The notes under the pieces are model-generated. The model was not told the DNA's origin. It did not search any database and saw only the letters and a list, made by a program, of their open reading frames with translations. From assembly GCF_000177375.1 (NCBI RefSeq), contig NZ_ADFR01000003.1, forward strand, positions 1 to 64,000: a stretch of 64,000 nucleotides of DNA. The letters are read 5' to 3'. This stretch comes from Bulleidia extructa W1219 (GTDB taxonomy: Bacteria > Bacillota_I > Bacilli_A > Erysipelotrichales > Erysipelotrichaceae). The translations under genes and the position numbers were made by a program. This document shows positions 1 through 64,000 of this stretch, in pieces. Numbering within the stretch: the first letter of the stretch is position 1; the number at the start of each line of letters is the position of its first letter.

Positions 1-1
1 T

Positions 2-652
2 GAAAAACAAGTTAAAAAACAAGGATTCCTAGGTCGTTTAATCTCCGAAAGTCCCGTGTTTAGTATGTATCTTGGTTTGTGTTCAACGCTGGCAATTTCT
101 ACCAGTTTGAATAATGCTCTTGGTATGGGGATTGGTGTTATCTTTGTATTGGTATTATCGAATATGTTGGTATCCATGGTTCGCCACATCACGCCAGATG
201 ATATTCACATTCCTGTTTATATTACTATTATTGCTACTTTGGTAACGGTTTTATCAATGTTGATGCATGCTTTTACTCCAACCTTGTTTACAGCATTGGG
301 TGCTTTCTTGGATTTGATTACAGTGAACTGTATTATCTTAGGTCGTGCCGAAGCGTTTGCTTGTAAGAACAATGTGGTAGATTCTGTCAAAGATGGTTTC
401 CAAATGGGGTTAGCCTATACGGGAGCTTTATTGTGCATGGCGGTGATTCGTCAAATTGTAGGAACAGGGATTTTATCCTTATCAAATCCTTTTACCGATC
501 AGTTGATTTTCAAAGTTCAATTGATTCCGGTAGGCTTTGAAATTCCATTATTTACAGAACAGTTTGGGGCCTTTATTACTTTTGCATGTATTGCAGCATT
601 AGTGGCTAATTATAAAAATAGATTAGCGACACAAGGAAAGAGAGGTAAATAA
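2..652 (+). CDS. rnfE: RnfE, electron transport complex subunit E (5' end cut off)
   Basis: Integral membrane subunit of the ion-pumping Rnf complex, which couples reduced ferredoxin oxidation to NAD+ reduction. The frame is open from base 2, so the true start lies just upstream of the window; an in-frame GTG at 56 falls inside the conserved region and is not a credible start. The visible 216 residues are very hydrophobic, with about six membrane segments. The family pattern LGLCSTLAISTSL is present, and a second Cys sits in TVNCIILG. In Rnf structures these two Cys, with the two of RnfA, hold an intramembrane [2Fe-2S] cluster. RnfA follows two bases after the stop, so they share an operon; rnfC, rnfD and rnfG are presumably upstream. 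Confidence 0.95.
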   Translation, partial: EKQVKKQGFLGRLISESPVFSMYLGLCSTLAISTSLNNALGMGIGVIFVLVLSNMLVSMVRHITPDDIHIPVYITIIATLVTVLSMLMHAFTPTLFTALGAFLDLITVNCIILGRAEAFACKNNVVDSVKDGFQMGLAYTGALLCMAVIRQIVGTGILSLSNPFTDQLIFKVQLIPVGFEIPLFTEQFGAFITFACIAALVANYKNRLATQGKRGK

Positions 653-654
653 AA

Positions 655-1227
655 ATGGATTTATTTACTTTATTGATTGGTGGTTTATTCATTAACAATA
701 TCATCCTGACAAAGTTTTTAGGTATGTGTCCTTTTATGGGGGTTTCCACCAAATTGGAATCGGCTTTAGGCATGGGAGTTGCGGTGATATTCGTTATTTT
801 CGGATCATCCGTTATTGCTTGGACGATTTATCATTATGTATTGGTTCCATTTCACATTGAATATATGGAGTTGATTACCTTTATCTTATTGATTGCTGCC
901 TTTGTTCAATTTGTGGAGTTGTTTATTAAAAAGAGCACGCCGGCTTTGTATAAGAGTTTAGGCATTTATCTTCCATTGATTACAACCAATTGTGCGGTTT
1001 TATTCGTTGCTCAAGATAACATTGCACAAGGTTATGATTTGGTTCATACAATGGTTAATTCTATTGCGATTCCAGCTGGTTTTGCACTAATGTTATTAAT
1101 TTTCGCTTCAATTCGTACACGTCTTCAACAAAATGATATTCCAAAGGCGTTTCAAGGAAATCCAATTGCAATGATTTGTGCGGCTATTATGGCGGTTGCT
1201 TTCTCTGCTTTAGCGGGTTTGGTTTAA
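655..1227 (+). CDS. rnfA: RnfA, electron transport complex subunit A
   Basis: A 190-residue membrane subunit of the Rnf complex, homologous to RnfE and to NqrE. The start lies three bases after the rnfE stop. Cys25 in LGMCPFMG and a second Cys in TTNCAVLF match the ligands of the intramembrane [2Fe-2S] cluster. About six transmembrane helices are visible and the length is normal for the family. The last codon overlaps the start of the next small gene by one base (TAATG), pointing to translational coupling. I am confident of this identification from the family motifs. Confidence 0.96.
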   Translation: MDLFTLLIGGLFINNIILTKFLGMCPFMGVSTKLESALGMGVAVIFVIFGSSVIAWTIYHYVLVPFHIEYMELITFILLIAAFVQFVELFIKKSTPALYKSLGIYLPLITTNCAVLFVAQDNIAQGYDLVHTMVNSIAIPAGFALMLLIFASIRTRLQQNDIPKAFQGNPIAMICAAIMAVAFSALAGLV

Positions 1228-1421
1228 TGCCGGCAGGAGTGGTTGCGGCGCTGATTGCCGTTGGATTAGTGGGTTTAAATGTTTGGCTATTAAGAGCTAA
1301 TCGTAAAACACCAGTTCCAAAGGGATGTGAAAATATAAAACCGGATTGTGAAGCGTGCTGTCTATCGGATTGTGAAGTACGTCATTTATACAAAGAAAGT
1401 AAAGTGGAGAAAGGAAAATAA
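1227..1421 (+). CDS. Small Cys-rich membrane protein between rnfA and rnfB, possible NqrM-like maturation factor
   Basis: A 64-residue protein whose ATG overlaps the rnfA stop; a longer reading from 1176 would overlap rnfA and is less likely. Residues 4-22 form one transmembrane segment. They are followed by basic residues and a cluster of five cysteines (C34, C41, C44, C45, C49). Single TM plus cytosolic Cys cluster is the architecture of NqrM (DUF539), the small protein needed to build the iron centre between NqrD and NqrE, which are homologues of RnfE and RnfA. The position directly beside rnfE and rnfA fits such a role. I see no residue-level identity that proves homology, so the function is inferred from architecture and context. 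Confidence 0.75.
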   Translation: MPAGVVAALIAVGLVGLNVWLLRANRKTPVPKGCENIKPDCEACCLSDCEVRHLYKESKVEKGK

Positions 1422-1422
1422 T

Positions 1423-1701
1423 ATGCAATTTGTCTATCCGACAGTCTTAATGATCGTTTTAGGTGCTTTGTTGGGGGCTATTTTGTCCTTTGCTTCTAAG
1501 AAGTTTGCGGTGGAAGTGGATACACGAGTAGAAGATGTTCGTGCTCTTCTACCAGGTTTGAATTGTGGGGCATGTGGAACTCCTGGTTGTGATGCCATGG
1601 CACAAATGCTTGTGAATGGTGAAATCAGTGTTGACCGTTGTCGTCCATCTAAACCGGATCAAAAGGAAGCGATCAATCGGTATTTAGCTGAAAATAGATA
1701 G
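1423..1701 (+). CDS. rnfB: RnfB, short form with membrane anchor and one [4Fe-4S] domain only
   Basis: Residues 6-28 form the N-terminal membrane anchor. A cluster domain follows with the Cys pattern C-GA-C-GTPG-C and a fourth Cys about 16 residues later (VDRC), the hallmark of the RnfB Fe-S domain. The protein stops at 92 residues, whereas most RnfB proteins exceed 180 and carry extra ferredoxin-type clusters at the C-terminus. No continuation exists in another frame: an intrinsic terminator and a tRNA gene follow at once. Start chosen at the ATG one base after the previous gene; the longer in-frame reading from 1348 runs through that gene. Electrons may enter through another subunit or a separate ferredoxin. 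Confidence 0.88.
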   Translation: MQFVYPTVLMIVLGALLGAILSFASKKFAVEVDTRVEDVRALLPGLNCGACGTPGCDAMAQMLVNGEISVDRCRPSKPDQKEAINRYLAENR

Positions 1702-1739
1702 AACGGATGTATAGACTCACTGTATACCGATAAAATAAG

Positions 1740-1766
1740 AAAAGCCCTTAGAATAAGGGCTTTTAA
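1740..1766 (+). terminator. Intrinsic terminator of the rnf operon
   Basis: A perfect hairpin, AAAGCCCTT and AAGGGCTTT around a short AGAAT-type loop, flanked by A and T runs, so it can also work for the minus-strand tRNA-His gene that ends nearby. Confidence 0.85.
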
Positions 1767-1773
1767 ATCATAA

Positions 1774-1849
1774 GGGCGATTGACGAGACTCGAACTCGCG
1801 AATGCTGGAGCCACAATCCAGAGTGTTAGCCAACTTCACCACAACCGCC
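1774..1849 (-). tRNA. tRNA-His (GTG)
   Basis: Read on the minus strand it folds as a cloverleaf. The acceptor stem is GCGGTTG/CAATCGC, with the extra 5' G (G-1) opposite C73 that is diagnostic of tRNA-His. The anticodon stem CTGGA/TCCAG encloses the loop TTGTGGC with anticodon GTG. The T loop reads TTCGAGT. CCA is not encoded. It lies convergently after the rnf operon. Confidence 0.93.
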
Positions 1850-1891
1850 ATATGCCTAAGTATTCTAGCATATAGAAAGGATGAGTTCAAT

Positions 1892-2617
1892 ATGCAAAAC
1901 ACAAAATTTTTATATACCATTGGTTATGAAGTTTATACTATTCAAGTCCAGGTTAAAAATATTCGACATTTGTATTTAAGGGTTATTGGAGATCATCTCA
2001 TACAAATTAATTGTCATCGTTTTGTTGAAAAGGAACAAATTCTTCATTTTATTCAAGCAAAGGAATCGTGGATTCGTCAACATTCTAATATCAGTCAAAA
2101 AGTGAGAAAGACTCGTATTCAAGACGGATACTTAACTATTTTTGGTCAGAAGCGATTAGTTACTTTAAAAAGAGGAGAAGTTAGAAATATTACTCCAATC
2201 AAGGACGGTTATGTGGTCACAATTCCTGAATTGACGCAAAAAGAATTTGATCAAGTGGTACAGCCTTTTTATCGTTTTCGCATTTTGAATGAAGCTATGA
2301 CGGTACGAGCAACTTACGATGAAAAAATTAGAAGAGCAGGAGTGGATAGAATCCCTCTTCTTTATGTTTCCAAGATGAAATCACGCTGGGGATCTTTTTC
2401 AGCTAGAACGAATCGAATTCATTTGAATCAACAGTTGATTTTTTATCCTAAATTAGCGTTAGAAGCTGTTTTAGCTCATGAATTTGCACATGTTTTAGTA
2501 CGAAATCATAGTTTAAAGTTTTATCAGGTGTTACTATCTTGGCTACCGGATTATAAAGAACGTTTAAAACTGTTGAAAAAAGAATCATACGATCTGGAAT
2601 GTAACGATCTTATTTGA
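1892..2617 (+). CDS. YgjP/WTP-type zinc metallopeptidase-like protein (DUF45, M48 superfamily)
   Basis: A 241-residue cytosolic protein. The core motif HEFAH, followed 7 residues later by another His (NHSLKFYQ), is the HExxH-type zinc site of the DUF45/YgjP family. The preceding SKMKSRWGSF segment is also typical. The family is thought to be related to the minigluzincin/SprT proteases; its substrates are not known. Start chosen at the ATG at 1892, after AGAAAGG at 1874-1880, because the longer frame from 1802 would run through the tRNA-His gene. It stands alone, between a divergent tRNA and the next promoter. Confidence 0.85.
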   Translation: MQNTKFLYTIGYEVYTIQVQVKNIRHLYLRVIGDHLIQINCHRFVEKEQILHFIQAKESWIRQHSNISQKVRKTRIQDGYLTIFGQKRLVTLKRGEVRNITPIKDGYVVTIPELTQKEFDQVVQPFYRFRILNEAMTVRATYDEKIRRAGVDRIPLLYVSKMKSRWGSFSARTNRIHLNQQLIFYPKLALEAVLAHEFAHVLVRNHSLKFYQVLLSWLPDYKERLKLLKKESYDLECNDLI

Positions 2618-2668
2618 AAGTGCTTTCATATTTTAATGAAATGATTGATAAGAATGATTCAAAAGCTC

Positions 2669-2696
2669 TTGAGTTGTTTGGAAAGCTTGCTACAAT
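2669..2696 (+). promoter_or_regulatory. Candidate sigma-A promoter upstream of the ankyrin gene
   Basis: A -35-like TTGAGT at 2669-2674, a 16-base spacer, and a -10 TACAAT at 2691-2696. Transcription would begin near 2703, before the short ORF at 2731 and the ankyrin gene at 2884. Confidence 0.5.
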
Positions 2697-2730
2697 AAAA
2701 TTAGAAGAAAACCAAAGTGAGGTGACTGTC

Positions 2731-2832
2731 ATGGAAAGGGTCGTTCAAACACAATTCATTTTCATTGATTCCATTCAGGGGGTCATCTTGGGCTTTGGTG
2801 CGGACAATGGTGTAGGTTTTAAAGTGGACTAA
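2731..2832 (+). CDS. Possible 33-residue peptide upstream of the ankyrin gene
   Basis: The ATG is preceded, five bases away, by a good ribosome binding site (GAGGTGA at 2719-2725), and a promoter lies just upstream. The peptide reads MERVVQTQFIFIDSIQG and ends after a short glycine-rich stretch; it has no known motif. An extension in the same frame back to TTG 2614 is possible but would start inside the previous gene's stop and cross the promoter. It could be a leader peptide, a small protein, or chance. The 51 bases between it and the ankyrin gene hold that gene's ribosome binding site. Confidence 0.35.
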   Translation: MERVVQTQFIFIDSIQGVILGFGADNGVGFKVD

Positions 2833-2883
2833 TTATATTGGTTCACTTTTTCTATACCCGTTTGAGACAAGGAGGTAAAGAAA

Positions 2884-3552
2884 ATGGATCAGACAAACTT
2901 AGAATTCTTCAAAGCTGCAGCGAGTGGTGATTTTGCGAAGGTATGTAGTGCAATAGCTAAAGGTGCTGATGTGAATGTCACCAATGGAGACGGTAGAACA
3001 GCTTTGATGAGAAGCGCTAAGCGTGGTTATGAAGACATCGTTCGTTTTTTACTGGATCATGGAGCTAAAGTGGATATGCGTGATAAAAATAATAAAACAG
3101 CCATTATGGGAGCTGCTAAGAAGGGACATTTGGAGATCGTTCGGATGTTAGAACATGCTGGTGCCGATGTGAATGCTCGTGATAATAAAGGGCGCAGTGC
3201 TTTAGCTAGGGCCTCTTTATTAGGTGAAAAAGAGACGGTTGAATATTTAATTTCAAAAGGGGCGGATGTAAATTCACAAGATGAAAAAGGAAGAACAGCT
3301 TTGATGGAAGCAGTGAATTCTTACAGCATGGATGTGGTTGAAGTATTGGTTCATCATGGAGCTAATGTGAATCAATCTGATTTTGAAGGCTGTACAGCTT
3401 TGATGAGAGCTGCTTATACAGGTATTCCAAGTTTAGTACAAACCTTACTACATTTAGGAGCCGATCGAACGATTAAAGATCATAATGGTCAATTAGCAAT
3501 CCATTATGTTCGCAAGGAATGTTTTGAAGATTTGAAAGGCGTTTTAGCGTAG
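2884..3552 (+). CDS. Ankyrin repeat protein
   Basis: A 222-residue protein made almost wholly of about six ankyrin repeats from residue 30 onward. Each has the usual G-x-TALM-x-A core, a leucine-rich helix (DIVRFLLDHGA, EIVRMLEHAGA, ETVEYLISKGA, DVVEVLVHHGA) and ADVN turns. No signal peptide or membrane segment is seen, so it is cytosolic and probably a protein-binding scaffold. The start follows a strong AGGAGG site. Only 13 bases separate it from the EF-G-like gene downstream, so they are probably co-transcribed; the ankyrin protein may bind that GTPase or the ribosome, but this is only inferred from position. Confidence 0.9.
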   Translation: MDQTNLEFFKAAASGDFAKVCSAIAKGADVNVTNGDGRTALMRSAKRGYEDIVRFLLDHGAKVDMRDKNNKTAIMGAAKKGHLEIVRMLEHAGADVNARDNKGRSALARASLLGEKETVEYLISKGADVNSQDEKGRTALMEAVNSYSMDVVEVLVHHGANVNQSDFEGCTALMRAAYTGIPSLVQTLLHLGADRTIKDHNGQLAIHYVRKECFEDLKGVLA

Positions 3553-3565
3553 AGAGGTATCCTAG

Positions 3566-5638
3566 ATGCAATTAAGAGATTATAAAGCCAATGAGGTTCG
3601 TAATGTTGTTGTTCTTGGTCACTCTGGAGCAGGTAAGTCTTCTTTAATTGAAGCAGCCATGTTTTATACTAAAGAAATTGATAAATACGGTAAAAACCAA
3701 GATGGAACAACCACTTTAAATTATGATGCAGAAGAAGGAAAACGTGGGTTATCGGTTTATTGCCATGTAGCTCCTGTTCTCTGGAAAGAAATGAAAATCA
3801 ATTTTATTGATACCCCGGGATATTTGGATTATCAAGGTGAAGAGGCGACCGGTTTAAGAGTGGGTGATAATGCTTTGATTGTTGTGGACGCAAAAGAATC
3901 TTTGAAATCAGGAACGATTCGAGCATGGAAAGAAGCGGCTCTTAAACAACAATTACCGACCATCTTCTTTATCAATAAGTTAGACGATGATCAGGCAGAT
4001 TTCCAAACACGTTATGAAGAATTAAGAGAAAAATTTGGTAAATCGGTGATTTTATTTGAAAGACCAATCATCGAAAACCGCAAAGTCTTAGGATCGGTGA
4101 ATATTCTTCGTAAGAAAGCTTGGTATTATGATCGTCCAAATAAACCGGAGCCGATACCGGATCAGTTAAAAGATGAAGTGGAAGCGTATTACAATGAAAT
4201 CAGTGAAGCCATTGCGATGGGTGATGATGAATTGATGGAAAAATTCTTCTCGGGAGAGGCCTTTGATGAGCATGAATTGGCTAAGGGCTTACGTTTGGGT
4301 GTTCGTTCAGGAGAGATTCGCCCTGTTTATTGCGGAAGTGCTGATCAACAGACCGGTATTGAACGTTTGTTGGATTTGATTCATGAATACTTCCCAAGCT
4401 ATGCAGAAAAAGGAAATGTGGAAGCGGAAGATCTCAAAGGAAATTCAGTTCTGTTAGAAACGAATGAGCAAGAAGCTTTGAGTGCCTTCATCTTTAAGAC
4501 AATCGTTGATCCTTATGTGGGTAAGATCTCTTATCTAAAGGTGATGAGTGGTGTTTTGAATAGTGATTCACAGGTATATAATCCTAAGAAAGAAATCACG
4601 GAAAAGGTTTCACAAGTGTATGTCTTAAATGGTAAATATCAAATTGGTGTGGGTAAGTTATTCACTGGTGATATTGGAGCGGTTGTGAAATTACAAAAGA
4701 GTGAAACTGGAGATACATTGGGAACACGAGCAAAAGAAGTCATTTATCCGGAAATTGAGTATCCAAAACCAATGCTAGGTTATGCCATTCACCCGGTTTC
4801 CAAGGCTGATGAAGACAAATTATCAGTGGGCATTCATAACTTGATGTCAGAAGATAAGACTATCCATTTTGTGAATAATGAAGAAACACATGAACAAGTA
4901 TTGTATGGGTTAGGAGATCAACATATTGATGTGATTCTTAGTAAATTGAAATCAAAATATAAAGTTCAGGTCACCACTTCCATTCCAATCATTCAATACC
5001 GTGAAACAATCACACAAACGGCTGAAGCACAAGGTCGCTATAAGAAACAAAATGGTGGCGCTGGTCAATTTGGTGATGTATGGGTACGCTTTGAACCATG
5101 TGATAGTGAAGAAATGGTTTTTGAAGAAGAAGTATTTGGTGGTGCTGTGCCAAAACAATTCTTTGCGCCAACGGAAACAGGTTTGCGTGAAGCTATGAAG
5201 AAAGGACCTTTAGCCGGTTATAAAGTGGTTGGTATTAAAGCAACTTTATACGATGGATCCTATCATCCGGTAGATTCAAAAGAGAATGCCTTTAAAGAAG
5301 CGGCTCGTTTGGCTGTTCAGGCAGGGTTACCAAAGGCGAAACCTGTCTTATTGGAACCGATTGGCAAGGTGACGGTTATGGCTCCGGAAGAGTATACAGG
5401 GACGATTATGGGTGATTTCACAAAGAGACGTGGCGTAATTACAGATGTAAATGCGAATGAAACAGGTGAACAAATCATTCAGGCAGAAGTGCCAATGGCA
5501 GAAATGTTGACGTATGCGGCCGAACTACGGTCCATGAGTCAAGGGGTTGGAACGTATGTTTTAAGTTTTGATCGTTATGAACAAGCTCCTCATGATGTAT
5601 CAGAAAAAGTGATTGCAACCAGAAAGGAAGCGGAATAA
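3566..5638 (+). CDS. Elongation factor G-like translational GTPase (FusA2 type)
   Basis: A 690-residue protein with the EF-G domain order. The GTPase domain carries P-loop GHSGAGKSS (about residues 18-26), DTPGY (G3) and NKLD (G4), followed by domains II to V; GAGQFGDVWVRFEP marks domain IV. The P-loop GHSGAGK differs from the GHIDAGK of canonical EF-G and matches the EF-G-like subgroup found beside normal fusA in many bacteria. Its role is unclear; a paralogue in translation or ribosome rescue is usual speculation. It lacks the sequence style of tetracycline-resistance TetM proteins. Co-transcribed with the ankyrin gene. Confidence 0.9.
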   Translation: MQLRDYKANEVRNVVVLGHSGAGKSSLIEAAMFYTKEIDKYGKNQDGTTTLNYDAEEGKRGLSVYCHVAPVLWKEMKINFIDTPGYLDYQGEEATGLRVGDNALIVVDAKESLKSGTIRAWKEAALKQQLPTIFFINKLDDDQADFQTRYEELREKFGKSVILFERPIIENRKVLGSVNILRKKAWYYDRPNKPEPIPDQLKDEVEAYYNEISEAIAMGDDELMEKFFSGEAFDEHELAKGLRLGVRSGEIRPVYCGSADQQTGIERLLDLIHEYFPSYAEKGNVEAEDLKGNSVLLETNEQEALSAFIFKTIVDPYVGKISYLKVMSGVLNSDSQVYNPKKEITEKVSQVYVLNGKYQIGVGKLFTGDIGAVVKLQKSETGDTLGTRAKEVIYPEIEYPKPMLGYAIHPVSKADEDKLSVGIHNLMSEDKTIHFVNNEETHEQVLYGLGDQHIDVILSKLKSKYKVQVTTSIPIIQYRETITQTAEAQGRYKKQNGGAGQFGDVWVRFEPCDSEEMVFEEEVFGGAVPKQFFAPTETGLREAMKKGPLAGYKVVGIKATLYDGSYHPVDSKENAFKEAARLAVQAGLPKAKPVLLEPIGKVTVMAPEEYTGTIMGDFTKRRGVITDVNANETGEQIIQAEVPMAEMLTYAAELRSMSQGVGTYVLSFDRYEQAPHDVSEKVIATRKEAE

Positions 5639-5639
5639 A

Positions 5640-5665
5640 GGAAATCGGAAAAGATTTCCTTTTTT
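5640..5665 (+). terminator. Terminator after the EF-G-like gene
   Basis: Hairpin GGAAATC/GATTTCC followed by six T. Confidence 0.85.
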
Positions 5666-5670
5666 AGAAG

Positions 5671-5689
5671 GGGGAATTCTAAATTCCTC
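5671..5689 (+). promoter_or_regulatory. Hairpin in the ssb leader
   Basis: GGGGAATT and AATTCCTC pair over eight positions (one G.T) around a CTA loop, about 45 bases before ssb. No T run follows, so it is not an intrinsic terminator. I do not recognise it as a known riboswitch. Confidence 0.3.
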
Positions 5690-5731
5690 GGGAAAGAAGT
5701 AGGTGAGGCAATAAAGCCCAGGAGGAATGCT

Positions 5732-6043
5732 ATGTGTGATACTAATGTGGTAGAAATCAGTGGAACGATTGCAGAAGAACCTGTGTATCGAACCACTAAA
5801 AATGACCAAGGAATGTCAACTTTCTCTATTAAAGTGCAACGAAAGGAACCTTCCAAGGCAAAAGATTTTTTGAATATCGTAGCTTGGGGAGATCAAGCCA
5901 ACGTAGTTCGTGATTCTTATCATGAAGGAGAAAAAATTGGAGTAAAGGGACATCTGCGGAAACAATATTACATGACGCAAGATGGTACGAAACGTTATAA
6001 TCTTCAAATTGTAGCAGAGGATATTTACCGACCAAAAAGTTAA
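5732..6043 (+). CDS. ssb: Short single-stranded DNA-binding protein
   Basis: A 103-residue OB-fold protein with SSB-family features: NVVEISGTIAEEPVYR at the N-terminus, then FLNIVAWGDQANVV, and KGHLRKQYY later. It would bind single-stranded DNA in the cytoplasm. Typical SSB proteins of about 150-180 residues end in a flexible acidic tail with a DDDIPF-like tip that recruits repair and replication proteins. This protein ends right after the OB fold (YRPKS) and has no such tail, so it is probably a secondary SSB, not the replicative one. The start follows a CCAGGAGG site. A terminator follows at once, so the gene is monocistronic. Confidence 0.88.
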   Translation: MCDTNVVEISGTIAEEPVYRTTKNDQGMSTFSIKVQRKEPSKAKDFLNIVAWGDQANVVRDSYHEGEKIGVKGHLRKQYYMTQDGTKRYNLQIVAEDIYRPKS

Positions 6044-6069
6044 AAACACGGTTTCAACCGTGTTTTTTT
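6043..6069 (+). terminator. Terminator after ssb
   Basis: Hairpin AACACGGTT/AACCGTGTT followed by a T run. Confidence 0.88.
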
Positions 6070-6073
6070 ATGC

Positions 6074-6079
6074 CATAAT
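6074..6079 (+). promoter_or_regulatory. -10-like element close to the TRIC-family start
   Basis: CATAAT ends seven bases before the ATG at 6087, with no ribosome binding site between, so the mRNA would be leaderless. No convincing -35 is visible; the bases 17 upstream fall in the loop of the preceding terminator. Confidence 0.4.
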
Positions 6080-6086
6080 AGTGCAT

Positions 6087-6731
6087 ATGAATGCGTTTTT
6101 GACTTTTCAGTGGATTTTGGAAATGCTAGGAACGATTGCGTTTGCTATATCAGGTTCAATTATTGGTATGCGTTCACAATTAGATTTATTTGGAGTTTCT
6201 ATGTTGGCGGTAATTACAGCGACTTGTGGCGGTTTGATCCGAGATGTTATTTTAGGGGTATTCCCTCCTGCCTCTTTACAAAACCCCATCTATATATTAG
6301 TTTCGATTCTGGTTGGAATTATCTCTTTTTATGTGGTTTATTTTCAAGTAGGAGAACATGTCCTTCGTCGTAAAAAGGCACGAATGGTTTTGTTATGGAT
6401 GGACTCCGTTGGCTTGGGTATTTTTACAGTTGTAGGGATCGCTCAAGCATATCGCTTATACCCGGAAGGTGGCAATTCTTTATTGGTGCTAGCGGGAGTG
6501 ATGACTGGTGTTGGTGGAGGATTGGTTCGTGATGTAATCGTGAATGAATTACCACAAATTTTTCGTAAGGATATTTATGCAAGTGCTTCTATCATAGGAG
6601 CGCTAGTTTGTACTTGGTTGATTCGTATGCAAGTAACTGTGAGTATTTGGATGTTATTTGGTACAATATTAATAGCGATTATACGTTTGGTAGCGGCGTA
6701 TCGAAAATGGGAGTTGCCGAAGTTGAAATAA
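6087..6731 (+). CDS. TRIC-type/UPF0126 membrane cation channel
   Basis: A 214-residue protein with about seven membrane segments, built from two copies of the UPF0126 unit. These are seen as ATCGGLIRDVILGVFPP (first half) and GVGGGLVRDVIVNELPQIFR (second half). The family is the bacterial/archaeal branch of TRIC trimeric channels, which pass monovalent cations such as K+. Start chosen at ATG 6087, since the longer frame from 6060 begins inside the ssb terminator. The next gene starts 11 bases after the stop with its own AAGGAG site. Confidence 0.88.
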   Translation: MNAFLTFQWILEMLGTIAFAISGSIIGMRSQLDLFGVSMLAVITATCGGLIRDVILGVFPPASLQNPIYILVSILVGIISFYVVYFQVGEHVLRRKKARMVLLWMDSVGLGIFTVVGIAQAYRLYPEGGNSLLVLAGVMTGVGGGLVRDVIVNELPQIFRKDIYASASIIGALVCTWLIRMQVTVSIWMLFGTILIAIIRLVAAYRKWELPKLK

Positions 6732-6742
6732 AGGAGAAGAAC

Positions 6743-8371
6743 ATGAGTGAAGAAAATAAACAAGTCCTCTATCGTCCAGTTAAATTGAAAGCCCGAGCAA
6801 AATGGTTGGAAGGCCAATGGGCTAAAGTGTTGGTTACCAATAAATGGGAGAGTAAAATTTTAGATACACAGTATGAGGATGGGAACTATGTAGCTTGTTT
6901 TTTGCCTAGATATGAGGGTAAGTACAATTATGTTTTCCAAAGTAATTTTGGTTTACAAGAACATGGAACGATGGATGTTGAAAAAGGTTATTTTCATGGT
7001 CAGATTCAAGTTCAAGGAAGTGAATTTCTATATCAAGATGGCACTTTTTTTCATCCCTTTGGGACAGAAGAATTATATTTGTTAGAATATCCGGAAGAGG
7101 ATTTTAAATTTTGTATTCATGATTGGGTGGAAAATGGGGTGAATCTAGTCTCTTTTTTAGCTCTTCCTAGTGAACAAGAGGAGTTAGGTGATGCTTATTG
7201 GGAACATTTGGAAGAGGTGATTTCTGGTCTTCAAGAAGCTCATATCCAAGCAGAATTGATTTTATTTAAAGAGGGGAATAGCCCAATCATTTCTCGTTTA
7301 GATTGGTTAAAAAAGGCTTTGAAACATTTGTCAATCTATACGAATATCTGGTGGAATTTGGGCGATGCCAAACAAATGATATCCAAGAAAGACTTCGATT
7401 CTTTGGTGCAAGAGATTGTGAAAGATCAAGATCATCGTGTTTTAAGTGTCATTTCTAAGGAACAAGAAGATATGGAAAATCCGGCTTTTACACATATTGA
7501 ATGGAATGCTGGTGATCATTACGATATGGAAATAGAGGCTTTGAAGGTCTATCATAAGCCGTTAATAGTTCGCTCTTATGGTTATGAAGGTAGGGATATA
7601 AATTCTATTATGTCCGAAGAAGTAACTCGCCGCATGTGGGATATTGTTTTAAAAGGGGCTTATCTATTTGTACAAGATTCTTTGTTAAAACGGTTATCTT
7701 TATTAGCGACTTTTGTAGAAAAGATGAAACCTGTAGTACCATCACAAGTGCTAAAGGATACCTTAGTGCTAAAACAGGAAGAAAAGAATGAACAGCCTAG
7801 CGTTTTCTTACGGTACTTTGGTTACCATACTCCTTCGGAAATGAAGTTACATCTTGACGCTGAAGAAATCTATCAAGTAGAGACTCTAGATACTTGGCAC
7901 TTAGATTCTTCAATGGACCTTTACCATGGACAAGATACGATTGAATTACAAGGGGATCCTTATATGGCTCTTTTGGTACAAAAGGGAGAGGGAATGGTCT
8001 TGTTGAAAGAAGCTTATGATTATGATGAAGAGAATGAAGAACCGGTTCAAAAGGAAGTAGTGGTTGAAACCCATCAGCTTGAACATGAAAAAAATCCGGA
8101 TTTTTTAAATGTTCTGGATTTTGCGTTGCCTGATGTACCGGCAGAAAAAGATTTAATTGATGAATTAAAAGATTCGTTATCTTTAAATATAGAGGATTTA
8201 GAAGAAGATGAAACGAAATCGATTTCGTTGTCAGATTCTTTACAACTACCAAGTGATTTGGATTTGGTGGATGATGAATTGCCTGATATTGTGACACAAA
8301 CACATTCTTTTGAGTTGGATGTGGATAAAGAGGATTCTTTAGAAATACCTAGTATTCGTTTTCACTCTTAA
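6743..8371 (+). CDS. Cytosolic protein resembling DUF5060/DUF5605 glycosidases, probably catalytically inactive
   Basis: A 542-residue protein after an AAGGAG site. Residues 1-75 resemble the Ig-like DUF5060 domain. Residues 80-360 follow the TIM-barrel (DUF4038/DUF5605) pattern: FFHPFGTEELYLLEYP at strand 1, then IVRSYGYEGRDI and RRMWDIVLKGAYLFVQDS, which align with the family's DE-GYEG and rrfW-GGY-HGET blocks. A DUF5605-like domain follows (RYFGYHTPSEM, VETLDTWHLD). Key positions differ from my recollection of the family: the acid of DE-GYEG is RS here, HGET is VQDS, and the expected N-E pair reads NLGD. There is no signal peptide. The last 110 residues are highly acidic and look disordered. 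It may be a pseudoenzyme with a binding role. Confidence 0.65.
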   Translation: MSEENKQVLYRPVKLKARAKWLEGQWAKVLVTNKWESKILDTQYEDGNYVACFLPRYEGKYNYVFQSNFGLQEHGTMDVEKGYFHGQIQVQGSEFLYQDGTFFHPFGTEELYLLEYPEEDFKFCIHDWVENGVNLVSFLALPSEQEELGDAYWEHLEEVISGLQEAHIQAELILFKEGNSPIISRLDWLKKALKHLSIYTNIWWNLGDAKQMISKKDFDSLVQEIVKDQDHRVLSVISKEQEDMENPAFTHIEWNAGDHYDMEIEALKVYHKPLIVRSYGYEGRDINSIMSEEVTRRMWDIVLKGAYLFVQDSLLKRLSLLATFVEKMKPVVPSQVLKDTLVLKQEEKNEQPSVFLRYFGYHTPSEMKLHLDAEEIYQVETLDTWHLDSSMDLYHGQDTIELQGDPYMALLVQKGEGMVLLKEAYDYDEENEEPVQKEVVVETHQLEHEKNPDFLNVLDFALPDVPAEKDLIDELKDSLSLNIEDLEEDETKSISLSDSLQLPSDLDLVDDELPDIVTQTHSFELDVDKEDSLEIPSIRFHS

Positions 8372-8408
8372 GTAGTGGTGTATAATGTTTTTAAAAGGAG
8401 AATAAATT

Positions 8409-8666
8409 ATGGAACCATTAGAATTTAAATTTGATACGCAATTGTTAATTGATGGTCAAAATCTAGATGAAGATGAAATTGATGAGTATATTACAGAACA
8501 TTTTGAAGGGGATAGTTTATTAGTAGTAGGAGATGATACTTTGATTAAGATTCATTTTCATACGAATCAGCCTTGGCAAATTCTGGAGTATGGTCAATCG
8601 ATTGGAGACATTTATGATGTGGTTGTTGAAAATATGGAACGCCAACAAAATGGACTAAAGGGCTAA
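8409..8666 (+). CDS. Stand-alone FakA/YloV middle-domain-like protein
   Basis: An 85-residue protein that matches only the middle part of fatty-acid kinase FakA (YloV/DAK2 family). The visible pattern is EFKFDTQLLIDG, DEDEIDEYITEHFEGDSLLVVGDDTLIKIHFHT, then the LEYGQSIGDI-VVENM end. Full-length FakA is about 550 residues, with an N-terminal kinase domain and a C-terminal FakB-binding domain, both absent. The HFH pair corresponds to the His pair that binds zinc in FakA; the partner Cys is Asp here. A -10 TATAAT lies at 8381-8386 and a good AAGGAG site precedes the ATG. It could bind a FakB-type protein or be a decayed remnant kept under its own promoter. Confidence 0.7.
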   Translation: MEPLEFKFDTQLLIDGQNLDEDEIDEYITEHFEGDSLLVVGDDTLIKIHFHTNQPWQILEYGQSIGDIYDVVVENMERQQNGLKG

Positions 8667-8678
8667 AGGCCCTTTTTT
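8657..8678. terminator. Bidirectional terminator between convergent genes
   Basis: AAAGGGC TAAA GGCCCTTTTTT, with the TAA stop of the plus-strand gene in the loop. It also follows the minus-strand gene ending at 8677. Confidence 0.8.
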
Positions 8679-9126
8679 AGACTTGGAAACTATAAAAGTA
8701 ACTAAGAGCGATTAAATAGCTATACTCACTTAATCCTGTTATTGTTCCTTGACTGACAATAGATAAAGCGGCTAAAGCCAGTAGGAGACTGATGATTTTC
8801 CAAGTGGAAGGATAGTACTGAAATTTTCTTAAGAAAGGATAGGTGTATAACACAAAAGCAGTATTAGCTAAAACCAAATGGATTTGTGGATGGTTGAGAT
8901 AAGAAAAAAAGAGTGTTGAAATCAAGGCAATCCATAGGAATATGGCGATGGTTCGATAATGTATGCGATAAAGAGTGTAAGAAACTTGCGTGGCCATAAG
9001 AAAAGCGAATACTTGATATAAGTAAGACTGATTGACTAAACCGCTTAAATTATCTTGGGGATGACTAAGCCATAAGCTAAAATAAAAAAGGGGCATTATC
9101 CACTTGAGAAAAAGAGTGTAATTCAT
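8677..9126 (-). CDS. Integral membrane protein of unknown function
   Basis: A 149-residue, very hydrophobic protein with four or five membrane segments (for example around residues 35-48, 60-78, 82-98 and 108-127). I recognise no motif. The start lacks a ribosome binding site: on the minus strand a TATACT -10-like box ends six bases before the ATG, so the mRNA is probably leaderless. It is transcribed divergently from the cation antiporter gene and could be functionally linked, but nothing in the sequence shows this. Confidence 0.7.
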   Translation of the reverse strand: MNYTLFLKWIMPLFYFSLWLSHPQDNLSGLVNQSYLYQVFAFLMATQVSYTLYRIHYRTIAIFLWIALISTLFFSYLNHPQIHLVLANTAFVLYTYPFLRKFQYYPSTWKIISLLLALAALSIVSQGTITGLSEYSYLIALSYFYSFQV

Positions 9127-9149
9127 ACCATTAGTATATCTATTTTGAT

Positions 9150-9178
9150 TTGAAAAATTAAGAAGCTGGTTTTATAAT
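9150..9178 (+). promoter_or_regulatory. Promoter of the cation/proton antiporter gene
   Basis: TTGAAA at 9150-9155, a 17-base spacer and TATAAT at 9173-9178, a near-consensus sigma-A promoter. Transcription would start near 9185, just before the leader hairpin. Confidence 0.7.
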
Positions 9179-9185
9179 AGTCACG

Positions 9186-9223
9186 GACTCGAAGGCTAAG
9201 GGCCCGAAAAGGAGTCTTTTTTT
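9186..9223 (+). promoter_or_regulatory. Leader hairpin with T run before the antiporter gene
   Basis: GACTC (9186-9190) pairs with GAGTC (9212-9216), with a possible inner GGC/GCC helix in a GGCTAAGGGCC segment, and seven T follow. It sits at the very 5' end of the transcript, about 25 bases before the coding start. This has the layout of a terminator-type attenuator or a very small riboswitch. I do not recognise a known class. Confidence 0.5.
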
Positions 9224-9248
9224 GTTTAAGAATAAAGAGGGAGATCAA

Positions 9249-10409
9249 ATGGAATACTTATTTAATTTAGCAATTATTTTGTTCGTGGCAAAATTATTTA
9301 GTGTTGGTGCTAAGAAATTAAATCTTCCAGAAGTGGTTGGTATGATTTTTGCGGGTTTGATTCTTGGACCGGCTTGTTTTTCCATTGTTAAAGAAACGAA
9401 CTTTATTGATCAGTTGGCGGAAATCGGGGTCATATTGTTGATGTTTGAGGCTGGATTAGAAACAGACTTGAAACAATTGAAAGAAACGGGGCTAAAATCT
9501 ACTTTGATAGCCTGTGCTGGTGTTTTCGTTCCTATTGTTTTTGGAACCGTTTTATTTATGTTATTCTACGGATTTGGTACATTTGGCTCTGAACAAATGA
9601 TAAAGGGCTTATTTGTGGGTACGATCATGTCTGCGACTTCTGTTTCTATTACAGTAGCTGTCTTAAAAGAATTAGGGGTTTTAAATGGAAAAGTTGGAAC
9701 GACTATTACAGGAGCGGCTATCATTGATGATGTGATTGGAATTATAGTCTTAACACTGGTGATGAGCCTGAAAGATCCAAGTGCGAGTGTTGGTATGGTT
9801 ATTCTAAAGGCCTTCTTATTTTTCGCATTATCTATTGGGCTAGGTATGATTATTTATCGAACTTTTGCCTGGTTATCGGCTCGTTATTCTAAACAAAGAA
9901 GAGTTTCTGTGGCTTCCCTTGTGTATTGCTTGATGATGGCTTATATAGCGGAAAAGTATTTTGGAATTGCGGATATTACAGGAGCTTATGTGGCCGGGGT
10001 TGTTCTTTGTAATTTAAATGATTCTACTTACATTGAAAGAAGAATTGAAATCAGTTCATATATGGTATTTGCACCGGTATTTTTTGCCAGTATTGGATTA
10101 AAAACAACTTTTAATTCCATGAATCTGACTTTATTATTGTTTTCCATTGCTTTTGTGATTGTATCTATGATGGGTAAAGTGATCGGTTGTGGTGGAATTG
10201 CTTGTTTGTTGGGGTTTGATCAGCAAGAATCTTTGCAAATTGGATCGGGCATGATGGCTCGTGGAGAAGTGGCTTTGATTACAGCACAAAAGGGATTGTC
10301 GGCAGGTTTATTGACGGCTGAATTCTTTACGCCTGTGATTTTCTTAATTTTAATCAGTTCTTTTATCACCCCTATTGCTTTAAAGAAATTGTTTGGAGCT
10401 AAATCTTAA
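9249..10409 (+). CDS. Cation:proton antiporter, CPA2/KefB-like
   Basis: A 386-residue protein with about 12 membrane segments and the Na_H_Exchanger fold. The N-terminal pattern KLNLPEVVGMIFAGLILGP, then LLMFEAGLETDLKQL, the unwound-helix region TGAAIIDDVIGII with its paired acidic residues, and RGEVALI near the end are typical of the CPA2 family. There is no C-terminal TrkA-N domain, so it resembles NapA/GerN-type exchangers for Na+ or K+. Start chosen at ATG 9249 after AGAGGGAG; the longer frame from 9222 begins in the leader T run. The hairpin leader suggests control by an ion or metabolite. Confidence 0.9.
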   Translation: MEYLFNLAIILFVAKLFSVGAKKLNLPEVVGMIFAGLILGPACFSIVKETNFIDQLAEIGVILLMFEAGLETDLKQLKETGLKSTLIACAGVFVPIVFGTVLFMLFYGFGTFGSEQMIKGLFVGTIMSATSVSITVAVLKELGVLNGKVGTTITGAAIIDDVIGIIVLTLVMSLKDPSASVGMVILKAFLFFALSIGLGMIIYRTFAWLSARYSKQRRVSVASLVYCLMMAYIAEKYFGIADITGAYVAGVVLCNLNDSTYIERRIEISSYMVFAPVFFASIGLKTTFNSMNLTLLLFSIAFVIVSMMGKVIGCGGIACLLGFDQQESLQIGSGMMARGEVALITAQKGLSAGLLTAEFFTPVIFLILISSFITPIALKKLFGAKS

Positions 10410-10470
10410 GAAGAGGTATCTATTTTTAGAACGGCTAAGGTATAATGAAAGCACGTAGGAGAAGATAATC

Positions 10471-10752
10471 ATGGATGAAAATTTGGAAAAGATGATCAAG
10501 GAATTGGGAAAGAAATCGGAAAACCGTGAAAAAGATTCCGATGGTTCAAGTAATAGTGAGAATGATGTTTTACAACAAGTGACTGATCAGGTAAGAGATA
10601 TGATTCCGGAGAATCAGAATTTAGGTGATTTAATGGAAAAGGTAAAACAGATGGATGGAAATTTATTAAATCAAGCCAAGGAACTTATGGCCAATGAAGA
10701 TTTTCAAAAAACCGTTCAATCTGTTATGGAGAAATTAAAAAATAAAGAATGA
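10471..10752 (+). CDS. Small charged protein of unknown function
   Basis: A 93-residue, Lys/Glu-rich, soluble protein (MDENLEKMIKELGKKSE at the start) with likely helical, partly coiled-coil segments and no cysteine. No family is recognised. An AGGAGA site precedes the ATG, and the end overlaps the next start by four bases (ATGA), so it is translationally coupled to the DUF1653 gene. The upstream sequence GGTATAATG near 10440 may be its -10 box. Confidence 0.7.
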   Translation: MDENLEKMIKELGKKSENREKDSDGSSNSENDVLQQVTDQVRDMIPENQNLGDLMEKVKQMDGNLLNQAKELMANEDFQKTVQSVMEKLKNKE

Positions 10753-10997
10753 GAGAAATTCAACTTCATCACGTTTACCATCACTTTAAAGGGAAGGATT
10801 ATTTGGTTGAAGATATAGCCTTCCATTCAGAAACAGGGGAGAAGTATGTGGTCTATCGTATGTTATATGGAGATGGTTCTTTATGGATTCGCCCTTTATC
10901 CATGTTTTTAGAGGAAGTGGATACAAAGAAATATCCGAATTGTCCACAAAAATACCGCTTTGAGCTAAAAGATATAGAAAGTGTTCTAGACAAGTAA
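10749..10997 (+). CDS. DUF1653 domain protein
   Basis: An 82-residue protein matching the DUF1653 pattern: YHHFKGKDYLVEDIAFHSET, then VVYRMLYGDGSLWIRPLSMF. The domain is a small beta-rich fold of unknown role, common as a stand-alone protein in Bacillota. It overlaps the preceding gene by four bases. The tRNA-Leu gene begins 26 bases after the stop. Confidence 0.88.
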   Translation: MREIQLHHVYHHFKGKDYLVEDIAFHSETGEKYVVYRMLYGDGSLWIRPLSMFLEEVDTKKYPNCPQKYRFELKDIESVLDK

Positions 10998-11023
10998 TGA
11001 TTTTTTGGATAAAATAATTAAGC

Positions 11024-11107
11024 GCCCTCGTGATGAAATTGGTAGACGTAGGGGACTCAAAATCCCCCGGTAGTGATACCGTGCCGGTTCGAGTCCGGCC
11101 GAGGGCA
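11024..11107 (+). tRNA. tRNA-Leu (CAA)
   Basis: Acceptor GCCCTCG/CGAGGGC with discriminator A. The anticodon stem GGGGA/TCCCC encloses loop CTCAAAA (anticodon CAA). The long variable arm and a TTCGAGT T loop agree with a class II tRNA-Leu. CCA is not encoded. Confidence 0.94.
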
Positions 11108-11117
11108 TTATGGTTAA

Positions 11118-11144
11118 GGAAGTACGAAATCGTGCTTCTTTTTT
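11118..11144 (+). terminator. Terminator after tRNA-Leu
   Basis: GAAGTACGA/TCGTGCTTC hairpin with an AA loop and six T. Confidence 0.85.
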
Positions 11145-11315
11145 CATTTATCATGAAATTTTAACGCAGGAATCATATATTTACCAGACTATGGATTTTT
11201 CTAATAGAAATCAAATGGCAGAAAAGAATAATGTAAGGTTTAATTTATTTTAGAGAATTAAAGATTGAAAAAGTGTGCAAAATTAAAAACCAAGATAAAT
11301 TTTCTCTTGGTATAA

Positions 11316-11447
11316 ATAAACATCCTAGATGTACACGGGAATCCTGTAACAATTGAACAGGCAAAAAATTTATTGAATGGTAGGGTATATTTCCTAAAGA
11401 AAGTAGGATCATTTACGGATGGGTTATATGAAGTTATCTTACGTTAA
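11316..11447 (+). pseudogene. Possible C-terminal remnant of a lost gene
   Basis: The stretch 11145-11418 holds no convincing gene. Within it, from 11316, one frame stays open for 43 codons without a start codon and reads like protein (VTIEQAKNLLNGRVYFL, then GSFTDGLYEVILR) before a TAA at 11445-11447. It overlaps the start of the lipoprotein gene in another frame. It may be the tail of a decayed gene, or chance in AT-rich DNA. Confidence 0.2.
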
Positions 11448-12081
11448 AAAGCAGCTTTGTTTCCTTGTTTTATGTTGTATTTTAGTTCTACTTTTAGGTT
11501 GTAAGATAACCTCTAATCCGTCATCTATTCAAAGTGGTTCTGTTGGTGATTCTAAAGCGCAAAATGAAGTATTACCTATTCGCTCATTAAAGCCAATCTC
11601 CAGTGAAGATTTAAAAATGAAAAAGAATTCTTTTTTCTATGATTTAGAATTTCATCCGATTGATATAAAACGTTCACTTCAATTAAAGGAAGAAGTTTAT
11701 GATATATCCGAAAAACCTATCAAACAATTGGTCATGAAAGAAACTCTTATGTCACCAATTAAACTGACTGCTGATTATAAAGTAGATAAAAGTATCCTGG
11801 GTGGTTTTCAAGATGGAAAAGAGTATCATTTACAAAGTGATGCTCTTCAGAATAAAGAAATACTAAGTCGCTTGATAGGTGTGAATACCTCGTTGCCGAT
11901 TTCACATAGATTTAGGTATATGGAAGATTTTCATTTAAAAGAAGGTATTATAGCCATTTATTTTTATCCTATTGGTTATGAGATTTCAGGGGATACTACC
12001 TTCTATATGGTGAAGGGAAGAAATCAATTTCATCGGTTATATTGTGATGGTATTTACGAAGTTCGAGTTAGAAAAAAGTGA
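11419..12081 (+). CDS. Lipoprotein of unknown function
   Basis: A 220-residue protein with a lipoprotein signal: basic start, hydrophobic stretch VLCCILVLLLGC with Cys as the lipidation site, then a serine/asparagine-rich linker. An alternative start is the ATG at 11428. The mature part (about 190 residues) has no recognised motif. A hairpin terminator follows, so it is transcribed alone. It would sit on the outer face of the membrane. Confidence 0.75.
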   Translation: MGYMKLSYVKKQLCFLVLCCILVLLLGCKITSNPSSIQSGSVGDSKAQNEVLPIRSLKPISSEDLKMKKNSFFYDLEFHPIDIKRSLQLKEEVYDISEKPIKQLVMKETLMSPIKLTADYKVDKSILGGFQDGKEYHLQSDALQNKEILSRLIGVNTSLPISHRFRYMEDFHLKEGIIAIYFYPIGYEISGDTTFYMVKGRNQFHRLYCDGIYEVRVRKK

Positions 12082-12102
12082 ATGACTGAAAGCAGTGAAG
12101 AA

Positions 12103-12137
12103 GATGTGACAAATTGTAGTTTGTGACATCTTTTTTT
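12103..12137 (+). terminator. Terminator after the lipoprotein gene
   Basis: A perfect 11-base-pair stem, GATGTGACAAA/TTTGTGACATC, followed by seven T. Confidence 0.92.
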
Positions 12138-12142
12138 ATAAT
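12114..12142 (+). promoter_or_regulatory. Promoter of the Nudix gene, nested in the upstream terminator
   Basis: -35 TTGTAG at 12114-12119 lies in the terminator loop, the 17-base spacer is the 3' arm of the stem, and the -10 TATAAT (12137-12142) starts at the end of the T run. Termination and initiation signals therefore share the same bases. Confidence 0.6.
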
Positions 12143-12160
12143 AGCAAAGGAGGAAATTAT

Positions 12161-12739
12161 ATGGACCGTAAACATCTCATTCAACAATTACAAGCGTATA
12201 TTCCTTTTAATGAACAAGAGAAAAAAGATAAAAGGATTTTTTTGGAACAATTAAACATCAAGAATATCTTTCAAAGAGAAAATGAAGTGGGACATTTTAC
12301 GGCTTCTTGCTGGATTGTTAACCAAGATCATACAAAAGTCTTATTGGCCTATCATAATTTTTTTCAGTCTTATGCTTGGTTAGGTGGTCATTGTGATGGA
12401 GATGAAAATTGTTTACGAGTAGCTTTGAAAGAAGCTAGGGAAGAGAGTGGATTAAGTCATATACAAGTATTATCAAAGAACCCTTTTTCTATTGAGACGT
12501 TGGTGGTTGGTGGACATGAAAAAAATGGTAAATATGTATCGAGCCATCTTCATTTTAATGTGACGTATTTATTTCAAGCTGATGATCAAGAAGAAATTCA
12601 TATTAAAGAAGATGAGAATTCAGCCATCGCTTGGTTTGATCGTTCTTCCTTTATGAATCAAGTGAATGAAGTCTGGATGAAAGAACGAATTTATCAAAAA
12701 TTAAATAGCCGAATCATACAATTTTTTGATGAAAAATGA
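12161..12739 (+). CDS. Nudix hydrolase
   Basis: A 192-residue cytosolic protein with a Nudix box: GHCDGDE, then KEAREESGL about eight residues later (G-x5-E-x7-KE-x2-EE-x-G). The conserved Glu residues bind the divalent metal for cleavage of a nucleoside diphosphate linked to another group. The substrate cannot be told from sequence. AAAGGAGG precedes the ATG. The frame of the next gene starts near the stop, but its ribosome binding site lies about 45 bases further on. Confidence 0.9.
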   Translation: MDRKHLIQQLQAYIPFNEQEKKDKRIFLEQLNIKNIFQRENEVGHFTASCWIVNQDHTKVLLAYHNFFQSYAWLGGHCDGDENCLRVALKEAREESGLSHIQVLSKNPFSIETLVVGGHEKNGKYVSSHLHFNVTYLFQADDQEEIHIKEDENSAIAWFDRSSFMNQVNEVWMKERIYQKLNSRIIQFFDEK

Positions 12740-12791
12740 ACAGGAATTCTGTCTTTATAATGGTATTCTTAAAATTGTATGGAGGAATTTT

Positions 12792-13502
12792 ATGTTTGCG
12801 ATGGGAACCGTGATTGATACAGCCCTTGGTCTGCTTGGAGGTATCATAGGAATTATTTGTGGTCCTAGATTGAATAAAAATTTACAAGAAGCTTTATTAA
12901 CGGTGGTAGGTATTTCTCTTATTATTTTAGGTCTTTCCAATGTTTTTACCGGCATGATTTATTTGGAGGGGAATCACCTTCGTACACAAAATATCATGTT
13001 ATTATTGGCTGGATTACCTTTAGGAACCTTGATTGGTGAGCTATTTCATATTCAGAATTTATTAGAACATTTGGCTGAATTTATTAAGAAAAAGACCGGA
13101 AATGTGAAAGATCCTCAGTTTGTACAAGCTTTTTTGGCAACCACTTGTATGATTGCTATTGGAGCAATGGGAATTTTGGGTTGTGTGCAGGATGCTCTTG
13201 GTGGTGATCACTCTTTATTGATTGGAAAGGGGATCATTGATTTGATTTTAGTGGCTTTAATGAGTGCTTCTTTAGGAAAAGGAGCTATTTTTGCGAATGT
13301 TCCGATGTTCTTATTACAAATCGGATTAACAGCCCTTTTCAGTTTATTTGGAGACATGATTTATCCATCTACTTTGAATCGTCTAACTTTAATGGGGGGT
13401 GTCTTAATTATGTGTATTGGTTTAAATGTGGCTTTTGATAAAAAAATACGGGTTATGAATTTATTACCTGCATTAGTGATTGCTCTTTTTTGGCCTTGGT
13501 AG
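12792..13502 (+). CDS. DUF554 family membrane protein (YdfK-like)
   Basis: A 236-residue integral membrane protein with about seven membrane segments. The N-terminal pattern GTVIDTALGLLGGIIG and the GAMGILGCVQDALGGD segment are typical of the DUF554 family, which is of unknown function and possibly a transporter. Start chosen at ATG 12792 after GGAGG at 12781-12785; a longer frame from 12726 would overlap the Nudix gene. A TATAAT at 12758-12763 suggests its own promoter. Confidence 0.88.
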   Translation: MFAMGTVIDTALGLLGGIIGIICGPRLNKNLQEALLTVVGISLIILGLSNVFTGMIYLEGNHLRTQNIMLLLAGLPLGTLIGELFHIQNLLEHLAEFIKKKTGNVKDPQFVQAFLATTCMIAIGAMGILGCVQDALGGDHSLLIGKGIIDLILVALMSASLGKGAIFANVPMFLLQIGLTALFSLFGDMIYPSTLNRLTLMGGVLIMCIGLNVAFDKKIRVMNLLPALVIALFWPW

Positions 13503-13570
13503 TGGCTGGGCTTGTAGATCAGCCCAAAGACTTTGTTTTAGAAACTTTACCTAATCGTAGATATGAAAAG

Positions 13571-13623
13571 AGGTTATGTAACCCTGCGATGTTTTCATCA
13601 GCGGTTTTTACATAACCTTTTTA
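13571..13623. terminator. Bidirectional terminator between convergent genes
   Basis: A 10-base-pair stem GGTTATGTAA/TTACATAACC with a long loop that can form an inner GATG/CATC helix; T run on one side and A run on the other. A smaller hairpin (GGGCT/AGCCC near 13508-13527) precedes it. Confidence 0.75.
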
Positions 13624-14787
13624 ATGCATATTATTGACGGGAATAGAGGGATCTAGGGAAGTTAAAATTTTAGTTAAAGTCTTGTTCATAGTTTCTTTAT
13701 TGGGATATAGTTTTGTGCTTAGTTGACTGTAAGGATAAACCTTAAAGTTATGATTGCGTGGTTTGGAATAAGTGTAAATGAACTCTGTTTTTAAATTGTC
13801 TAAAGTAATGGTGGAAATACCATCTGTGGTGGTTTTATTGATGCGAATAGAAGCCATATAACCATTCATACTTTGTTCACGATTCCATTGATCACTAATC
13901 ATATTGCCAAAAGCGTAGAAAACGATACTTTTATGATTATTAAGCCATTGAATAGGTTGAATGGTATGAGGATGATTGCCGATGATGATATCCGCACCAG
14001 CATCCGCTAATTCTTGGGCTAAGCGTTTTTGTTCAGAGCTTGGCTGAGCTTGATATTCAATTCCCCAATGGATCGCTACTAAAACAACATCGGCTTTTTC
14101 TTTGGCTTTTTTGACTTGATTCAACATTTCTTGTTCTCGACCTGCATAGCAATTGACCAAATATTCTTTTCCGACTGGAGTTTTAAAACCATTCATACCA
14201 TAGGTCCAGGAAAAGAAGGCGTATTTAATGCCATTAACTTCATGAATACGAATGGCTTGCTGGGCTTCTTTGGAAGCATAGGTTCCTTCAGCAATAATTT
14301 CCGGGTGTCGATCAAAGAATTTTCTCTGAGCTAGAATACCGGCTTCGCCTTTATCTAAGGAGTGATTAGTTGCTGTAGAAACTAGGTTAAATCCCTGGTC
14401 AATCATGTTTTGACCCCACTCTTGTGGAGAATTGAACAAGGGATAGCTACTGAGTCCTAAAGCAGTACCTCCTAATAGAGTTTCTTGATTGTAATAACGA
14501 AGGTCATAGGGCTTGGCACTTTTTCCAATGAGTTCGATTTGTTTGGTAAAGTCGTAAGTATTCCCCGTCTTAGCTTCTCGGTAGATGGAATTGTGAATCA
14601 AAGAGTCCCCTACCATGAATAAGGTGGCGGATGTTTTAGTGGTTTGTGGTTTCTTCTTTTCGGATGGTTGTTGAATTTCTGTTACTTTATTTGGTTGACC
14701 ATTTAGGTAATGATGTAAGAAATAGATCGTGATCATACTGCTAACCAGTAAGATGCTATACGCTATTTTCCAAATTTTTTTCTTCAT
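13621..14787 (-). CDS. CapA-like (PGA_cap) metallophosphatase-fold protein
   Basis: A 388-residue protein with an N-terminal membrane anchor (residues 6-25) and an extracellular domain of the PGA_cap family. It has FMVGDSLIHNSIYREA at the start of the domain, TNHSLDKGEAGI, and VVLVAIHWGIEYQ followed by GNHPHTIQP. These give the metal-site pattern of calcineurin-like folds. Relatives include CapA of poly-gamma-glutamate capsule synthesis, but no capB or capC is nearby, so a capsule role is doubtful. A good AAGGGAGAG site precedes the start. Confidence 0.85.
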   Translation of the reverse strand: MKKKIWKIAYSILLVSSMITIYFLHHYLNGQPNKVTEIQQPSEKKKPQTTKTSATLFMVGDSLIHNSIYREAKTGNTYDFTKQIELIGKSAKPYDLRYYNQETLLGGTALGLSSYPLFNSPQEWGQNMIDQGFNLVSTATNHSLDKGEAGILAQRKFFDRHPEIIAEGTYASKEAQQAIRIHEVNGIKYAFFSWTYGMNGFKTPVGKEYLVNCYAGREQEMLNQVKKAKEKADVVLVAIHWGIEYQAQPSSEQKRLAQELADAGADIIIGNHPHTIQPIQWLNNHKSIVFYAFGNMISDQWNREQSMNGYMASIRINKTTTDGISTITLDNLKTEFIYTYSKPRNHNFKVYPYSQLSTKLYPNKETMNKTLTKILTSLDPSIPVNNMH

Positions 14788-14886
14788 CTTTTTCTCTCCC
14801 TTATTACGGCTATTTTATCATTGCTAAGATAATCTTTCCTATAGTTTGTTAAATTGGATAGTATACTGATGACAAAAGGAGATTTT

Positions 14887-16347
14887 ATGACAAAGGTGAT
14901 TGACTTAGAAGCAACGGTATTTACACTTGTGCAACAATACCCAGAGTTAAAAGAAATTTTATTAAACTTAGGATTTAGTGAGATTGTAAACCCCATTATG
15001 TTTAATACAATGGGAAAAATAATGACTTTGAAAAAAGGATCTAAAGTTAAAAAAATTCCACTGGATCAGATTATAAAGACCTTAGAAGAAAAAGGATTTG
15101 AAGTGATTCATCAACCGAAATTCTCTTCTGAAACAAAGGATACGAAGGTTTCAAGGGAAAGAGAGGCACTGTTAAAAAGCTATGTGCAACGGTTAACACA
15201 AGGAGAAGATATGGAAGCGGTTCGCCAAGATTTCAAAGCTCATTTCAAGGATGTATCAGCGGTTGAAATTGCTCGGGCTGAACAGGCGTTGTTGCAAGAA
15301 GGAGTAAAGTTGAAAGATGTTCAAAAGCTTTGTGATGTCCATTCTGCTTTATTTCACGGAACAACAACAAGAGAAAGAAGGAAAGAGACCACAGCTGGTT
15401 TTGATCAAGAAATAGCGAACAAAACAGAGGCGTGTATTCAAGAAAGAGGCCATCCTTTACATATCTTGAGTCTTGAAAATAGAGCTATTGAGGAAAAGGT
15501 GACTCATATTCAAACGATATTGAATCAAGGAACAGAAATTTCAACCTTAGACAAACAACTAAGAGAATTGCAAGAAATCACTCGACACTACAAAAAGAAA
15601 CAAGAAACCATATATCCTTTATTGAAAGTTAATTATGACTATCCGGGGCCATCAGAAGTGATGTGGGGTGTGGAAGATGAAATCAAGACTTCATTATCCC
15701 ATGTGCTTTCTCATTTAGATGAAAAACATCGAAAGGCTTTACAACTTACTTTAGATCGTATTCATGAAATGATTTACAAAGAAGAGAATATTTTATTTCC
15801 TATTTGTGTGGCGAATTTTAAGGAAGAAGAATGGTTGGCTATGGCTAAAGATTTCCCTACTTATGGTCCTTGTTTGATGGCTGAAATGCCTCGTTGGGAT
15901 CGAGTGAAAGTAGAGGAAGATAAGCTTGATTTGAATGATCAGGAGATTCAAATATCGGGTGGTCATATGTCTTTGGCACAATTGAAGGCTATGTTAAATA
16001 CTTTACCAATGGAAATTACATTAGTTGATGAAAAAGACATCAATGTATATTTTAACGAAGGGGAAAAGTTATTCACTCGTCCACAAATGGCACTTGGTCG
16101 TCCCGTGTATTCTTGTCATCCAATGCGTGTGGAACCAATGGTGCGTCTGTTGATACATGATTTTAAGACGGGTAAGAGAAATTCTATGCACATTCTTTCA
16201 GAAAAACAAGGACAGGATGTTTTGGTAAACTATTATGCCTTAAGAAATAAAAAAGGCGACTATTTAGGTACGTTAGAAGCGGTGCAGGTAGTAACCGGCT
16301 TAAAAAAGGCTATCTTAAAAGGAAAAAAAGGTCCAATTGATCTATAA
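14887..16347 (+). CDS. DUF438 protein with DUF1858, hemerythrin-like and PAS domains
   Basis: A 486-residue cytosolic protein. Residues 1-65 match DUF1858 (VIDLEATVFTLVQQYPEL and NLGFSEIVNP). Then comes DUF438 (about 90-165). A hemerythrin/HHE-like part follows with HPLHILSLENRAI, HYKKKQETIYPLL and EENILFP. A C-terminal PAS domain covers about 365-480 (VDEKDINVYFNEGEKLF). Such proteins occur in anaerobes and are thought to sense oxygen, NO or redox state through a di-iron or PAS-bound cofactor. Start chosen at 14887 because AAAGGAGA precedes it; two upstream in-frame ATGs lack a site. TATACT near 14862 may be its -10. Confidence 0.88.
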   Translation: MTKVIDLEATVFTLVQQYPELKEILLNLGFSEIVNPIMFNTMGKIMTLKKGSKVKKIPLDQIIKTLEEKGFEVIHQPKFSSETKDTKVSREREALLKSYVQRLTQGEDMEAVRQDFKAHFKDVSAVEIARAEQALLQEGVKLKDVQKLCDVHSALFHGTTTRERRKETTAGFDQEIANKTEACIQERGHPLHILSLENRAIEEKVTHIQTILNQGTEISTLDKQLRELQEITRHYKKKQETIYPLLKVNYDYPGPSEVMWGVEDEIKTSLSHVLSHLDEKHRKALQLTLDRIHEMIYKEENILFPICVANFKEEEWLAMAKDFPTYGPCLMAEMPRWDRVKVEEDKLDLNDQEIQISGGHMSLAQLKAMLNTLPMEITLVDEKDINVYFNEGEKLFTRPQMALGRPVYSCHPMRVEPMVRLLIHDFKTGKRNSMHILSEKQGQDVLVNYYALRNKKGDYLGTLEAVQVVTGLKKAILKGKKGPIDL

Positions 16348-16350
16348 AAA

Positions 16351-16380
16351 AGAAGAGGTTACTTGACCTCTTCTACTTTT
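16351..16380. terminator. Bidirectional terminator
   Basis: AGAAGAGGT/ACCTCTTCT hairpin between the convergent DUF438 and lipoprotein genes; the lipoprotein stop codon is inside it. Confidence 0.8.
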
Positions 16381-16784
16381 TCTAAAACAGCCTCTTTTAA
16401 TTTTACGGTATGACCGACATCATCGGGTTGGAACTCATACACACCTTTTAAGGTGATTTCTGTTCCGTCTCGAGGCAGTTTAGTATTTTCTTTTAATTTG
16501 AATTCAATACCTTGTTGGCAACATTTTAAAGCATCCATAATCAAACAAGAAACATAGGTTTCTTTGGTCTTTTCATCTTTGAAGTGGACGATAATTCCTT
16601 TCATACGAACCGTTTTACCAATATAATCCTGTGGTTGCATGATCATTTGCGATACTTTCGAATACACCATGGTTGAGGATAATTGGGTCAAATCTACTTG
16701 AGCATCACTTTTAGGTGTGCTGAAAGCAGTGGAACAGCCTCCCACCAATAAGAAAACAAAGAGAAACGCAATTATTTTTTTCAT
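16359..16784 (-). CDS. Lipoprotein at the end of the zinc uptake operon
   Basis: A 141-residue lipoprotein: signal peptide with lipobox LVGGC, then an OB-like domain (GKTVRMKGIIVHFKD, then DALKCCQQGIEFKL). The CC pair followed by a beta-rich segment resembles the C-terminal region of DUF1980/YcgQ proteins, which are linked to zinc homeostasis. That resemblance is from memory and weak. Start at 16784 after GGAGGGAT; it overlaps the permease stop by four bases, so it is translated as part of the znu operon. A role in zinc capture or handling outside the membrane is inferred from context. Confidence 0.8.
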   Translation of the reverse strand: MKKIIAFLFVFLLVGGCSTAFSTPKSDAQVDLTQLSSTMVYSKVSQMIMQPQDYIGKTVRMKGIIVHFKDEKTKETYVSCLIMDALKCCQQGIEFKLKENTKLPRDGTEITLKGVYEFQPDDVGHTVKLKEAVLEKVEEVK

Positions 16785-17611
16785 TTTGATCCCTCCATTT
16801 TTTTCCATAGCCATATAATAATAAACGCGATCATATCCATTAGTACGATGGTGGATCCTACTGGTGAACCCAATAAAATAGATAGAAGTAATCCACTAAC
16901 TGAACATAAAACAGATAGAATTGTCGAACAAATCGTAACGGCTTTGAAACTATGATATAGCCTCATGGCTGAAAGGGCCGGGAAGATGATCAAAGCAGAA
17001 ATTAATAAAGAGCCAACTAAATTCATAGCTAAAACAATCACCAAGGAAATCAATATGGCCATGAGTATATTATATAGGTTGGTATTAAAACCCGTAGCTT
17101 TGGTAAACCCTTCATCAAATGTTAATGCAAAGATGCGGTGATGTAAATACGCAAATAATAAAATCAATATAACAGATAAAGATAGAGACAAAACAACTTT
17201 TTCTATGTTTAAAGTTAAAATGGAAGTGGCTCCAAATAAAGAAGCACAAACATCTCCTGATAGATTAGCCCTTTTTGCAAAGATATTCATAATTAAATAG
17301 CCCATACCCAAAGAACTGACGGATATTAAAGCCATATTGGCATCACCTTTGATTTTAGTGCGCCCGGATAATAGAACAATTGAAGCTAGAATGGTACAGG
17401 GTAAAGTAATCCAAATATCGTTACTTAAACCTGTCACAGCAGCTACAGACATAGCTCCAAACGCCACATGACTTAAGCTGTCACCAATGTAGGAATAGCG
17501 TTTTAATACTAAAGTGACTCCTAATAAAGAAGCACATAAGGAAACACAAATTGTCACGATAAACGCATATTGCACAAAAGGATAAGATAGATATAACAAT
17601 AAGGTATTCAT
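16781..17611 (-). CDS. znuB: Zinc ABC transporter permease
   Basis: A 276-residue membrane protein of the ABC-3 permease family with about eight helices. It carries the usual RYSYIGDSLSHVAFGA motif near residue 38 and NLVGSLLISALIIFPALSA later. It forms the channel for zinc (or manganese) with the ATPase and the binding protein. It overlaps the ATPase gene by four bases (ATGA). Zinc is favoured because the regulator and binding protein at the head of the operon look like Zur and ZnuA. Confidence 0.93.
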   Translation of the reverse strand: MNTLLLYLSYPFVQYAFIVTICVSLCASLLGVTLVLKRYSYIGDSLSHVAFGAMSVAAVTGLSNDIWITLPCTILASIVLLSGRTKIKGDANMALISVSSLGMGYLIMNIFAKRANLSGDVCASLFGATSILTLNIEKVVLSLSLSVILILLFAYLHHRIFALTFDEGFTKATGFNTNLYNILMAILISLVIVLAMNLVGSLLISALIIFPALSAMRLYHSFKAVTICSTILSVLCSVSGLLLSILLGSPVGSTIVLMDMIAFIIIWLWKKMEGSK

Positions 17612-18273
17612 TCTTTTTCTCCTAGATAGTCTTCTTTTTTACCGAAGAAGAAGTCTTTTTCAAAGCTGAGAATATGACTGGCTCTTTTTAAGGCATACTG
17701 ACGATCGTGAGTGATCATGACAATGGTCATTCCTTCTGTTTGATTGAGTTCGTCAATTAAAGAATAGAGTTCGTGGGTGACTTGTTCATCTAAACCCGCT
17801 GTTGGTTCATCAAGAAACAAGAGTTCTTGGCTGGCACATAGAGCTCTGGCTAACAGGACGCGTTGTTGTTGTCCACCAGACAAAGTGGCGAATGTTTTAT
17901 CACAAAAAGAGTCGATGCCCATTTTTTTCATAAAGAAATAGGCTTTTTCTTTTTCTTTTTGCGAATAGAAAGGACGCCATTTTAATTGAGCAATAAAACC
18001 GGATAGAACAACTTCTTTAACGGAAGCAGGAAAATCCGCTTGGATATTTCTTTGTTGTGGAAGATAACCAATGGTTACTTTGGGATCAAAGTGGATAGTT
18101 CCTGATAAACTTGGGATTAGACCAAGCAAAGTTTTCAAAAGAGTGCTTTTTCCGCTTCCATTTTCACCAATGACACAAAGATAATCTTTTTTTTGAATAG
18201 AGAAGGTGATAGAAGAATGTAATACATGGTGTTCATAACCGATGCTTAAGTCTTTGACAAGAAGTTGTTCCAT
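17608..18273 (-). CDS. znuC: Zinc ABC transporter ATP-binding protein
   Basis: A 221-residue ATPase with Walker A GENGSGKSTL, signature LSGGQQQR, Walker B LLFLDEPTAGLD and switch His in MITHD. It energises metal import by the adjacent permease. It starts 13 bases after the znuA stop, with an AAAGGAG site. Confidence 0.95.
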   Translation of the reverse strand: MEQLLVKDLSIGYEHHVLHSSITFSIQKKDYLCVIGENGSGKSTLLKTLLGLIPSLSGTIHFDPKVTIGYLPQQRNIQADFPASVKEVVLSGFIAQLKWRPFYSQKEKEKAYFFMKKMGIDSFCDKTFATLSGGQQQRVLLARALCASQELLFLDEPTAGLDEQVTHELYSLIDELNQTEGMTIVMITHDRQYALKRASHILSFEKDFFFGKKEDYLGEKE

Positions 18274-18286
18274 AAAGCTCCTTTCT

Positions 18287-19273
18287 TTAGTTATTCAAGT
18301 ATTTTGTTAATGTTTCCAGGTTTTTTTGCATAGCCTTTAAATAGGAGGTGTCGTCTTTTGTGGTGGATGTTTGGAGGGAATCTAGCGTTAAGATGCCTTG
18401 ATTTTTGGCCTTTGTATTAGAAATAACAGTTTTAGCAATCTTTTGATTGGAACGGTCAATGACCAAAATATTTTTAAGACCTAAAGCATCTATTTTTTTA
18501 GCTAGGAAAACCACCGTTTCAAAACTGGCTTCTGATTCTGCGGAACATCCGGAAAAAGCAGCGAAATATTTCAATCCGTAATCATGAGTCAAATAGCGGA
18601 AAGGGAAACGATCACCGAAAACAAGAGTTTTATTTTTGGCTTTTGAGGTAAGCTCTTTGTATTGATGGTGTAGCTGATCTAGTTTCGATAAATAATCTTG
18701 GGTGTTTTTAGTATAAAGATCTTTGTGGTCAGGGTCAACGGAAATGAGCTGTTTGGAAATGGCTTGAACTATTGTTTTTGCGTTTGATAAGGATAACCAA
18801 ACATGCTCGTCTGTTTCCGGCTCTTCTTCATGTTCATGATGATCATGGTCGTGATCGTGATCTTTTTGCATACCTTCTACAGTTTCTTCTTTTAATGTCT
18901 TTTTACCAATGGTTTCTACCATGTTGATGACTTTACGATTCTTATTATTTGGATTTTTTAAGGCATTGGCCACCCATTTGTCAGATTCTCCTCCAACGTG
19001 TACAAAAATATCAGCCTCTTTTATTTTGGCGATATCTTCTACACTGGCTTGGTAGTTGTGTATATCTACTCCTTTGTCCAATAGAAAAGTGACGTCAGCA
19101 TTTTTAAAATTGTCACCCATAATTTGTTTGATCCAATCATAAGCTGGATAGATGGCGACTACGATCTTGATTTTCTTCGTCGTTGTTTTGGTAGTGGGCT
19201 TCGTTGTGCACGCACTGGCAAATACAGCTATGAACAGAACAAGAGCTAACATTGTTTTTTTAAATAATTTCAT
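18287..19273 (-). CDS. znuA: Zinc-binding lipoprotein of the ABC transporter
   Basis: A 328-residue solute-binding protein of the cluster 9 (ZnuA/TroA) family. The signal ends at lipobox FASAC. The mature domain has metal-binding His residues and a His/Asp-rich loop (KDHDHDHDHHEHEEE) near residue 140, typical of zinc-type proteins, followed by DEHVWLSLSNA. Start chosen at 19273 after GAAAGGGAA; the longer frame overlaps the zur gene. It captures zinc outside the membrane and delivers it to ZnuB. Confidence 0.94.
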   Translation of the reverse strand: MKLFKKTMLALVLFIAVFASACTTKPTTKTTTKKIKIVVAIYPAYDWIKQIMGDNFKNADVTFLLDKGVDIHNYQASVEDIAKIKEADIFVHVGGESDKWVANALKNPNNKNRKVINMVETIGKKTLKEETVEGMQKDHDHDHDHHEHEEEPETDEHVWLSLSNAKTIVQAISKQLISVDPDHKDLYTKNTQDYLSKLDQLHHQYKELTSKAKNKTLVFGDRFPFRYLTHDYGLKYFAAFSGCSAESEASFETVVFLAKKIDALGLKNILVIDRSNQKIAKTVISNTKAKNQGILTLDSLQTSTTKDDTSYLKAMQKNLETLTKYLNN

Positions 19274-19299
19274 AAATTTTCCCTTTCTTCCTTGAAATA

Positions 19300-19704
19300 T
19301 CATTGGCATTGTTGGCATTGCCCAACAAAAACGGTCTTCGTTAAATTCAGCTTGCATTGGTGGCTTTGTTGAAGTTTACTCTGGATTTCCAAGAGTTCTT
19401 CACATGGAAGATGGTATAGTTTCCCACACTTTTCGCAACGAAAATGGGCAAAAATTTGTTCATGTTCACATAAATATTCATAACAAGCCGCTTCACCGGG
19501 AATGGAGGGATATTGATGTAAAATTCCCTCTTTGACTAAGGCTTCTATTTGACGGTAGAGAGTTGTTATGCTTATTGCTATATTCTTTTCTTGCAAAGCT
19601 TTGTGAACGTTAGCGATCGTGAAATGGATGCCCGGTTGTTTTTTGAAAAAGGATTGGATCAATTCTTTTTGCTTGGTATGATAATTAGACCTAGAATGAC
19701 TCAT
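19300..19704 (-). CDS. zur: Fur-family regulator, probably Zur
   Basis: A 134-residue winged-helix repressor of the Fur family. The DNA-binding part includes ISITTLYRQIEALVKEGI. The metal-binding part has CEHEQIFAHFRCEKCG with a CxxC, and the C-terminus ends in a second CxxC (GQCQQCQ); these form the structural zinc site. Its position as first gene of a zinc transporter operon points to Zur. Two palindromic boxes overlap its promoter, so it represses itself and the operon when zinc is plentiful. GGGAGG precedes the start. Confidence 0.9.
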   Translation of the reverse strand: MSHSRSNYHTKQKELIQSFFKKQPGIHFTIANVHKALQEKNIAISITTLYRQIEALVKEGILHQYPSIPGEAACYEYLCEHEQIFAHFRCEKCGKLYHLPCEELLEIQSKLQQSHQCKLNLTKTVFVGQCQQCQ

Positions 19705-19722
19705 TGAAAACCTCCCAGAATT

Positions 19723-19783
19723 TGAAAACCATTTTCATTTTAAAAAAGACTATCATAGAATGTCAATATGAAAATCATTTTCA
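19723..19783 (-). promoter_or_regulatory. zur promoter with two Zur-like boxes
   Basis: Box 1 (19723-19737, TGAAAACCATTTTCA) and box 2 (19769-19783, TGAAAATCATTTTCA) are 7-1-7 inverted repeats of the Fur/Zur type; box 2 is symmetric around one base. On the minus strand the -35 TTGACA (19766-19761), an 18-base spacer and the -10 TAAAAT (overlapping box 1) form the promoter. The boxes flank and cover it. Confidence 0.75.
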
Positions 19784-19944
19784 ATTTGGCTTTACTAATT
19801 GTCTGTTTTCAAGAAAGAAGTGAAATATAGAAATATAAGAAGAATTCATGCTTGGAAATGTTCAAATCAAAAAAAGTGGCTTACAATAGGACGTGTTAAA
19901 GGTAAGGTTTAATGACGATTATTCTTGTTAATAAGTAGGTGCTC

Positions 19945-20469
19945 ATGGAACAGACGATTTTATTGGCGATACAACGATATATGGGAATACCTTGTCTAGT
20001 TCAAGTCAGTCAATTCTTAGGTATGATTGCTGAACATGGAGAAGTGTGGATCCTGTTTTTGCTGTTTTTGCTTTGTTTTAAAAAGACGAGAAAAATGGCT
20101 TTATTGGGATTTGCTGCTTTGGTGGTGGAAGCTGTTTTGGTGAATTTGTTTTTAAAACCGCTTTTGCATCGATCAAGACCTTGTATGGTCAATCCTTCTT
20201 TGCTGAAAGGAAGTTTTTGCCCAAAGGATTATTCTTGGCCATCGGGTCATAGTGCCAGTTCTTTTGCGGTTGCCGGTGTTTTTCTTTGGTCTAAAACCAG
20301 GTATCGGTTTGTGATGATTACCTTTGCAATGATGATTGCTTTTAGTCGCATGATTTTATACGTGCACTGGTTTAGTGATATTCTTTCGGGAATCGGGATT
20401 GGATTGGGCATCAGTTATTTAGCTGTATATAGCCAACGTTTTGAGCATTTTTCTCGAATTAATGTTTAA
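19945..20469 (+). CDS. PAP2-family membrane phosphatase
   Basis: A 174-residue membrane protein with the three phosphatase motifs: KPLLHRSRP, PSGH, and SRMILYVHWFSD. It would remove phosphate from lipid phosphates such as undecaprenyl pyrophosphate or phosphatidyl substrates at the outer face of the membrane. About five helices are visible. A paralogue lies at 47703-48212 on the other strand. Start chosen at ATG 19945 (GTAGGTG upstream) over GTG 19939. A TACAAT near 19883 may be its -10. The 240 bases before it hold the zur promoter and nothing else I can identify. Confidence 0.9.
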   Translation: MEQTILLAIQRYMGIPCLVQVSQFLGMIAEHGEVWILFLLFLLCFKKTRKMALLGFAALVVEAVLVNLFLKPLLHRSRPCMVNPSLLKGSFCPKDYSWPSGHSASSFAVAGVFLWSKTRYRFVMITFAMMIAFSRMILYVHWFSDILSGIGIGLGISYLAVYSQRFEHFSRINV

Positions 20470-20496
20470 GAAGATCATAAGAAAAAGGAGATTTAT

Positions 20497-20949
20497 ATGT
20501 TAGCAATAGGTACCAAAGCACCATCTTTTGAACTATTGGATCAAGATGGTCAGAAACACAGTCTACAAGAATATAGGGGAAAGAAAGTTATCTTATATTT
20601 TTATCCGAAAGATAACACTAGTGGATGTACGAAAGAGGCTTGTGAATTTAAAGAGAATTATCCACAATTCCAAGAAAAGGGAGCTGTCATTTTAGGGATT
20701 TCCAAGGATAGTGTGACGTCGCATAAAAAGTTTCAAGAAGCGTTTCAACTTCCCTTTACATTATTATCTGATCCGGATTTAGAAGTCATTCGAGCTTATG
20801 AGGTATGGGTGGAAAAATCAATGTATGGCAGAAAATATATGGGCGTGGAACGTTCGACGTATTTGATCAACGAAGAAGGCATTATTGAAAAAACATTTCA
20901 GAAAGTAAAACCAACCAATCATTCCAAGGATGTGCTGAAAGGATTATAG
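20497..20949 (+). CDS. bcp: Peroxiredoxin, BCP/PrxQ type
   Basis: A 150-residue thiol peroxidase with the BCP motif TSGCTKEAC, in which the first Cys is the peroxidatic one and the second, five residues on, the resolving one. FYPKDNTSGCT and the SKDSVTSHKKF segment are typical. It detoxifies peroxides in the cytosol, useful to an anaerobe exposed to oxygen. AAAGGAG precedes the ATG, 27 bases after the PAP2 stop. Confidence 0.95.
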   Translation: MLAIGTKAPSFELLDQDGQKHSLQEYRGKKVILYFYPKDNTSGCTKEACEFKENYPQFQEKGAVILGISKDSVTSHKKFQEAFQLPFTLLSDPDLEVIRAYEVWVEKSMYGRKYMGVERSTYLINEEGIIEKTFQKVKPTNHSKDVLKGL

Positions 20950-21090
20950 AAATCCCTTTTTGTGCATTTTTTAAATAAATTCACAAAATATGTATCATTA
21001 TACAAAAAATGGTCAACTCTTTGTATGATGGATGATGAGAAATTCGTTTATATTCATTCTTGTAAGCTAAGTTGCTTACCAGGAGGAAAA

Positions 21091-22053
21091 ATGAGTTTTC
21101 AAAAGATCGCTGTTGCAGGAAGTGGCGTATTAGGTAGTCAGATAGCGTTTCAAATTGCCTATCAAGGATTTGATGTTGTCGTCTATGACATTAATGAAAA
21201 GGCTTTGGCTTCAGGAAAAGAAAAAATAGAATCGCTGGCAGAAGTGTATAGTCAGGAAATCAGTCAAGCTGAAAAAGAGTATCGAGAGAAAGCTGGTCAC
21301 ATCAACTATAATCACAACCTTTTACCGGGATTAGATGAAATGTTTTATTTCAAAGTGGAAAAAGGCATTAAACGAGTTAATGGATTACCATCACAAATTT
21401 TATTGACCGACAATTTGGAATTGGCTTTGACTGATGCGGATTTAATGATCGAAGCTATTCCAGAAGATATTGAAATTAAAGAGAGGTTTTATAAAAAAGT
21501 AGCGCAAGTAGCCCCGGAAAAAACCATTTTTGCGACGAATTCTTCTACTTTATTGCCATCTCTTTTTGCGAAGACAACGGGAAGACCCGATCGTTTTTTA
21601 GCTCTTCATTTCGCCAATGAGATTTGGCGTAATAATACAGCTGAAGTGATGGGACATGCAGGGACAGATGAAACGGTTTTCAATCAAGTGGTTCAATTCG
21701 CAAAAGAGATAGGAATGATTCCTTTGCCACTACATAAAGAATATCCAGGGTATATCTTAAATGCGATTTTGGTGCCTTTCTTAGAAGCAGCACAGAAATT
21801 ATTGCTACATGGAGTGGCGGATCCGGAAACCATTGATTGTACATGGCGTATGGCGACCGGTGCTCCTTTGGGCCCTCTTCAAATTTTAGATATTGTGGGT
21901 ATCCAAACGGCTTATCATATTTTGAAAAATTATGCAGACACGGCTAAAGATAAAAATAATATTCATGCGCAATTGGCAAAAATGTTAAAAGAAGAATATT
22001 TAGATAAGGGCAGAACCGGAAAAGCATCCGGGAGAGGATTTTATCAATATTGA
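21091..22053 (+). CDS. 3-hydroxyacyl-CoA dehydrogenase family protein
   Basis: A 320-residue NAD-dependent dehydrogenase. The Rossmann motif reads GSGVLGSQIA near residue 10, and IEAIPEDIEIKE plus FATNSSTLLPS match the 3HCDH N-terminal domain. The C-terminal 3HCDH domain follows (GYILNAILVPFLEAA). It would oxidise a 3-hydroxyacyl-CoA, but no other beta-oxidation or butyrate genes are nearby, so the substrate is open. Start chosen at 21091 after AGGAGG; the longer frame runs through an AT-rich gap. A small hairpin (GTAAGC/GCTTAC) precedes the site. Confidence 0.88.
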   Translation: MSFQKIAVAGSGVLGSQIAFQIAYQGFDVVVYDINEKALASGKEKIESLAEVYSQEISQAEKEYREKAGHINYNHNLLPGLDEMFYFKVEKGIKRVNGLPSQILLTDNLELALTDADLMIEAIPEDIEIKERFYKKVAQVAPEKTIFATNSSTLLPSLFAKTTGRPDRFLALHFANEIWRNNTAEVMGHAGTDETVFNQVVQFAKEIGMIPLPLHKEYPGYILNAILVPFLEAAQKLLLHGVADPETIDCTWRMATGAPLGPLQILDIVGIQTAYHILKNYADTAKDKNNIHAQLAKMLKEEYLDKGRTGKASGRGFYQY

Positions 22054-22080
22054 GGTGATTAAAATCACCTTTTTATTTTT
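22053..22080 (+). terminator. Terminator after the hydroxyacyl-CoA dehydrogenase gene
   Basis: AGGTGATT/AATCACCT hairpin followed by a T-rich tail. Confidence 0.88.
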
Positions 22081-22506
22081 CTTAGGAAAGGGAAAATAAA
22101 TGGTCTATTCTGTTCAACCGGATAGGATAGCGATCAACATTATTTTTAAGATGGCTTGTGATTAGGTATTTCTTAATGGAATTGTACAAAATACCTATCC
22201 AGTCATGCAAAGAGGTGTGACTGAAGTGACTTTGTTTGATGATTTTTTCTTTGTATCTAAGTTTTGAGTGATTGAAAGATGGTTTGTGAACCTTGTACTA
22301 AAAGAATATATTTCTAAAGGGTGTCATCATTTTTACATGATAAGATTTTTGTATAACTGATTTGTTTTGGCGATCTATGGGAAAAATGATTTTTATTTTG
22401 ATTATTTTAATGAAAATGAAAACACGTAAAGAAGGCGTATTTAAAGGGTTTCTGGTATTGTGCTTTTCATCACAAAAAATGTAATGATTTTCATGAGTTA
22501 TTTTGA
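22081..22506. other. Gap without a confident gene
   Basis: About 425 AT-rich bases. One plus-strand frame from ATG 22100, with a ribosome-binding-like AAAGGGA before it, reads 21 codons (MVYSVQPDRIAINII...) to a TAG, then stays open for 33 more codons to 22267. This could be a decayed gene or chance. No terminator, tRNA or repeat was found here. Confidence 0.4.
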
Positions 22507-22535
22507 TTGAAATTCTGATTTTTTGGTTGTATGAT
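22507..22535 (+). promoter_or_regulatory. nrdD promoter
   Basis: TTGAAA (22507-22512), a 17-base spacer and TATGAT (22530-22535). The expected start of transcription, near 22542, lies just before the palindrome. Confidence 0.6.
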
Positions 22536-22549
22536 AACTTCACAGTCTC

Positions 22550-22573
22550 AATTAGTTGCGTACGCAACTAATT
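22550..22573. promoter_or_regulatory. 24-base perfect palindrome upstream of nrdD
   Basis: The half AATTAGTTGCGT is followed directly by its reverse complement ACGCAACTAATT. It lies just downstream of the predicted start of transcription and 24 bases before the nrdD ATG. It could be an operator or a 5' RNA hairpin. It does not match the NrdR box as I know it. Confidence 0.75.
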
Positions 22574-22597
22574 TTCAAAAACGGAAAGGGAAATCAT

Positions 22598-24796
22598 ATG
22601 AAAGTAATCAAGAGAAGTGGAGAAGAAGTTTTATTTGATGCCAATAAAATTAAAAAAGCCGTTCAAAAAGCGAATGAAGCCACAGAGGTTCATCATCAAG
22701 CCGGTGAAGAAGTTATTCAACAAATCAGTGAAGGTGTAGTAGCGAAATGTAAAGCATTAAATCGTTCTGTATCGGTTGAAGAAATTCAAGATATGGTAGA
22801 GAATGCTTTGATGGAAGCGAAAGTGTATCAAGTGGCACATAACTATATTACTTATCGTTATGAAAGAGCTTTGGTGCGTAAGGCGAATACGACCGATAAG
22901 AAGATTCTTTCTTTATTAGAGAGAAATAATGAAGAAGCTAAACAGGAAAATTCCAATAAGAATCCAACAGTAAACAGTACTCAACGTGATTACATGGCCG
23001 GTGAAGTTTCCAAAGATATTACCAAGCGCTTTCTTTTGCCACAAGAAATCTGGGAAGCGCACGAAAAAGGGATCATTCATTTTCACGACTCGGACTACTT
23101 TGCTCAACCTATGTACAATTGTTGCTTAGTGAATTTAGAGGATATGCTGCAAAATGGAACGGTCATTTCAGGTACTTTGATTGAAAAGCCTCATAGTTTT
23201 GCGACAGCTTGTAATATTGCTACCCAAATCATCGCTCAAGTGGCTTCTAATCAATATGGTGGGCAAACGATCACTTTATCTCACTTGGCTCCTTTTGTAC
23301 AAATTTCTCGTGAAAAACATCAAGAAAGTGTACGCAAAGAAATGAAAGAGGCGGGTGTAGAATGCAGTGAAGAAGAAATTCAAAAATTAGCTGAACTTCG
23401 TGTACGTAAAGAAATTAAAACGGGTGTACAAACCATTCAATACCAAATCATTACCTTAATGACTACCAATGGGCAAGCGCCATTTGTGACAGTCTTCATG
23501 TATTTAGATGAAGTTGAAGATGGACAGATTCGTCAAGACTTGGCTTTGATTATTGAGGAAATGTTGAAACAACGCATGCAAGGCGTTAAGAATGAAAATG
23601 GAGTGTGGATCACACCGGCTTTCCCGAAACTTATTTATGCTTTAGATGAAGATAATATGAATCCGAATTCCAAATATTATTATTTGACGAAATTAGCGGC
23701 TCAATGTACGGCTAAGAGAATGGTTCCGGATTATATTTCCGCTAAGATTATGAAACAACTAAAAGGGGATGTATATCCTTGTATGGGCTGTCGTAGCTTT
23801 TTAACAGCTGATCGTTTTACGGATGCTGGTAAAGGTAATCTGGCAAAGGCTGAAAGCTATCGTTCAGAACATAAATATTATGGTCGATTCAATCAAGGAG
23901 TGGTTACCATTAACTTAGTGGATATTGCTTGTTCTTCAAGTCAAACAGAAGAAAGATTCTGGAAGGTGTTTGATGATCGTCTGGAATTGTGCTATAAAGC
24001 CTTGATGATTCGTCATCGTCGTTTATTGGGAACGCCATCGGATGTAGCTCCTATTTTGTGGCAATATGGAGCAATTGCTCGTCTGGAAAAAGGTGAGGTG
24101 ATTGATCGATTGTTATTTGATGGTTATTCCACCATTTCATTAGGCTATGGTGGTCTAAACGAATGTGTCAAATATATGACAGGAGAAACCATTACTTCTG
24201 AAAGAGGAAAAGAATTCGGCTTGCGTGTGATGCAATATTTAAATGATGCTTGTGAAAAATGGAAGAAAGAAACGAATATTGATTTTTCGGTTTATGGAAC
24301 ACCGATGGAAAGCACCACATATAAATTTGCGAAATGTCTACAAGAGCGTTTTGGAATTATTGAGGGAGTGACGGATCATAACTACATCACCAACTCTTAT
24401 CACGTGCATGTTCAAGAAGAAATCAATGCGTTTGATAAGTTGAGTTTAGAAGCTAGCTTCCAAGCTTTATCTCCAGGTGGCGCCATTTCCTATGTGGAAG
24501 TTCCAAATCTTCAAAATAACATTGATGCCGTATTGGCTTTGATGAATCATATTTATGAAACCATCACGTATGCTGAATTGAACACAAAATCAGATTATTG
24601 CCAAGAATGTGGTTATTCTGGGGAAATTAAAATTGTGGAAGAAGATGGTGGTAAATTGGTTTGGGAATGTCCAAGTTGTGGTAATCGTGACCAAAATAAG
24701 ATGAACGTGGCTCGTCGTACTTGTGGATATATTGGTACTCAATTTTGGAACCAAGGACGTACACAAGAAATTAAGGAACGTGTTTTGCACTTATAA
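22598..24796 (+). CDS. nrdD: Anaerobic ribonucleoside-triphosphate reductase (class III)
   Basis: A 732-residue glycyl-radical enzyme that makes deoxyribonucleotides without oxygen. The N-terminal ATP cone (VIKRSGEEVLFDANKI) covers about residues 3-90. Near the end are two CxxC pairs (CQECG and CPSCG) of the structural zinc site and the glycyl radical loop RRTCGYIG, with the radical Gly near 710. Start chosen at 22598 after GAAAGGGAAA; the longer frame begins in the palindrome. The activase nrdG lies 43 bases downstream, past a hairpin. Confidence 0.97.
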   Translation: MKVIKRSGEEVLFDANKIKKAVQKANEATEVHHQAGEEVIQQISEGVVAKCKALNRSVSVEEIQDMVENALMEAKVYQVAHNYITYRYERALVRKANTTDKKILSLLERNNEEAKQENSNKNPTVNSTQRDYMAGEVSKDITKRFLLPQEIWEAHEKGIIHFHDSDYFAQPMYNCCLVNLEDMLQNGTVISGTLIEKPHSFATACNIATQIIAQVASNQYGGQTITLSHLAPFVQISREKHQESVRKEMKEAGVECSEEEIQKLAELRVRKEIKTGVQTIQYQIITLMTTNGQAPFVTVFMYLDEVEDGQIRQDLALIIEEMLKQRMQGVKNENGVWITPAFPKLIYALDEDNMNPNSKYYYLTKLAAQCTAKRMVPDYISAKIMKQLKGDVYPCMGCRSFLTADRFTDAGKGNLAKAESYRSEHKYYGRFNQGVVTINLVDIACSSSQTEERFWKVFDDRLELCYKALMIRHRRLLGTPSDVAPILWQYGAIARLEKGEVIDRLLFDGYSTISLGYGGLNECVKYMTGETITSERGKEFGLRVMQYLNDACEKWKKETNIDFSVYGTPMESTTYKFAKCLQERFGIIEGVTDHNYITNSYHVHVQEEINAFDKLSLEASFQALSPGGAISYVEVPNLQNNIDAVLALMNHIYETITYAELNTKSDYCQECGYSGEIKIVEEDGGKLVWECPSCGNRDQNKMNVARRTCGYIGTQFWNQGRTQEIKERVLHL

Positions 24797-24823
24797 AAAC
24801 GATTGGTCAAACAATCGTTTTTT
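24797..24823 (+). terminator. Hairpin with T run between nrdD and nrdG
   Basis: AAACGATTG/CAATCGTTT with a six-base loop and trailing T. It could partly terminate transcription, keeping nrdG below nrdD. Confidence 0.8.
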
Positions 24824-24839
24824 CTAAAGGAGGGTTAGC

Positions 24840-25364
24840 ATGTATTACGGTAATATCAAAAAATACGATATTGCAGATGGACCGGGGGTGCGTGTTTCTA
24901 TTTTTGTATCAGGATGTACCAACCGTTGCAAAGGTTGTTTTAATGTTCAAACATGGAATTTTTGTTATGGTCAAGAATATACGGAAGAAACTAAGAATTA
25001 TGTTTTGGAAGCCATGGACAGACCGTATATTGAAGGTTTGACATTATTAGGAGGTGAACCGTTTGAACTGGAAAATCAAAAAGAGCTTGTGGAATTGTTA
25101 AAAGAAGCTAAAAAACGCTATCCTGATAAGAATTATTGGTCTTATACCGGTTTTGTTTATGATCGTGATCTTGTACCTGGAGGAAGACGATATGGTCCGC
25201 ATACCGATGAAATGTTGGATTTGTTAGATGTCTTGGTAGATGGACCGTTTATGTGGCAAAAGAAAAATATTCAATTAAAGTTTCGAGGTTCGGAAAATCA
25301 ACGTTTGATTGATTTGAAGAAAACGAGAGAATGTGGAAAAGTTGTGTTATTTGAACCAAAATGA
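24840..25364 (+). CDS. nrdG: Anaerobic ribonucleotide reductase activating protein
   Basis: A 174-residue radical SAM enzyme. The CTNRCKGCF sequence is the CxxxCxxC that holds the [4Fe-4S] cluster, and LLGGEPF matches the SAM-binding GGE motif. It installs the glycyl radical on NrdD. AAAGGAGG precedes the ATG. Confidence 0.96.
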   Translation: MYYGNIKKYDIADGPGVRVSIFVSGCTNRCKGCFNVQTWNFCYGQEYTEETKNYVLEAMDRPYIEGLTLLGGEPFELENQKELVELLKEAKKRYPDKNYWSYTGFVYDRDLVPGGRRYGPHTDEMLDLLDVLVDGPFMWQKKNIQLKFRGSENQRLIDLKKTRECGKVVLFEPK

Positions 25365-25433
25365 ATGCTTGTTCATTGACACTAACTGATAGGCTTGTTA
25401 ATGTGTAGATATGAACTAGGAGGAAAATATAGT

Positions 25434-25859
25434 ATGGCTAAATTAGCAGTTGTTTATTATAGTGCTACTGGAAATTGTCAAATGATGGCAGAGGCTGTTG
25501 TTGCCGGAGGGCAAAGTGCCGGTGGTGAAGTGGAATTGATTGAAGCCGGTGATTTCACGGCTGGTGATGTAGCGAATTACGATACGATCGCTTTTGGTTG
25601 CTCAGCTTACGGGGCTGAAAACTTGGAAGAAGGTACATTTGAACCGATGTTCCAAGAAGTAGAAGGTCAATTATCGGGTAAAACCATCGGTTTATTTGGA
25701 TCGTATGATTGGGGCGATGGTAGCTGGATGCGTGAGTGGCAAGATCGTGTGGTAGCAGATGGAGCTAATCTTATTCAAGAAGGAGTGATCGCTAATCTGA
25801 CTCCAGATGAAGAAGGGCTAGAAGCTTGTCGCCAATTGGGTGCTGCTTTAGTAAAGTAA
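25434..25859 (+). CDS. Flavodoxin
   Basis: A 141-residue short-chain flavodoxin. YYSATGNCQMMA is the FMN phosphate loop, and FGCSAYGAENLEEG plus FGSYDWGDGSW match the two isoalloxazine loops. It carries single electrons in the cytosol. Its place directly after nrdD-nrdG suggests that it could reduce NrdG, although it has its own AGGAGG site and a 69-base gap. Start at 25434; the longer frame from 25395 has no site. Confidence 0.92.
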   Translation: MAKLAVVYYSATGNCQMMAEAVVAGGQSAGGEVELIEAGDFTAGDVANYDTIAFGCSAYGAENLEEGTFEPMFQEVEGQLSGKTIGLFGSYDWGDGSWMREWQDRVVADGANLIQEGVIANLTPDEEGLEACRQLGAALVK

Positions 25860-25867
25860 GTTAACAG

Positions 25868-25894
25868 GGGTGATGTTGAATCATCCTTTTTTTT
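25868..25894 (+). terminator. Terminator after the flavodoxin gene
   Basis: GGGTGAT/ATCATCC stem of seven pairs (one G.T) followed by eight T. Confidence 0.75.
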
Positions 25895-25941
25895 ACAAGA
25901 AAATGAGGGAAAATTGTTAGGACGGTCTAACGGCTGTTCTC

Positions 25942-25947
25942 CATAAT
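25942..25947 (+). promoter_or_regulatory. -10-like element next to the pyrophosphatase start
   Basis: CATAAT ends six bases before the ATG at 25954 and there is no ribosome binding site, so a leaderless mRNA is likely. TTGTTA lies 22 bases upstream, too far for a normal -35. Confidence 0.45.
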
Positions 25948-25953
25948 GAAATT

Positions 25954-27570
25954 ATGAAAGATAAGGAAATTTATGTGGTTGGACATAAGAATCCGGATTG
26001 TGATTCGATTGTAGCGGCGATTGCCTATGCCCATTTAAAACAGAAGTTGGGTGTTCATGCTGTTGCCAGAGCTCAAGGATGTCCCCCTGCTGAAACACAG
26101 TTTTTATTGAAGAAATACCATTTCGAAGCACCACCTTTATTATTGAAAGGAAGTTGCACATTAGCAGAAATTGATAAAGATGAGGCTTTGTGTATCTCAG
26201 GAGATACCGTTATTCACGATGCACTGGAGTATGTTTTAGCTAGAAAGAATAAGGGTTTATTCATCGTGGATGAAAAGGGGCAGTTAAAAGGGGTCGTATC
26301 TATGTCTGATTTAAGCCGCGTTTGGTTAAAACCGGCGAATGAATTGGAACAATTGGTTTCAACGATCCGTTTAGAGCATGTCCTACATGTGTTGAAAGGG
26401 CACTATTTTCATCAAACTTCTGATTTTAAAACGAATGGAAAAGTCTTTGTACAGCCGTCATTAAGTGACAACGCTAAGGAATTGAAAGAGGCTATTGTGA
26501 TTGTTCGAAATACTCCCGAATCACAGCGATTTGCGATTGAATCGGGTGCCTCCTTATTGGTGGTTTGTGGAGAAGATTGGTTAGATGATGTGACATTAGA
26601 ATTAGCTAAGAAGCACAACACGTCCATTCTTCATTGTCATAAAACAGTTTTAGAAGTGAGTCGTTTGATTTATCAAGTTCCATCGGTTTCGACCATTGCT
26701 CAAAAGGAAGTCATGTGCTTTAAAGAAAGCGAAGGAGTAGAGGAAGTCAGCAAAAAGATGGCGAAGACACGTTTCCGTACTTATCCAGTCTTGGATCAGA
26801 AAGGAAAAGTGGTGGCAGCGATTTCTCGTTACCATTTATTCAATTATCATAAGAAAGAATTGATTTTAGTGGATCATAATGAAAAAACTCAAGCGGTAGA
26901 TGATATTCATTTAGCACGTGTGATTGAGATTGTGGATCATCATCGTATTGCCGGGTTTATCTCACCTGAACCAATTCGCATTACTTGTCGAATTATTGGC
27001 AGTACAGCGACAATCATTTATTATTTCTACAAAGATGAGCATGTGAAGATTAGTAGGAACATGGCAGGTCTACTGTTGGGTGGAGTGATCAATGATACGA
27101 TGTGCTTGAAATCACCTACAACAACGAAAGAAGATGAGGTGGCAGTTCAAGAGTTAGAGAAACTGGCTGGGATAACCGCTTTAGAGTTGTATCAAGAAAT
27201 GATGAATGCGACCTCGGATTTGACTTCTAAGGAAAATGTAGCGATTATGTACGATGATTTTAAAGAATTTCGTTTTGGAGATTTTAAAGTGGGCATTGGG
27301 CAACAACCATGTCGAACAATCGAAGAATTTGAATCTGTCAAAGATCGCTTTGAACCATATGTCAAAAATATCATGAGTCAACAAAAATTTGATTTGATTT
27401 TATTCTTATTCACGGATCCTTTGGGACTCGGGTCTTATATCATGGCTGTTGGTCCAAAAAAAGAGGAGACATTGAAAGCCTTTTTAGGAAGTCAAGAAAG
27501 TTGCTTTGCGGCGGGAATTATTTCCCGTAAGAAACAAGTGGTTCCAATGGTTTCTAAAGTGTTAGAATAG
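25954..27570 (+). CDS. ppaC: Manganese-dependent inorganic pyrophosphatase with CBS and DRTGG domains
   Basis: A 538-residue family II pyrophosphatase. The DHH-type catalytic domain starts with VVGHKNPDCDS and continues after the insert with LVDHNEKTQAVDDI and VDHHRIAGF. The insert holds two CBS motifs (for example GLFIVDEKGQLKGVVSMSDL) flanking a DRTGG domain (about residues 155-250). In characterised relatives this region binds AMP/ADP as inhibitors and Ap4A as activator, so activity follows nucleotide state. A DHHA2 domain is C-terminal. The start has no ribosome binding site (see the -10 element). Confidence 0.94.
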   Translation: MKDKEIYVVGHKNPDCDSIVAAIAYAHLKQKLGVHAVARAQGCPPAETQFLLKKYHFEAPPLLLKGSCTLAEIDKDEALCISGDTVIHDALEYVLARKNKGLFIVDEKGQLKGVVSMSDLSRVWLKPANELEQLVSTIRLEHVLHVLKGHYFHQTSDFKTNGKVFVQPSLSDNAKELKEAIVIVRNTPESQRFAIESGASLLVVCGEDWLDDVTLELAKKHNTSILHCHKTVLEVSRLIYQVPSVSTIAQKEVMCFKESEGVEEVSKKMAKTRFRTYPVLDQKGKVVAAISRYHLFNYHKKELILVDHNEKTQAVDDIHLARVIEIVDHHRIAGFISPEPIRITCRIIGSTATIIYYFYKDEHVKISRNMAGLLLGGVINDTMCLKSPTTTKEDEVAVQELEKLAGITALELYQEMMNATSDLTSKENVAIMYDDFKEFRFGDFKVGIGQQPCRTIEEFESVKDRFEPYVKNIMSQQKFDLILFLFTDPLGLGSYIMAVGPKKEETLKAFLGSQESCFAAGIISRKKQVVPMVSKVLE

Positions 27571-27579
27571 AAAGAAAAG

Positions 27580-27608
27580 CACAAGTATAAACTGACTTGT
27601 GTTTTTTT
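27580..27608 (+). terminator. Terminator after the pyrophosphatase gene
   Basis: CACAAGT/ACTTGTG hairpin and seven T. Confidence 0.85.
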
Positions 27609-27710
27609 ATACAATTTTTCTCCCCTTTTTGTTAGGGTGTGAATAGAATAGCGATGATAAGATAAACTTGAAGAAAAGGCAAGTCGTCATCATTAAAAGG
27701 AAGTGAAATT

Positions 27711-28328
27711 ATGAAGTATTGCGAGGTAGGATTTAGACCGTTTGATCATCGCTTTTGCCTCATTCCGATGCGAACGGTTTATTTAGAGGGGCTGAAACAT
27801 TATCCAAATATTGAGCAAGCGGATCGGTTGCTTTGTTATGGGTATATTGACCATGCCTCCGGGTTTACCTTTGAAGTGATTTGTGCTACTAAAAAAGTGA
27901 AAGATGGCTACAAATTCTTTGATAGTGATGAAGAAAACCGCTATTTCTTAAGAGCACAACGTATTCAAAAAGAAGAAATTGAAATCATAGAAAATAATCA
28001 ATTGGCACAACGTTATCAACATAAGTTATCCGTGTTATGCCAATATGATGTTACTGAGGATATTGCTTGGACCAGAACGAAAAAAGTATTAGATAATTAC
28101 CGGGATTTATTTTTTGTGGATGATATTTTTGTGTATTTTGCTCAAGCGGGTTTACAAGTAGAATGTGCTTGGATTCGTATTGAAGGAGTCAAAGGAGATA
28201 CTTTTGTCGGCACTTTATTGTCGGAACCGGATCAAGCTATCGGGATTCATCAATCTAATCGAGTGACTTTTATTCCACAAAAGTTGGAAGATAACAGTCT
28301 CATTTTCTTATACACGGGAAGAGGGTAA
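27711..28328 (+). CDS. Paralogue A of a tandem pair, DUF2314-like C-terminus
   Basis: A 205-residue cytosolic protein with no signal or membrane segment. The N-terminus reads MKYCEVGFRPFDHRFC and the C-terminal half AWIRIEGVKGDTFVGTLLSEP. The last segment resembles DUF2314/DUF4026 domains, in which a W-x-x-V-x-x-x-x-G-D-x-x-x-G-x-L-x-N/S-E-P strand pattern is common; this match is by eye. The gene directly downstream encodes a paralogue of the same length, four bases away. A clear AAAGGAAG site precedes the ATG. The function is unknown. Confidence 0.75.
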   Translation: MKYCEVGFRPFDHRFCLIPMRTVYLEGLKHYPNIEQADRLLCYGYIDHASGFTFEVICATKKVKDGYKFFDSDEENRYFLRAQRIQKEEIEIIENNQLAQRYQHKLSVLCQYDVTEDIAWTRTKKVLDNYRDLFFVDDIFVYFAQAGLQVECAWIRIEGVKGDTFVGTLLSEPDQAIGIHQSNRVTFIPQKLEDNSLIFLYTGRG

Positions 28329-28332
28329 TCGT

Positions 28333-28959
28333 ATGAAATATCAACAAGTGGGGTTTCGACCTTTTAAAAATAAACTTTGTGTTTTACCGGTGACAGACTC
28401 CATCCGTCCACAATTAGCGGATTATGATCAATATCAGGATATTCAATCGGTTATGGTTTATGGGTATGTGGATCATGAGGATGGATTTTGTTTTGAGGTG
28501 ATATCTTTATCTAAAGATAATGAGTCTTTCTATGAAGAAAATGAAGTGCCGAGTGTTTGTTATGAAAGTGATGAGATTTTAGAAGTGGATATTGAAATAT
28601 TGGATAATTTCGATTTAGAAAATCATTATTTTGAAAAGATTCTCCAGATTCAAAATAACCAAGATTGTGCTTCTTTAAAGTGGACCAGAGAATTGAAATA
28701 TTTAGATGAGTATCGAGATTTCCACCATATTGATGATGTGCGTATTTATTTTTCCTTGGAGAATAGGGCAACAGAAGAGCTGTGGGCTCGTTTGGAAGCA
28801 ATGATAGGTAATGATTTTAAAGTTTGTCTTTTAGAAGAGCCATCCTCATCCGAGCACCATCGAGGGCAAGAAATCATTCTACACCTTTTGACCAAGAAAG
28901 ATGGAAAGAAAGTGTTATCAAATGTACAAGTGGAAAGAGGGAATGATTTTAAAGTATAA
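28333..28959 (+). CDS. Paralogue B of the tandem pair
   Basis: A 208-residue protein sharing the layout of the preceding gene: MKYQQVGFRPF at the start, YGYVDHEDGFCFEVI, KWTRELKYLDEYRDFHHIDDVRIYF in the middle (given in two parts: KWTRELKYLDEYRD and HIDDVRIYF), and LWARLEAMIGNDFKVCLLEEP near the end. The two have clearly diverged, so the duplication is not recent. The start lies four bases after the first gene, so they are co-translated. A short phrase GNDFKV occurs twice near the C-terminus. Function unknown. Confidence 0.75.
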   Translation: MKYQQVGFRPFKNKLCVLPVTDSIRPQLADYDQYQDIQSVMVYGYVDHEDGFCFEVISLSKDNESFYEENEVPSVCYESDEILEVDIEILDNFDLENHYFEKILQIQNNQDCASLKWTRELKYLDEYRDFHHIDDVRIYFSLENRATEELWARLEAMIGNDFKVCLLEEPSSSEHHRGQEIILHLLTKKDGKKVLSNVQVERGNDFKV

Positions 28960-29019
28960 TTGGTGACAGAAAAAATGCTAAAAATCGTTAGTTATTTTGG
29001 TATTTAAAAGGAGGAAGAT

Positions 29020-29197
29020 ATGGAATTATCTTCTTTTTTATTTAGAGTAGTTCCATTAGACTTCGTAAAATATTGACTTGGTAAGTGATAGGCAAGTTTA
29101 CAACGGCATAGTTTATTTTGTACAATATGAAAAAGTCTTGAAGCAAGAAAAGGAAATTGACAAGGATGAAGAGAGGAGGACTAAAATTGGTGAATAG
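29020..29197 (+). pseudogene. Decayed small gene with a frameshift
   Basis: An excellent AAAGGAGG site precedes ATG 29020, but the frame (MELSSFLFRVVPLDFVKY) stops after 18 codons at 29074-29076. The adjacent frame is then open to 29197 and reads like protein (LVSDRQVYNGIVYFVQYEKV, then a Lys/Glu-rich end). A single frameshift near 29070 would join them. The rest of the 28960-29331 gap holds only the ribosome binding site of the surface protein gene. Confidence 0.35.
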
Positions 29198-29337
29198 ATT
29201 CTAACCTTTTTGCGTTTTGCTAGAATTGATATCATTAGCAAAGAGAGATTTTATTGGGGTATAGACGACATTGTTATTTGTACTGTTATATAAAAACCCA
29301 TAATTGAAAATAAAGCGATAAGAAGGAGGAAATGAAG

Positions 29338-31536
29338 ATGAGAGGAATTCGGAAAAGATTCAATGTATTGTTATCAATGTTTATGGTGATGACCATTATT
29401 TTGTCTATTGCACCAACATCGGTATATGCTCAAGAACCGGTCACCACACAAAGAGCTCCTAAGGTAAGAAGCTATCGGGTTAGACATATTAGACAAAGTG
29501 TGGATGGAACCTATCGTGATGAATCTTTGGCGTATTATGAAACACTAACCGGTAGGGTAGGAAACCGAACTAAGGCTATGGCGAATCGATCTTATGAAGG
29601 TTTTCAAGCACTGATTCCAGAACAGGTTACTATTGCACCGAGTGGGGATATTACGGTATCTGTTTATTATGCCAGAAGAAAATTTACAACCTACTTTAAA
29701 ACGGGTGATTCATCTCAAGACTTCTATGAAACTTTCTTATATGGAACAAAACAATCCACTCCTGCTCAACCTCGTATTCCTGGCAAAACGTTTCGTTATT
29801 GGGAATATAGAGATGCTAAAGGAAATTGGAAGGTATGGAACCCCGGCATACAACAAGCAGGCGATTTGACAGTATATGCTCGCTATAATGTTCCTATGAA
29901 ATCAACGTATGTGATTAATTATTGGTACCAAAAATCATCTGATCAATTATCATATAGTGATGCAGAAAAAAACTATTCTTTGTATGCCACCGAAACCAAA
30001 ACACAGGATATTAATACCGACGTTGTTTATAATGGTACGCTATATGAAAGTACATATAGAAAATATAATAGACGTAAAACAGAAGCGGAAAACGCCAGAA
30101 AGACAGTTCGTCTAGATGGAACGACGGTTGTCAACGTATATTATGATCGACCGGTGATGACCATTACATTGGTTTATTATAATTTATCTACCAAGAAAGA
30201 GGATCATAGAGAAAAGTATCAAGCGATTTATGGCCATTCAACAACCGGTATTTTTTCACTTAATCCCAAATATAAATGGACATCAAAAACGGATCCAGGA
30301 AGACAGACGGATACGCCTAGTACGTTTGGTAAGCAAGAATACTATATGACAGATGATTATCATACGGAATATCATGCAAGAGAATTAGAATCAACCAATA
30401 AAGATATCAAGGTTTATGCAGTCGTACATTATCAAAATACGGATGGCACATGGACAAAAGACATTCGCACAAAAAAGCAAGGATTAGTGACGGACGAAAG
30501 TAATTTTTATTACTATTTCCCAGAAAGTTCGAGCTATTTTCATCCTCTTTACTATTGGACAAATAGTGAAAATGAGTTTACCACAGATGTAAGTTCTTCC
30601 AACCCTAATTTAGTGCAATATCAATCGGGTCAACGTATTTATGTTTTAAGAAATAAAAAACCGGTCAATGACTATGATGGGGATGGTGTCAGCTATATTC
30701 ATTTTTATCTAAGTCGAAAATCATTTCAATTAAAGTTTGTGAATGCGGATAATCGACCGGTTTCATTATTTTATGGAGCTCCACTATCTTATGCAAAGAA
30801 TAGTCTTGATCATCCTATAAAGCCCGCATCGGTGCCACGTCATTATGTGTTTGGCGGTTGGTATACAACCTCTACCTTCCAAAAAGGAAGCGAACTGAAT
30901 TTAAAGTCTACTATGGGAACACAAAATCGGTTTGTATATGCCAAATGGGAAGAGCCTCGCATCAAAGTTACTATTAAAAGTAATGGAGCTACTTCAAAGC
31001 TACCTTCTTCAGTGACAATTCCAATGAATTCAAGTATTCATAAGGAAATTCCTACTATTCCATCAAGGGATGGTTATTGGTTTGATGGATGGTATAAAGA
31101 TGCAGAATTTACTAAGCCGTTTGATGTGAATGAAAAGATTGATAAAGATATGACGATTTATGCCAAGTGGAAAGGTCGTGCTCGTGCTAAATGGATCATA
31201 AGATATGTGGATAAAAACGGAAAAGTACTTTCTGAATCGGATATAGGGACAAGTAATTTATACTCTGTATTAACTGTGTATGCCAAGAAGATTGCCAATT
31301 ATACAGCGGATTATACTTCTAAAAACCTAACATTATCCTCGTCTGATCAAATAAATCGGTTGGAATTTGTCTACAGTAAGAACATGCCCAAGGATAAAAA
31401 TATAAAAAAGACCAAGAGAATTCAAACACCAAATACAGCGGATGGTTCAAAAGTTGAATCGTATATGGTTTTTCTTGGTATGTCATTGTTAAGCTTCTTG
31501 TGGATATGGTTCCATAGAAGGGACAAGGCCTCATAG
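29338..31536 (+). CDS. Large InlB B-repeat surface protein with C-terminal anchor
   Basis: About 732 residues, with a signal peptide (basic MRGIRKRFN, hydrophobic core, cut after VYA-Q). InlB/Flg_new B-repeats recur, each ending in a tryptophan-rich FGGWYTT...YAKW or FDGWYKD...YAKW unit (around residues 480-535 and 550-620), plus similar repeats in the N-terminal half and a MucBP-like part near 625-690. The C-terminus has a sorting-like signal: TPNTAD, a hydrophobic stretch and a basic HRRDK tail. Start taken as ATG 29338, eight bases after GGAGG; the ATG at 29332 is too close. No sortase is in the window. It is likely an adhesin. Confidence 0.88.
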   Translation: MRGIRKRFNVLLSMFMVMTIILSIAPTSVYAQEPVTTQRAPKVRSYRVRHIRQSVDGTYRDESLAYYETLTGRVGNRTKAMANRSYEGFQALIPEQVTIAPSGDITVSVYYARRKFTTYFKTGDSSQDFYETFLYGTKQSTPAQPRIPGKTFRYWEYRDAKGNWKVWNPGIQQAGDLTVYARYNVPMKSTYVINYWYQKSSDQLSYSDAEKNYSLYATETKTQDINTDVVYNGTLYESTYRKYNRRKTEAENARKTVRLDGTTVVNVYYDRPVMTITLVYYNLSTKKEDHREKYQAIYGHSTTGIFSLNPKYKWTSKTDPGRQTDTPSTFGKQEYYMTDDYHTEYHARELESTNKDIKVYAVVHYQNTDGTWTKDIRTKKQGLVTDESNFYYYFPESSSYFHPLYYWTNSENEFTTDVSSSNPNLVQYQSGQRIYVLRNKKPVNDYDGDGVSYIHFYLSRKSFQLKFVNADNRPVSLFYGAPLSYAKNSLDHPIKPASVPRHYVFGGWYTTSTFQKGSELNLKSTMGTQNRFVYAKWEEPRIKVTIKSNGATSKLPSSVTIPMNSSIHKEIPTIPSRDGYWFDGWYKDAEFTKPFDVNEKIDKDMTIYAKWKGRARAKWIIRYVDKNGKVLSESDIGTSNLYSVLTVYAKKIANYTADYTSKNLTLSSSDQINRLEFVYSKNMPKDKNIKKTKRIQTPNTADGSKVESYMVFLGMSLLSFLWIWFHRRDKAS

Positions 31537-31633
31537 AAGTGAAAATAGAATAGAAACTTGAATGAAAATGATTTTGGTCATGGTTCGTCTCATGATTGTG
31601 AAGATCTATGATAGAAGGTGGTGAGTCTAACAT

Positions 31634-31694
31634 AAAAAAGTCTCTTTTCTTGGTGGTATCAGCTTTATACCATTTTAAGAGAGGAGACTTTTAT
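31634..31694. terminator. Large bidirectional terminator
   Basis: AAAAGTCTC/GAGACTTTT outer stem, with further internal pairing including GGTAT/ATACC, between the surface protein gene and the minus-strand gene ending at 31717. Confidence 0.75.
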
Positions 31695-31716
31695 CATAGA
31701 ATAAAGAATGGTTTGC

Positions 31717-32631
31717 TTAATGGGTTTCTTCCCAGAGAACATCGGGATAGGAGCCCTTTTTCTTTAATTCTGCAATCTTTTTAACAACAGTTGGTTTATC
31801 TTCCGGATAAGTGACACCAAACCAGGTATCATGAGTATCTAAAATATCCACTTGGATTTGTTTGTTTTGAAGCAACTGGCCAATCGCCGTCGGGATGACG
31901 TATTCCGCTTTTGTCGGATTGTCTATTCTGGCTTTAGCTACGAATTTTTCCCAAAGAGGGGTCAGCTTTTCGTAAATGGAAGGGTGGAATCCCCAGAAAT
32001 TCATAGATACAAGGCAATCATGGTCTAATGGTACATCTTGAAGTTCTTTTTTAGCGTAGATTTGTTTGTCTTTCAAGTAGATTTCTTTGATCTCAGTGAT
32101 TTGTTGTAGGTGATTTTTTTCATCAACTTCACAAATGCCTCTTGTAACTGAACCATTTTCGGTAATGGTTTCATGGAGGTGATAACCAATCATGGCGTAA
32201 CGATTTTCATTTACTTTGGTACTCAAAAATTGATAGATTTTTTGATAAGCATCTTTACCATAATAATCATCGGCATTGATAATAGCGAAAGAACCTTTCA
32301 CAATATCTTTACACGATAATAAGGCTTGTACCGTTCCCCATGGTTTACTACGATCAATGGGATCTCCAGGAATGTCATAGATATCTTGGAAGGCAAATTG
32401 AACCTTCATTTTTTGGGAAACACGATCGGTCAAAGCTTTTTTGAAAAGAGCTTCATGTTGACGCTGGATAATTAAGACCACCTGTTCAAATCCTGCTTCT
32501 TTGGCATCATAAATTGAAAATTCAATGATGGGTTCGCCATGAGAGCCAACGCCATCTATTTGTTTCATACCACCATAGCGACTACCCAGTCCTGCAGCTA
32601 ATATGACAAGTGTTGGTTTTTGATGATTCAT
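31717..32631 (-). CDS. Sugar-phosphate nucleotidyltransferase
   Basis: A 304-residue NTP-transferase. The nucleotide-binding signature LAAGLGSRYGGMKQID is at the N-terminus, and FAIINADDYYG gives the metal-binding Asp residues. It resembles the glucose/hexose-1-phosphate uridylyl- or thymidylyltransferase superfamily, but the exact sugar cannot be told. It would supply an activated sugar for cell-envelope glycans. AGGAGA precedes the ATG, and TATAAT occurs about 50 bases upstream on that strand. Confidence 0.88.
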   Translation of the reverse strand: MNHQKPTLVILAAGLGSRYGGMKQIDGVGSHGEPIIEFSIYDAKEAGFEQVVLIIQRQHEALFKKALTDRVSQKMKVQFAFQDIYDIPGDPIDRSKPWGTVQALLSCKDIVKGSFAIINADDYYGKDAYQKIYQFLSTKVNENRYAMIGYHLHETITENGSVTRGICEVDEKNHLQQITEIKEIYLKDKQIYAKKELQDVPLDHDCLVSMNFWGFHPSIYEKLTPLWEKFVAKARIDNPTKAEYVIPTAIGQLLQNKQIQVDILDTHDTWFGVTYPEDKPTVVKKIAELKKKGSYPDVLWEETH

Positions 32632-32702
32632 AGTTGTCTCCTGTTGTATACTTATAGTATCCCTATTATAGCATTTATAAAAATAGAAAGAAGAACGCTT
32701 CT

Positions 32703-33260
32703 ATGAAAGAAATTATATTGGCTTCAAAAAGTCCCAGAAGAAAAGAATTGATGGAAACTCTCGGATTACCTTTTTCTGTTATGGCTTCTCATACGAGAGA
32801 AGATTGGAATCCTTTGTTAACAGCGAAAGAAAATAGTTTGAACATTGCCAAAGAAAAAGCACAAGCTATTTTTTTAGAAAAACCTGAAGCAGTGATTATT
32901 GCCAGTGATACCATTGTACTTAAAAATGATTTTGTTTTCGGTAAACCAAAAGGTGTCAAAGAGGCAAGAAAAATGATAGAAGAGTTGAGTGATTCCATTC
33001 ATCAGGTTTATACATCTATTGTGGTTCGAGAAGGAAATAGGATTTTAAGTGATATTTCAGTCAGTGATGTGTATTTTCTACCAATCCCAAAGGAAGATTT
33101 GGAAGTTTATCTTCGAGGTAGTGAGTGGAAAGATAAAGCAGGAGCGTATGCCATTCAAGGTTGGGCGGCTCGGTACATTGATAAGATTGATGGAGATTAC
33201 TATGCCATTATGGGATTTCCTGTTTCTAAGGTAAATTCTTTGTTGAAACAAGTCCTCTAG
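32703..33260 (+). CDS. maf: Maf-family nucleotide pyrophosphatase
   Basis: A 185-residue Maf/Ham1-fold protein with the family start ILASKSPRRKELME, the IIASDTIV segment, and GAYAIQGWAARYI near the end. Maf proteins hydrolyse dTTP, UTP or modified nucleotides to the monophosphate, cleaning the pool. Length is normal. The ribosome binding site is weak. The tRNA-Thr gene follows. Confidence 0.94.
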   Translation: MKEIILASKSPRRKELMETLGLPFSVMASHTREDWNPLLTAKENSLNIAKEKAQAIFLEKPEAVIIASDTIVLKNDFVFGKPKGVKEARKMIEELSDSIHQVYTSIVVREGNRILSDISVSDVYFLPIPKEDLEVYLRGSEWKDKAGAYAIQGWAARYIDKIDGDYYAIMGFPVSKVNSLLKQVL

Positions 33261-33301
33261 TCTTTACAATTGAGGTGTCTTTGTTTAAGATATAAAGGCG
33301 C

Positions 33302-33372
33302 GCCGCTTTAGTATAGTGGTAATACGCATCCATGGTAAGGATGAACGGGCAGTTCAATTCTGCCAAGCGGCA
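33302..33372 (+). tRNA. tRNA-Thr (GGT)
   Basis: Acceptor GCCGCTT/AAGCGGC with discriminator A. Anticodon stem CATCC/GGATG with loop ATGGTAA (anticodon GGT). T arm GGCAG/CTGCC. The D loop is short, giving a total of 71 bases. CCA is not encoded. Confidence 0.9.
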
Positions 33373-33385
33373 TAAAAGTTTAAAA

Positions 33386-33410
33386 ACCCCCAGTAAAATG
33401 GGGATTTTTT
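33386..33410 (+). terminator. Terminator after tRNA-Thr
   Basis: CCCCA/TGGGG stem with loop GTAAAA and a T run. The same six-base loop occurs in the terminator after tRNA-Gly at 46411. Confidence 0.85.
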
Positions 33411-33431
33411 AATTTGATGGCACTTTTTAAG

Positions 33432-34193
33432 TCATTTTTTCAATAAATAATCTATTAATTTTGAAAATTCATCTTGTTCTTCTTCTGAACGGAGAATTCC
33501 TTTAAATTCTTGTTGATAACGAATTAAATTTTCCAGACTATCATTATGACAGATACAATTTCGAATCTGGATAATCATATCCAGTTTCTTATAAAATGGT
33601 TGATCATCAGATTCTTGGATAAAATGTTGGCGTTTGAGAAATTCTTGACGACACCGATTTTTTAGGTGAGAGTCTAGAGAATAGAGAAGGGATAAACATT
33701 CATGTAAAGTTAACTGACCTAAAAGAAAATAAGGGCTTCGGTAATTTTGAATTTCTTCTTTCATTTTATCAATGATTTTATACATATGAAATTTAATGGA
33801 ATCGGTATATGGTGTATGTTGGGCGTTGAAATGTAGGGTGTCGGCTAATTCTTGAAACTGGGAAGAACTATTCAAATGATAAGCATTTAAAATTTCATAA
33901 GAAAGAATAGACTTTAAATAACATTCCAAAGACATGATGTTTTGATATAAACGGGGATATTGATTTCTTTCTTCTAGATAAGCATCTAAGTATTCTTTAA
34001 AATCCGTTTGACGATAAACACCATTTGTTTTAAAACGATGTTTAAAAGGGGTAATCAGATTGACATAAGAATATTCGTATAGGTATTGTTGAGCTTGTTT
34101 TTCGGGGATTTGAATATAAACTACTTTTTTGGTTTCTTGTAAATAGGCAGTCATTTTGGTTAAAGTCAAGGGATCTTTATAGTGTGTCTTCAT
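33432..34193 (-). CDS. Abi-like protein (Abi_2/AbiF family, HEPN)
   Basis: A 253-residue cytosolic, helical protein of the Abi_2 (AbiD/AbiF) type. The N-terminal YLYEYSYVNLITPFKHRF segment and the ECYLKSILSYEI helix fit the family. The C-terminal RNCICH, an R-x4-H motif preceded by a hydrophobic helix (KKLDMIIQI), is the HEPN ribonuclease active site. These proteins abort phage infection by degrading or blocking RNA function. It lies alone on the minus strand between a tRNA-Thr terminator and nrdA, a typical landing place for defence genes. No antitoxin is recognisable next to it. Confidence 0.82.
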   Translation of the reverse strand: MKTHYKDPLTLTKMTAYLQETKKVVYIQIPEKQAQQYLYEYSYVNLITPFKHRFKTNGVYRQTDFKEYLDAYLEERNQYPRLYQNIMSLECYLKSILSYEILNAYHLNSSSQFQELADTLHFNAQHTPYTDSIKFHMYKIIDKMKEEIQNYRSPYFLLGQLTLHECLSLLYSLDSHLKNRCRQEFLKRQHFIQESDDQPFYKKLDMIIQIRNCICHNDSLENLIRYQQEFKGILRSEEEQDEFSKLIDYLLKK

Positions 34194-34312
34194 AGAAAAC
34201 CTTTCTTGTTTATATCATACGTTTTTTGTATCAAAAAGCAAAATGGTTCACTGGGCATTTGATTGGGAATGAGGTTTATTTTTTGGTATCCTCTGTAAAG
34301 AAAGAGGACCTT

Positions 34313-36823
34313 ATGAACGATAGATATATTACTAAACGCAATGGGCAACAAGTGCCTTTTGATAGTACAAAGATACAAATGGCTATTCGTAAGTCTTTTG
34401 CGTCTTTACAAGCAGATATTTCAGAAGAAGACTTAGCTTCTATTTTGGATTTATTGGAACAAAAGATTATAAACCGAGAAAAGTTGGATGTGGAATTCAT
34501 TCAAGATAAAGTTGAACAATCTTTAATGGAAAAAGGCTATTTTGAAGTCGCAAAAAAATATATTTTATACCGACAAGTCCGTACAATCCAACGCCAAGAA
34601 AGAAATGAGTTATTGGAGTTGATGGCGATAGAGGGATTGGAGGAACATCTTTTATCCTTACAAAAAACGTATCCTAATTTATCTTTGAAACGGTTAAAAG
34701 AGCGTTATGAAAACACCATCACCGGTCAAGAGGATCGCCTTTCATTGTTGGTTCGTTCAGCTGCAGAGTTAACATCTAAAGAAGAGCCGACTTGGGAAAA
34801 GGTGGCTGGTCGGCTGTTGGCTTTTCAGTTGTCTTTAAAGCTAAAACAAGCAGAAGATAGCTTAGGTATCCATTCTTTTTATGAGAAATTACAGTACTTG
34901 ACTCAAGAAGGGTTATATGGAGACTATATTTTGAAAGGATACCATCAGGAAGAAATTGAAGAAGCTTATCACTTCATTGATTTTAGTCATGATTATCGCT
35001 TTACTTATGCCGGATTGGATTTATTAGCCAACCGCTATTTGATTCATTCTCGTCAACACGTGATTTTAGAATCGCCGCAAGAAATGTACCTAGGAATTGC
35101 GTTGCATTTGGCTTTGAAAGAAAAGAAGTATCGTATGGAATGGGTGAAGAAATTTTACGATATGTTAGCTCGGCATGAAGTGACGATGGCCACACCGACT
35201 CTTAGTAATGCCCGTAAACCATATCATCAATTAAGCAGTTGCTTTATCGACACTGTTCCGGATAGTCTGGATGGTATTTATCAATCCATTGCGAATTTTG
35301 CGGATGTTTCCAAGTTTGGTGGAGGAATGGGAATGTATCTTGGAAAAGTTAGATCCAGAGGTGGTATGATTCGTGGTTTTGAAGGGGCCTCAGGAGGTGT
35401 CATTCGTTGGATTCGGGTTATTAACGATACGGCTGTAGCGGTGGATCAATTAGGGGTTCGCCAAGGAGCTGTGGCTGTTTATCTGGATGTTTGGCACAAA
35501 GACTTACCTGAATTTCTTCAACTTCGTACTAATAATGGAGATGATCGGATGAAGGCACATGATGTTTTCCCGGCGATCTGTTATCCGGATTTATTCTGGA
35601 AAAAAGTAAAAGAAGATATCAATCAGGATTGGTATTTTATGGATCCACATGACATTTTTGTGGTTAAAGGTTATCATCTGGAAGATTCTTATGGTGAAGA
35701 GTGGGAAAGAAAATATGAAGAGTGCATACAAGATCATCGTATCTCTAAACGAGTGATGTCCATCAAAGAAGTGGTTCGGTTGATCTTAAAATCAATCGTG
35801 GAAACCGGAACACCATTTGCGTTCTATCGGGATGCGGTGAATCGTGCCAATCCGAATAAGCATGCCGGTATAATCTACTGCTCCAATTTGTGTACCGAGA
35901 TTGCTCAAAATATGAGTGAAGCTTGTATTGAAAGTCGAACTATTGAAACAAGGGATGGCGAAACGGTGATTGTACAAACTCAAAAACCGGGTGACTTTGT
36001 GGTTTGCAATCTAGCGTCTTTGTGTTTAGGAAATATCAATGTAAATGATATAGCTGACCTTGAAAGAGTGACCAGTACAGCGGTACGGGCTTTAGATAAT
36101 GTGATTGATTTGAATTTCTATCCTCTAGTTAACGCAAAAATCACTAATCAAAATTACAGAGCGATTGGCTTGGGAGTTTCGGGTTATCATCACATGTTAG
36201 CGAAAAACCGGATTCAATGGGAAAGTGAAGAACACTTACAATTTGTTGACCGTGTTTTTGAAGACATTGCTTATATGACAATTCGAGCTTCTCACGAATT
36301 GGCGAAAGAAAGAGGGAGCTATTCTTTATTTAAAGGCAGTGATTGGGAAAATGGGGACTATTTCCGTTTGAGAAAATATGAAAGTGAACGTTGGTTAAAG
36401 CTACAAAAGGATATTCAAAAAGGGGGTATGCGTAATGCTTATGTGATGGCCATTGCCCCGACAAGTTCAACTTCCATTTTGATTGGAACAACTGCCGGTT
36501 TAGATCCTGTCTTAAATCGTTTCTTTATGGAAGAAAAGAAGGGGACGATGTTACCAAGAACAGCTCCAGAGTTAAGTCTGGAAACTTATTGGTATTACAA
36601 AAGTGCTCATACGATCGATCAAAACTATTCCATTAGAGCTAATGGAATTCGCCAACGGCATATCGATCAGTCCCAAAGTTTTAATCTTTGGATCACCAAC
36701 GAGTATAAGATGTCACAATTACTTAAATTATTAACGCTTGCTTATGATTGTGGAGTTAAGACCATTTACTATACTCGTAGTAAAGCCTTAGATCCGGAAG
36801 ATTGTGAAAGCTGTTCAGCTTAA
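34313..36823 (+). CDS. nrdA: Class I ribonucleotide reductase large subunit
   Basis: An 836-residue ribonucleoside-diphosphate reductase alpha chain. An ATP cone (ITKRNGQQVPFDSTKI) covers about residues 4-95. Catalytic residues include the Cys in QLSSCFIDTV, the NLCTEI motif, and the C-terminal CESC pair that shuttles reducing power. Start chosen at 34313 after GAAAGAGGA. nrdB follows 12 bases later. Together with nrdD-nrdG, this cell can make deoxynucleotides with and without oxygen. Confidence 0.96.
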   Translation: MNDRYITKRNGQQVPFDSTKIQMAIRKSFASLQADISEEDLASILDLLEQKIINREKLDVEFIQDKVEQSLMEKGYFEVAKKYILYRQVRTIQRQERNELLELMAIEGLEEHLLSLQKTYPNLSLKRLKERYENTITGQEDRLSLLVRSAAELTSKEEPTWEKVAGRLLAFQLSLKLKQAEDSLGIHSFYEKLQYLTQEGLYGDYILKGYHQEEIEEAYHFIDFSHDYRFTYAGLDLLANRYLIHSRQHVILESPQEMYLGIALHLALKEKKYRMEWVKKFYDMLARHEVTMATPTLSNARKPYHQLSSCFIDTVPDSLDGIYQSIANFADVSKFGGGMGMYLGKVRSRGGMIRGFEGASGGVIRWIRVINDTAVAVDQLGVRQGAVAVYLDVWHKDLPEFLQLRTNNGDDRMKAHDVFPAICYPDLFWKKVKEDINQDWYFMDPHDIFVVKGYHLEDSYGEEWERKYEECIQDHRISKRVMSIKEVVRLILKSIVETGTPFAFYRDAVNRANPNKHAGIIYCSNLCTEIAQNMSEACIESRTIETRDGETVIVQTQKPGDFVVCNLASLCLGNINVNDIADLERVTSTAVRALDNVIDLNFYPLVNAKITNQNYRAIGLGVSGYHHMLAKNRIQWESEEHLQFVDRVFEDIAYMTIRASHELAKERGSYSLFKGSDWENGDYFRLRKYESERWLKLQKDIQKGGMRNAYVMAIAPTSSTSILIGTTAGLDPVLNRFFMEEKKGTMLPRTAPELSLETYWYYKSAHTIDQNYSIRANGIRQRHIDQSQSFNLWITNEYKMSQLLKLLTLAYDCGVKTIYYTRSKALDPEDCESCSA

Positions 36824-36834
36824 GGAGAAAAAAT

Positions 36835-37881
36835 ATGTCAAAAGGAATTCAAAGAAAACCGCTATTTAACCCGGAAGGAGATATCGATGTTTGTCATCGT
36901 CGTCTTTTAAATTTCGATACCACCAATATTAATGATTTTAATAATATGAAATACACTTGGGTTTCTAATTGGTATCGTCAAGCTATGAATAATTTTTGGA
37001 TACCGGAGGAAATCAATTTAAACCAAGATAAATCAGATTATCTCAATTTATCCTTAGCAGAACGGTCGGCGTATGATAAAATCCTCAGCTTTTTGGTATA
37101 TTTAGATTCTCTTCAATCTGCCAATTTGCCCAATATTGCCAGTTATGTGACAGCGAATGAAGTCAACTTGTGTTTATCTATTCAAACCTTTCAAGAGTGC
37201 ATTCATTCACAATCCTATAGTTATATGCTGGACAGCATTTGTTCACCAGAACAAAGAAATGAGATTTTATACCAATGGAAATACGACGAACATTTATTGA
37301 AACGGAATACCTTTATCGGTCATTTATACAATGAATTTTTAGAATATCAAGATAAACAATCATTTTTAAAAGTCTGTATTGCGAATTTTATTTTGGAGGG
37401 AATTTATTTCTATTCCGGATTTATGTTCTTTTATAACTTGGCTCGACATGGAAAAATGCCGGGTTCGGTACAAGAGATTCGATACATCAATCGAGATGAA
37501 AACACCCATTTATGGTTATTTCGAAATATTCTTTTGGAATTGCAAAAGGAAGAGCCGGAATTGTTTACCGATAGCAATATTCAAATGATAAAGGATATGA
37601 TTCATGAAGGAGTGCAACAAGAGATCGCATGGGGGCAGTACGTAATTGGTAATAATATCCCCGGCTTAAACTCACAAATGGTGGAAGATTATATTAAGTA
37701 TCTAGGAAATACTCGTTTTGCGACTTTGGGTCTGGGTAATTTATACGAAGGCTATGAAGAGGAACCGGAAACGATGCGCTGGGTCAAACAATACTCTGAT
37801 GCGAATATGGTAAAAACAGATTTCTTTGAAGCACGTGTGACCGCTTATGCGAAAAGTTCTGCCATTGAAGATGATTTATAA
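36835..37881 (+). CDS. nrdB: Class I ribonucleotide reductase small subunit
   Basis: A 348-residue diiron protein. Metal ligands appear in order: Asp in VYLDSLQSANLP, E-x-x-H in FQECIHSQSY, Glu in FILEGIYF, and E-x-x-H in RDENTHLW. The Tyr four residues after the first ligand His (HSQSY) corresponds to the radical tyrosine of NrdB. This points to a tyrosyl-radical class I enzyme, not the Phe-type class Ic. It is co-transcribed with nrdA, with a ribosome binding site AAGGAG. Confidence 0.95.
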   Translation: MSKGIQRKPLFNPEGDIDVCHRRLLNFDTTNINDFNNMKYTWVSNWYRQAMNNFWIPEEINLNQDKSDYLNLSLAERSAYDKILSFLVYLDSLQSANLPNIASYVTANEVNLCLSIQTFQECIHSQSYSYMLDSICSPEQRNEILYQWKYDEHLLKRNTFIGHLYNEFLEYQDKQSFLKVCIANFILEGIYFYSGFMFFYNLARHGKMPGSVQEIRYINRDENTHLWLFRNILLELQKEEPELFTDSNIQMIKDMIHEGVQQEIAWGQYVIGNNIPGLNSQMVEDYIKYLGNTRFATLGLGNLYEGYEEEPETMRWVKQYSDANMVKTDFFEARVTAYAKSSAIEDDL

Positions 37882-37907
37882 GAAGAGGCGAAAGCTTCTT
37901 TTTTTGT
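37881..37907 (+). terminator. Terminator after nrdB
   Basis: AGAAG/CTTCT hairpin followed by seven T. Confidence 0.7.
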
Positions 37908-37913
37908 TATAAT
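37908..37913 (+). promoter_or_regulatory. -10 box of the cdaA operon
   Basis: TATAAT directly after the terminator T run; transcription would start about 18 bases before the cdaA start. No clear -35 is seen. Confidence 0.5.
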
Positions 37914-37938
37914 AAAAAAGCTGAAAGGGGGTACTCCT

Positions 37939-39036
37939 TTGTCTATCTTAAGTTTAGCGGCGTCGTTTCAGGGTGTATGGCGAATTATCGGCTCCGTATT
38001 AGATATTTTAATCATTTGGTTTGTGATTTATTTTTCCTTGAAAGTCATCCGAACCAATACTAGAACTACCCAAATTTTTAAGGGTATTTTCTTTGTGATT
38101 CTTGTTGATATTTTGGCTAAAATTATCGGTTTAAACACCATTCAATTTATTGCAGATATGTTTATCAACTGGGGATTTTTAGCTATCATTATTATTTTTC
38201 AGCCGGAAATTCGTTCTTTGTTAGAAAAGTTAGGAAAGAGCACTTTTTTTTCCACTTTTTCAACAATGTCGAATGATGATAAAAGTGAGGTGGTTGAAGC
38301 CATTGTGACGGCGACGACACTTTTAAGCAAAGATCAAACCGGAGCTTTGATTACTCTTGGACAATCCGCAAATCTTGAAAATTACATCAATACAGGGACT
38401 AAATTGGAAGCGAAAGTTTCAGCGGAATTATTGACATCTATTTTTGTGACCAGTACACCTTTGCATGATGGAGCAGTGATCATTCAAGGAGATCGGGTGG
38501 TTTGTGCCAGTGCTTATTTTCCACCGACCAATCGGATGGTTTCTTCTCGGTATGGATCTAGACATAGGGCGGCGATTGGAATTAGCGAAGTGACCGATGC
38601 TATTACTATTGTGATTTCAGAGGAAACAGGATCAATTTCAGTAACACGAGGAGGTAATATTGAAACCGTTAATCCGGCTGAATTAAGAAGACTATTGAAA
38701 AATATTATTTTTAATCAGAATTCTAGTGAATCAAGTACAGTCAAAATGAATTCGTTTTCAACTAAGGATTCATTAAATCATGGTGAACTGGTCGATGCGG
38801 TTGAAATTCATGATGGCCAACAAGAAATTTATGAACATCATGAACAAGAAAATTTAGATCAAGTAGCTAAATCAGCGGGTATGAAGTTACCACATAAGAA
38901 AGTAAGATCCAAGGCCAGTTATCCAGAAAGGCAAAAACCAACTTTGAGTCAAGAAGAAGTGGAACGACTGAGAGAACGTGCGATTCAAGAATTAGATAAG
39001 AATAATAAAGGAGGCAAAGAAGATGAACAAAGATAA
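37939..39036 (+). CDS. cdaA: Diadenylate cyclase CdaA
   Basis: A 365-residue membrane-bound enzyme that makes c-di-AMP from two ATP. Three N-terminal helices (residues 10-95) are followed by the DAC domain with the active-site DGA in PLHDGAVIIQ and RHRAAIG. Start is a TTG at 37939, eight bases after AAAGGGGG. The protein has a charged C-terminal tail of roughly 110 residues beyond the DAC domain (Glu/Lys-rich), longer than usual. The order cdaA-cdaR-glmM is the classical regulatory operon: CdaR and GlmM modulate the cyclase. Confidence 0.95.
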   Translation: MSILSLAASFQGVWRIIGSVLDILIIWFVIYFSLKVIRTNTRTTQIFKGIFFVILVDILAKIIGLNTIQFIADMFINWGFLAIIIIFQPEIRSLLEKLGKSTFFSTFSTMSNDDKSEVVEAIVTATTLLSKDQTGALITLGQSANLENYINTGTKLEAKVSAELLTSIFVTSTPLHDGAVIIQGDRVVCASAYFPPTNRMVSSRYGSRHRAAIGISEVTDAITIVISEETGSISVTRGGNIETVNPAELRRLLKNIIFNQNSSESSTVKMNSFSTKDSLNHGELVDAVEIHDGQQEIYEHHEQENLDQVAKSAGMKLPHKKVRSKASYPERQKPTLSQEEVERLRERAIQELDKNNKGGKEDEQR

Positions 39037-40378
39037 AAAACCAAATCTCTCTTCCTTTTTGACTTCTCATTTAAAGGAAAAGAAGAAATCCTTGTCCAAC
39101 CATTCTAATACCTATGGTAAAAAAATAGGAAAGATTTTATCGGCTATTTCTTCTGGCTTTGATAGGTTCTTATTTAATACAAGGCATACCCGATTGGTTT
39201 CTTTTTCCATGGCTTTATTGTTATTTAGCTTGGTGAATTTGAATGATATTTCTAAGCTATACGCTTCTACGCTAAAAACTTCCAGAACGGTTAGTGGGGT
39301 GAAAGTGGTAGCAAATTATAATCGGGATAATTTTGAATTATCGGGATTACCGACCACGGCTAAGGTGATTCTATCAGGAGATGCAACGAGTTTAAGCGGT
39401 GCCAATGTGGCGAATGGTAATGTAGTAGCAAATTTAAGCAATTTGGGAGAAGGACAACATACGATTCGTTTAAAAACAGAAGGCTATGGAGATAATTTAG
39501 ATGCGGCGGTAGATCCGACAACAGTGGTGGTGACTTTGAAGAAAAAGACAACCAAGGCTTTCGATATTTCCTATGATTTTATCAATACGTCTAAAATGGA
39601 TCCTAAATTAAGCTTGGGATCTCCTGAGTTATCTAAAAATAAGGTGAATGTTCGAGCTTCTAAAGACACATTAGATTCCATTGCGTTTGTGAAAGCTTTT
39701 ATTGATGTTTCAGGGAAGAGTAAAACGTTTACTCAAGAAGCTCGGTTAGTGGCGTATAACAGTAAAGGACAACCGGTAGAAGCCGATATCATTCCACAAA
39801 CAGTATCGGTGAAAGTGCCGATTACGGATAACCATAAGACGGTTCCGATTCGGCTGAAAGTCAATGGAAATATCCCTAATAATAAAGCTATTGAAAGTGT
39901 TCAAATGGCACAAGAGACGGTCACTATTTATGGTAGTGAATCTGTTTTAGAAACGATTGAGCAGATTGAAGTGACTGTGAATGCGGAAAATTTAACAGAA
40001 GATGCGACAATTCTTCGTCCTTTAGATTTGCCAGCAGGGGTCAGTTCAGCTTCTTTGGAACAAGTTTCAATGAATATTAAGTTAGGAGATATGGTGAGTC
40101 GAAAAATTGAAAATATTCCGATTAATTACCGCAATAACACTAATGGCTATAAAGTCAGTCAAGCCAATCAGAAGAAGACCACTTCCGTGATTATCAAGGG
40201 AACAGCCAATCATGTGAATCAAGTGAAGGCAGAAGATATTTATGTGTATATTGATCTGGCTAATGCTAAACCGGGTTTACAAGATTTTGAATTAAAAGTA
40301 GATCCGCCAAAGAATAAATTAGTGAATTATCAATTGACGGAGTCTAGATACAATCTAAATGTGATTGGTGAGAAATAA
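39023..40378 (+). CDS. cdaR: CdaR, YbbR-domain regulator of CdaA
   Basis: A 451-residue protein with one membrane helix (about residues 60-80) and several extracytoplasmic YbbR domains (repeating 80-residue units with the TVVVTLKKK, TVSVKVPI and TTSVIIKGT strands). It binds and controls CdaA. The start overlaps the cdaA end by 14 bases with a strong AAAGGAGG site inside the cdaA frame. The N-terminal cytosolic part is longer and more basic than usual. Confidence 0.92.
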   Translation: MNKDKKPNLSSFLTSHLKEKKKSLSNHSNTYGKKIGKILSAISSGFDRFLFNTRHTRLVSFSMALLLFSLVNLNDISKLYASTLKTSRTVSGVKVVANYNRDNFELSGLPTTAKVILSGDATSLSGANVANGNVVANLSNLGEGQHTIRLKTEGYGDNLDAAVDPTTVVVTLKKKTTKAFDISYDFINTSKMDPKLSLGSPELSKNKVNVRASKDTLDSIAFVKAFIDVSGKSKTFTQEARLVAYNSKGQPVEADIIPQTVSVKVPITDNHKTVPIRLKVNGNIPNNKAIESVQMAQETVTIYGSESVLETIEQIEVTVNAENLTEDATILRPLDLPAGVSSASLEQVSMNIKLGDMVSRKIENIPINYRNNTNGYKVSQANQKKTTSVIIKGTANHVNQVKAEDIYVYIDLANAKPGLQDFELKVDPPKNKLVNYQLTESRYNLNVIGEK

Positions 40379-40395
40379 GTAGAATGGAGTGGAAA

Positions 40396-41721
40396 ATGGG
40401 AAAATATTTTGGAACGGATGGTATCCGAGGGAAGGCTAATATTGATTTAACAGTCGATCGTGCTTTTCAAGTGGGGCGCTATTTGGGCTATTATTTTAGT
40501 CAAGAAAAGAAAAATAAGATTGTCATAGGAAAGGATACACGTCTTTCAAGTGATATGTTGGAAAGCGCTTTGGCTGCCGGTATTACGGCGCAAGGTTGTG
40601 ATGTTTATTTATTGGGATATGGTCCAACACCGGCTACTTGTTATATTGCACATAATGAAGACTTTGCTTGTGGAGCGATGATTAGTGCTTCGCATAATCC
40701 TTTTTATGACAATGGCATCAAAGTGTTTTCAACAGAAGGAATTAAAATTTCTGCTGATTTGGAAGAACAAATAGAGGACTTTATTGATGGAAAAGTAGAA
40801 TTGGACTACGCTACAGAAGATCGAATCGGTAAAGTTTATCCTTACAGTGAGGGATTGGAACATTACAAAAAGTGGGTTTCCAATCGTTTCCCATTAAATT
40901 TACAAGGGTTGCATATCGCTATTGATACGGCAAATGGAGCCGCTTCCTACACTGCTAAAGAAGTCTTGGAAAACTTAGGGGCTAAGGTCACAGCGATTCA
41001 CATGAATCCAAATGGTGTGAATATTAATACTCATTGCGGTTCGACACATCCTGAAGATATGCAGGAAATGATGAAAAATGGACACTATGATATTGGGCTC
41101 ACTTTTGATGGAGATGCGGATCGTCAGATCATCGTTGATTCAAATGGACATTTAGTGAATGGGGATTTTGTTCTTTACTTATTTGGTAAATTTTTAAGAG
41201 ATCAGAAAAAGTTAGTGAATCATACGGTTGTGACAACGGTTATGGCTAATTTAGGATTATTCAAAGCATTCGAACGAGAAGGTATCAAGGCCGTTAAGAC
41301 TCAAGTGGGTGATAAATATGTGTATGAAGAGATGTGTCAGCATAACTATCAAGTTGGTGGAGAACAATCCGGTCATATTATTTTTAAAGAATATGCGACA
41401 ACAGGGGATGGTTTGTTAACAGCTTTGGCCGTTTTATATGTCATGCAAGAAACCAAGAAATCTTTGTTGGAATTGGAAGAAGGATTGGTTATTTATCCAC
41501 AGGTATTAAAAAATGTGCGAGTCGAAAATAAAGAAACGGTGTTAGAAGGAGAAACTTTACGAAAAGCGATTCAGGAAAGTGAAGCGCGTTTAGCTGGAAA
41601 TGGCCGTGTCTTAGTTCGTCCTTCCGGCACAGAACCGTTATTAAGAATCATGGTAGAGGCCACTACGTTGGAAATTTGTGAGAAAGAAGTGGAAACGATT
41701 ATTTCCGCTTTGGATGCCTAA
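40396..41721 (+). CDS. glmM: Phosphoglucosamine mutase
   Basis: A 441-residue enzyme that interconverts glucosamine-6-phosphate and glucosamine-1-phosphate for UDP-GlcNAc and peptidoglycan. FGTDGIRGKAN is at the N-terminus, the active-site Ser in ISASHNPF, and the metal loop DGDADR. Start chosen at ATG 40396 (MGKYF). The last part is a perfect terminator overlapping the stop region. Completes the cdaA-cdaR-glmM operon. Confidence 0.95.
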   Translation: MGKYFGTDGIRGKANIDLTVDRAFQVGRYLGYYFSQEKKNKIVIGKDTRLSSDMLESALAAGITAQGCDVYLLGYGPTPATCYIAHNEDFACGAMISASHNPFYDNGIKVFSTEGIKISADLEEQIEDFIDGKVELDYATEDRIGKVYPYSEGLEHYKKWVSNRFPLNLQGLHIAIDTANGAASYTAKEVLENLGAKVTAIHMNPNGVNINTHCGSTHPEDMQEMMKNGHYDIGLTFDGDADRQIIVDSNGHLVNGDFVLYLFGKFLRDQKKLVNHTVVTTVMANLGLFKAFEREGIKAVKTQVGDKYVYEEMCQHNYQVGGEQSGHIIFKEYATTGDGLLTALAVLYVMQETKKSLLELEEGLVIYPQVLKNVRVENKETVLEGETLRKAIQESEARLAGNGRVLVRPSGTEPLLRIMVEATTLEICEKEVETIISALDA

Positions 41722-41734
41722 GGGCATCCTTTTT
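41712..41734 (+). terminator. Terminator overlapping the glmM stop
   Basis: GGATGCC/GGCATCC hairpin with the TAA stop in the loop, and a T run. Confidence 0.88.
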
Positions 41735-41737
41735 GTT

Positions 41738-41743
41738 TATAAT
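41738..41743 (+). promoter_or_regulatory. -10-like TATAAT beside the response regulator start
   Basis: TATAAT ends six bases (AGAAGT) before ATG 41750 and no ribosome binding site exists. This suggests a leaderless mRNA. It lies directly after the glmM terminator; no good -35. Confidence 0.5.
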
Positions 41744-41749
41744 AGAAGT

Positions 41750-42406
41750 ATGAAGAAAATTATTGCAGTTGTAGAAGATGAAAAAGATTTAAATGAGTTG
41801 GTTTCTCGTTATTTAGAGAAAGAAGGCTTTCAAGTTGTTTCGTTTTTGGATTATGATCAAGCTTATCAATATCTGGAAAATCATACCGTCCATTTATGGG
41901 TGTTGGATATTATGTTAAAGGATAAATCAGGGTTCGATTTAATGGATGAAATTCGCCATCGAAATAGTAAAACTCCGGTGATCTTTATGTCGGCTCGTGA
42001 TCAAGAATTTGATCGTATTTTGGGACTGGAAAAGGGAAGTGATGATTATATTACAAAGCCTTTTTCACCAAAGGAATTAGTCTTACGAGTCTTAAATGTG
42101 ATGAAACGATCCTATCCGGATAGCAAATGTATTGAAGTGGATGGTTATCGAATTGATGAAGAAAAACGAATTGTGATGCGTGGGGATAAACAGATTGAAT
42201 TGACCACTAAAGAATTTGAACTGATGATTTTGTTTGTCGAGCATAGAGGAATTGCGTTTTCCCGTGAACAAATATTGACACAAGTTTGGGATGATCATTA
42301 CTTTGGATCAGATCGTGTTGTGGATGATACATTACGGAGATTGCGAAAGAAATGTCCTGATTTAAACATTCATACTATTTATGGATATGGGTATCGTTTA
42401 GGATGA
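41750..42406 (+). CDS. Response regulator, OmpR family
   Basis: A 218-residue two-domain regulator. The receiver domain has the acidic pair EDE near residue 10, the phospho-acceptor Asp in VLDIM, and the Lys of ITKPFSPKEL. The C-terminal winged helix has the LTTKEFELMILF and GYGYRLG signatures. Its kinase partner overlaps it by four bases. The target genes are not evident. Start chosen at 41750; the longer frame runs into glmM. Confidence 0.94.
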   Translation: MKKIIAVVEDEKDLNELVSRYLEKEGFQVVSFLDYDQAYQYLENHTVHLWVLDIMLKDKSGFDLMDEIRHRNSKTPVIFMSARDQEFDRILGLEKGSDDYITKPFSPKELVLRVLNVMKRSYPDSKCIEVDGYRIDEEKRIVMRGDKQIELTTKEFELMILFVEHRGIAFSREQILTQVWDDHYFGSDRVVDDTLRRLRKKCPDLNIHTIYGYGYRLG

Positions 42407-43653
42407 AACGGTTTCGTTTGTGGGCTCGATCGTTTTCTCTAACGCAACAATTCATTTCTCTTTTATTTATATTGAGCTTAGTTTTAGTGATAGGCTTAGC
42501 TACATTGGTTTGGCCAAACATTCATTTTAGTGCTTCTCAAGATTTACAGAAGACTTTTGCGACGATAGAGACGGCTATTCAAGAGGCAAAAGCGGATCAA
42601 CAGAGTACTTTGTATTTACCATGGGGAAGTTATGTCTACGAAAAAGAAGGAACTACTTGGCGCGCTTATTCAAAAAATGAGCCGAATTTATACCGTCCAG
42701 ATCAGTATCATCAAAAGTTAGTAAAAATTGATGGTCAGGAGTATCGAATTTATATTGATAAAGAAGCTGTTCCGGATGTGGAAAAAAGAGTGGGAGAATC
42801 CCTCAATATCATCAATATGTTGGTATTGGGACTTTTCATGATGGCTATGTTGATATGGTTATCTTCGTTGATTTATCGCTTACATCGAATTCGAGTTCAT
42901 ATTCGACACGTGAAATTAAACGAACCCTCACCCTTGAAAATCACACATCATGATGAAATTGGAGCTGTTTCAGAAGCTTTGGTTGAAATGGAAGAAACGT
43001 TGTCAAAACAATCGCGAGAGAAGGAAGAAATGATTCAGAATATTTCTCATGATTTAAAGACACCGATTGCCACGATCAAATCCTATGCGGAAGCAATTCA
43101 AGATGGTGTTTATCCATATGGCACTTTGGAAGAGTCTGTTGCGGTGGTTCAAGATCATGCCGATCGTTTGGAAAAGAAAGTGAAAAGTTTGTTATTGCTG
43201 AATCGTTACGGATATTTAGCGGAACAAGAGACAAATGCCCTTACAAATTTAGCCCCTTTGATAGACAGTGTTGTGATTTCTTTAAAGGCAATTCGCTGTG
43301 ATATTGAATTTAAAGTGGATAGTGAAGATGTTCATTTTAAGGGTGAAGAAGAACCTTGGCGGAATGTGATTTCTAATTTGTTGGATAATGCGTTACGGTA
43401 TGCGAAGAGTGAAATTCGTATTGATTTAAAAAACAATGAATTACGCATTGAAAACGATGGTCCTACGATTCCCAAAGAAGATTTAAGTAAGCTGTTTGAT
43501 CCTTATGTCAAAGGAAAGGACGGTCAATTTGGATTGGGCTTGGCTATTGTAGATCGGGTAAGTCAAGGATACGGTTATCGGGTAAGAGCGTATAATACTT
43601 CTGATGGTGTTGGCTTTGAAATAAAAGGAAAAGAAATTAGAACTAAGGTATAA
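42403..43653 (+). CDS. Sensor histidine kinase
   Basis: A 416-residue membrane kinase. Two helices (about residues 14-34 and 140-160) bracket an extracytoplasmic sensing loop. A HAMP-like linker follows, then the HisKA box NISHDLKTPIATIKSYAEA and the ATPase with NLLDNALRYA (N box) and GLGLAIV (G box). It pairs with the preceding regulator (ATGA overlap). Confidence 0.94.
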   Translation: MKRFRLWARSFSLTQQFISLLFILSLVLVIGLATLVWPNIHFSASQDLQKTFATIETAIQEAKADQQSTLYLPWGSYVYEKEGTTWRAYSKNEPNLYRPDQYHQKLVKIDGQEYRIYIDKEAVPDVEKRVGESLNIINMLVLGLFMMAMLIWLSSLIYRLHRIRVHIRHVKLNEPSPLKITHHDEIGAVSEALVEMEETLSKQSREKEEMIQNISHDLKTPIATIKSYAEAIQDGVYPYGTLEESVAVVQDHADRLEKKVKSLLLLNRYGYLAEQETNALTNLAPLIDSVVISLKAIRCDIEFKVDSEDVHFKGEEEPWRNVISNLLDNALRYAKSEIRIDLKNNELRIENDGPTIPKEDLSKLFDPYVKGKDGQFGLGLAIVDRVSQGYGYRVRAYNTSDGVGFEIKGKEIRTKV

Positions 43654-43660
43654 TAGGCGT

Positions 43661-44425
43661 ATGAAAAAAAGAATGGAAGTACAAAATTTACAGACTTGTT
43701 ATGTGGATGAAGGCCAAGGAGAAGCAATGGTCTTACTGCATGGTTGGGGTCAAAATCTTGAAATGATGGACGAAATCCGTAAAGAGTTTTGTCAAAACTA
43801 TCGAGTCATTTCTTTTGATTTTCCAGGTTTTGGAGAAAGTGAAGCTCCGAAAAAAGCATGGTCTGTTCAAGATTATGAAAATTGGGTTTTAGAATTATTG
43901 AATCAATTAGATGTTCCAAAGGCCATTTTCATAGCCCATTCTTTTGGTGGGCGTGTGGCGATTCGTTTGGCCAGTGATTATCCGGAAAAGGTTGAAAAAT
44001 TAGTATTGACGGGAGCGGCAGGCATTCGTCCAAAAGTAAGTTGGGTTTCAAAGGTGCGTATGTATGCCTATAAATTGGGAAAATGGTATTTAACGAAATC
44101 TCATCAGTTGGCGAAATTGGAACGATATCAAAACTCTCGTGGTTCAGCAGACTATCGAGCTGCGAAGGGAGTATTGCGTCCTACCTTAGTGAAAGTGGTG
44201 AATGAAGATTTATCTTCTTTATTAAACCAAGTAACTTGTGAGACTTTATTGGTTTGGGGAGAATTAGATGCAGCAGCTCCTTTATGGATGGGTCAGCAAA
44301 TGGAAAAAGAAATGAAAGAAGCTACACTAGTGGTGTTTGAAAAGCAGGATCATTTTGCGTATTGGAATGAAGCAAACCGATTTAACCAAGTATTATGGGC
44401 ATTTTTAGGAGGAAAAACAGTATGA
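43661..44425 (+). CDS. Alpha/beta hydrolase
   Basis: A 254-residue hydrolase. The oxyanion region LLHGWGQNLEMM and the nucleophile elbow AHSFGG (Ser) are clear. The Asp of GELDAA and the His of KQDHFAYW complete the triad. The substrate is unknown. A TATAAT at 43649-43654 ends six bases before the ATG, with no ribosome binding site, although the kinase stop is only seven bases away, so it may be both co-transcribed and separately leaderless. murF starts inside its last codons. Confidence 0.9.
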   Translation: MKKRMEVQNLQTCYVDEGQGEAMVLLHGWGQNLEMMDEIRKEFCQNYRVISFDFPGFGESEAPKKAWSVQDYENWVLELLNQLDVPKAIFIAHSFGGRVAIRLASDYPEKVEKLVLTGAAGIRPKVSWVSKVRMYAYKLGKWYLTKSHQLAKLERYQNSRGSADYRAAKGVLRPTLVKVVNEDLSSLLNQVTCETLLVWGELDAAAPLWMGQQMEKEMKEATLVVFEKQDHFAYWNEANRFNQVLWAFLGGKTV

Positions 44426-45993
44426 TTTGGATAGGATTAGAAGCTGTTTTATTCTTTTTTGGTTTTTATTTGGAATTTCAGTATGTGTTGCATATGTTTC
44501 AACAGAATCGCTATGAAATTCATCGTTTCTATCATTGGATGTCGGATCAAAGAAAAGAGATTCAAGAGGAATTATGGTTTCCTTTTGGGGTAGCTATTAT
44601 AGGTGTTTTTTGGGCTTTTATACCGAATCTTTCTATCAAATGGATTGGGCTTATGGCCTTGAGTTTTTTGGTGATGGTTATGAATCATTTTCAAAATCAG
44701 TTTCATATCACTATCAAACCGTTGGTATTTACCGCCAGAGTTAAAAGGCAATTATTTATTTCCGCATGGTTGGTAGGGGTAACTATTTTTAGTTTGATTT
44801 ATTTTCAATTGGATTATTTATGGTTGCTTTGTTTGGTGTTTACTCCTTGGCTTTTTATGTATGTAGTGGGATGGATGACTTGGCCATTTGAGAAAATGCT
44901 TCAACAATATTACATTCATTTAGGGAAAAAACGTCTGTATGCACAAAGGGATTTAATCAAAATTGGGATTACCGGCAGCTATGGTAAGACTAGTACAAAG
45001 AATATTATTCAATCCATTGTAAGAGAAGAATATCATTCGTTGATGACACCGGCTTCGTATAATACGCCAATGGGAATTACGATGACGATTCGGAATTATC
45101 TAAAACCAATTCACCAAGTTTTTGTTTGTGAGATGGGAGCGGATCATGTTGGGGAAATTACACGGTTAATGAAGTATGTACAGCCACAAATTGGAGTTGT
45201 AACATCCGTTGGTCCGCAACATTTATTGACTTTTGGTTCTTTAGAAAATATCATTCATGAAAAAATGCAAATGATTGAACGCCTTCCGAAGGATGGCTTG
45301 GGTGTTATCAACTTGGATAATGATTATATTCGCCAATATCGAGTTAAGAATTCGGTTCCTTTGATTAGTTTTGGCATTCAGTCTGAAGATGTGGACTATC
45401 GGGCTGTGAAAATTAGTTATACGACAACAGGGTCATATTTTACAGTAGTACATGCAAAAGAAGAAGTGGCGTTTCATACCAAATTATTGGGAGAATTGAA
45501 CATTATGAATATTCTCAGTGGAATTGTGGTGGCTCGTCATTTAGGAATTTCTTGGAAATCTTTGCAAAGAGCGGTAGCGAATATGGAACAGGTGGAACAT
45601 CGTTTGGAATTGAAGAAAATAAATGGACATCGCTTTATTGATGATGCGTTTAATGCGAATCCGATTGGGGCTAAGATGGCTTTAGAAGTGCTATCTATGA
45701 TGCCGGGAAAGCGTTACATTATTACACCGGGGATGATTGATTTGGGCAAAAAACAAGATGAATATAATCGTGAATTTGGTAAACGAATGAAGCATTTTGT
45801 GGATGAGGTCATTTTGGTTGGTCCAAAACAAACGAAAGCGATTCAAGAAGGTTTGGCGGAAATGAACTTTGATGCGGATCATATTCATGTTTATCAAACG
45901 GTGCAAGAAGCTTTAGCGTATGTTTATGAACATGCAGATGAACACGATACCATCTTGTTGGAAAATGACTTGCCGGAAGCATTCAGTCGTTAA
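44422..45993 (+). CDS. murF: MurF-type UDP-MurNAc-tripeptide--D-Ala-D-Ala ligase
   Basis: A 523-residue protein. The first 150 residues contain four or five membrane segments. The Mur ligase part follows with the ATP loop GITGSYGKTSTKN, the DADxN-like MGADHVGEI, and the HRLELKKING...DDAFNANP region. It would add D-Ala-D-Ala to the peptidoglycan precursor. The N-terminal membrane part is unusual compared with the soluble E. coli enzyme, though membrane-anchored versions occur in some Bacillota. AGGAGG lies inside the previous gene; ATGA overlap. Confidence 0.88.
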   Translation: MIWIGLEAVLFFFGFYLEFQYVLHMFQQNRYEIHRFYHWMSDQRKEIQEELWFPFGVAIIGVFWAFIPNLSIKWIGLMALSFLVMVMNHFQNQFHITIKPLVFTARVKRQLFISAWLVGVTIFSLIYFQLDYLWLLCLVFTPWLFMYVVGWMTWPFEKMLQQYYIHLGKKRLYAQRDLIKIGITGSYGKTSTKNIIQSIVREEYHSLMTPASYNTPMGITMTIRNYLKPIHQVFVCEMGADHVGEITRLMKYVQPQIGVVTSVGPQHLLTFGSLENIIHEKMQMIERLPKDGLGVINLDNDYIRQYRVKNSVPLISFGIQSEDVDYRAVKISYTTTGSYFTVVHAKEEVAFHTKLLGELNIMNILSGIVVARHLGISWKSLQRAVANMEQVEHRLELKKINGHRFIDDAFNANPIGAKMALEVLSMMPGKRYIITPGMIDLGKKQDEYNREFGKRMKHFVDEVILVGPKQTKAIQEGLAEMNFDADHIHVYQTVQEALAYVYEHADEHDTILLENDLPEAFSR

Positions 45994-46094
45994 TTTTTTG
46001 AATATATCATCTAGCTGAAAGGCAAAAAAGTATCTGCCTTTAGTAGGGAACATTCCCCTTGTAAAAAAGTTTTAAAAATAGGTTGCAATAGTTA

Positions 46095-46150
46095 AGCTGC
46101 CATGGTAATATTACAAAGCACTGAATAAAACAGTTATGCACTTGGCAGCT
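46095..46150 (+). ncRNA. Structured leader hairpin before tRNA-Ser
   Basis: AGCTGCCA at 46095-46102 pairs perfectly with TGGCAGCT at 46143-46150, closing a 40-base loop that can form CACTG/CAGT and TAATATTA pairings. It lies three bases before tRNA-Ser. It could be a processing signal or a small RNA. Upstream, 45994-46094 holds another hairpin (AAAGGCA/TGCCTTT at 46018-46041) without a T run. Confidence 0.4.
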
Positions 46151-46153
46151 CAT

Positions 46154-46244
46154 GAGGAAATACTCAAGAGGCCGAAGAGGTGCCCCTGCTAAGGGCATAG
46201 GTCGAGAAATCGGCGCGAGGGTTCAAATCCCTCTTTCCTCGCCA
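46154..46244 (+). tRNA. tRNA-Ser (GCT)
   Basis: Acceptor GAGGAAA/TTTCCTC, discriminator G and encoded CCA. Loop CTGCTAA gives anticodon GCT. A long variable arm is present, as expected for serine. Confidence 0.95.
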
Positions 46245-46250
46245 TTAAAT

Positions 46251-46327
46251 GGTTCTGTGGAGTAGTGGCTTATCTCGTCTCCCTGTCACGGAGAAGATCG
46301 CGAGTTCGAATCTCGTCAGAACCGCCA
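46251..46327 (+). tRNA. tRNA-Asp (GTC)
   Basis: Acceptor GGTTCTG/CAGAACC, anticodon stem TCTCC/GGAGA with loop CTGTCAC (GTC), T loop TTCGAAT, CCA encoded. Confidence 0.95.
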
Positions 46328-46329
46328 TT

Positions 46330-46400
46330 GCGAGTGTAGTTCAATGGTAGAACACCACCTTGCCAAGGTGGATACGGCGGTTCGATCCCGCTCACTCGCT
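46330..46400 (+). tRNA. tRNA-Gly (GCC)
   Basis: Acceptor GCGAGTG/CACTCGC, anticodon stem CCACC/GGTGG with loop TTGCCAA (GCC), discriminator T. CCA is not encoded. It closes the three-tRNA cluster. Confidence 0.95.
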
Positions 46401-46410
46401 TAAAGTAAAA

Positions 46411-46435
46411 TGCCTCAGTAAAATGAGGTTTTTTT
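46411..46435 (+). terminator. Terminator after the tRNA cluster
   Basis: CCTCA/TGAGG stem with loop GTAAAA and seven T; loop identical to the one after tRNA-Thr. Confidence 0.85.
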
Positions 46436-46540
46436 AATGTTTTAATCAACTTTTGAAGCCATTGATTTTGAGGTATAGTTATATTGGAAATTTCTTTAAG
46501 ATAGAGGGGTATTCTATCAGCTAGGATTGTCTTTGCAAAG

Positions 46541-46651
46541 ATGAAGGTTGCATTTGAAAATCATAAAAGGCAAAGAAAGATGACACACGTTATAAAAAAT
46601 TTCTATTTTCAGTCAGACTTTCATCTGTTTTTACAAAATGTAGGGAGATGA
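46541..46651 (+). CDS. Possible 36-residue protein, first of an overlapping small-gene chain
   Basis: ATG 46541 opens a frame of 36 codons, basic and without known motif (MKVAFENHKRQRKMTHV at the start). Its TGA overlaps the next ATG by four bases (ATGA). GAGGGG lies about 30 bases upstream, too far for a normal site, so translation is uncertain. The overlap with the next frame is the main support. Confidence 0.3.
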   Translation: MKVAFENHKRQRKMTHVIKNFYFQSDFHLFLQNVGR

Positions 46652-46809
46652 GTTACGTTAAGAAAATAAAAGAGTATTCTGTCATGAAAATGGATACGTA
46701 TTTGGTTCCAAAGTCTCATGGTTCGTGTCACTTAATCGGTTTTTTTGATAAGAGTAGCTATGAGGAAAGATTGACCATGAAATTTGATGATTTAGGGAGG
46801 CTAAGGTAA
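46648..46809 (+). CDS. Possible 53-residue protein upstream of the HEAT-like gene
   Basis: The frame runs from ATG 46648 (with GGGAG directly before it) to a TAA whose last base is the first base of the next ATG (TAATG). The protein starts MSYVKKIKEYSVMKMDTYLV and ends with a charged EERLTMKFDDLGRLR segment. No family is recognised. The arrangement fits translational coupling to the HEAT-like gene, but a decayed gene cannot be excluded. Confidence 0.5.
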   Translation: MSYVKKIKEYSVMKMDTYLVPKSHGSCHLIGFFDKSSYEERLTMKFDDLGRLR

Positions 46810-47600
46810 TGGAAAAATCGAAATTAACGTTTTCAGAAGAGTTTAAAGCAGAGCGGGATGGGTGCACAACTCTTACTAAAGAGAATCTACAAAAATCATA
46901 TCTTAATTTGAAAAAAGAAGGTTTCCCTGCTGGTAAAAGAATTCGATTTATAGCAGAATTGGGAGACTCTAAAGAAATCGAATATCATTATGAGCTAATT
47001 CAGGAAGATTGGGAAAAGGGTTGGAATTTGCATTTAGAAAACAGTTTTGATAAACATGGAAGAGAAGGAATGGAATTTTTATTGAAGCGGTTATCTGAAT
47101 TGAAAGAGGAACCATCCAGAATAACAACGGCCTTTCTGATGGCGGAAATTCTTTCTAAAGTCAAGCATAGAGATTTTTATACTGTTTTTTGCGACCGACT
47201 CATTCCGATTCTGGTTGAATTGATGGATACAAGTAATCCTATCCTTCGACAAAAGGTTCTGATTGCTTTCGGCTGGGTAGGTACTTTTCAAGAAATAGAT
47301 CTTTTAGCGAAGCGAATGTTAGAGGATGAGGACGCTTTTTGTCGGGCATGGGCTGCCACGAGCCTGATGCAAATGACCTTTCATCGAGTGAAAGCAGAAA
47401 TCATTTGTGAAAACACAAAGGCAACCTTTGTTCAAGCTCTTGAAAAAGAAACAGATTTATATGTTTGTGGAATGATATTGGAAGCCTCTCAGACATTATT
47501 TGGTAAAAAATGGATACCTTTTTCAGCTGTGGAAAATAGAGAATTTGAAAAGATCAGAAAAGCCCAGAAATCTGCTATCCGTTTTTTAAGCAAGCAGTAA
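46809..47600 (+). CDS. HEAT-repeat-like protein
   Basis: A 263-residue soluble protein with helical repeats in its second half, for example DRLIPILVELMDTSNPILRQKVLIAFGWVG (read as DRLIPILVELMD and PILRQKVLIAFGWVG), a HEAT motif, followed by RAWAATSLMQM. Such proteins are scaffolds. GGGAGG at 46795-46800 lies eight bases before the ATG, inside the preceding small gene. The N-terminal 60 residues are charged and lack a known domain. Function unknown. Confidence 0.78.
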   Translation: MEKSKLTFSEEFKAERDGCTTLTKENLQKSYLNLKKEGFPAGKRIRFIAELGDSKEIEYHYELIQEDWEKGWNLHLENSFDKHGREGMEFLLKRLSELKEEPSRITTAFLMAEILSKVKHRDFYTVFCDRLIPILVELMDTSNPILRQKVLIAFGWVGTFQEIDLLAKRMLEDEDAFCRAWAATSLMQMTFHRVKAEIICENTKATFVQALEKETDLYVCGMILEASQTLFGKKWIPFSAVENREFEKIRKAQKSAIRFLSKQ

Positions 47601-47681
47601 AGTAAACATAAAGATTGACTGTTTTGAAAACAGCCAGGTGTCTATCAAAAGATAATGGGCAAATCATCATGACAGGGTATT

Positions 47682-47705
47682 AAAAAAGGATTCTAAAGAA
47701 TCCTA
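47682..47705 (-). terminator. Terminator of the minus-strand PAP2 gene
   Basis: On the minus strand GGATTC/GAATCC with TTTA loop, followed by six T. It overlaps the gene's stop codon. Confidence 0.75.
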
Positions 47706-48212
47706 AAAATAATAAACCATGATATAAGCAATGAATAGTCCAATTCCAATCCCTATCAGCACATCACTTAACCAATGAGCAAATAACACCAATCGACTAA
47801 GGGCAATCCCACAGGCAATAGCTAGAAAGATTGGCCAATAAGGAAACCCGGTAAAGATCATCAATCCTGCCATAGAGAAAGAAGAACTGCTATGAGCAGA
47901 TGGAAAAGATGAATCTTTCGGTTCTTTTCGAAGCAGTAAACGACTTCTTTCATTATAGAAAGGCCTGGTTCGCTTGAAAACAGGTTTTAACATGACATTG
48001 ACCACTAAAGCCTGAATGGCAATGGTGACGAACATTAATTTAGATAAGTGACGGTAATTTGGTATAAACCAAAGCACGATCATTGTTAAAAACCAAATCA
48101 GTCCTCCATCACCTAGAAAAGACATACCTTGATTGAGATGAATCCAAAAGGAATTGGGAAATAAGTCTTGTAAGAATCGCAATATTTTCAGTTCAAATCG
48201 TTTCAGTTTCAT
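47703..48212 (-). CDS. PAP2-family membrane phosphatase (second copy)
   Basis: A 169-residue membrane protein with KPVFKRTRP, PSAH (PSGH is usual) and SRLVLFAHWLSD. It shares length and layout with the PAP2 gene at 19945, so they are paralogues with about five helices. It probably acts on undecaprenyl or lipid phosphates. A TATAAT lies nine bases before its ATG on that strand, so the mRNA leader would be almost absent, although guaC lies upstream on the same strand and could also supply a transcript. Confidence 0.9.
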   Translation of the reverse strand: MKLKRFELKILRFLQDLFPNSFWIHLNQGMSFLGDGGLIWFLTMIVLWFIPNYRHLSKLMFVTIAIQALVVNVMLKPVFKRTRPFYNERSRLLLRKEPKDSSFPSAHSSSSFSMAGLMIFTGFPYWPIFLAIACGIALSRLVLFAHWLSDVLIGIGIGLFIAYIMVYYF

Positions 48213-48229
48213 GATTATTTAATTATAAA

Positions 48230-49216
48230 CTAAAAACGATCGCCATTAAAAATAGAATTTTTAACGATGACATAATCTACATGACGAATGGCATTTAAAT
48301 CTCTTCCTCCAGCGTAGGAGATGGAGGATTGAAGGTCTTGTTCCATTTCTTGTAGAGTATCAAAAATAGAACCTTTGCAAGGAACTAACAGTTTCTTTCC
48401 TTCTATATTTTTGTGGATTCCTTTTTGGTATTCTGAAGCAGACCCAAAGTATTCCTTCATTTTTTGATGATTTTGAATAATAATTTCACCAGGAGATTCT
48501 TCATGACCGGCAAATAAAGAGCCAATCATTACCATAGAAGCTCCAAAGCGAATGGATTTTGTGATGTCACCATGAGTACGAATTCCGCCATCTGCAATGA
48601 TAGGTTTACGAGCCGCTTTGGAACACCAACGAAGGGCTGCTAATTGCCATCCACCTGTTCCAAAACCCGTTTTTAATTTTGTGATACAAACTTTTCCCGG
48701 ACCGATACCCACTTTTGTGGCATCAGCCCCGGCGTTTTCTAATTCACGAACACCTTCTGGAGTTCCAACATTACCGGCGATCACAAAGCTGTTTGGCAGA
48801 TGATGTTTGATATGATGAATCATTTCAATGACAAAGTTGGAATGCCCATGGGCAATATCAATGGTAATATAGTCCGGATGTAGGTTTTGTTGGTTTAATT
48901 CTTTAATAAAATCAAATTCACTTGGTTTAACTCCGACGCTAATGGAAGAAATCAGATTTTGAGATTTCATGCGTTGGACAAAGGCCAAACGTTTTTCCGG
49001 TTGGAAGCGGTGCATGACGTAGAAATAACCTTTCTTCGCCAATTTTTCTGATAAGGATTCATCTATAACGGTCTGCATATTGGCTGGAACTACCGGCAAT
49101 TGAAACCGGTGCTGACCAAAAAGAATACTAGGATTACACTCTGAACGTGATTTAACAATACATTTGTTTGGGATTAATTGAATGTCTTCATAATCAAAAA
49201 CAGAAAAATGATCCAT
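48230..49216 (-). CDS. guaC: GMP reductase
   Basis: A 328-residue enzyme of the IMPDH/GMPR family. [20 protein letters not shown] carries the catalytic Cys, and the family-specific stretch [19 protein letters not shown] with [14 protein letters not shown] identifies the GuaC2 form. It reduces GMP to IMP, balancing purines. No CBS insert is present, which excludes IMP dehydrogenase. The start is preceded by an AGAGGG site inside a hairpin. Confidence 0.95.
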
Positions 49217-49240
49217 AAAAAAAGCCCTCTTTTCATAGGG
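49217..49240 (-). promoter_or_regulatory. Hairpin and T run touching the guaC start codon
   Basis: On the minus strand CCCT, an eight-base loop and AGGG, followed by C and seven T, end exactly at the ATG. The AGAGGG ribosome binding site is the 3' arm, so folding would hide it. The remaining 187 bases to tRNA-Arg hold only a TATAAT near 49402 that may serve that tRNA. Confidence 0.4.
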
Positions 49241-49427
49241 AAATAAGAAATATCCTTATTTAATATAACATAAATTGATGAAAAAATGGAAAGGGTTTAG
49301 AAAGAAAGAGAATCTTTTCTATAAAAATGAAAAGTTTACATTTTTTAGATTTTCTTTTAATGAAACAGGAAGAAACCTCTAGTTATTTTTTAAAAAGTTT
49401 GTATAATATTAGTTGTAAAGAAGTTAT

Positions 49428-49501
49428 GCGCCGATAGCTCAACTGGATAGAGCATTTGACTACGAATCAAAAGGTTGCGGGTTCGACTCCTGCTCGGCGC
49501 G
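49428..49501 (+). tRNA. tRNA-Arg (ACG)
   Basis: Acceptor GCGCCGA/TCGGCGC, anticodon stem TTTGA/TCAAA with loop CTACGAA (ACG), T loop TTCGACT, discriminator G. CCA is not encoded. It precedes argS by about 60 bases. Confidence 0.95.
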
Positions 49502-49507
49502 CTGGTT

Positions 49508-49531
49508 AAGGAAGAGAAATCTTCCTTTTTT
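49508..49531 (+). terminator. Terminator between tRNA-Arg and argS
   Basis: AAGGAAGA/TCTTCCTT hairpin with a GAAA loop and further T. Confidence 0.85.
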
Positions 49532-49562
49532 CTTTCTTTTACAGTAGAATAAGGGGGAATGA

Positions 49563-51239
49563 ATGAAGGAGTGTTTTAGGATGAGTCAAATACAAGAAAC
49601 GATTATTAAAGCGCTTGAAAAGAGTGTCAACCATATTTTCCAGATTCAACCGGAAGCTGGTTTGTTAATGGTGGAGGAACCTCGTGACCGATCAAAAGGG
49701 GACTATTCGACCAATGTGGCTATGCGACTTGCGAAGGTATTGCATAAGGCTCCGATTGTGATTGCGGAGGAATTAGTGAATGATTTAAAAAATACTTTAC
49801 CGGAAGCTTCATCGATTGAATTTGTAAAGCCTGGTTTTATTAATTTTAGAATCAAGAGAGAAGTGTTGTTTGAAATCATTAATTCGGTATTGAAGGCTGG
49901 TGATAAGTATGGTGAAAACACTTCGGGTGCCGGTAAAAATATTTTAGTGGAGTGGGTGTCTGCGAATCCGACAGGCGATTTGCATTGCGGTCATGCTCGT
50001 AATGCGGCTTGGGGTGACTGTATTTCAAATTTGTTGGAAAAATCCGGTTATAATTGTTTAAGAGAATTTTATATCAATGATGCTGGCCATCAAATCGATA
50101 TGTTGGGAGAAAGTTTAGTTGCTCGTTATTTTGAATGGCTAGGCAAAGATTATCCTTTACCGGAAGACGGATATCATGCAGAAGATGTTAAAAATATCGC
50201 TAAAGAGATTTTAGAGGAAGAAGGCGATAAGTGGTTAGAAACTGATCCGAAAGAACGCTTGGAACACTTTAAGTTGGTGGGTAAAAAGAAAGAATTAAAG
50301 AAAATTGAAAGGGATCTTGCCCTTTATCGTGTGCATTTCCAATCTTGGATGCCGGAGTCATTTTTCTATGAAAATAACATGGAGAGAATCAATGCGGTTT
50401 TAGACAAGATGGATAAGATGAATCTTACGTATGAAAAAGATGGTGCCTTATGGTTTAAAGCAACGGAATATGGAGATGATAAGGATCGTGTTTTGAGAAA
50501 AAGTGATGGTTCTTTGTCGTATTTAACACCGGATATTGCGAATCATGTTTATAAGGTAGAACGTGGCTATGAACATTTAGTCAACCTTTGGGGGGCGGAT
50601 CACCACTCTTATGTGACTCGTATGAAATTGGCACTTAAAGCCCTTGGTTATCCGGAAGGCACATTGGATGTGGATATTATTCAGATGGTTCGCATGGTCG
50701 AAGATGGGCAAGAAGTGAAAATGTCTAAGCGCACAGGGAATGCCATTACATTGCGTGAACTTTGTGAAGATGTAGGCGTCGATGCAGCTCGTTGGTTCTT
50801 TGTGGCTAAGGATGTGGCTTCCCACATGGATTTCGACTTTAACCTGGCTCGTAAAAAAGATAATAATAACCCGGTTTATTATTGCCAATATGCGTATACT
50901 CGTATGAGTTCTATTTTGAGAAAAGAAGATTTGCCTGCTTTTAAACCAACGGATGACTTTTCTCGTTTAACGAATGAAAAAGAACTTTATTTAATGAAGT
51001 TGATGTCTGAATTTCCTAAATTAGTAGCAGATGCAGCTCGTTTGCGTAAACCAAATAAAGTGACAGAATATATTTTAGATCTGGCAAAGACTTATCATAG
51101 TTATTATGGAATGGCTAAGGTGAATAATTTGGATGATCCTGAACTAACTAACCAACGTATTGGTTTATTAAAGGCTCTTCAAATTACTTTAAAGAATGCT
51201 TTTGCACTAGTTGGTGTTGAAGCTTTAGAACAAATGTAA
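49563..51239 (+). CDS. argS: Arginyl-tRNA synthetase
   Basis: A 558-residue class I synthetase. VSANPTGDLHCGHARNA contains the HIGH motif (HCGH), and VKMSKRTGN the KMSKS motif. The N-terminal Arg-tRNA add-on and the C-terminal DALR domain are in order. AAGGGGG precedes ATG 49563; ATG 49581 (MSQIQ) is an alternative that would shorten the protein by six. It charges tRNA-Arg, whose ACG isoacceptor gene lies just upstream. Confidence 0.96.
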   Translation: MKECFRMSQIQETIIKALEKSVNHIFQIQPEAGLLMVEEPRDRSKGDYSTNVAMRLAKVLHKAPIVIAEELVNDLKNTLPEASSIEFVKPGFINFRIKREVLFEIINSVLKAGDKYGENTSGAGKNILVEWVSANPTGDLHCGHARNAAWGDCISNLLEKSGYNCLREFYINDAGHQIDMLGESLVARYFEWLGKDYPLPEDGYHAEDVKNIAKEILEEEGDKWLETDPKERLEHFKLVGKKKELKKIERDLALYRVHFQSWMPESFFYENNMERINAVLDKMDKMNLTYEKDGALWFKATEYGDDKDRVLRKSDGSLSYLTPDIANHVYKVERGYEHLVNLWGADHHSYVTRMKLALKALGYPEGTLDVDIIQMVRMVEDGQEVKMSKRTGNAITLRELCEDVGVDAARWFFVAKDVASHMDFDFNLARKKDNNNPVYYCQYAYTRMSSILRKEDLPAFKPTDDFSRLTNEKELYLMKLMSEFPKLVADAARLRKPNKVTEYILDLAKTYHSYYGMAKVNNLDDPELTNQRIGLLKALQITLKNAFALVGVEALEQM

Positions 51240-51242
51240 GTT

Positions 51243-51272
51243 AAAAAAAGCGGTGATTTTCATCGCTTTTTT
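51243..51272 (+). terminator. Terminator after argS
   Basis: AAAAAGCGGTGA/TCATCGCTTTTTT hairpin with one G.T pair. Confidence 0.85.
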
Positions 51273-51375
51273 GATGTGGGTTATTTACTGGATTATACAA
51301 AAATGGAACGCTTTTTTTTCCTACTTCGTTTTTTCTATCAGAGATAATAATAGATAGAAATGATACCGATTACAT

Positions 51376-51387
51376 TTCTAATTAGAA
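51376..51387. promoter_or_regulatory. Perfect palindrome in the arc operon leader, ARG-box-like
   Basis: TTCTAATTAGAA, 12 bases and fully symmetric, lies 17 bases before arcA. Its TTCT-N4-AGAA form is close to ArgR/AhrC half-boxes. Whether it is bound cannot be told. Confidence 0.4.
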
Positions 51388-51404
51388 TCAATAAGGAGGA
51401 AAAA

Positions 51405-52634
51405 ATGAAAGGTATTAGTGTTAGAAGTGAGATTGCTCCACTTAAAACAGTGCTTTTGCATCGGCCAGGAGAGGAATTATTAAACCTTACTCCAGATACA
51501 TTAGGAGAATTGTTATTTGATGATATTCCTGATTTAAAGGAAGCTCAAGTTGAACATGACCGTTTTGCAAACATCTTAAGAGATAACGGCGTAGAAGTTG
51601 TTTATCTTGAAGATTTAATGGCAGAAACATTGGATGCACATCCAGAAATCAAAGAACAGTTCTTGGATCAATTTATTGAAGAAGCAGGTATCCATACACC
51701 TGAATACCATAAGATTTTAAAAGAATACTATGGTAAGTTCACAAATAATAAAGAGTTGGTGTTGAAGACAATGTCTGGTGTTCGTTTTGATGAATTAGGT
51801 GATGTTAAGACGAATAACTTGGTGGATTGCATTTCTGCGGATTCTTATTTGTTAGTTAATCCAATGCCTAACTTATACTTCACACGTGATCCATTTGCTT
51901 CTGTAGGTAATGGTGCCATTATTAACAGAATGTATTCTGTAACACGTAATCGTGAAACAATTTATGCTGACTACATTTTCCGTTTCCATCCAGAGTATGC
52001 TGGAAATGTTCCTGACCTATATGGTCGTAAGAACCCATTCCACATTGAAGGTGGTGACGTATTGAACGTTAATGAAAAATTATTGTTCATTGGTATGTCG
52101 CAAAGAACTCAACCAGATGCTATTCAACAGTTAGCTATGAAGATGTTCTATGAAAACAAAGGTAATAAGATTGAAACAATTTTAGCTTTCAATATTCCGG
52201 TAAGTCGTGCGTTCATGCACTTAGATACTGTGTTTACACAAATTGATAAAGATGCTTTCACGATTCATCCTGGTATTATGGGAACATTACAAGTGTTTGC
52301 TATTACAGCTGATCGTGCAAATCATGACATTCATATTGAAGAGCACACTGGTAAGTTGGAAGAAATCTTAGCTCATTTTATGGGCTTGGAAAAGGTTCGT
52401 TTATTCCCATGTGGTGGCGGAGATCCATTAGCTGCTGAACGTGAACAATGGAATGACGGTTCAAACACATTGACAATCGCTCCAGGTAAGATTGTTGTTT
52501 ATAAGAGAAACTACGTAACAAACGAATATTTGAAGAAAAATGGCTTCAATGTGTTAGAATTAGAAGCATCGAACTTATGTGTGGGTCGTGGTGGACCAAG
52601 ATGTATGTCCATGCCATTAGTTCGTGAAGACTAA
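51405..52634 (+). CDS. arcA: Arginine deiminase
   Basis: A 409-residue enzyme that turns arginine into citrulline and ammonia. Catalytic residues appear in FTRDPFA, HIEGGD, HLDTVFT and the C-terminal Cys loop LCVGRGGPRCMSMPL. CGGGDPLAAEREQWNDGSN (split: CGGGDPLAAEREQ and WNDGSN) is diagnostic. Start chosen at 51405 after AAGGAGGA. It is the first gene of the arcABC operon. Confidence 0.97.
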   Translation: MKGISVRSEIAPLKTVLLHRPGEELLNLTPDTLGELLFDDIPDLKEAQVEHDRFANILRDNGVEVVYLEDLMAETLDAHPEIKEQFLDQFIEEAGIHTPEYHKILKEYYGKFTNNKELVLKTMSGVRFDELGDVKTNNLVDCISADSYLLVNPMPNLYFTRDPFASVGNGAIINRMYSVTRNRETIYADYIFRFHPEYAGNVPDLYGRKNPFHIEGGDVLNVNEKLLFIGMSQRTQPDAIQQLAMKMFYENKGNKIETILAFNIPVSRAFMHLDTVFTQIDKDAFTIHPGIMGTLQVFAITADRANHDIHIEEHTGKLEEILAHFMGLEKVRLFPCGGGDPLAAEREQWNDGSNTLTIAPGKIVVYKRNYVTNEYLKKNGFNVLELEASNLCVGRGGPRCMSMPLVRED

Positions 52635-52672
52635 ATTAGTCAAAAAAAAGAAAGAGGGATTTTAACAAATTT

Positions 52673-53665
52673 ATGGGAATCAACGTAAGAGGAAGAAGCT
52701 TCCTAACACTTTTGGATTATACTCCAGAAGAAATTAACTATTTATTAAACTTGTCTGCTGAATTCAAGAGAATGAAAGCAAATGGCGTAGAACACAAGTT
52801 CTTAAGTGACAAGCAAATCGTTTTGTTATTCGAAAAGACATCAACAAGAACTCGTTGTGCATTCGAAGTGGGTGCTCGTGACTTAGGTATGGGTGTTACT
52901 TTCTTAGATTCTGGATCTTCTCAAATGGGTAAGAAAGAATCTTTGGAAGATACTGCTAAGGTTTTAGGCCGTATGTTTGATGGTATTGAATACCGTGGAT
53001 TCAAGCAAGAAGTAGTAGAAGATTTGGCTAAGTATGCTGGTGTTCCGGTATGGAATGGGTTAACAGATCTGTATCATCCAACTCAAATGTTAGCTGACAT
53101 CTTAACGGTTAAAGAAGAATTTGGCGATGTTCGTGGTCGCAAGTTAACATTCTTCGGCGATGCTCGTAATAACGTGGCTAATTCTTTGATGATTGTTTGT
53201 GCTAAGTTAGGAATGACATTCTGTGCTTGTGGACCTAAGGAATTGATGCCTAGTGAAGATTTGGTTGCTAAGTGCCAAGAAGTTGCTAAGGAGACAGGAG
53301 CTAAATTACAATTCACACAAGACGTTAAAGAAGGTGCTAAGGATGCAGATGTTCTTTACACAGATATCTGGGTATCCATGGGTGAACCGGCTGAACTTTG
53401 GGCTAAGAGAATTGAATTATTACTTCCTTACCAAGTTAATAAAGACGTTATGGCAATGGCTAAGAAGACTTCTATTTTCTTACATTGCTTACCTTCCTTC
53501 CATGACAGAAATACAACAGTTGGTGAAGATATTTATCAAAAGTTTGGCTTAGAAGCTATGGAAGTAACGGACGACGTGTTCTTAGGAACGCAAGCTCGTC
53601 AATTTGATGAAGCAGAAAACAGAATGCATACAATTAAAGCAGTTATGTATGCAACATTGAAGTAA
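52673..53665 (+). CDS. arcB: Ornithine carbamoyltransferase, catabolic
   Basis: A 330-residue enzyme that splits citrulline with phosphate into ornithine and carbamoyl phosphate. The carbamoyl-phosphate loop STRTR in FEKTSTRTRCAFE, HPTQ, and the ornithine-binding FLHCLPSFHD are clear. It is co-transcribed with arcA (38-base gap) and arcC (two bases). A GAGGG lies 14 bases before the ATG, farther than usual. Confidence 0.96.
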   Translation: MGINVRGRSFLTLLDYTPEEINYLLNLSAEFKRMKANGVEHKFLSDKQIVLLFEKTSTRTRCAFEVGARDLGMGVTFLDSGSSQMGKKESLEDTAKVLGRMFDGIEYRGFKQEVVEDLAKYAGVPVWNGLTDLYHPTQMLADILTVKEEFGDVRGRKLTFFGDARNNVANSLMIVCAKLGMTFCACGPKELMPSEDLVAKCQEVAKETGAKLQFTQDVKEGAKDADVLYTDIWVSMGEPAELWAKRIELLLPYQVNKDVMAMAKKTSIFLHCLPSFHDRNTTVGEDIYQKFGLEAMEVTDDVFLGTQARQFDEAENRMHTIKAVMYATLK

Positions 53666-53667
53666 TT

Positions 53668-54609
53668 ATGGGAAGCAAGAAAATTGTAATTGCCTTGGGC
53701 GGAAACGCCCTTGGCAACACCCCTGAAGAACAATTGGGGCTTGTAAAAAACACGGCTAAATCTATTGTGGATTTAGTGGCAGATGGGTACCAAGTGATTG
53801 TGGCTCACGGTAATGGTCCTCAAGTTGGAGTGATTAATCTGGCTATGGAGTATTCCGCAAATAATGGTGCTGGTACACCAAGTATGCCGTTCCCAGAATG
53901 TGGTGCTATGTCCCAAGGATATATTGGATATCATTTACAACAGGCTATCGAAGGTGAATTAGAAAGCCGTAAGATGGGTCAAAAAGTAGCTACGGTAGTT
54001 ACTCAAGTTGAAGTGGATAAGAATGATCCTGGATTCAAGAATCCTACCAAGCCAATCGGAAGTTTCTATTCGAAAGAAGAAGCGGATAAGATTGTAGCTG
54101 AAAAGGGTTATACATTTGTAGAAGATGCCGGACGTGGTTATCGTCGAGTTGTTCCTTCTCCAATTCCAGTTAAGATTGTTGAATTGGATGTCATCAAGTC
54201 TTTGGTAGAACAAGGTCATATTGTCATTGCTTGTGGTGGTGGCGGAATCCCTGTTGTCAAGAAAGAAGTTGGCTATGAAGGTGTTGCGGCAGTTATTGAT
54301 AAGGACCGTTCCAGTGCTAAGTTAGCTTTAGATTTAGGAGCAGATTCCTTGGTGATTTTAACGGCTGTTGAAAAGGTATGCGTTAACTTTAATAAACCAA
54401 ATCAAGAAGCTTTATCTGAATTGACTTTAGAAGAAGCTGAAAAGCATATCGCTGATGGTCAATTTGCTAAAGGTTCCATGTTACCAAAAGTAGAAGCTTG
54501 TATGGGCTATGTAAAAGAAAATGCTTTTGGTGGAACAGCTTTAATTACTTCTCTTGAAAAAGCTAAAGAAGCTTTGCGTGGAGAAACGGGAACAATTATC
54601 AAAAAATAA
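53668..54609 (+). CDS. arcC: Carbamate kinase
   Basis: A 313-residue kinase that makes ATP from carbamoyl phosphate. KIVIALGGNALG at the N-terminus, VIVAHGNGPQVG, the DAGRGYRRVVPSP segment and IACGGGGIPVV are family signatures. The start lies two bases after the arcB stop and has no ribosome binding site of its own, so it depends on coupling. It is the energy-yielding step of the pathway. Confidence 0.97.
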   Translation: MGSKKIVIALGGNALGNTPEEQLGLVKNTAKSIVDLVADGYQVIVAHGNGPQVGVINLAMEYSANNGAGTPSMPFPECGAMSQGYIGYHLQQAIEGELESRKMGQKVATVVTQVEVDKNDPGFKNPTKPIGSFYSKEEADKIVAEKGYTFVEDAGRGYRRVVPSPIPVKIVELDVIKSLVEQGHIVIACGGGGIPVVKKEVGYEGVAAVIDKDRSSAKLALDLGADSLVILTAVEKVCVNFNKPNQEALSELTLEEAEKHIADGQFAKGSMLPKVEACMGYVKENAFGGTALITSLEKAKEALRGETGTIIKK

Positions 54610-54646
54610 AGAAGAAGTTTAAATATTTTTATAGGAGAAAAAAATT

Positions 54647-56107
54647 ATGAGTACAAAGAAGAAACGTTCATTAGGTACGTTTGGTATTCTGTTAATTGTA
54701 TTATTATTCGTATTTGCTATTTCTTGGATTTTCAATGGCAAACCTTATATCGGTACAGATGATGCTGGAAAAGCGGCTGAAATGACAGTTCAGCATGCTA
54801 CGATTGCTCAATTGGTAACGGCTCCAATCAATGGTTTCTTTGATGCGAAAGAAGTAATTGGTTTCGTGTTCTGCTTGGGTGGATTCTTAGCGTTAGTAAC
54901 AGCAACCGGTGCTTTAGAAACAGGTATTCGTTCGTTAGTTCGTAAATTACATGGTAAAGAAAATGTCATGATTGCTATCTTAATGGCTGTCTTTGCCTTA
55001 GGTGGTACAACTTATGGTATGTGTGAGGAAACAGTTGGTTTCTACTTACTATTAGCTTCCACAATGTTAGCAGCTGGAATGGATCCAATGGTTGGTGTTG
55101 CGACCGCCTTGTTAGGTGCTGGGGTTGGTTGCTTAGGCTCAACGGTTAACCCATTTGCAGTTACAGTAGCAGTTGATGCTGCTAAGGCTGCTGGTGCTGA
55201 AGCAGATATGTCTAAGATTATCATGATCGGTTTGATTTTAGTTATCGTTGCTTATTTGATTGCTACATTCTCTGTGATTAAGTACGCTAACAAGGTTAAA
55301 GCAGACAAGGGTAAATCTATCTTCACAGGTGAAGAATTAGCTGAATTTGAAGAAAAATATAACTCTGGTAAAGAAATTTCTGAGGATGAAAGACTAACAG
55401 GTCGTCAAAAGGCTGTTTTATGGATTTTCGCTCTTACATTTGTTGTCATGATTTTCGGCTTTATCCCAATGGGCAAATTGAACGAAACAATTTACAACGC
55501 TATGGGTTGGTCCAAATACTTAACAGGTGAACAGCTTGGTGATTGGTACTTCGTAGATGCGGCTATGTGGTTTACATTAATGGGCTTCATCATTGGTTTC
55601 GTCGGTATCGAAGATCGTAGTAAGTTATCAACTATTTTCGTTTCCGGTGTGGCTGATATGATTTCTGTTAACTTGGTAATCGCTTTAGCTCGTGCTTCTT
55701 CTGTTATCATGAATGCTACAGGTGTTGGACCTTACTTAGTACAAGCTTCCGTACAAGCGATGCAAGCGGCTAAGGTAAGTAATGGTATCTTTGGTACATT
55801 GGACTACTTGTTACACTTAGGATTATCGTTCTTAGTTCCATCAAGTTCTGGTATTGCTGGTATTTCTTCACCAATTGTACCTCCAATTGCAAAAGCTATG
55901 GGATTCTCTGTAGAAGCTACTATTATGGCTGAAGTGGCAGCAAACGGTGTTATCAACTTGATTACTCCTACATCTGGAGCTATTATGGGTGGTTTAGCGT
56001 TAGCTAGCGTTCCATATTCTACTTGGGTTAAGTGGTCTTGGAAGACAGTTGTAACGATTGCGGTCGTAACTGGTGTTGTGATCGTTGCTGCAATGATGTT
56101 GTTATAA
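54647..56107 (+). CDS. YfcC-family transporter, probably arginine/ornithine exchange
   Basis: A 486-residue membrane protein with about 12 helices. The LGGTTYGMCEETVGFY stretch and LGAGVGCLGSTVNPFAV segment are typical of YfcC/DcuC-type transporters. Position as the last gene of the arc operon suggests that it exchanges arginine for ornithine, a role that ArcD (a different family) usually fills. AGGAG precedes the ATG. Confidence 0.88.
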   Translation: MSTKKKRSLGTFGILLIVLLFVFAISWIFNGKPYIGTDDAGKAAEMTVQHATIAQLVTAPINGFFDAKEVIGFVFCLGGFLALVTATGALETGIRSLVRKLHGKENVMIAILMAVFALGGTTYGMCEETVGFYLLLASTMLAAGMDPMVGVATALLGAGVGCLGSTVNPFAVTVAVDAAKAAGAEADMSKIIMIGLILVIVAYLIATFSVIKYANKVKADKGKSIFTGEELAEFEEKYNSGKEISEDERLTGRQKAVLWIFALTFVVMIFGFIPMGKLNETIYNAMGWSKYLTGEQLGDWYFVDAAMWFTLMGFIIGFVGIEDRSKLSTIFVSGVADMISVNLVIALARASSVIMNATGVGPYLVQASVQAMQAAKVSNGIFGTLDYLLHLGLSFLVPSSSGIAGISSPIVPPIAKAMGFSVEATIMAEVAANGVINLITPTSGAIMGGLALASVPYSTWVKWSWKTVVTIAVVTGVVIVAAMMLL

Positions 56108-56118
56108 GCCCCCTTTCG

Positions 56119-56150
56119 AGAAGGATTTCATACAAAATCCTTCTTTTTTT
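56119..56150 (+). terminator. Terminator of the arc operon
   Basis: AGAAGGATTT/AAATCCTTCT hairpin followed by seven T. Confidence 0.9.
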
Positions 56151-56154
56151 GTGC

Positions 56155-56160
56155 TACAAT
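56155..56160 (+). promoter_or_regulatory. -10-like TACAAT before the AraC-type gene
   Basis: TACAAT ends seven bases before ATG 56168; the intervening ATCAGGG has its AGGG too close to serve as a ribosome binding site. A leaderless transcript is likely. Confidence 0.4.
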
Positions 56161-56167
56161 ATCAGGG

Positions 56168-57445
56168 ATGAGGTCAACAACTGAAATGGCAGTTTTACAG
56201 GATGAAAGCCAAATTCAAACCCCTGTTTTACCACTGGCGGAGTTTTTGGTAGATTTTATTGAAAAACCAACCCGGGCGATTATGCACCAAAAAGCTAGAT
56301 TTTTATTGATTGAGAAAGGAAAAGGAACCATTCTTGTGGATGGTCAAGGTTTCCCATTAAAAGCACCATGCTTGATTGCGGTTACCCCTTATAGCATCAC
56401 AGATATCATTGAAGTGGATGATTCATTATCCATGGAAATTATTGCTTATGATTATCGACGATTATCTCAAACGATTAAAGGACTTAATGGATCTAATCAA
56501 GATAAGGCGGATTTATTAACGCAAATTCATAAAAACCCTGTGGTGATGTTGAATGAGATGGAATTATCCGCTATCCAGTCTATTTATGAAATTTTACGGG
56601 TAGAATTAACTTCAAGTTATGAAATATTGAGTAACGAAGAAAAACCATTACATCAAATTTATATTTTAAATAAATTGATTGAACTAGTTGTTTTATATCG
56701 ACGATATAGTTCAGATGCAGGAAGTACTAGGCAAGATCGAAGTGTCAAAGATCCGAAACATATTTTAAGTTATATGTATGCTCATTCTTTTGATAAGTTG
56801 ACTTTAGAAAAACTTTCGACGATCTTTTTCTTATCGGAGAGCAAGATTATTAAAACGATTCATGATTTGACGGGTTTATCTTTTGGAGAATTGATTGAAC
56901 GTATCCAGATGGATAAATTGAAATCTATTCTGTTATATACAGATATGAATTTAGATGAAATTGCTCATTTAATGGGTTATGTAGACGCTTCTCATGTTTC
57001 AAAGCACTTTGTTCAAACGATGGGGATTAGTCCAATTGCTTTTCGAAAACAGTACCAAAATCTTTCGAAAGGAGAGTCTCAATCTAATCAAGAGCTGGCT
57101 TTACAGGTGACGGAATATATCTATAATCACTACCATGATCCAAGCTTAACGATTAGTCGCATGGCTTCTAAATTTGGAGTGTCTGAAAAGCAATTAAATA
57201 CAGCTATGACTTTCTTTGTTGAGAAAAAATTAGATCAATTATTGCATAAAGTTCGGATCAATAAGGCTTGTGAACTTATTTTAATGGGAGAAGAAACCAT
57301 TTTAGATGTTGCTCTAGATGTGGGGTATTCCAATGTCAAAACATTTAATATTCATTTTAATGAAATTACCGGAATGTCTCCATCCGTATATCGAAAGACG
57401 ATTAGTTTACAATTGAAAGATGGAAAAGAAATAAGAGCCGAGTAG
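56168..57445 (+). CDS. AraC-type regulator with two HTH domains
   Basis: A 425-residue protein. Residues 15-110 look like a cupin-type sensor (AEFLVDFIEKPTRAIMHQKA, then LLIEKGKGTILVDGQ). A first complete AraC HTH domain spans about 195-300 (LEKLSTIFFLSESKIIKTIH, MGYVDASHVSKHF, MGISPIAFRKQY). A second spans about 315-415 (MASKFGVSEKQLNTAM, VGYSNVKTFNIHF, MSPSVYRKT). AraC regulators normally have only one such domain. It directly follows the arc operon on the same strand, so it probably controls that operon, but this is inferred. Confidence 0.9.
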   Translation: MRSTTEMAVLQDESQIQTPVLPLAEFLVDFIEKPTRAIMHQKARFLLIEKGKGTILVDGQGFPLKAPCLIAVTPYSITDIIEVDDSLSMEIIAYDYRRLSQTIKGLNGSNQDKADLLTQIHKNPVVMLNEMELSAIQSIYEILRVELTSSYEILSNEEKPLHQIYILNKLIELVVLYRRYSSDAGSTRQDRSVKDPKHILSYMYAHSFDKLTLEKLSTIFFLSESKIIKTIHDLTGLSFGELIERIQMDKLKSILLYTDMNLDEIAHLMGYVDASHVSKHFVQTMGISPIAFRKQYQNLSKGESQSNQELALQVTEYIYNHYHDPSLTISRMASKFGVSEKQLNTAMTFFVEKKLDQLLHKVRINKACELILMGEETILDVALDVGYSNVKTFNIHFNEITGMSPSVYRKTISLQLKDGKEIRAE

Positions 57446-57458
57446 GCTCTTATTTTTG
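57430..57458. terminator. Bidirectional terminator
   Basis: ATAAGAGCC/GGCTCTTAT hairpin containing the TAG stop of the AraC-type gene, between convergent genes. Confidence 0.85.
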
Positions 57459-58772
57459 TAAATAATGAAGTAAACGATTGGCTAAAGGAATTAAGCGACT
57501 ACTTTGAGTTTGATGATTCAAAGATAAGCATATGGCATAGTCATTTGTGTAGGCTAATAAATAAATATGAGTTTTCCCATCAGCCAGTTCAGCCGTTCCT
57601 GTTTTTGCATAGACTTTTCCTGTTAAACCATATAGCTGAGCTGTGCTGGCTAGATAGGGATTTAATTTTTGGATGACACTAGGATCAGTTACTTTTGATA
57701 GTTCTTTTTCACTATGTTCATAAAGGACTGCTTGATCGCTTTGAATCGATTTAACAATATAAGGTTCTTTCATAACTCCGTTATTAGCTAAGCTTTGAGC
57801 AATTAAAGCTAAATGAACCGGGGTGATTTGCGTTTTCCCTTGTCCATAAGCGGTAGCGGCTAATTCGTTGGTTCCTTGTACATTGAATTTGGAATGCAAG
57901 CTGGCTAAATAAGGAATTTGAATATCTTTACCAATCAGAAAATTAGTGGCTGTTTTTTCCAAAGCATTAGCTCCTAATGTTTCACCAAGATGAGCAAAGT
58001 AGGTATTGATAGAGTAGTTCAATGCTTTTTCCAAATTCACATTCCCATAAGATTTATTCTCAAAATTCACTACTTTAGAACCACCATCTTTTGGAAAATA
58101 AGAACCGGTATCTTTAAATTGGAGATTGGGAATCTTATCCTGTTCTAAAGCACAAATGGCTGTTAAAATCTTAAAAGTGGAACCCGGAGGGTCTTTTTCA
58201 AAAAGACCTCTGGTGTATTGGGAATCTTCTTTGGTTTGTTTGGTTAAAGTGGATAGATCATTGATATTAAAGTTAAAAGTAGAATGAGAAGCTAAAGCCA
58301 GAATAGCACCAGAGCGAGCATCTAAGACGGTAATGCTTCCTTCTTGATCATTTAGTAGCTCGTAGGCTAAATTTTGAAGTTTTGCATCAATGGTTAAAAA
58401 GGTGGAAGCTCCTATTTTTTGTTTGTTTAAATGGAGATAGCTATAATCCACTAAGTTACCTCGTAGACCCATTTTGTATTCTTGATTTTGATTACTGGAA
58501 TAATAGCCTAATAACCAAGCCATACTATATGCTTCCGGTAAATTAGCCTTACCGTGTTCTAAAAGAAGATGTCCATTCGTATCATAATAATTTCCTTCTT
58601 TTGCTGTTTTGGGAAGAGATAGAAAGCTATACATTCTTTTTTTACGAATAACGTTCTCATCATAATTTGGTAAATATAAAAAGGAATAAGAAAAATAGGC
58701 AATCAAGACAGAAATAGCTAAAAGAAATGTCACCATGGTAAAACCGATACGTCGACTTGCTTTATCATTCAT
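57450..58772 (-). CDS. Penicillin-binding transpeptidase
   Basis: A 440-residue class B PBP-like protein with an N-terminal membrane helix (residues 12-35). The active-site motifs are SxxK in DPPGSTFKI, SxN in NYSINTYF, and KTG in YAKTGTAE. The long N-terminal domain of classic PBP2/PBP3 is reduced. It overlaps by eight bases the end of the SEDS gene upstream, so the two form a transpeptidase/glycosyltransferase pair for peptidoglycan synthesis. Confidence 0.93.
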   Translation of the reverse strand: MNDKASRRIGFTMVTFLLAISVLIAYFSYSFLYLPNYDENVIRKKRMYSFLSLPKTAKEGNYYDTNGHLLLEHGKANLPEAYSMAWLLGYYSSNQNQEYKMGLRGNLVDYSYLHLNKQKIGASTFLTIDAKLQNLAYELLNDQEGSITVLDARSGAILALASHSTFNFNINDLSTLTKQTKEDSQYTRGLFEKDPPGSTFKILTAICALEQDKIPNLQFKDTGSYFPKDGGSKVVNFENKSYGNVNLEKALNYSINTYFAHLGETLGANALEKTATNFLIGKDIQIPYLASLHSKFNVQGTNELAATAYGQGKTQITPVHLALIAQSLANNGVMKEPYIVKSIQSDQAVLYEHSEKELSKVTDPSVIQKLNPYLASTAQLYGLTGKVYAKTGTAELADGKTHIYLLAYTNDYAICLSLNHQTQSSRLIPLANRLLHYLQK

Positions 58773-60102
58773 CTTCTTCCACCTCGCTTTCTTCTAGATC
58801 TTCTACACCATATAAAGAATGAAGTAATAACACTCCCATTAAAGAAAAAACAATCATTTGATAAGTTCCGCCTCTGGATAAAAAAGGAATTGGTAATCCT
58901 GCAAGGGGAATCAGATTACAAGAACCTAAAATGGTCAAGAAGGCTTGTAAAAAGATTAATATAGTCAAACCATAAGAAAAAATTGATTTCTGAATCGATA
59001 TCGCTAGTAGTCGTTGAGAAATATGTGATCCTCTTCTTAAGATAAAACCAAATAATAAGATGACTACTAAGCCAACGCTATATCCAAAACAATTGACTAA
59101 ACCGACAAAGGCCATATCACTCTCTACCACCGGAATTTGATTAAAGCCAATGGTATTGCCAAACCAGCCTGCCATGAGAAGGGCTTTTTGTCCTTGAAAT
59201 AGCTGATAACCGGCTCCATATAGATCACTTTGCAGGTTGGCTGCAATGGAGAAACGCGAGTGGACTTTTTTCGCAATTGGCCAAAGAACTCTTAAAATAG
59301 ATTTTAAATTGCCTTGTGTGGCGATAGGCTTTAGAATTTCGTATAAACCTAAGAAAACAAGAATTACCAATATCAAAGAAAGAACTAAACCAAATAAATA
59401 TTTTCGTTTGTAGATATCATGTGGCAAGTAGATGAATAAACAAGCCAAATGTAGAAAGACTAAAATATAGAAAGAACCTAATTCATGAATCATCACCGAT
59501 CCAATTAAATTCATACCTAAATAAATACTGGAAATAATCAAAATAGTCTTATTCGATCGATTCCAAGTTTCTACCAATAAGGAGCTATAGAAAAAAAGAG
59601 AAAGAATTTTAATGCCATCGGTTAATTGAAGGGTTAGACTACCCATTTTAATCCAAGCGGTTGTTCCATAGCCATTAGGATCAAATCCTTTGAATCGTAA
59701 AATAATATACAAAGCAAGAGATAACAGAAAAAAGATATAAGGAGAGTATTTCCAATAACTGATTTTATAACTATATTTATAGAGAATTGTAAAAAAAACA
59801 CCTACGGCAACCCCTAACCAAAATTTCCAGATAGAATAATGACCAACAATCGGATAGACTTTATCGGCGTACAGTTGAAAAGCTAAACCAATGGTGGATA
59901 AAACACAAATGGCTAAGAAAAGTTTTAAATCCCCCAAGCGATTATAAATGAAAGTTCCTAAAAATAAAGTAATTAAGAAAATGGGGATCAATTGCCAAAA
60001 AAACTGGAGGGCAATTTCACTATCTTTAAACCAAAGTAAAGTGGCCATCGCTATTTCTAATAACATAGCAAAAATAATGTAACGATATGAATTTTCTTTC
60101 AT
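58765..60102 (-). CDS. SEDS-family protein (FtsW/RodA/SpoVE)
   Basis: A 445-residue membrane protein with ten or more helices. The large extracellular loop region around residues 270-310, the GNTIGFNQIPVVESDMAFVG segment, and IPLAGLPIPFLSRGGTYQM near the end are SEDS signatures. These polymerise lipid II into glycan strands. It is directly upstream of the PBP and probably works with it. The start has TATAGT six bases before the ATG on the minus strand and no ribosome binding site. Confidence 0.93.
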   Translation of the reverse strand: MKENSYRYIIFAMLLEIAMATLLWFKDSEIALQFFWQLIPIFLITLFLGTFIYNRLGDLKLFLAICVLSTIGLAFQLYADKVYPIVGHYSIWKFWLGVAVGVFFTILYKYSYKISYWKYSPYIFFLLSLALYIILRFKGFDPNGYGTTAWIKMGSLTLQLTDGIKILSLFFYSSLLVETWNRSNKTILIISSIYLGMNLIGSVMIHELGSFYILVFLHLACLFIYLPHDIYKRKYLFGLVLSLILVILVFLGLYEILKPIATQGNLKSILRVLWPIAKKVHSRFSIAANLQSDLYGAGYQLFQGQKALLMAGWFGNTIGFNQIPVVESDMAFVGLVNCFGYSVGLVVILLFGFILRRGSHISQRLLAISIQKSIFSYGLTILIFLQAFLTILGSCNLIPLAGLPIPFLSRGGTYQMIVFSLMGVLLLHSLYGVEDLEESEVEEDE

Positions 60103-60108
60103 ATTGGT

Positions 60109-60114
60109 ACTATA
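60109..60114 (-). promoter_or_regulatory. -10-like TATAGT at the SEDS start
   Basis: On the minus strand TATAGT is followed by ACCAAT and then ATG, the same short spacing seen at other leaderless candidates. Confidence 0.4.
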
Positions 60115-60261
60115 CCACGAATTCTAAATAGTTTTTTATACTAATTTTTTAATTTGTTTATTTTAATGGGTGAATTTTCAAGGTTTCTGTCCAATTTAGA
60201 AAGGGTAATTCTTTTTTTTGAAGTATTTGGCAAATTGAAATAACAAGCATATCATATATAT

Positions 60262-60299
60262 TGACAATTATAATTGTCATAAAGACAAATAAAATTGTC
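60262..60299 (+). promoter_or_regulatory. Operators of the XRE-DUF3169 pair
   Basis: A perfect 18-base palindrome at 60262-60279 (TGACAATTATAATTGTCA) and a weaker copy at 60284-60299 with the same GACAA and TTGTC arms, separated by four bases. A promoter TTGAAA-16-TATATT just upstream would start transcription inside the first box. This suits autorepression by the XRE protein. Confidence 0.7.
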
Positions 60300-60314
60300 A
60301 TTTGGAGGTGCTAT

Positions 60315-60530
60315 ATGGTACTACAAAATCGTTTGAAAATATTCAGAGCTATGTTGAACATCAATCAGCAGGAAATGGGTCGTTTATGTGGTGTATCACG
60401 GCAGACGATCAGTCTGATTGAAAGAGGTGATTATTCACCATCCGTTACCCTTGCTTTGACGATTGCCAGGATTTGTGATGTTACGGTGGAGGAAATATTC
60501 TATTTACAGGAGGAAGAAGAAAATGAATGA
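60315..60530 (+). CDS. XRE-family helix-turn-helix repressor
   Basis: A 71-residue protein. LKIFRAMLNINQQEMGRL, then GVSRQTISLIERGDYSP is a standard Cro/CI-type HTH, followed by a short helical C-terminus. Start chosen at ATG 60315 after GGAGG; the frame from 60261 would begin within the operators. It overlaps the DUF3169 gene by eight bases. The pair looks self-contained. Confidence 0.92.
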   Translation: MVLQNRLKIFRAMLNINQQEMGRLCGVSRQTISLIERGDYSPSVTLALTIARICDVTVEEIFYLQEEEENE

Positions 60531-61314
60531 CAAAGAAATCAGACAAGCTAACCGAAAAGCTTTGCCGAAATTTATATGGCTCATGATTGTATGTGCGATG
60601 ATTGGTGGAGGAATGGGGTATTGCTTTGCAAAATATGGATTGAATGAGTTGACTGGGGTTATGAAAAGTGCAGGGGTGTTCTTTGGAACACATATAGCTC
60701 CTTGGATTATGGTGACTATAATGATCACCATTCCCATCCTTTGTATCTCGATTTATCGTAATGCAAAACAGTTGCTTGATCGATGGGATGATGAGGATGA
60801 GAACACCTTCTATACGATTGAAAGAAAACTTTCCAGCACCATTTGGATTACAAATATAGCATTTATTCTTTCCTATTTTCTTCTGGCAGCATCCTATTCC
60901 GGTGGTTTTTCAACATTTGATGATCGGGAAAGCACTTTTATGTTTTTAATTGGTATTGTAGCTTTCGTAGTCATTATGATTGAGGTAATCATTATTCAGC
61001 AGAAGTGTGTGGATACAGGTAAGCAAATAAACCCTGAAAAAAAGGCATCTATTTATGATATGAAGTTTCAAACGAAGTGGATAGATAGTTGTGATGAAGC
61101 TGAGAAAATGATGATTGGTAAATGTGCCTTTAAAGCATATTCAGTAACGAATATAGTTTGCACAGCTTTGTCCAGTATGCTTGCAATCGGTGCACTTGTT
61201 TTCAATATAGGATTTTTACCTTCATTGGTAGTGTGTATTATTTGGATAGTTCATCAGTCTGCCTATTACAAGGAAGCTATGCGTTATTCGAAAGACAGTA
61301 ATATCATGTTCTAA
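60523..61314 (+). CDS. DUF3169 family membrane protein
   Basis: A 263-residue protein with about six membrane segments in two groups (residues 20-70, 105-155, 200-245). The KFQTKWIDSCDEAEKMMIGK region between them matches the DUF3169 layout. Such genes commonly follow a small XRE gene and are sometimes suggested to be immunity-like, but the role is unproved. A clear AGGAGGAAG site precedes the ATG. Codon and base use do not obviously differ from the neighbourhood. Confidence 0.85.
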   Translation: MNDKEIRQANRKALPKFIWLMIVCAMIGGGMGYCFAKYGLNELTGVMKSAGVFFGTHIAPWIMVTIMITIPILCISIYRNAKQLLDRWDDEDENTFYTIERKLSSTIWITNIAFILSYFLLAASYSGGFSTFDDRESTFMFLIGIVAFVVIMIEVIIIQQKCVDTGKQINPEKKASIYDMKFQTKWIDSCDEAEKMMIGKCAFKAYSVTNIVCTALSSMLAIGALVFNIGFLPSLVVCIIWIVHQSAYYKEAMRYSKDSNIMF

Positions 61315-61405
61315 ATGTTAAAATCAATAGTCTTTAGGTTATTTATAGGGTCTATCCTGGTAAACAAGAAGGATAGAAATAGCGACTAATGCCATTTTGA
61401 AATCA

Positions 61406-61441
61406 TAAAAAATAGGAGAGAGTTAACTTCTCCTATTTTTT
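61406..61441. terminator. Bidirectional terminator
   Basis: AATAGGAGA/TCTCCTATT hairpin with A and T runs on either side, between the DUF3169 gene and htrA. Confidence 0.85.
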
Positions 61442-62644
61442 TGGTTGATTTGGTTCGTTTGTATCAACAACTTGTGTCAGGGTGACAGTCACTTCCTTTC
61501 GTTGACCATTTCGTTCAATGGTTAGTTTGATCGTTTGACCAACTTTTTTCTTTCTCATAATTTTCGCTAAATCGGAATATTTATTGAGTTCTACACCATC
61601 GGCTTTCACTAAGCGATCTCCTCTTTGTAGACCAGCCTTTTCAGCACCGGATCCAGTCATCACTTCGCTTACGAATAGACCAGAGGTCTCACTACCTTCA
61701 CTTCCGTTTTGTAGATAAACACCAAGTGTGGCACGAGATGTAACTTTACCATTTTTAATCAATTCATTAGCTACTTCCATCGCTTTATTGATAGGAATCG
61801 CAAAGCCTAATCCTTCAATCGTTGCTCCTGAATTAGTAGTACCGGAGTCTTTAGCGTTTACAATACCAATTAAATTACCATTACCGTCAAAAAGACCACC
61901 ACCGGAGTTACCGGAGTTAATAGAAGCATTGGTTTGAATGAGATCCATTGCTTCATTATTTACAACAATTTCACGAGAGGTAGCAGAAATAATACCGTCT
62001 GTGACTGTACCACCAAGTGTTCCTAAAGGATTACCAATGACAATAGCAGTATCTCCAATACTAATCTTAGAGGAATCTCCTAAAGTAGCCGGTGTTAAAT
62101 TTTTGCCCTCTATCTTTAAAACAGCAATATCACTCTTTGGATCAGCTCCAACTAATTTAGCTGTGTATTCTTTTCCATCGTTAGTCTTAACTTTGATGGA
62201 AGTCGCATTTTTGATCACATGATTATTTGTCAAAATATAACCATCTTTGGAAATAATCACTCCAGACCCAGCAGAATTAGAAGTATAATTACCACCTAAG
62301 AAACCATAAGTTTTTCCTTTTGACTCTGTTCTGATCTCAACAACGGAAGGAGCTGCTTTTTTAGCGGCTTGACTAACCGTTAAACCTTGACCATTTTTAA
62401 CAGAAGTGGTTTTGGATGGTGGTTCAGCCGCAGATTGGTACACCACTGCAGAACCTTTAGAACTTTTACTAACCACATAGCCACTAGCTCCACCAACGGC
62501 GACGCATAAAATTAAATTTAAGAGTGTTTTATTGATTTTTAAAACAAAGCTAGGTTTTTTGGTCGGTTTTGGATTGTTTTCGACCCTAGAAGTTTCTTCC
62601 ACTTTATCTTCTACTTTATTTTCTTCAGAATGAAATTCAGACAT
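61433..62644 (-). CDS. htrA: HtrA/DegP-type serine protease
   Basis: A 403-residue membrane-anchored protease. A cytosolic N-terminal 30-40 residues, a helix (TLLNLILCVAVGGASGYVV), then a trypsin-like domain. The His is in LTNNHVI, the Asp in KSDIAVLKI and the Ser in INSGNSGGGLFD. A C-terminal PDZ domain (about residues 310-390) follows. It degrades misfolded proteins outside the membrane. Start chosen at MSEFH (62644) after AGGAGGTCTT. A TATAAT at 62673-62678 on the minus strand is its likely -10. Confidence 0.94.
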   Translation of the reverse strand: MSEFHSEENKVEDKVEETSRVENNPKPTKKPSFVLKINKTLLNLILCVAVGGASGYVVSKSSKGSAVVYQSAAEPPSKTTSVKNGQGLTVSQAAKKAAPSVVEIRTESKGKTYGFLGGNYTSNSAGSGVIISKDGYILTNNHVIKNATSIKVKTNDGKEYTAKLVGADPKSDIAVLKIEGKNLTPATLGDSSKISIGDTAIVIGNPLGTLGGTVTDGIISATSREIVVNNEAMDLIQTNASINSGNSGGGLFDGNGNLIGIVNAKDSGTTNSGATIEGLGFAIPINKAMEVANELIKNGKVTSRATLGVYLQNGSEGSETSGLFVSEVMTGSGAEKAGLQRGDRLVKADGVELNKYSDLAKIMRKKKVGQTIKLTIERNGQRKEVTVTLTQVVDTNEPNQPKK

Positions 62645-62672
62645 ATAAGACCTCCTGATCGCTTCTATATCT

Positions 62673-62678
62673 ATTATA
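62673..62678 (-). promoter_or_regulatory. -10 box of htrA
   Basis: TATAAT on the minus strand about 30 bases before the start codon, leaving room for the AGGAGG site. Confidence 0.5.
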
Positions 62679-62790
62679 CTAGTGTTCATTTGTGAAGTTT
62701 GGGTGAATTTTGAATGAGTTTTTTGGGAACTTAAAGCTTGTTAAAAAGTATTATTTTCAATACACTTAATAATGAGAAAAGAGGGTTTTT

Positions 62791-63570
62791 ATGTCTAAAA
62801 AATTAATGAAGAATCTAAATGTGAAACCGGTGAAAAATCTTGAGTTGCGTTCAGCTATTAATGAATTAAAACTTGGTTCTACTCCGGAAAGACAATTAAA
62901 ATTCATCCAAGCTTTAGAAAAAGCTCAATTAATTGCACCAACCAAGTTTGAGATGGCGTTTACTAAGAAGCATATTCCAAGTGTAAAATCAGATTACATT
63001 AATTTCTATTTGATTAACACCAATGATGGAGAAACATTCTTTCCTGTTTTTACCGATTTAGAAAGTGCCGGAAAGTTCCAATTGACACAAGCAAATGAAC
63101 CGTTGCCAAAGATGGTGATCCAAACTTTGACCCAATATGATAAATTATTATCCGATCCAAACACTAAGGCGGTGGGGATTATAATCAATCCTGGTGTAGA
63201 TAATATGGTAACTCCGGCAGCTCTCATCCATCAATTGCTTCATCCAAGTGATCCTGAAGAGATGGAAATTCAAATTAATGAACCAAGCATTTATCCCACT
63301 CAATTGGTTAACCAAATGTATGAATGGTCAAAAGAAAGAAGAAATATTCAACGAGTTTGGTTAAAACAAAAATTGGGGAATAGCCAAGTTTCCTTTTATT
63401 TCGTTTTGGATGTGGATGAACAAAAAGAAGATCTCTTGAAAGAATTCTGCACGAAGGCCTTAGAGTACTCCAAGAAAATACCATGTGAAGCTGTATTTTA
63501 TACGCCAACATTGAAAGAGGAAGTGATTAAGGAAAGTATTCCGTTCTTTGATCGTTCTTTAGAGTTTTAA
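62791..63570 (+). CDS. SseB-like protein
   Basis: A 259-residue cytosolic protein. The first 130 residues match the SseB N-terminal domain (LEKAQLIAPT, then FFPVFTDLESAGKF and KAVGIIINPG). A second domain with IYPTQLVNQMYEW and VWLKQKL follows, resembling the SseB C-terminal domain. SseB proteins are known only from enhanced serine sensitivity in E. coli and have no defined role. AGAGGG precedes the ATG. The next gene begins three bases after its stop. Confidence 0.85.
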   Translation: MSKKLMKNLNVKPVKNLELRSAINELKLGSTPERQLKFIQALEKAQLIAPTKFEMAFTKKHIPSVKSDYINFYLINTNDGETFFPVFTDLESAGKFQLTQANEPLPKMVIQTLTQYDKLLSDPNTKAVGIIINPGVDNMVTPAALIHQLLHPSDPEEMEIQINEPSIYPTQLVNQMYEWSKERRNIQRVWLKQKLGNSQVSFYFVLDVDEQKEDLLKEFCTKALEYSKKIPCEAVFYTPTLKEEVIKESIPFFDRSLEF

Positions 63571-63572
63571 AC

Positions 63573-64000
63573 ATGAAGAAGATTTTAGAAATCAATCAAC
63601 TAAAACCTTATTTGGATAAATATGTTCCTTTTGTGAATGTTCGAAAAAGGTTATTAGAAAGTTTTGATGAATTCCAATGGTTATCTTCGGATAGTCAAGA
63701 AGGAATTGTTGGTCTAAGTTGGAATGGTGAAATTGCGTTATTAGAATCTTCCAACAATCTTGAATTGCTGAAAGAATTAGTGGAATATGAAGCTCAAAAA
63801 GGCCATGGAAAATTGATTAAGCGTGCTTTTGATGAAGAAAAGCAACTTTATATTCATTTTGGTTTTGAAAGAATTCAACATGAAGATGGTTATGATTTCT
63901 TGGAATATCCTTTAGCCAATGCTTGGTTAGGAAAACAAGTAAAGGTTCAAATTGACCAACCTATGGGAAAATTCCATCCTTATTTAGAAGATGCCATCTA
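63573..64000 (+). CDS. Partial gene: N-terminal domain joined to a pyrophosphatase-like C-terminus
   Basis: The frame starts at ATG 63573, two bases after the SseB-like stop, and continues past the window end. The first 100 residues resemble a reduced GNAT acetyltransferase-type fold (HFGFERIQHEDGYDFLEYPL). Then WLGKQVKVQIDQPMGKFHP is close to the start of a small inorganic pyrophosphatase-like domain (family pattern W-GK-V-V-D-P-G--HP, followed by YP-NYGY, which would lie just outside). The match is by eye. No ribosome binding site is seen, so coupling to the previous gene is likely. A fused enzyme would be unusual. Confidence 0.6.
   Translation, partial: MKKILEINQLKPYLDKYVPFVNVRKRLLESFDEFQWLSSDSQEGIVGLSWNGEIALLESSNNLELLKELVEYEAQKGHGKLIKRAFDEEKQLYIHFGFERIQHEDGYDFLEYPLANAWLGKQVKVQIDQPMGKFHPYLEDAI

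Follow-up and report, generated by a model that had tools for sequence, protein, structure and literature searches.

A 64 aa protein encoded between rnfA and rnfB in Bulleidia extructa W1219 was found to belong to a family of small membrane proteins that accompanies the Rnf complexes of Bacilli. The protein represents a separate, undescribed family, which probably serves the Bacilli-type Rnf in a way similar to that in which NqrM serves Nqr. For the complexes of the Rnf/Nqr type, the insertion of the unusual intramembrane [2Fe-2S] cluster has been outlined for Nqr alone, through NqrM. A counterpart for Rnf, found in most of the sampled Rnf-using Bacilli, would make Rnf assembly genetically testable, and would aid the heterologous expression of Rnf pumps.

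The small gene in the rnf operon

The window, which is the whole 64,000-nucleotide stretch of DNA that was analyzed, starts inside an rnf operon. The genes rnfE, rnfA, the small open reading frame and rnfB follow each other on the forward strand. The features of this region are:

2-652 (+): rnfE, truncated 5′ by the contig start
655-1227 (+): rnfA, TIGR01943 match above the cut-off
1227-1421 (+): gene of the small membrane protein (64 aa, one helix, Cys-rich), ATG start
1233-1304 (+): predicted membrane helix of the small protein, residues 3-26 (AlphaFold2 model)
1326-1373 (+): Cys cluster of the small protein, residues 34-49, with C34, C41, C44, (C45) and C49 (alignments A1 and A2)
1423-1701 (+): short rnfB, 92 aa, membrane helix and one Fe-S domain (PF04060)

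The ATG codon of the small gene overlaps the stop codon of rnfA by 1 nt (TAATG). The AlphaFold2 model of its product is essentially a single helix, with a mean pLDDT above 90 across residues 1-20. C-terminal to this hydrophobic helix, five cysteines (34, 41, 44, 45 and 49) are placed within 16 residues. The length of 64 residues, the single membrane segment, the five clustered cysteines and the overlap with the rnfA stop had been described in a previous sequence-only reading of the window, and all of them were confirmed. The same reading was silent on the short form of RnfB, which consists only of a helix and a single PF04060 domain and has no ferredoxin domains. Such a minimal Rnf bears on the question of how electrons from ferredoxin enter the pump. 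Further 3′ of rnfB, the window contains a gene encoding an elongation-factor-G-like protein of about 690 aa (3566-5638, +). A similar gene is located 3′ of the rnf operon in a distant genome (L306 4489-6570, +), which may be a coincidence.

The RnfA search of the named genomes returned 71 loci. A homologue of the small protein is encoded between rnfA and rnfB in all 69 rnfA loci of the Erysipelotrichales type, and it is missing only in the other two, both of which are titled proteobacterium. The homologues of the order are 53-68 aa long, and in the 69 loci their genes start between -4 and +6 nt from the rnfA stop. The rnfB gene is short (91-106 aa) in each of the 66 order loci in which it was readable. 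The small protein is under strong purifying selection, with a dN/dS of about 0.1: the comparison with the same-genus copy in the genome G014 gave about 0.13 (dN 0.10, dS 0.75), and other close pairs showed the same tendency. Because homologues occupy the same place in 69 of 69 loci and the dN/dS is low, the small open reading frame is a real conserved gene and not a chance reading frame.

Ten positions are invariant in the 35 aligned members, namely N25, T28, P29, P31, G33, C34, E35, C41, C44 and C49; the G014 copy, which is outside this alignment, carries D at position 33. Only four of the five cysteines of the window protein are conserved across the order. Cys45 is lineage-specific, and the G014 copy of the same genus has Gly instead. 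Across the alignment of the whole class, three cysteines (41, 44 and 49) are invariant. The general pattern of the family is one helix followed by N-x2-T-x2-P...C-x2-C-x4/5-C, commonly with a fourth, upstream cysteine, which has been lost in several lineages. Family members are between 34 and about 90 aa long. Many membrane complexes have accessory subunits with a single helix, and the conserved N-x2-TP linker would also suit a structural subunit that stabilizes the packing of the RnfA/RnfE or RnfB helices, with the cysteines used for a disulfide or zinc. In the alignments A1 and A2 the helix varies and the cysteines rank with the best-conserved positions, which argues against this role, and we consider it very improbable.

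Distribution across the class and the type of Rnf

The class sample comprised 296 genomes, many of them MAGs. A match to TIGR01943 (RnfA) was found in 165 genomes and the small protein in 134, the weak match in G305 being left out. The small protein is present in 131 of the 165 RnfA-positive genomes versus 3 of the 131 RnfA-negative ones (Fisher p ~5e-47, uncorrected for phylogeny). In 94 genomes its match starts 0-48 nt behind the rnfA match. The wider profile A2 revealed the small protein in 12 of the 34 remaining RnfA-positive genomes, and direct reading added five more. One of these is G405, which encodes a 57 aa form. The others are four genomes of f12, 0.8-0.9 Mb in size, with minimal forms of 34-40 aa which keep only the helix and three or four cysteines and are encoded between rnfA and rnfB:

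L287 1385-1492 (-): minimal form, between rnfA and rnfB
L286 534-647 (-): minimal form, between rnfA and rnfB
L251 333-503 (-): minimal form, between rnfA and rnfB
L252: minimal form, between rnfA and rnfB, read directly

Four apparent Rnf genomes without the small protein (G237, G371, G349 and G402) were discarded, as the gene order NqrD-NqrE-NqrF identifies their operons as Nqr-type. The genomes G261, G276, G282 and G377 are likewise taken to be Nqr-type by their genus, their score and the lack of RnfB. Nqr-type operons with the order B, C, D, E, F were read in Bacilli at L296 8488-13790 (-), L297 8708-14491 (-) and L300 3-3251; the stretches read contained no recognizable adjoining nqrA and no NqrM motif.

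After the use of the wider profile and the reading of the exceptions, the small protein was found in about 148 of 157 Rnf genomes. The nine Rnf genomes without it are five of the genus g127, the 55%-complete genome G230, and three members of f17 (G393, G416 and G428), a lineage whose copies of the gene are for the most part divergent and unlinked to rnf. When g127 is left aside, the small protein is present in 148 of 152 genomes with a Bacilli-type Rnf, the counts being phylogenetically non-independent. A survey of rnf operons in Erysipelotrichia had been suggested by the sequence-only reading, and it revealed a near-universal gene in the genomes with Bacilli-type Rnf, not the absence that would speak against the idea. 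Outside the Bacilli, 150 genomes of another phylum gave three marginal matches, two of which were inspected and proved to be unrelated frames. Clostridia were covered through their published structures only.

The exception of g127 is informative. This genus has a full-length RnfB, with 267-277 aa in the complete copies, that contains ferredoxin-type Cys motifs. In the tree, the RnfA of g127 clusters with those of A. woodii and C. tetanomorphum (support 99/94). The small protein is present in other genera of the family, whose Rnf is Bacilli-type (G199, G250, G315 and G446). Since the Rnf of g127 is clostridial-type and lacks the protein while these other genera possess it, the small protein tracks the type of Rnf and not the host lineage. 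The proposal of the sequence-only reading, an Rnf-specific maturation factor, is partly supported by the analysis.

In the class sample, full-length RnfB was found only in g127. This coincidence could also be read as a sign that the small protein serves in electron transfer or docking as a stoichiometric subunit, which provides an extra cluster or a ferredoxin dock beside RnfB and partly replaces the missing ferredoxin domains. The location of the gene directly before a consistently short rnfB would agree with such a function, as would the C-x2-C-x4-C motif, which is similar to the beginning of the Fe-S motif in RnfB, and the four cysteines of most members. However, the Rnf of g127 is a separate clostridial-type lineage, and therefore the correlation between the long RnfB and the absence of the small protein is a single evolutionary event. 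The loss of the fourth cysteine in several lineages and the large variation in length also argue against an electron-transfer subunit, which we regard as unlikely.

Unlinked copies and the proposed role

About 28 genomes, and most of the 12 added by the wider profile, have the gene at a site away from rnf. In f22, for example, it is located between a phosphomannomutase-like gene and a uracil-DNA glycosylase gene, and in f17 and G199 beside aspS and a dCMP deaminase gene, as named from the reading of translations. In the genomes with an unlinked copy, rnfA and rnfB are directly adjacent in the rnf operons read. Six genomes of f14 (G207, G240, G264, G218, G229 and G343) contain two or three rnf operons, and the small protein is encoded behind rnfA in only one of them. 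In the other f14 operons that were read, rnfA touches rnfB and the RnfB is equally short. In several of these genomes a three-Cys paralogue is encoded at another site and may help.

If the small protein were an obligate subunit making up for the short RnfB, it would be expected in every operon; its presence in one operon only favors an assembly factor. The unlinked sites and the single copy for several operons are more in keeping with an assembly factor acting in trans than with an obligate subunit. Both observations count against the electron-transfer subunit and the structural subunit considered above.

Two further variations of rnf genes were observed. The f14 gene at the rnfG position encodes about 640-670 aa, far above the usual RnfG (L302 126-2051, L307 174-2183 and L309 176-2128). 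In the family f9, RnfB has 184-192 aa, with a helix, two PF04060-like Fe-S domains in tandem and no ferredoxin domains (L148 4125-4688 (-), L184 and L190), a form between the short and the full-length RnfB.

In A. woodii the intramembrane [2Fe-2S] cluster is coordinated by C25 and C113 of RnfA and by C25 and C108 of RnfE (PMC11889175). The site shared by the two proteins, which the sequence-only reading had invoked, has its four ligand cysteines in the window. C25 (727-729) and C113 (991-993) of RnfA match the A. woodii ligands of the same numbers, and the RnfE cysteines at 80-82 and 329-331 (C27 and C110 of the truncated frame) match C25 and C108. The membrane helix of RnfB and its mobile B8 [4Fe-4S] domain pass electrons to the membrane [2Fe-2S] cluster (PMC11889175). 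By its sequence, the part retained in the short RnfB corresponds to this electron-passing helix and a B8-like domain. Because the RnfA and RnfE ligands are present and the electron-passing part of RnfB is kept, the maturation of the RnfA/RnfE cluster is ranked first among the possible functions. The suggested action of NqrM on the homologous NqrD/NqrE site (PMC12174285, PMC6209661) is a precedent for a maturation factor of Rnf.

We propose, with about even confidence, that the small protein is an NqrM-like but separate iron or Fe-S maturation factor of the Bacilli-type Rnf. Its metal or cluster binding, topology, target site and assembly role are what we infer from the comparisons described here. 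The single helix would anchor the protein in the membrane, with the Cys cluster behind it, most likely at the cytosolic face, although a charge count favored neither side of the membrane. The cysteines would hold iron or a labile Fe-S cluster and hand it to Rnf. The likeliest target would be the [2Fe-2S] site shared by RnfA and RnfE in the membrane, and the second candidate is the [4Fe-4S] domain of RnfB. Translation coupled to that of rnfA may deliver the small protein as RnfA is made.

Several points speak against maturation. The published clostridial and proteobacterial Rnf structures contain no such subunit, and the same [2Fe-2S] site is assembled in them. As other Rnf complexes assemble this site, a need specific to Bacilli must be assumed. 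The lack of an NqrM motif in the stretches read of the Nqr-type operons of the class is a further point. The extra rnf operons without the gene may simply not require the small protein. Furthermore, its clearest absences coincide with the full-length RnfB, which is equally explained by an electron-transfer subunit. A broader statement that covers both functions can be made with somewhat greater confidence. The Rnf of Bacilli would be a minimal complex in which ferredoxin meets a stripped-down RnfB, and it would depend on a one-helix Cys protein, in some cases perhaps as small as 34 aa, that either builds the intramembrane [2Fe-2S] cluster or carries electrons into it.

Comparison with known protein families

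The window protein gave no match above the cut-off to any Pfam or NCBIfam model. No PDB chain matches A1, and the RnfA matches in the PDB include no Bacilli-type Rnf. Long frames in G337, G104, G361, G351 and G357 were considered as natural fusions and rejected, as they represent open sequence upstream of the gene. The literature search, with subscription papers mostly outside its reach, returned no paper on the small protein, on Rnf maturation factors or on the short RnfB of the clade, in agreement with the previous remark that the protein had not been described.

The nearest known family, judged by a profile similarity below the Pfam cut-off, appears to be PF12669 (FeoB_associated). PF12669 does not match the window protein. 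It weakly matches 13 of the 35 relatives (best E 0.0013), below its gathering cut-off of 27 bits, and membership in this family was rejected for that reason. The profile of 18 FeoB_associated sequences scored 40.6 against the small-protein profile, compared with 24.0 +/- 2.1 for column shuffles, none of 100 being as good, and hhalign gave a probability of 94% over a short, low-complexity aligned region. The resemblance points to PF12669, because its score exceeds all 100 column shuffles and that of NqrM does not. Both families consist of small proteins with an N-terminal helix followed by a Cys cluster; the motif N-x2-TP-x-P-x-GCE distinguishes the small protein. The Cys motif of PF12669 is commonly tied to iron binding, and the function of the family is unsettled (PMC8749426). 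No feoB was recognized beside the unlinked small-protein loci with listed genes, and the linked copies adjoin rnfA and rnfB.

This similarity raises the alternative that the rnf operon has taken up a general iron- or copper-handling, redox-sensing or regulatory membrane peptide of the FeoB-associated type. Such a peptide would tune Rnf to the metal or redox state and have no part in its assembly. Paralogues are found in apparent copper-handling clusters with CsoR and HMA proteins (L146 3008-3151 (+) and L148 3148-3348 (-)) and next to pdhA, and three cysteines suffice in the family, all of which would agree with tuning. The likeness to PF12669, which is presumed to bind iron, and the paralogues near copper genes would suit maturation as well. 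On the other hand, the copies follow the presence of Rnf closely. On a different contig, the window genome also encodes a distinct PF12669 protein (G000:C15:18897-19007, L217), with no feoB recognized within 3.1 kb around it. A tuning function is, in our opinion, rather improbable.

The small protein shares with the Fe-S domain of RnfB (PF04060, B8) a helix followed by C-x2-C-x4-C, and its gene adjoins rnfB. Unlike this domain, it has no PF04060 match, and its fourth cysteine is located upstream, whereas the last cysteine of RnfB is about 16 residues downstream. RnfH of the Azotobacter Rnf1, compared here by its description only, is likewise an extra Rnf protein of some lineages. It is cytoplasmic and without a redox cofactor (PMC12174285), whereas the small protein would be membrane-anchored by its one predicted helix.

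NqrM is seemingly required for the [2Fe-2S] insertion into Nqr (PMC12174285) and is predicted to deliver iron to NqrD and NqrE (PMC6209661). The sequence-only reading had regarded the small protein as a possible Rnf version of NqrM and suggested a DUF539 search. PF04400 matched neither the window protein at E <= 10 nor any of the 35 relatives at E <= 1, and it does match in 15 of 100 genomes of another phylum. An NqrM profile of 12 sequences, collected with PF04400 from genomes of that kind, scored 31.2 against the small-protein profile. Shuffling of the post-helix columns gave 27.9 +/- 2.9, with 11 of 100 shuffles as good, and no homology to NqrM beyond the membrane helix was detected. The GSCGG motif has no trace in A1 and A2, which contain GCE or no cysteine at this position. 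The small protein is therefore not a member of the NqrM family, and of the proposed kinship only the architecture and the Rnf setting stand. NqrM accompanies Nqr and has an invariant G-[ST]-C-G before the other cysteines, whereas the small protein accompanies Rnf and lacks this motif. Both proteins have one N-terminal helix soon followed by four cysteines, both accompany a complex of the Rnf/Nqr type, and for both a role at the homologous [2Fe-2S] site is suggested. The likeness to NqrM is thus one of architecture and setting, and an analogy by function only is plausible.
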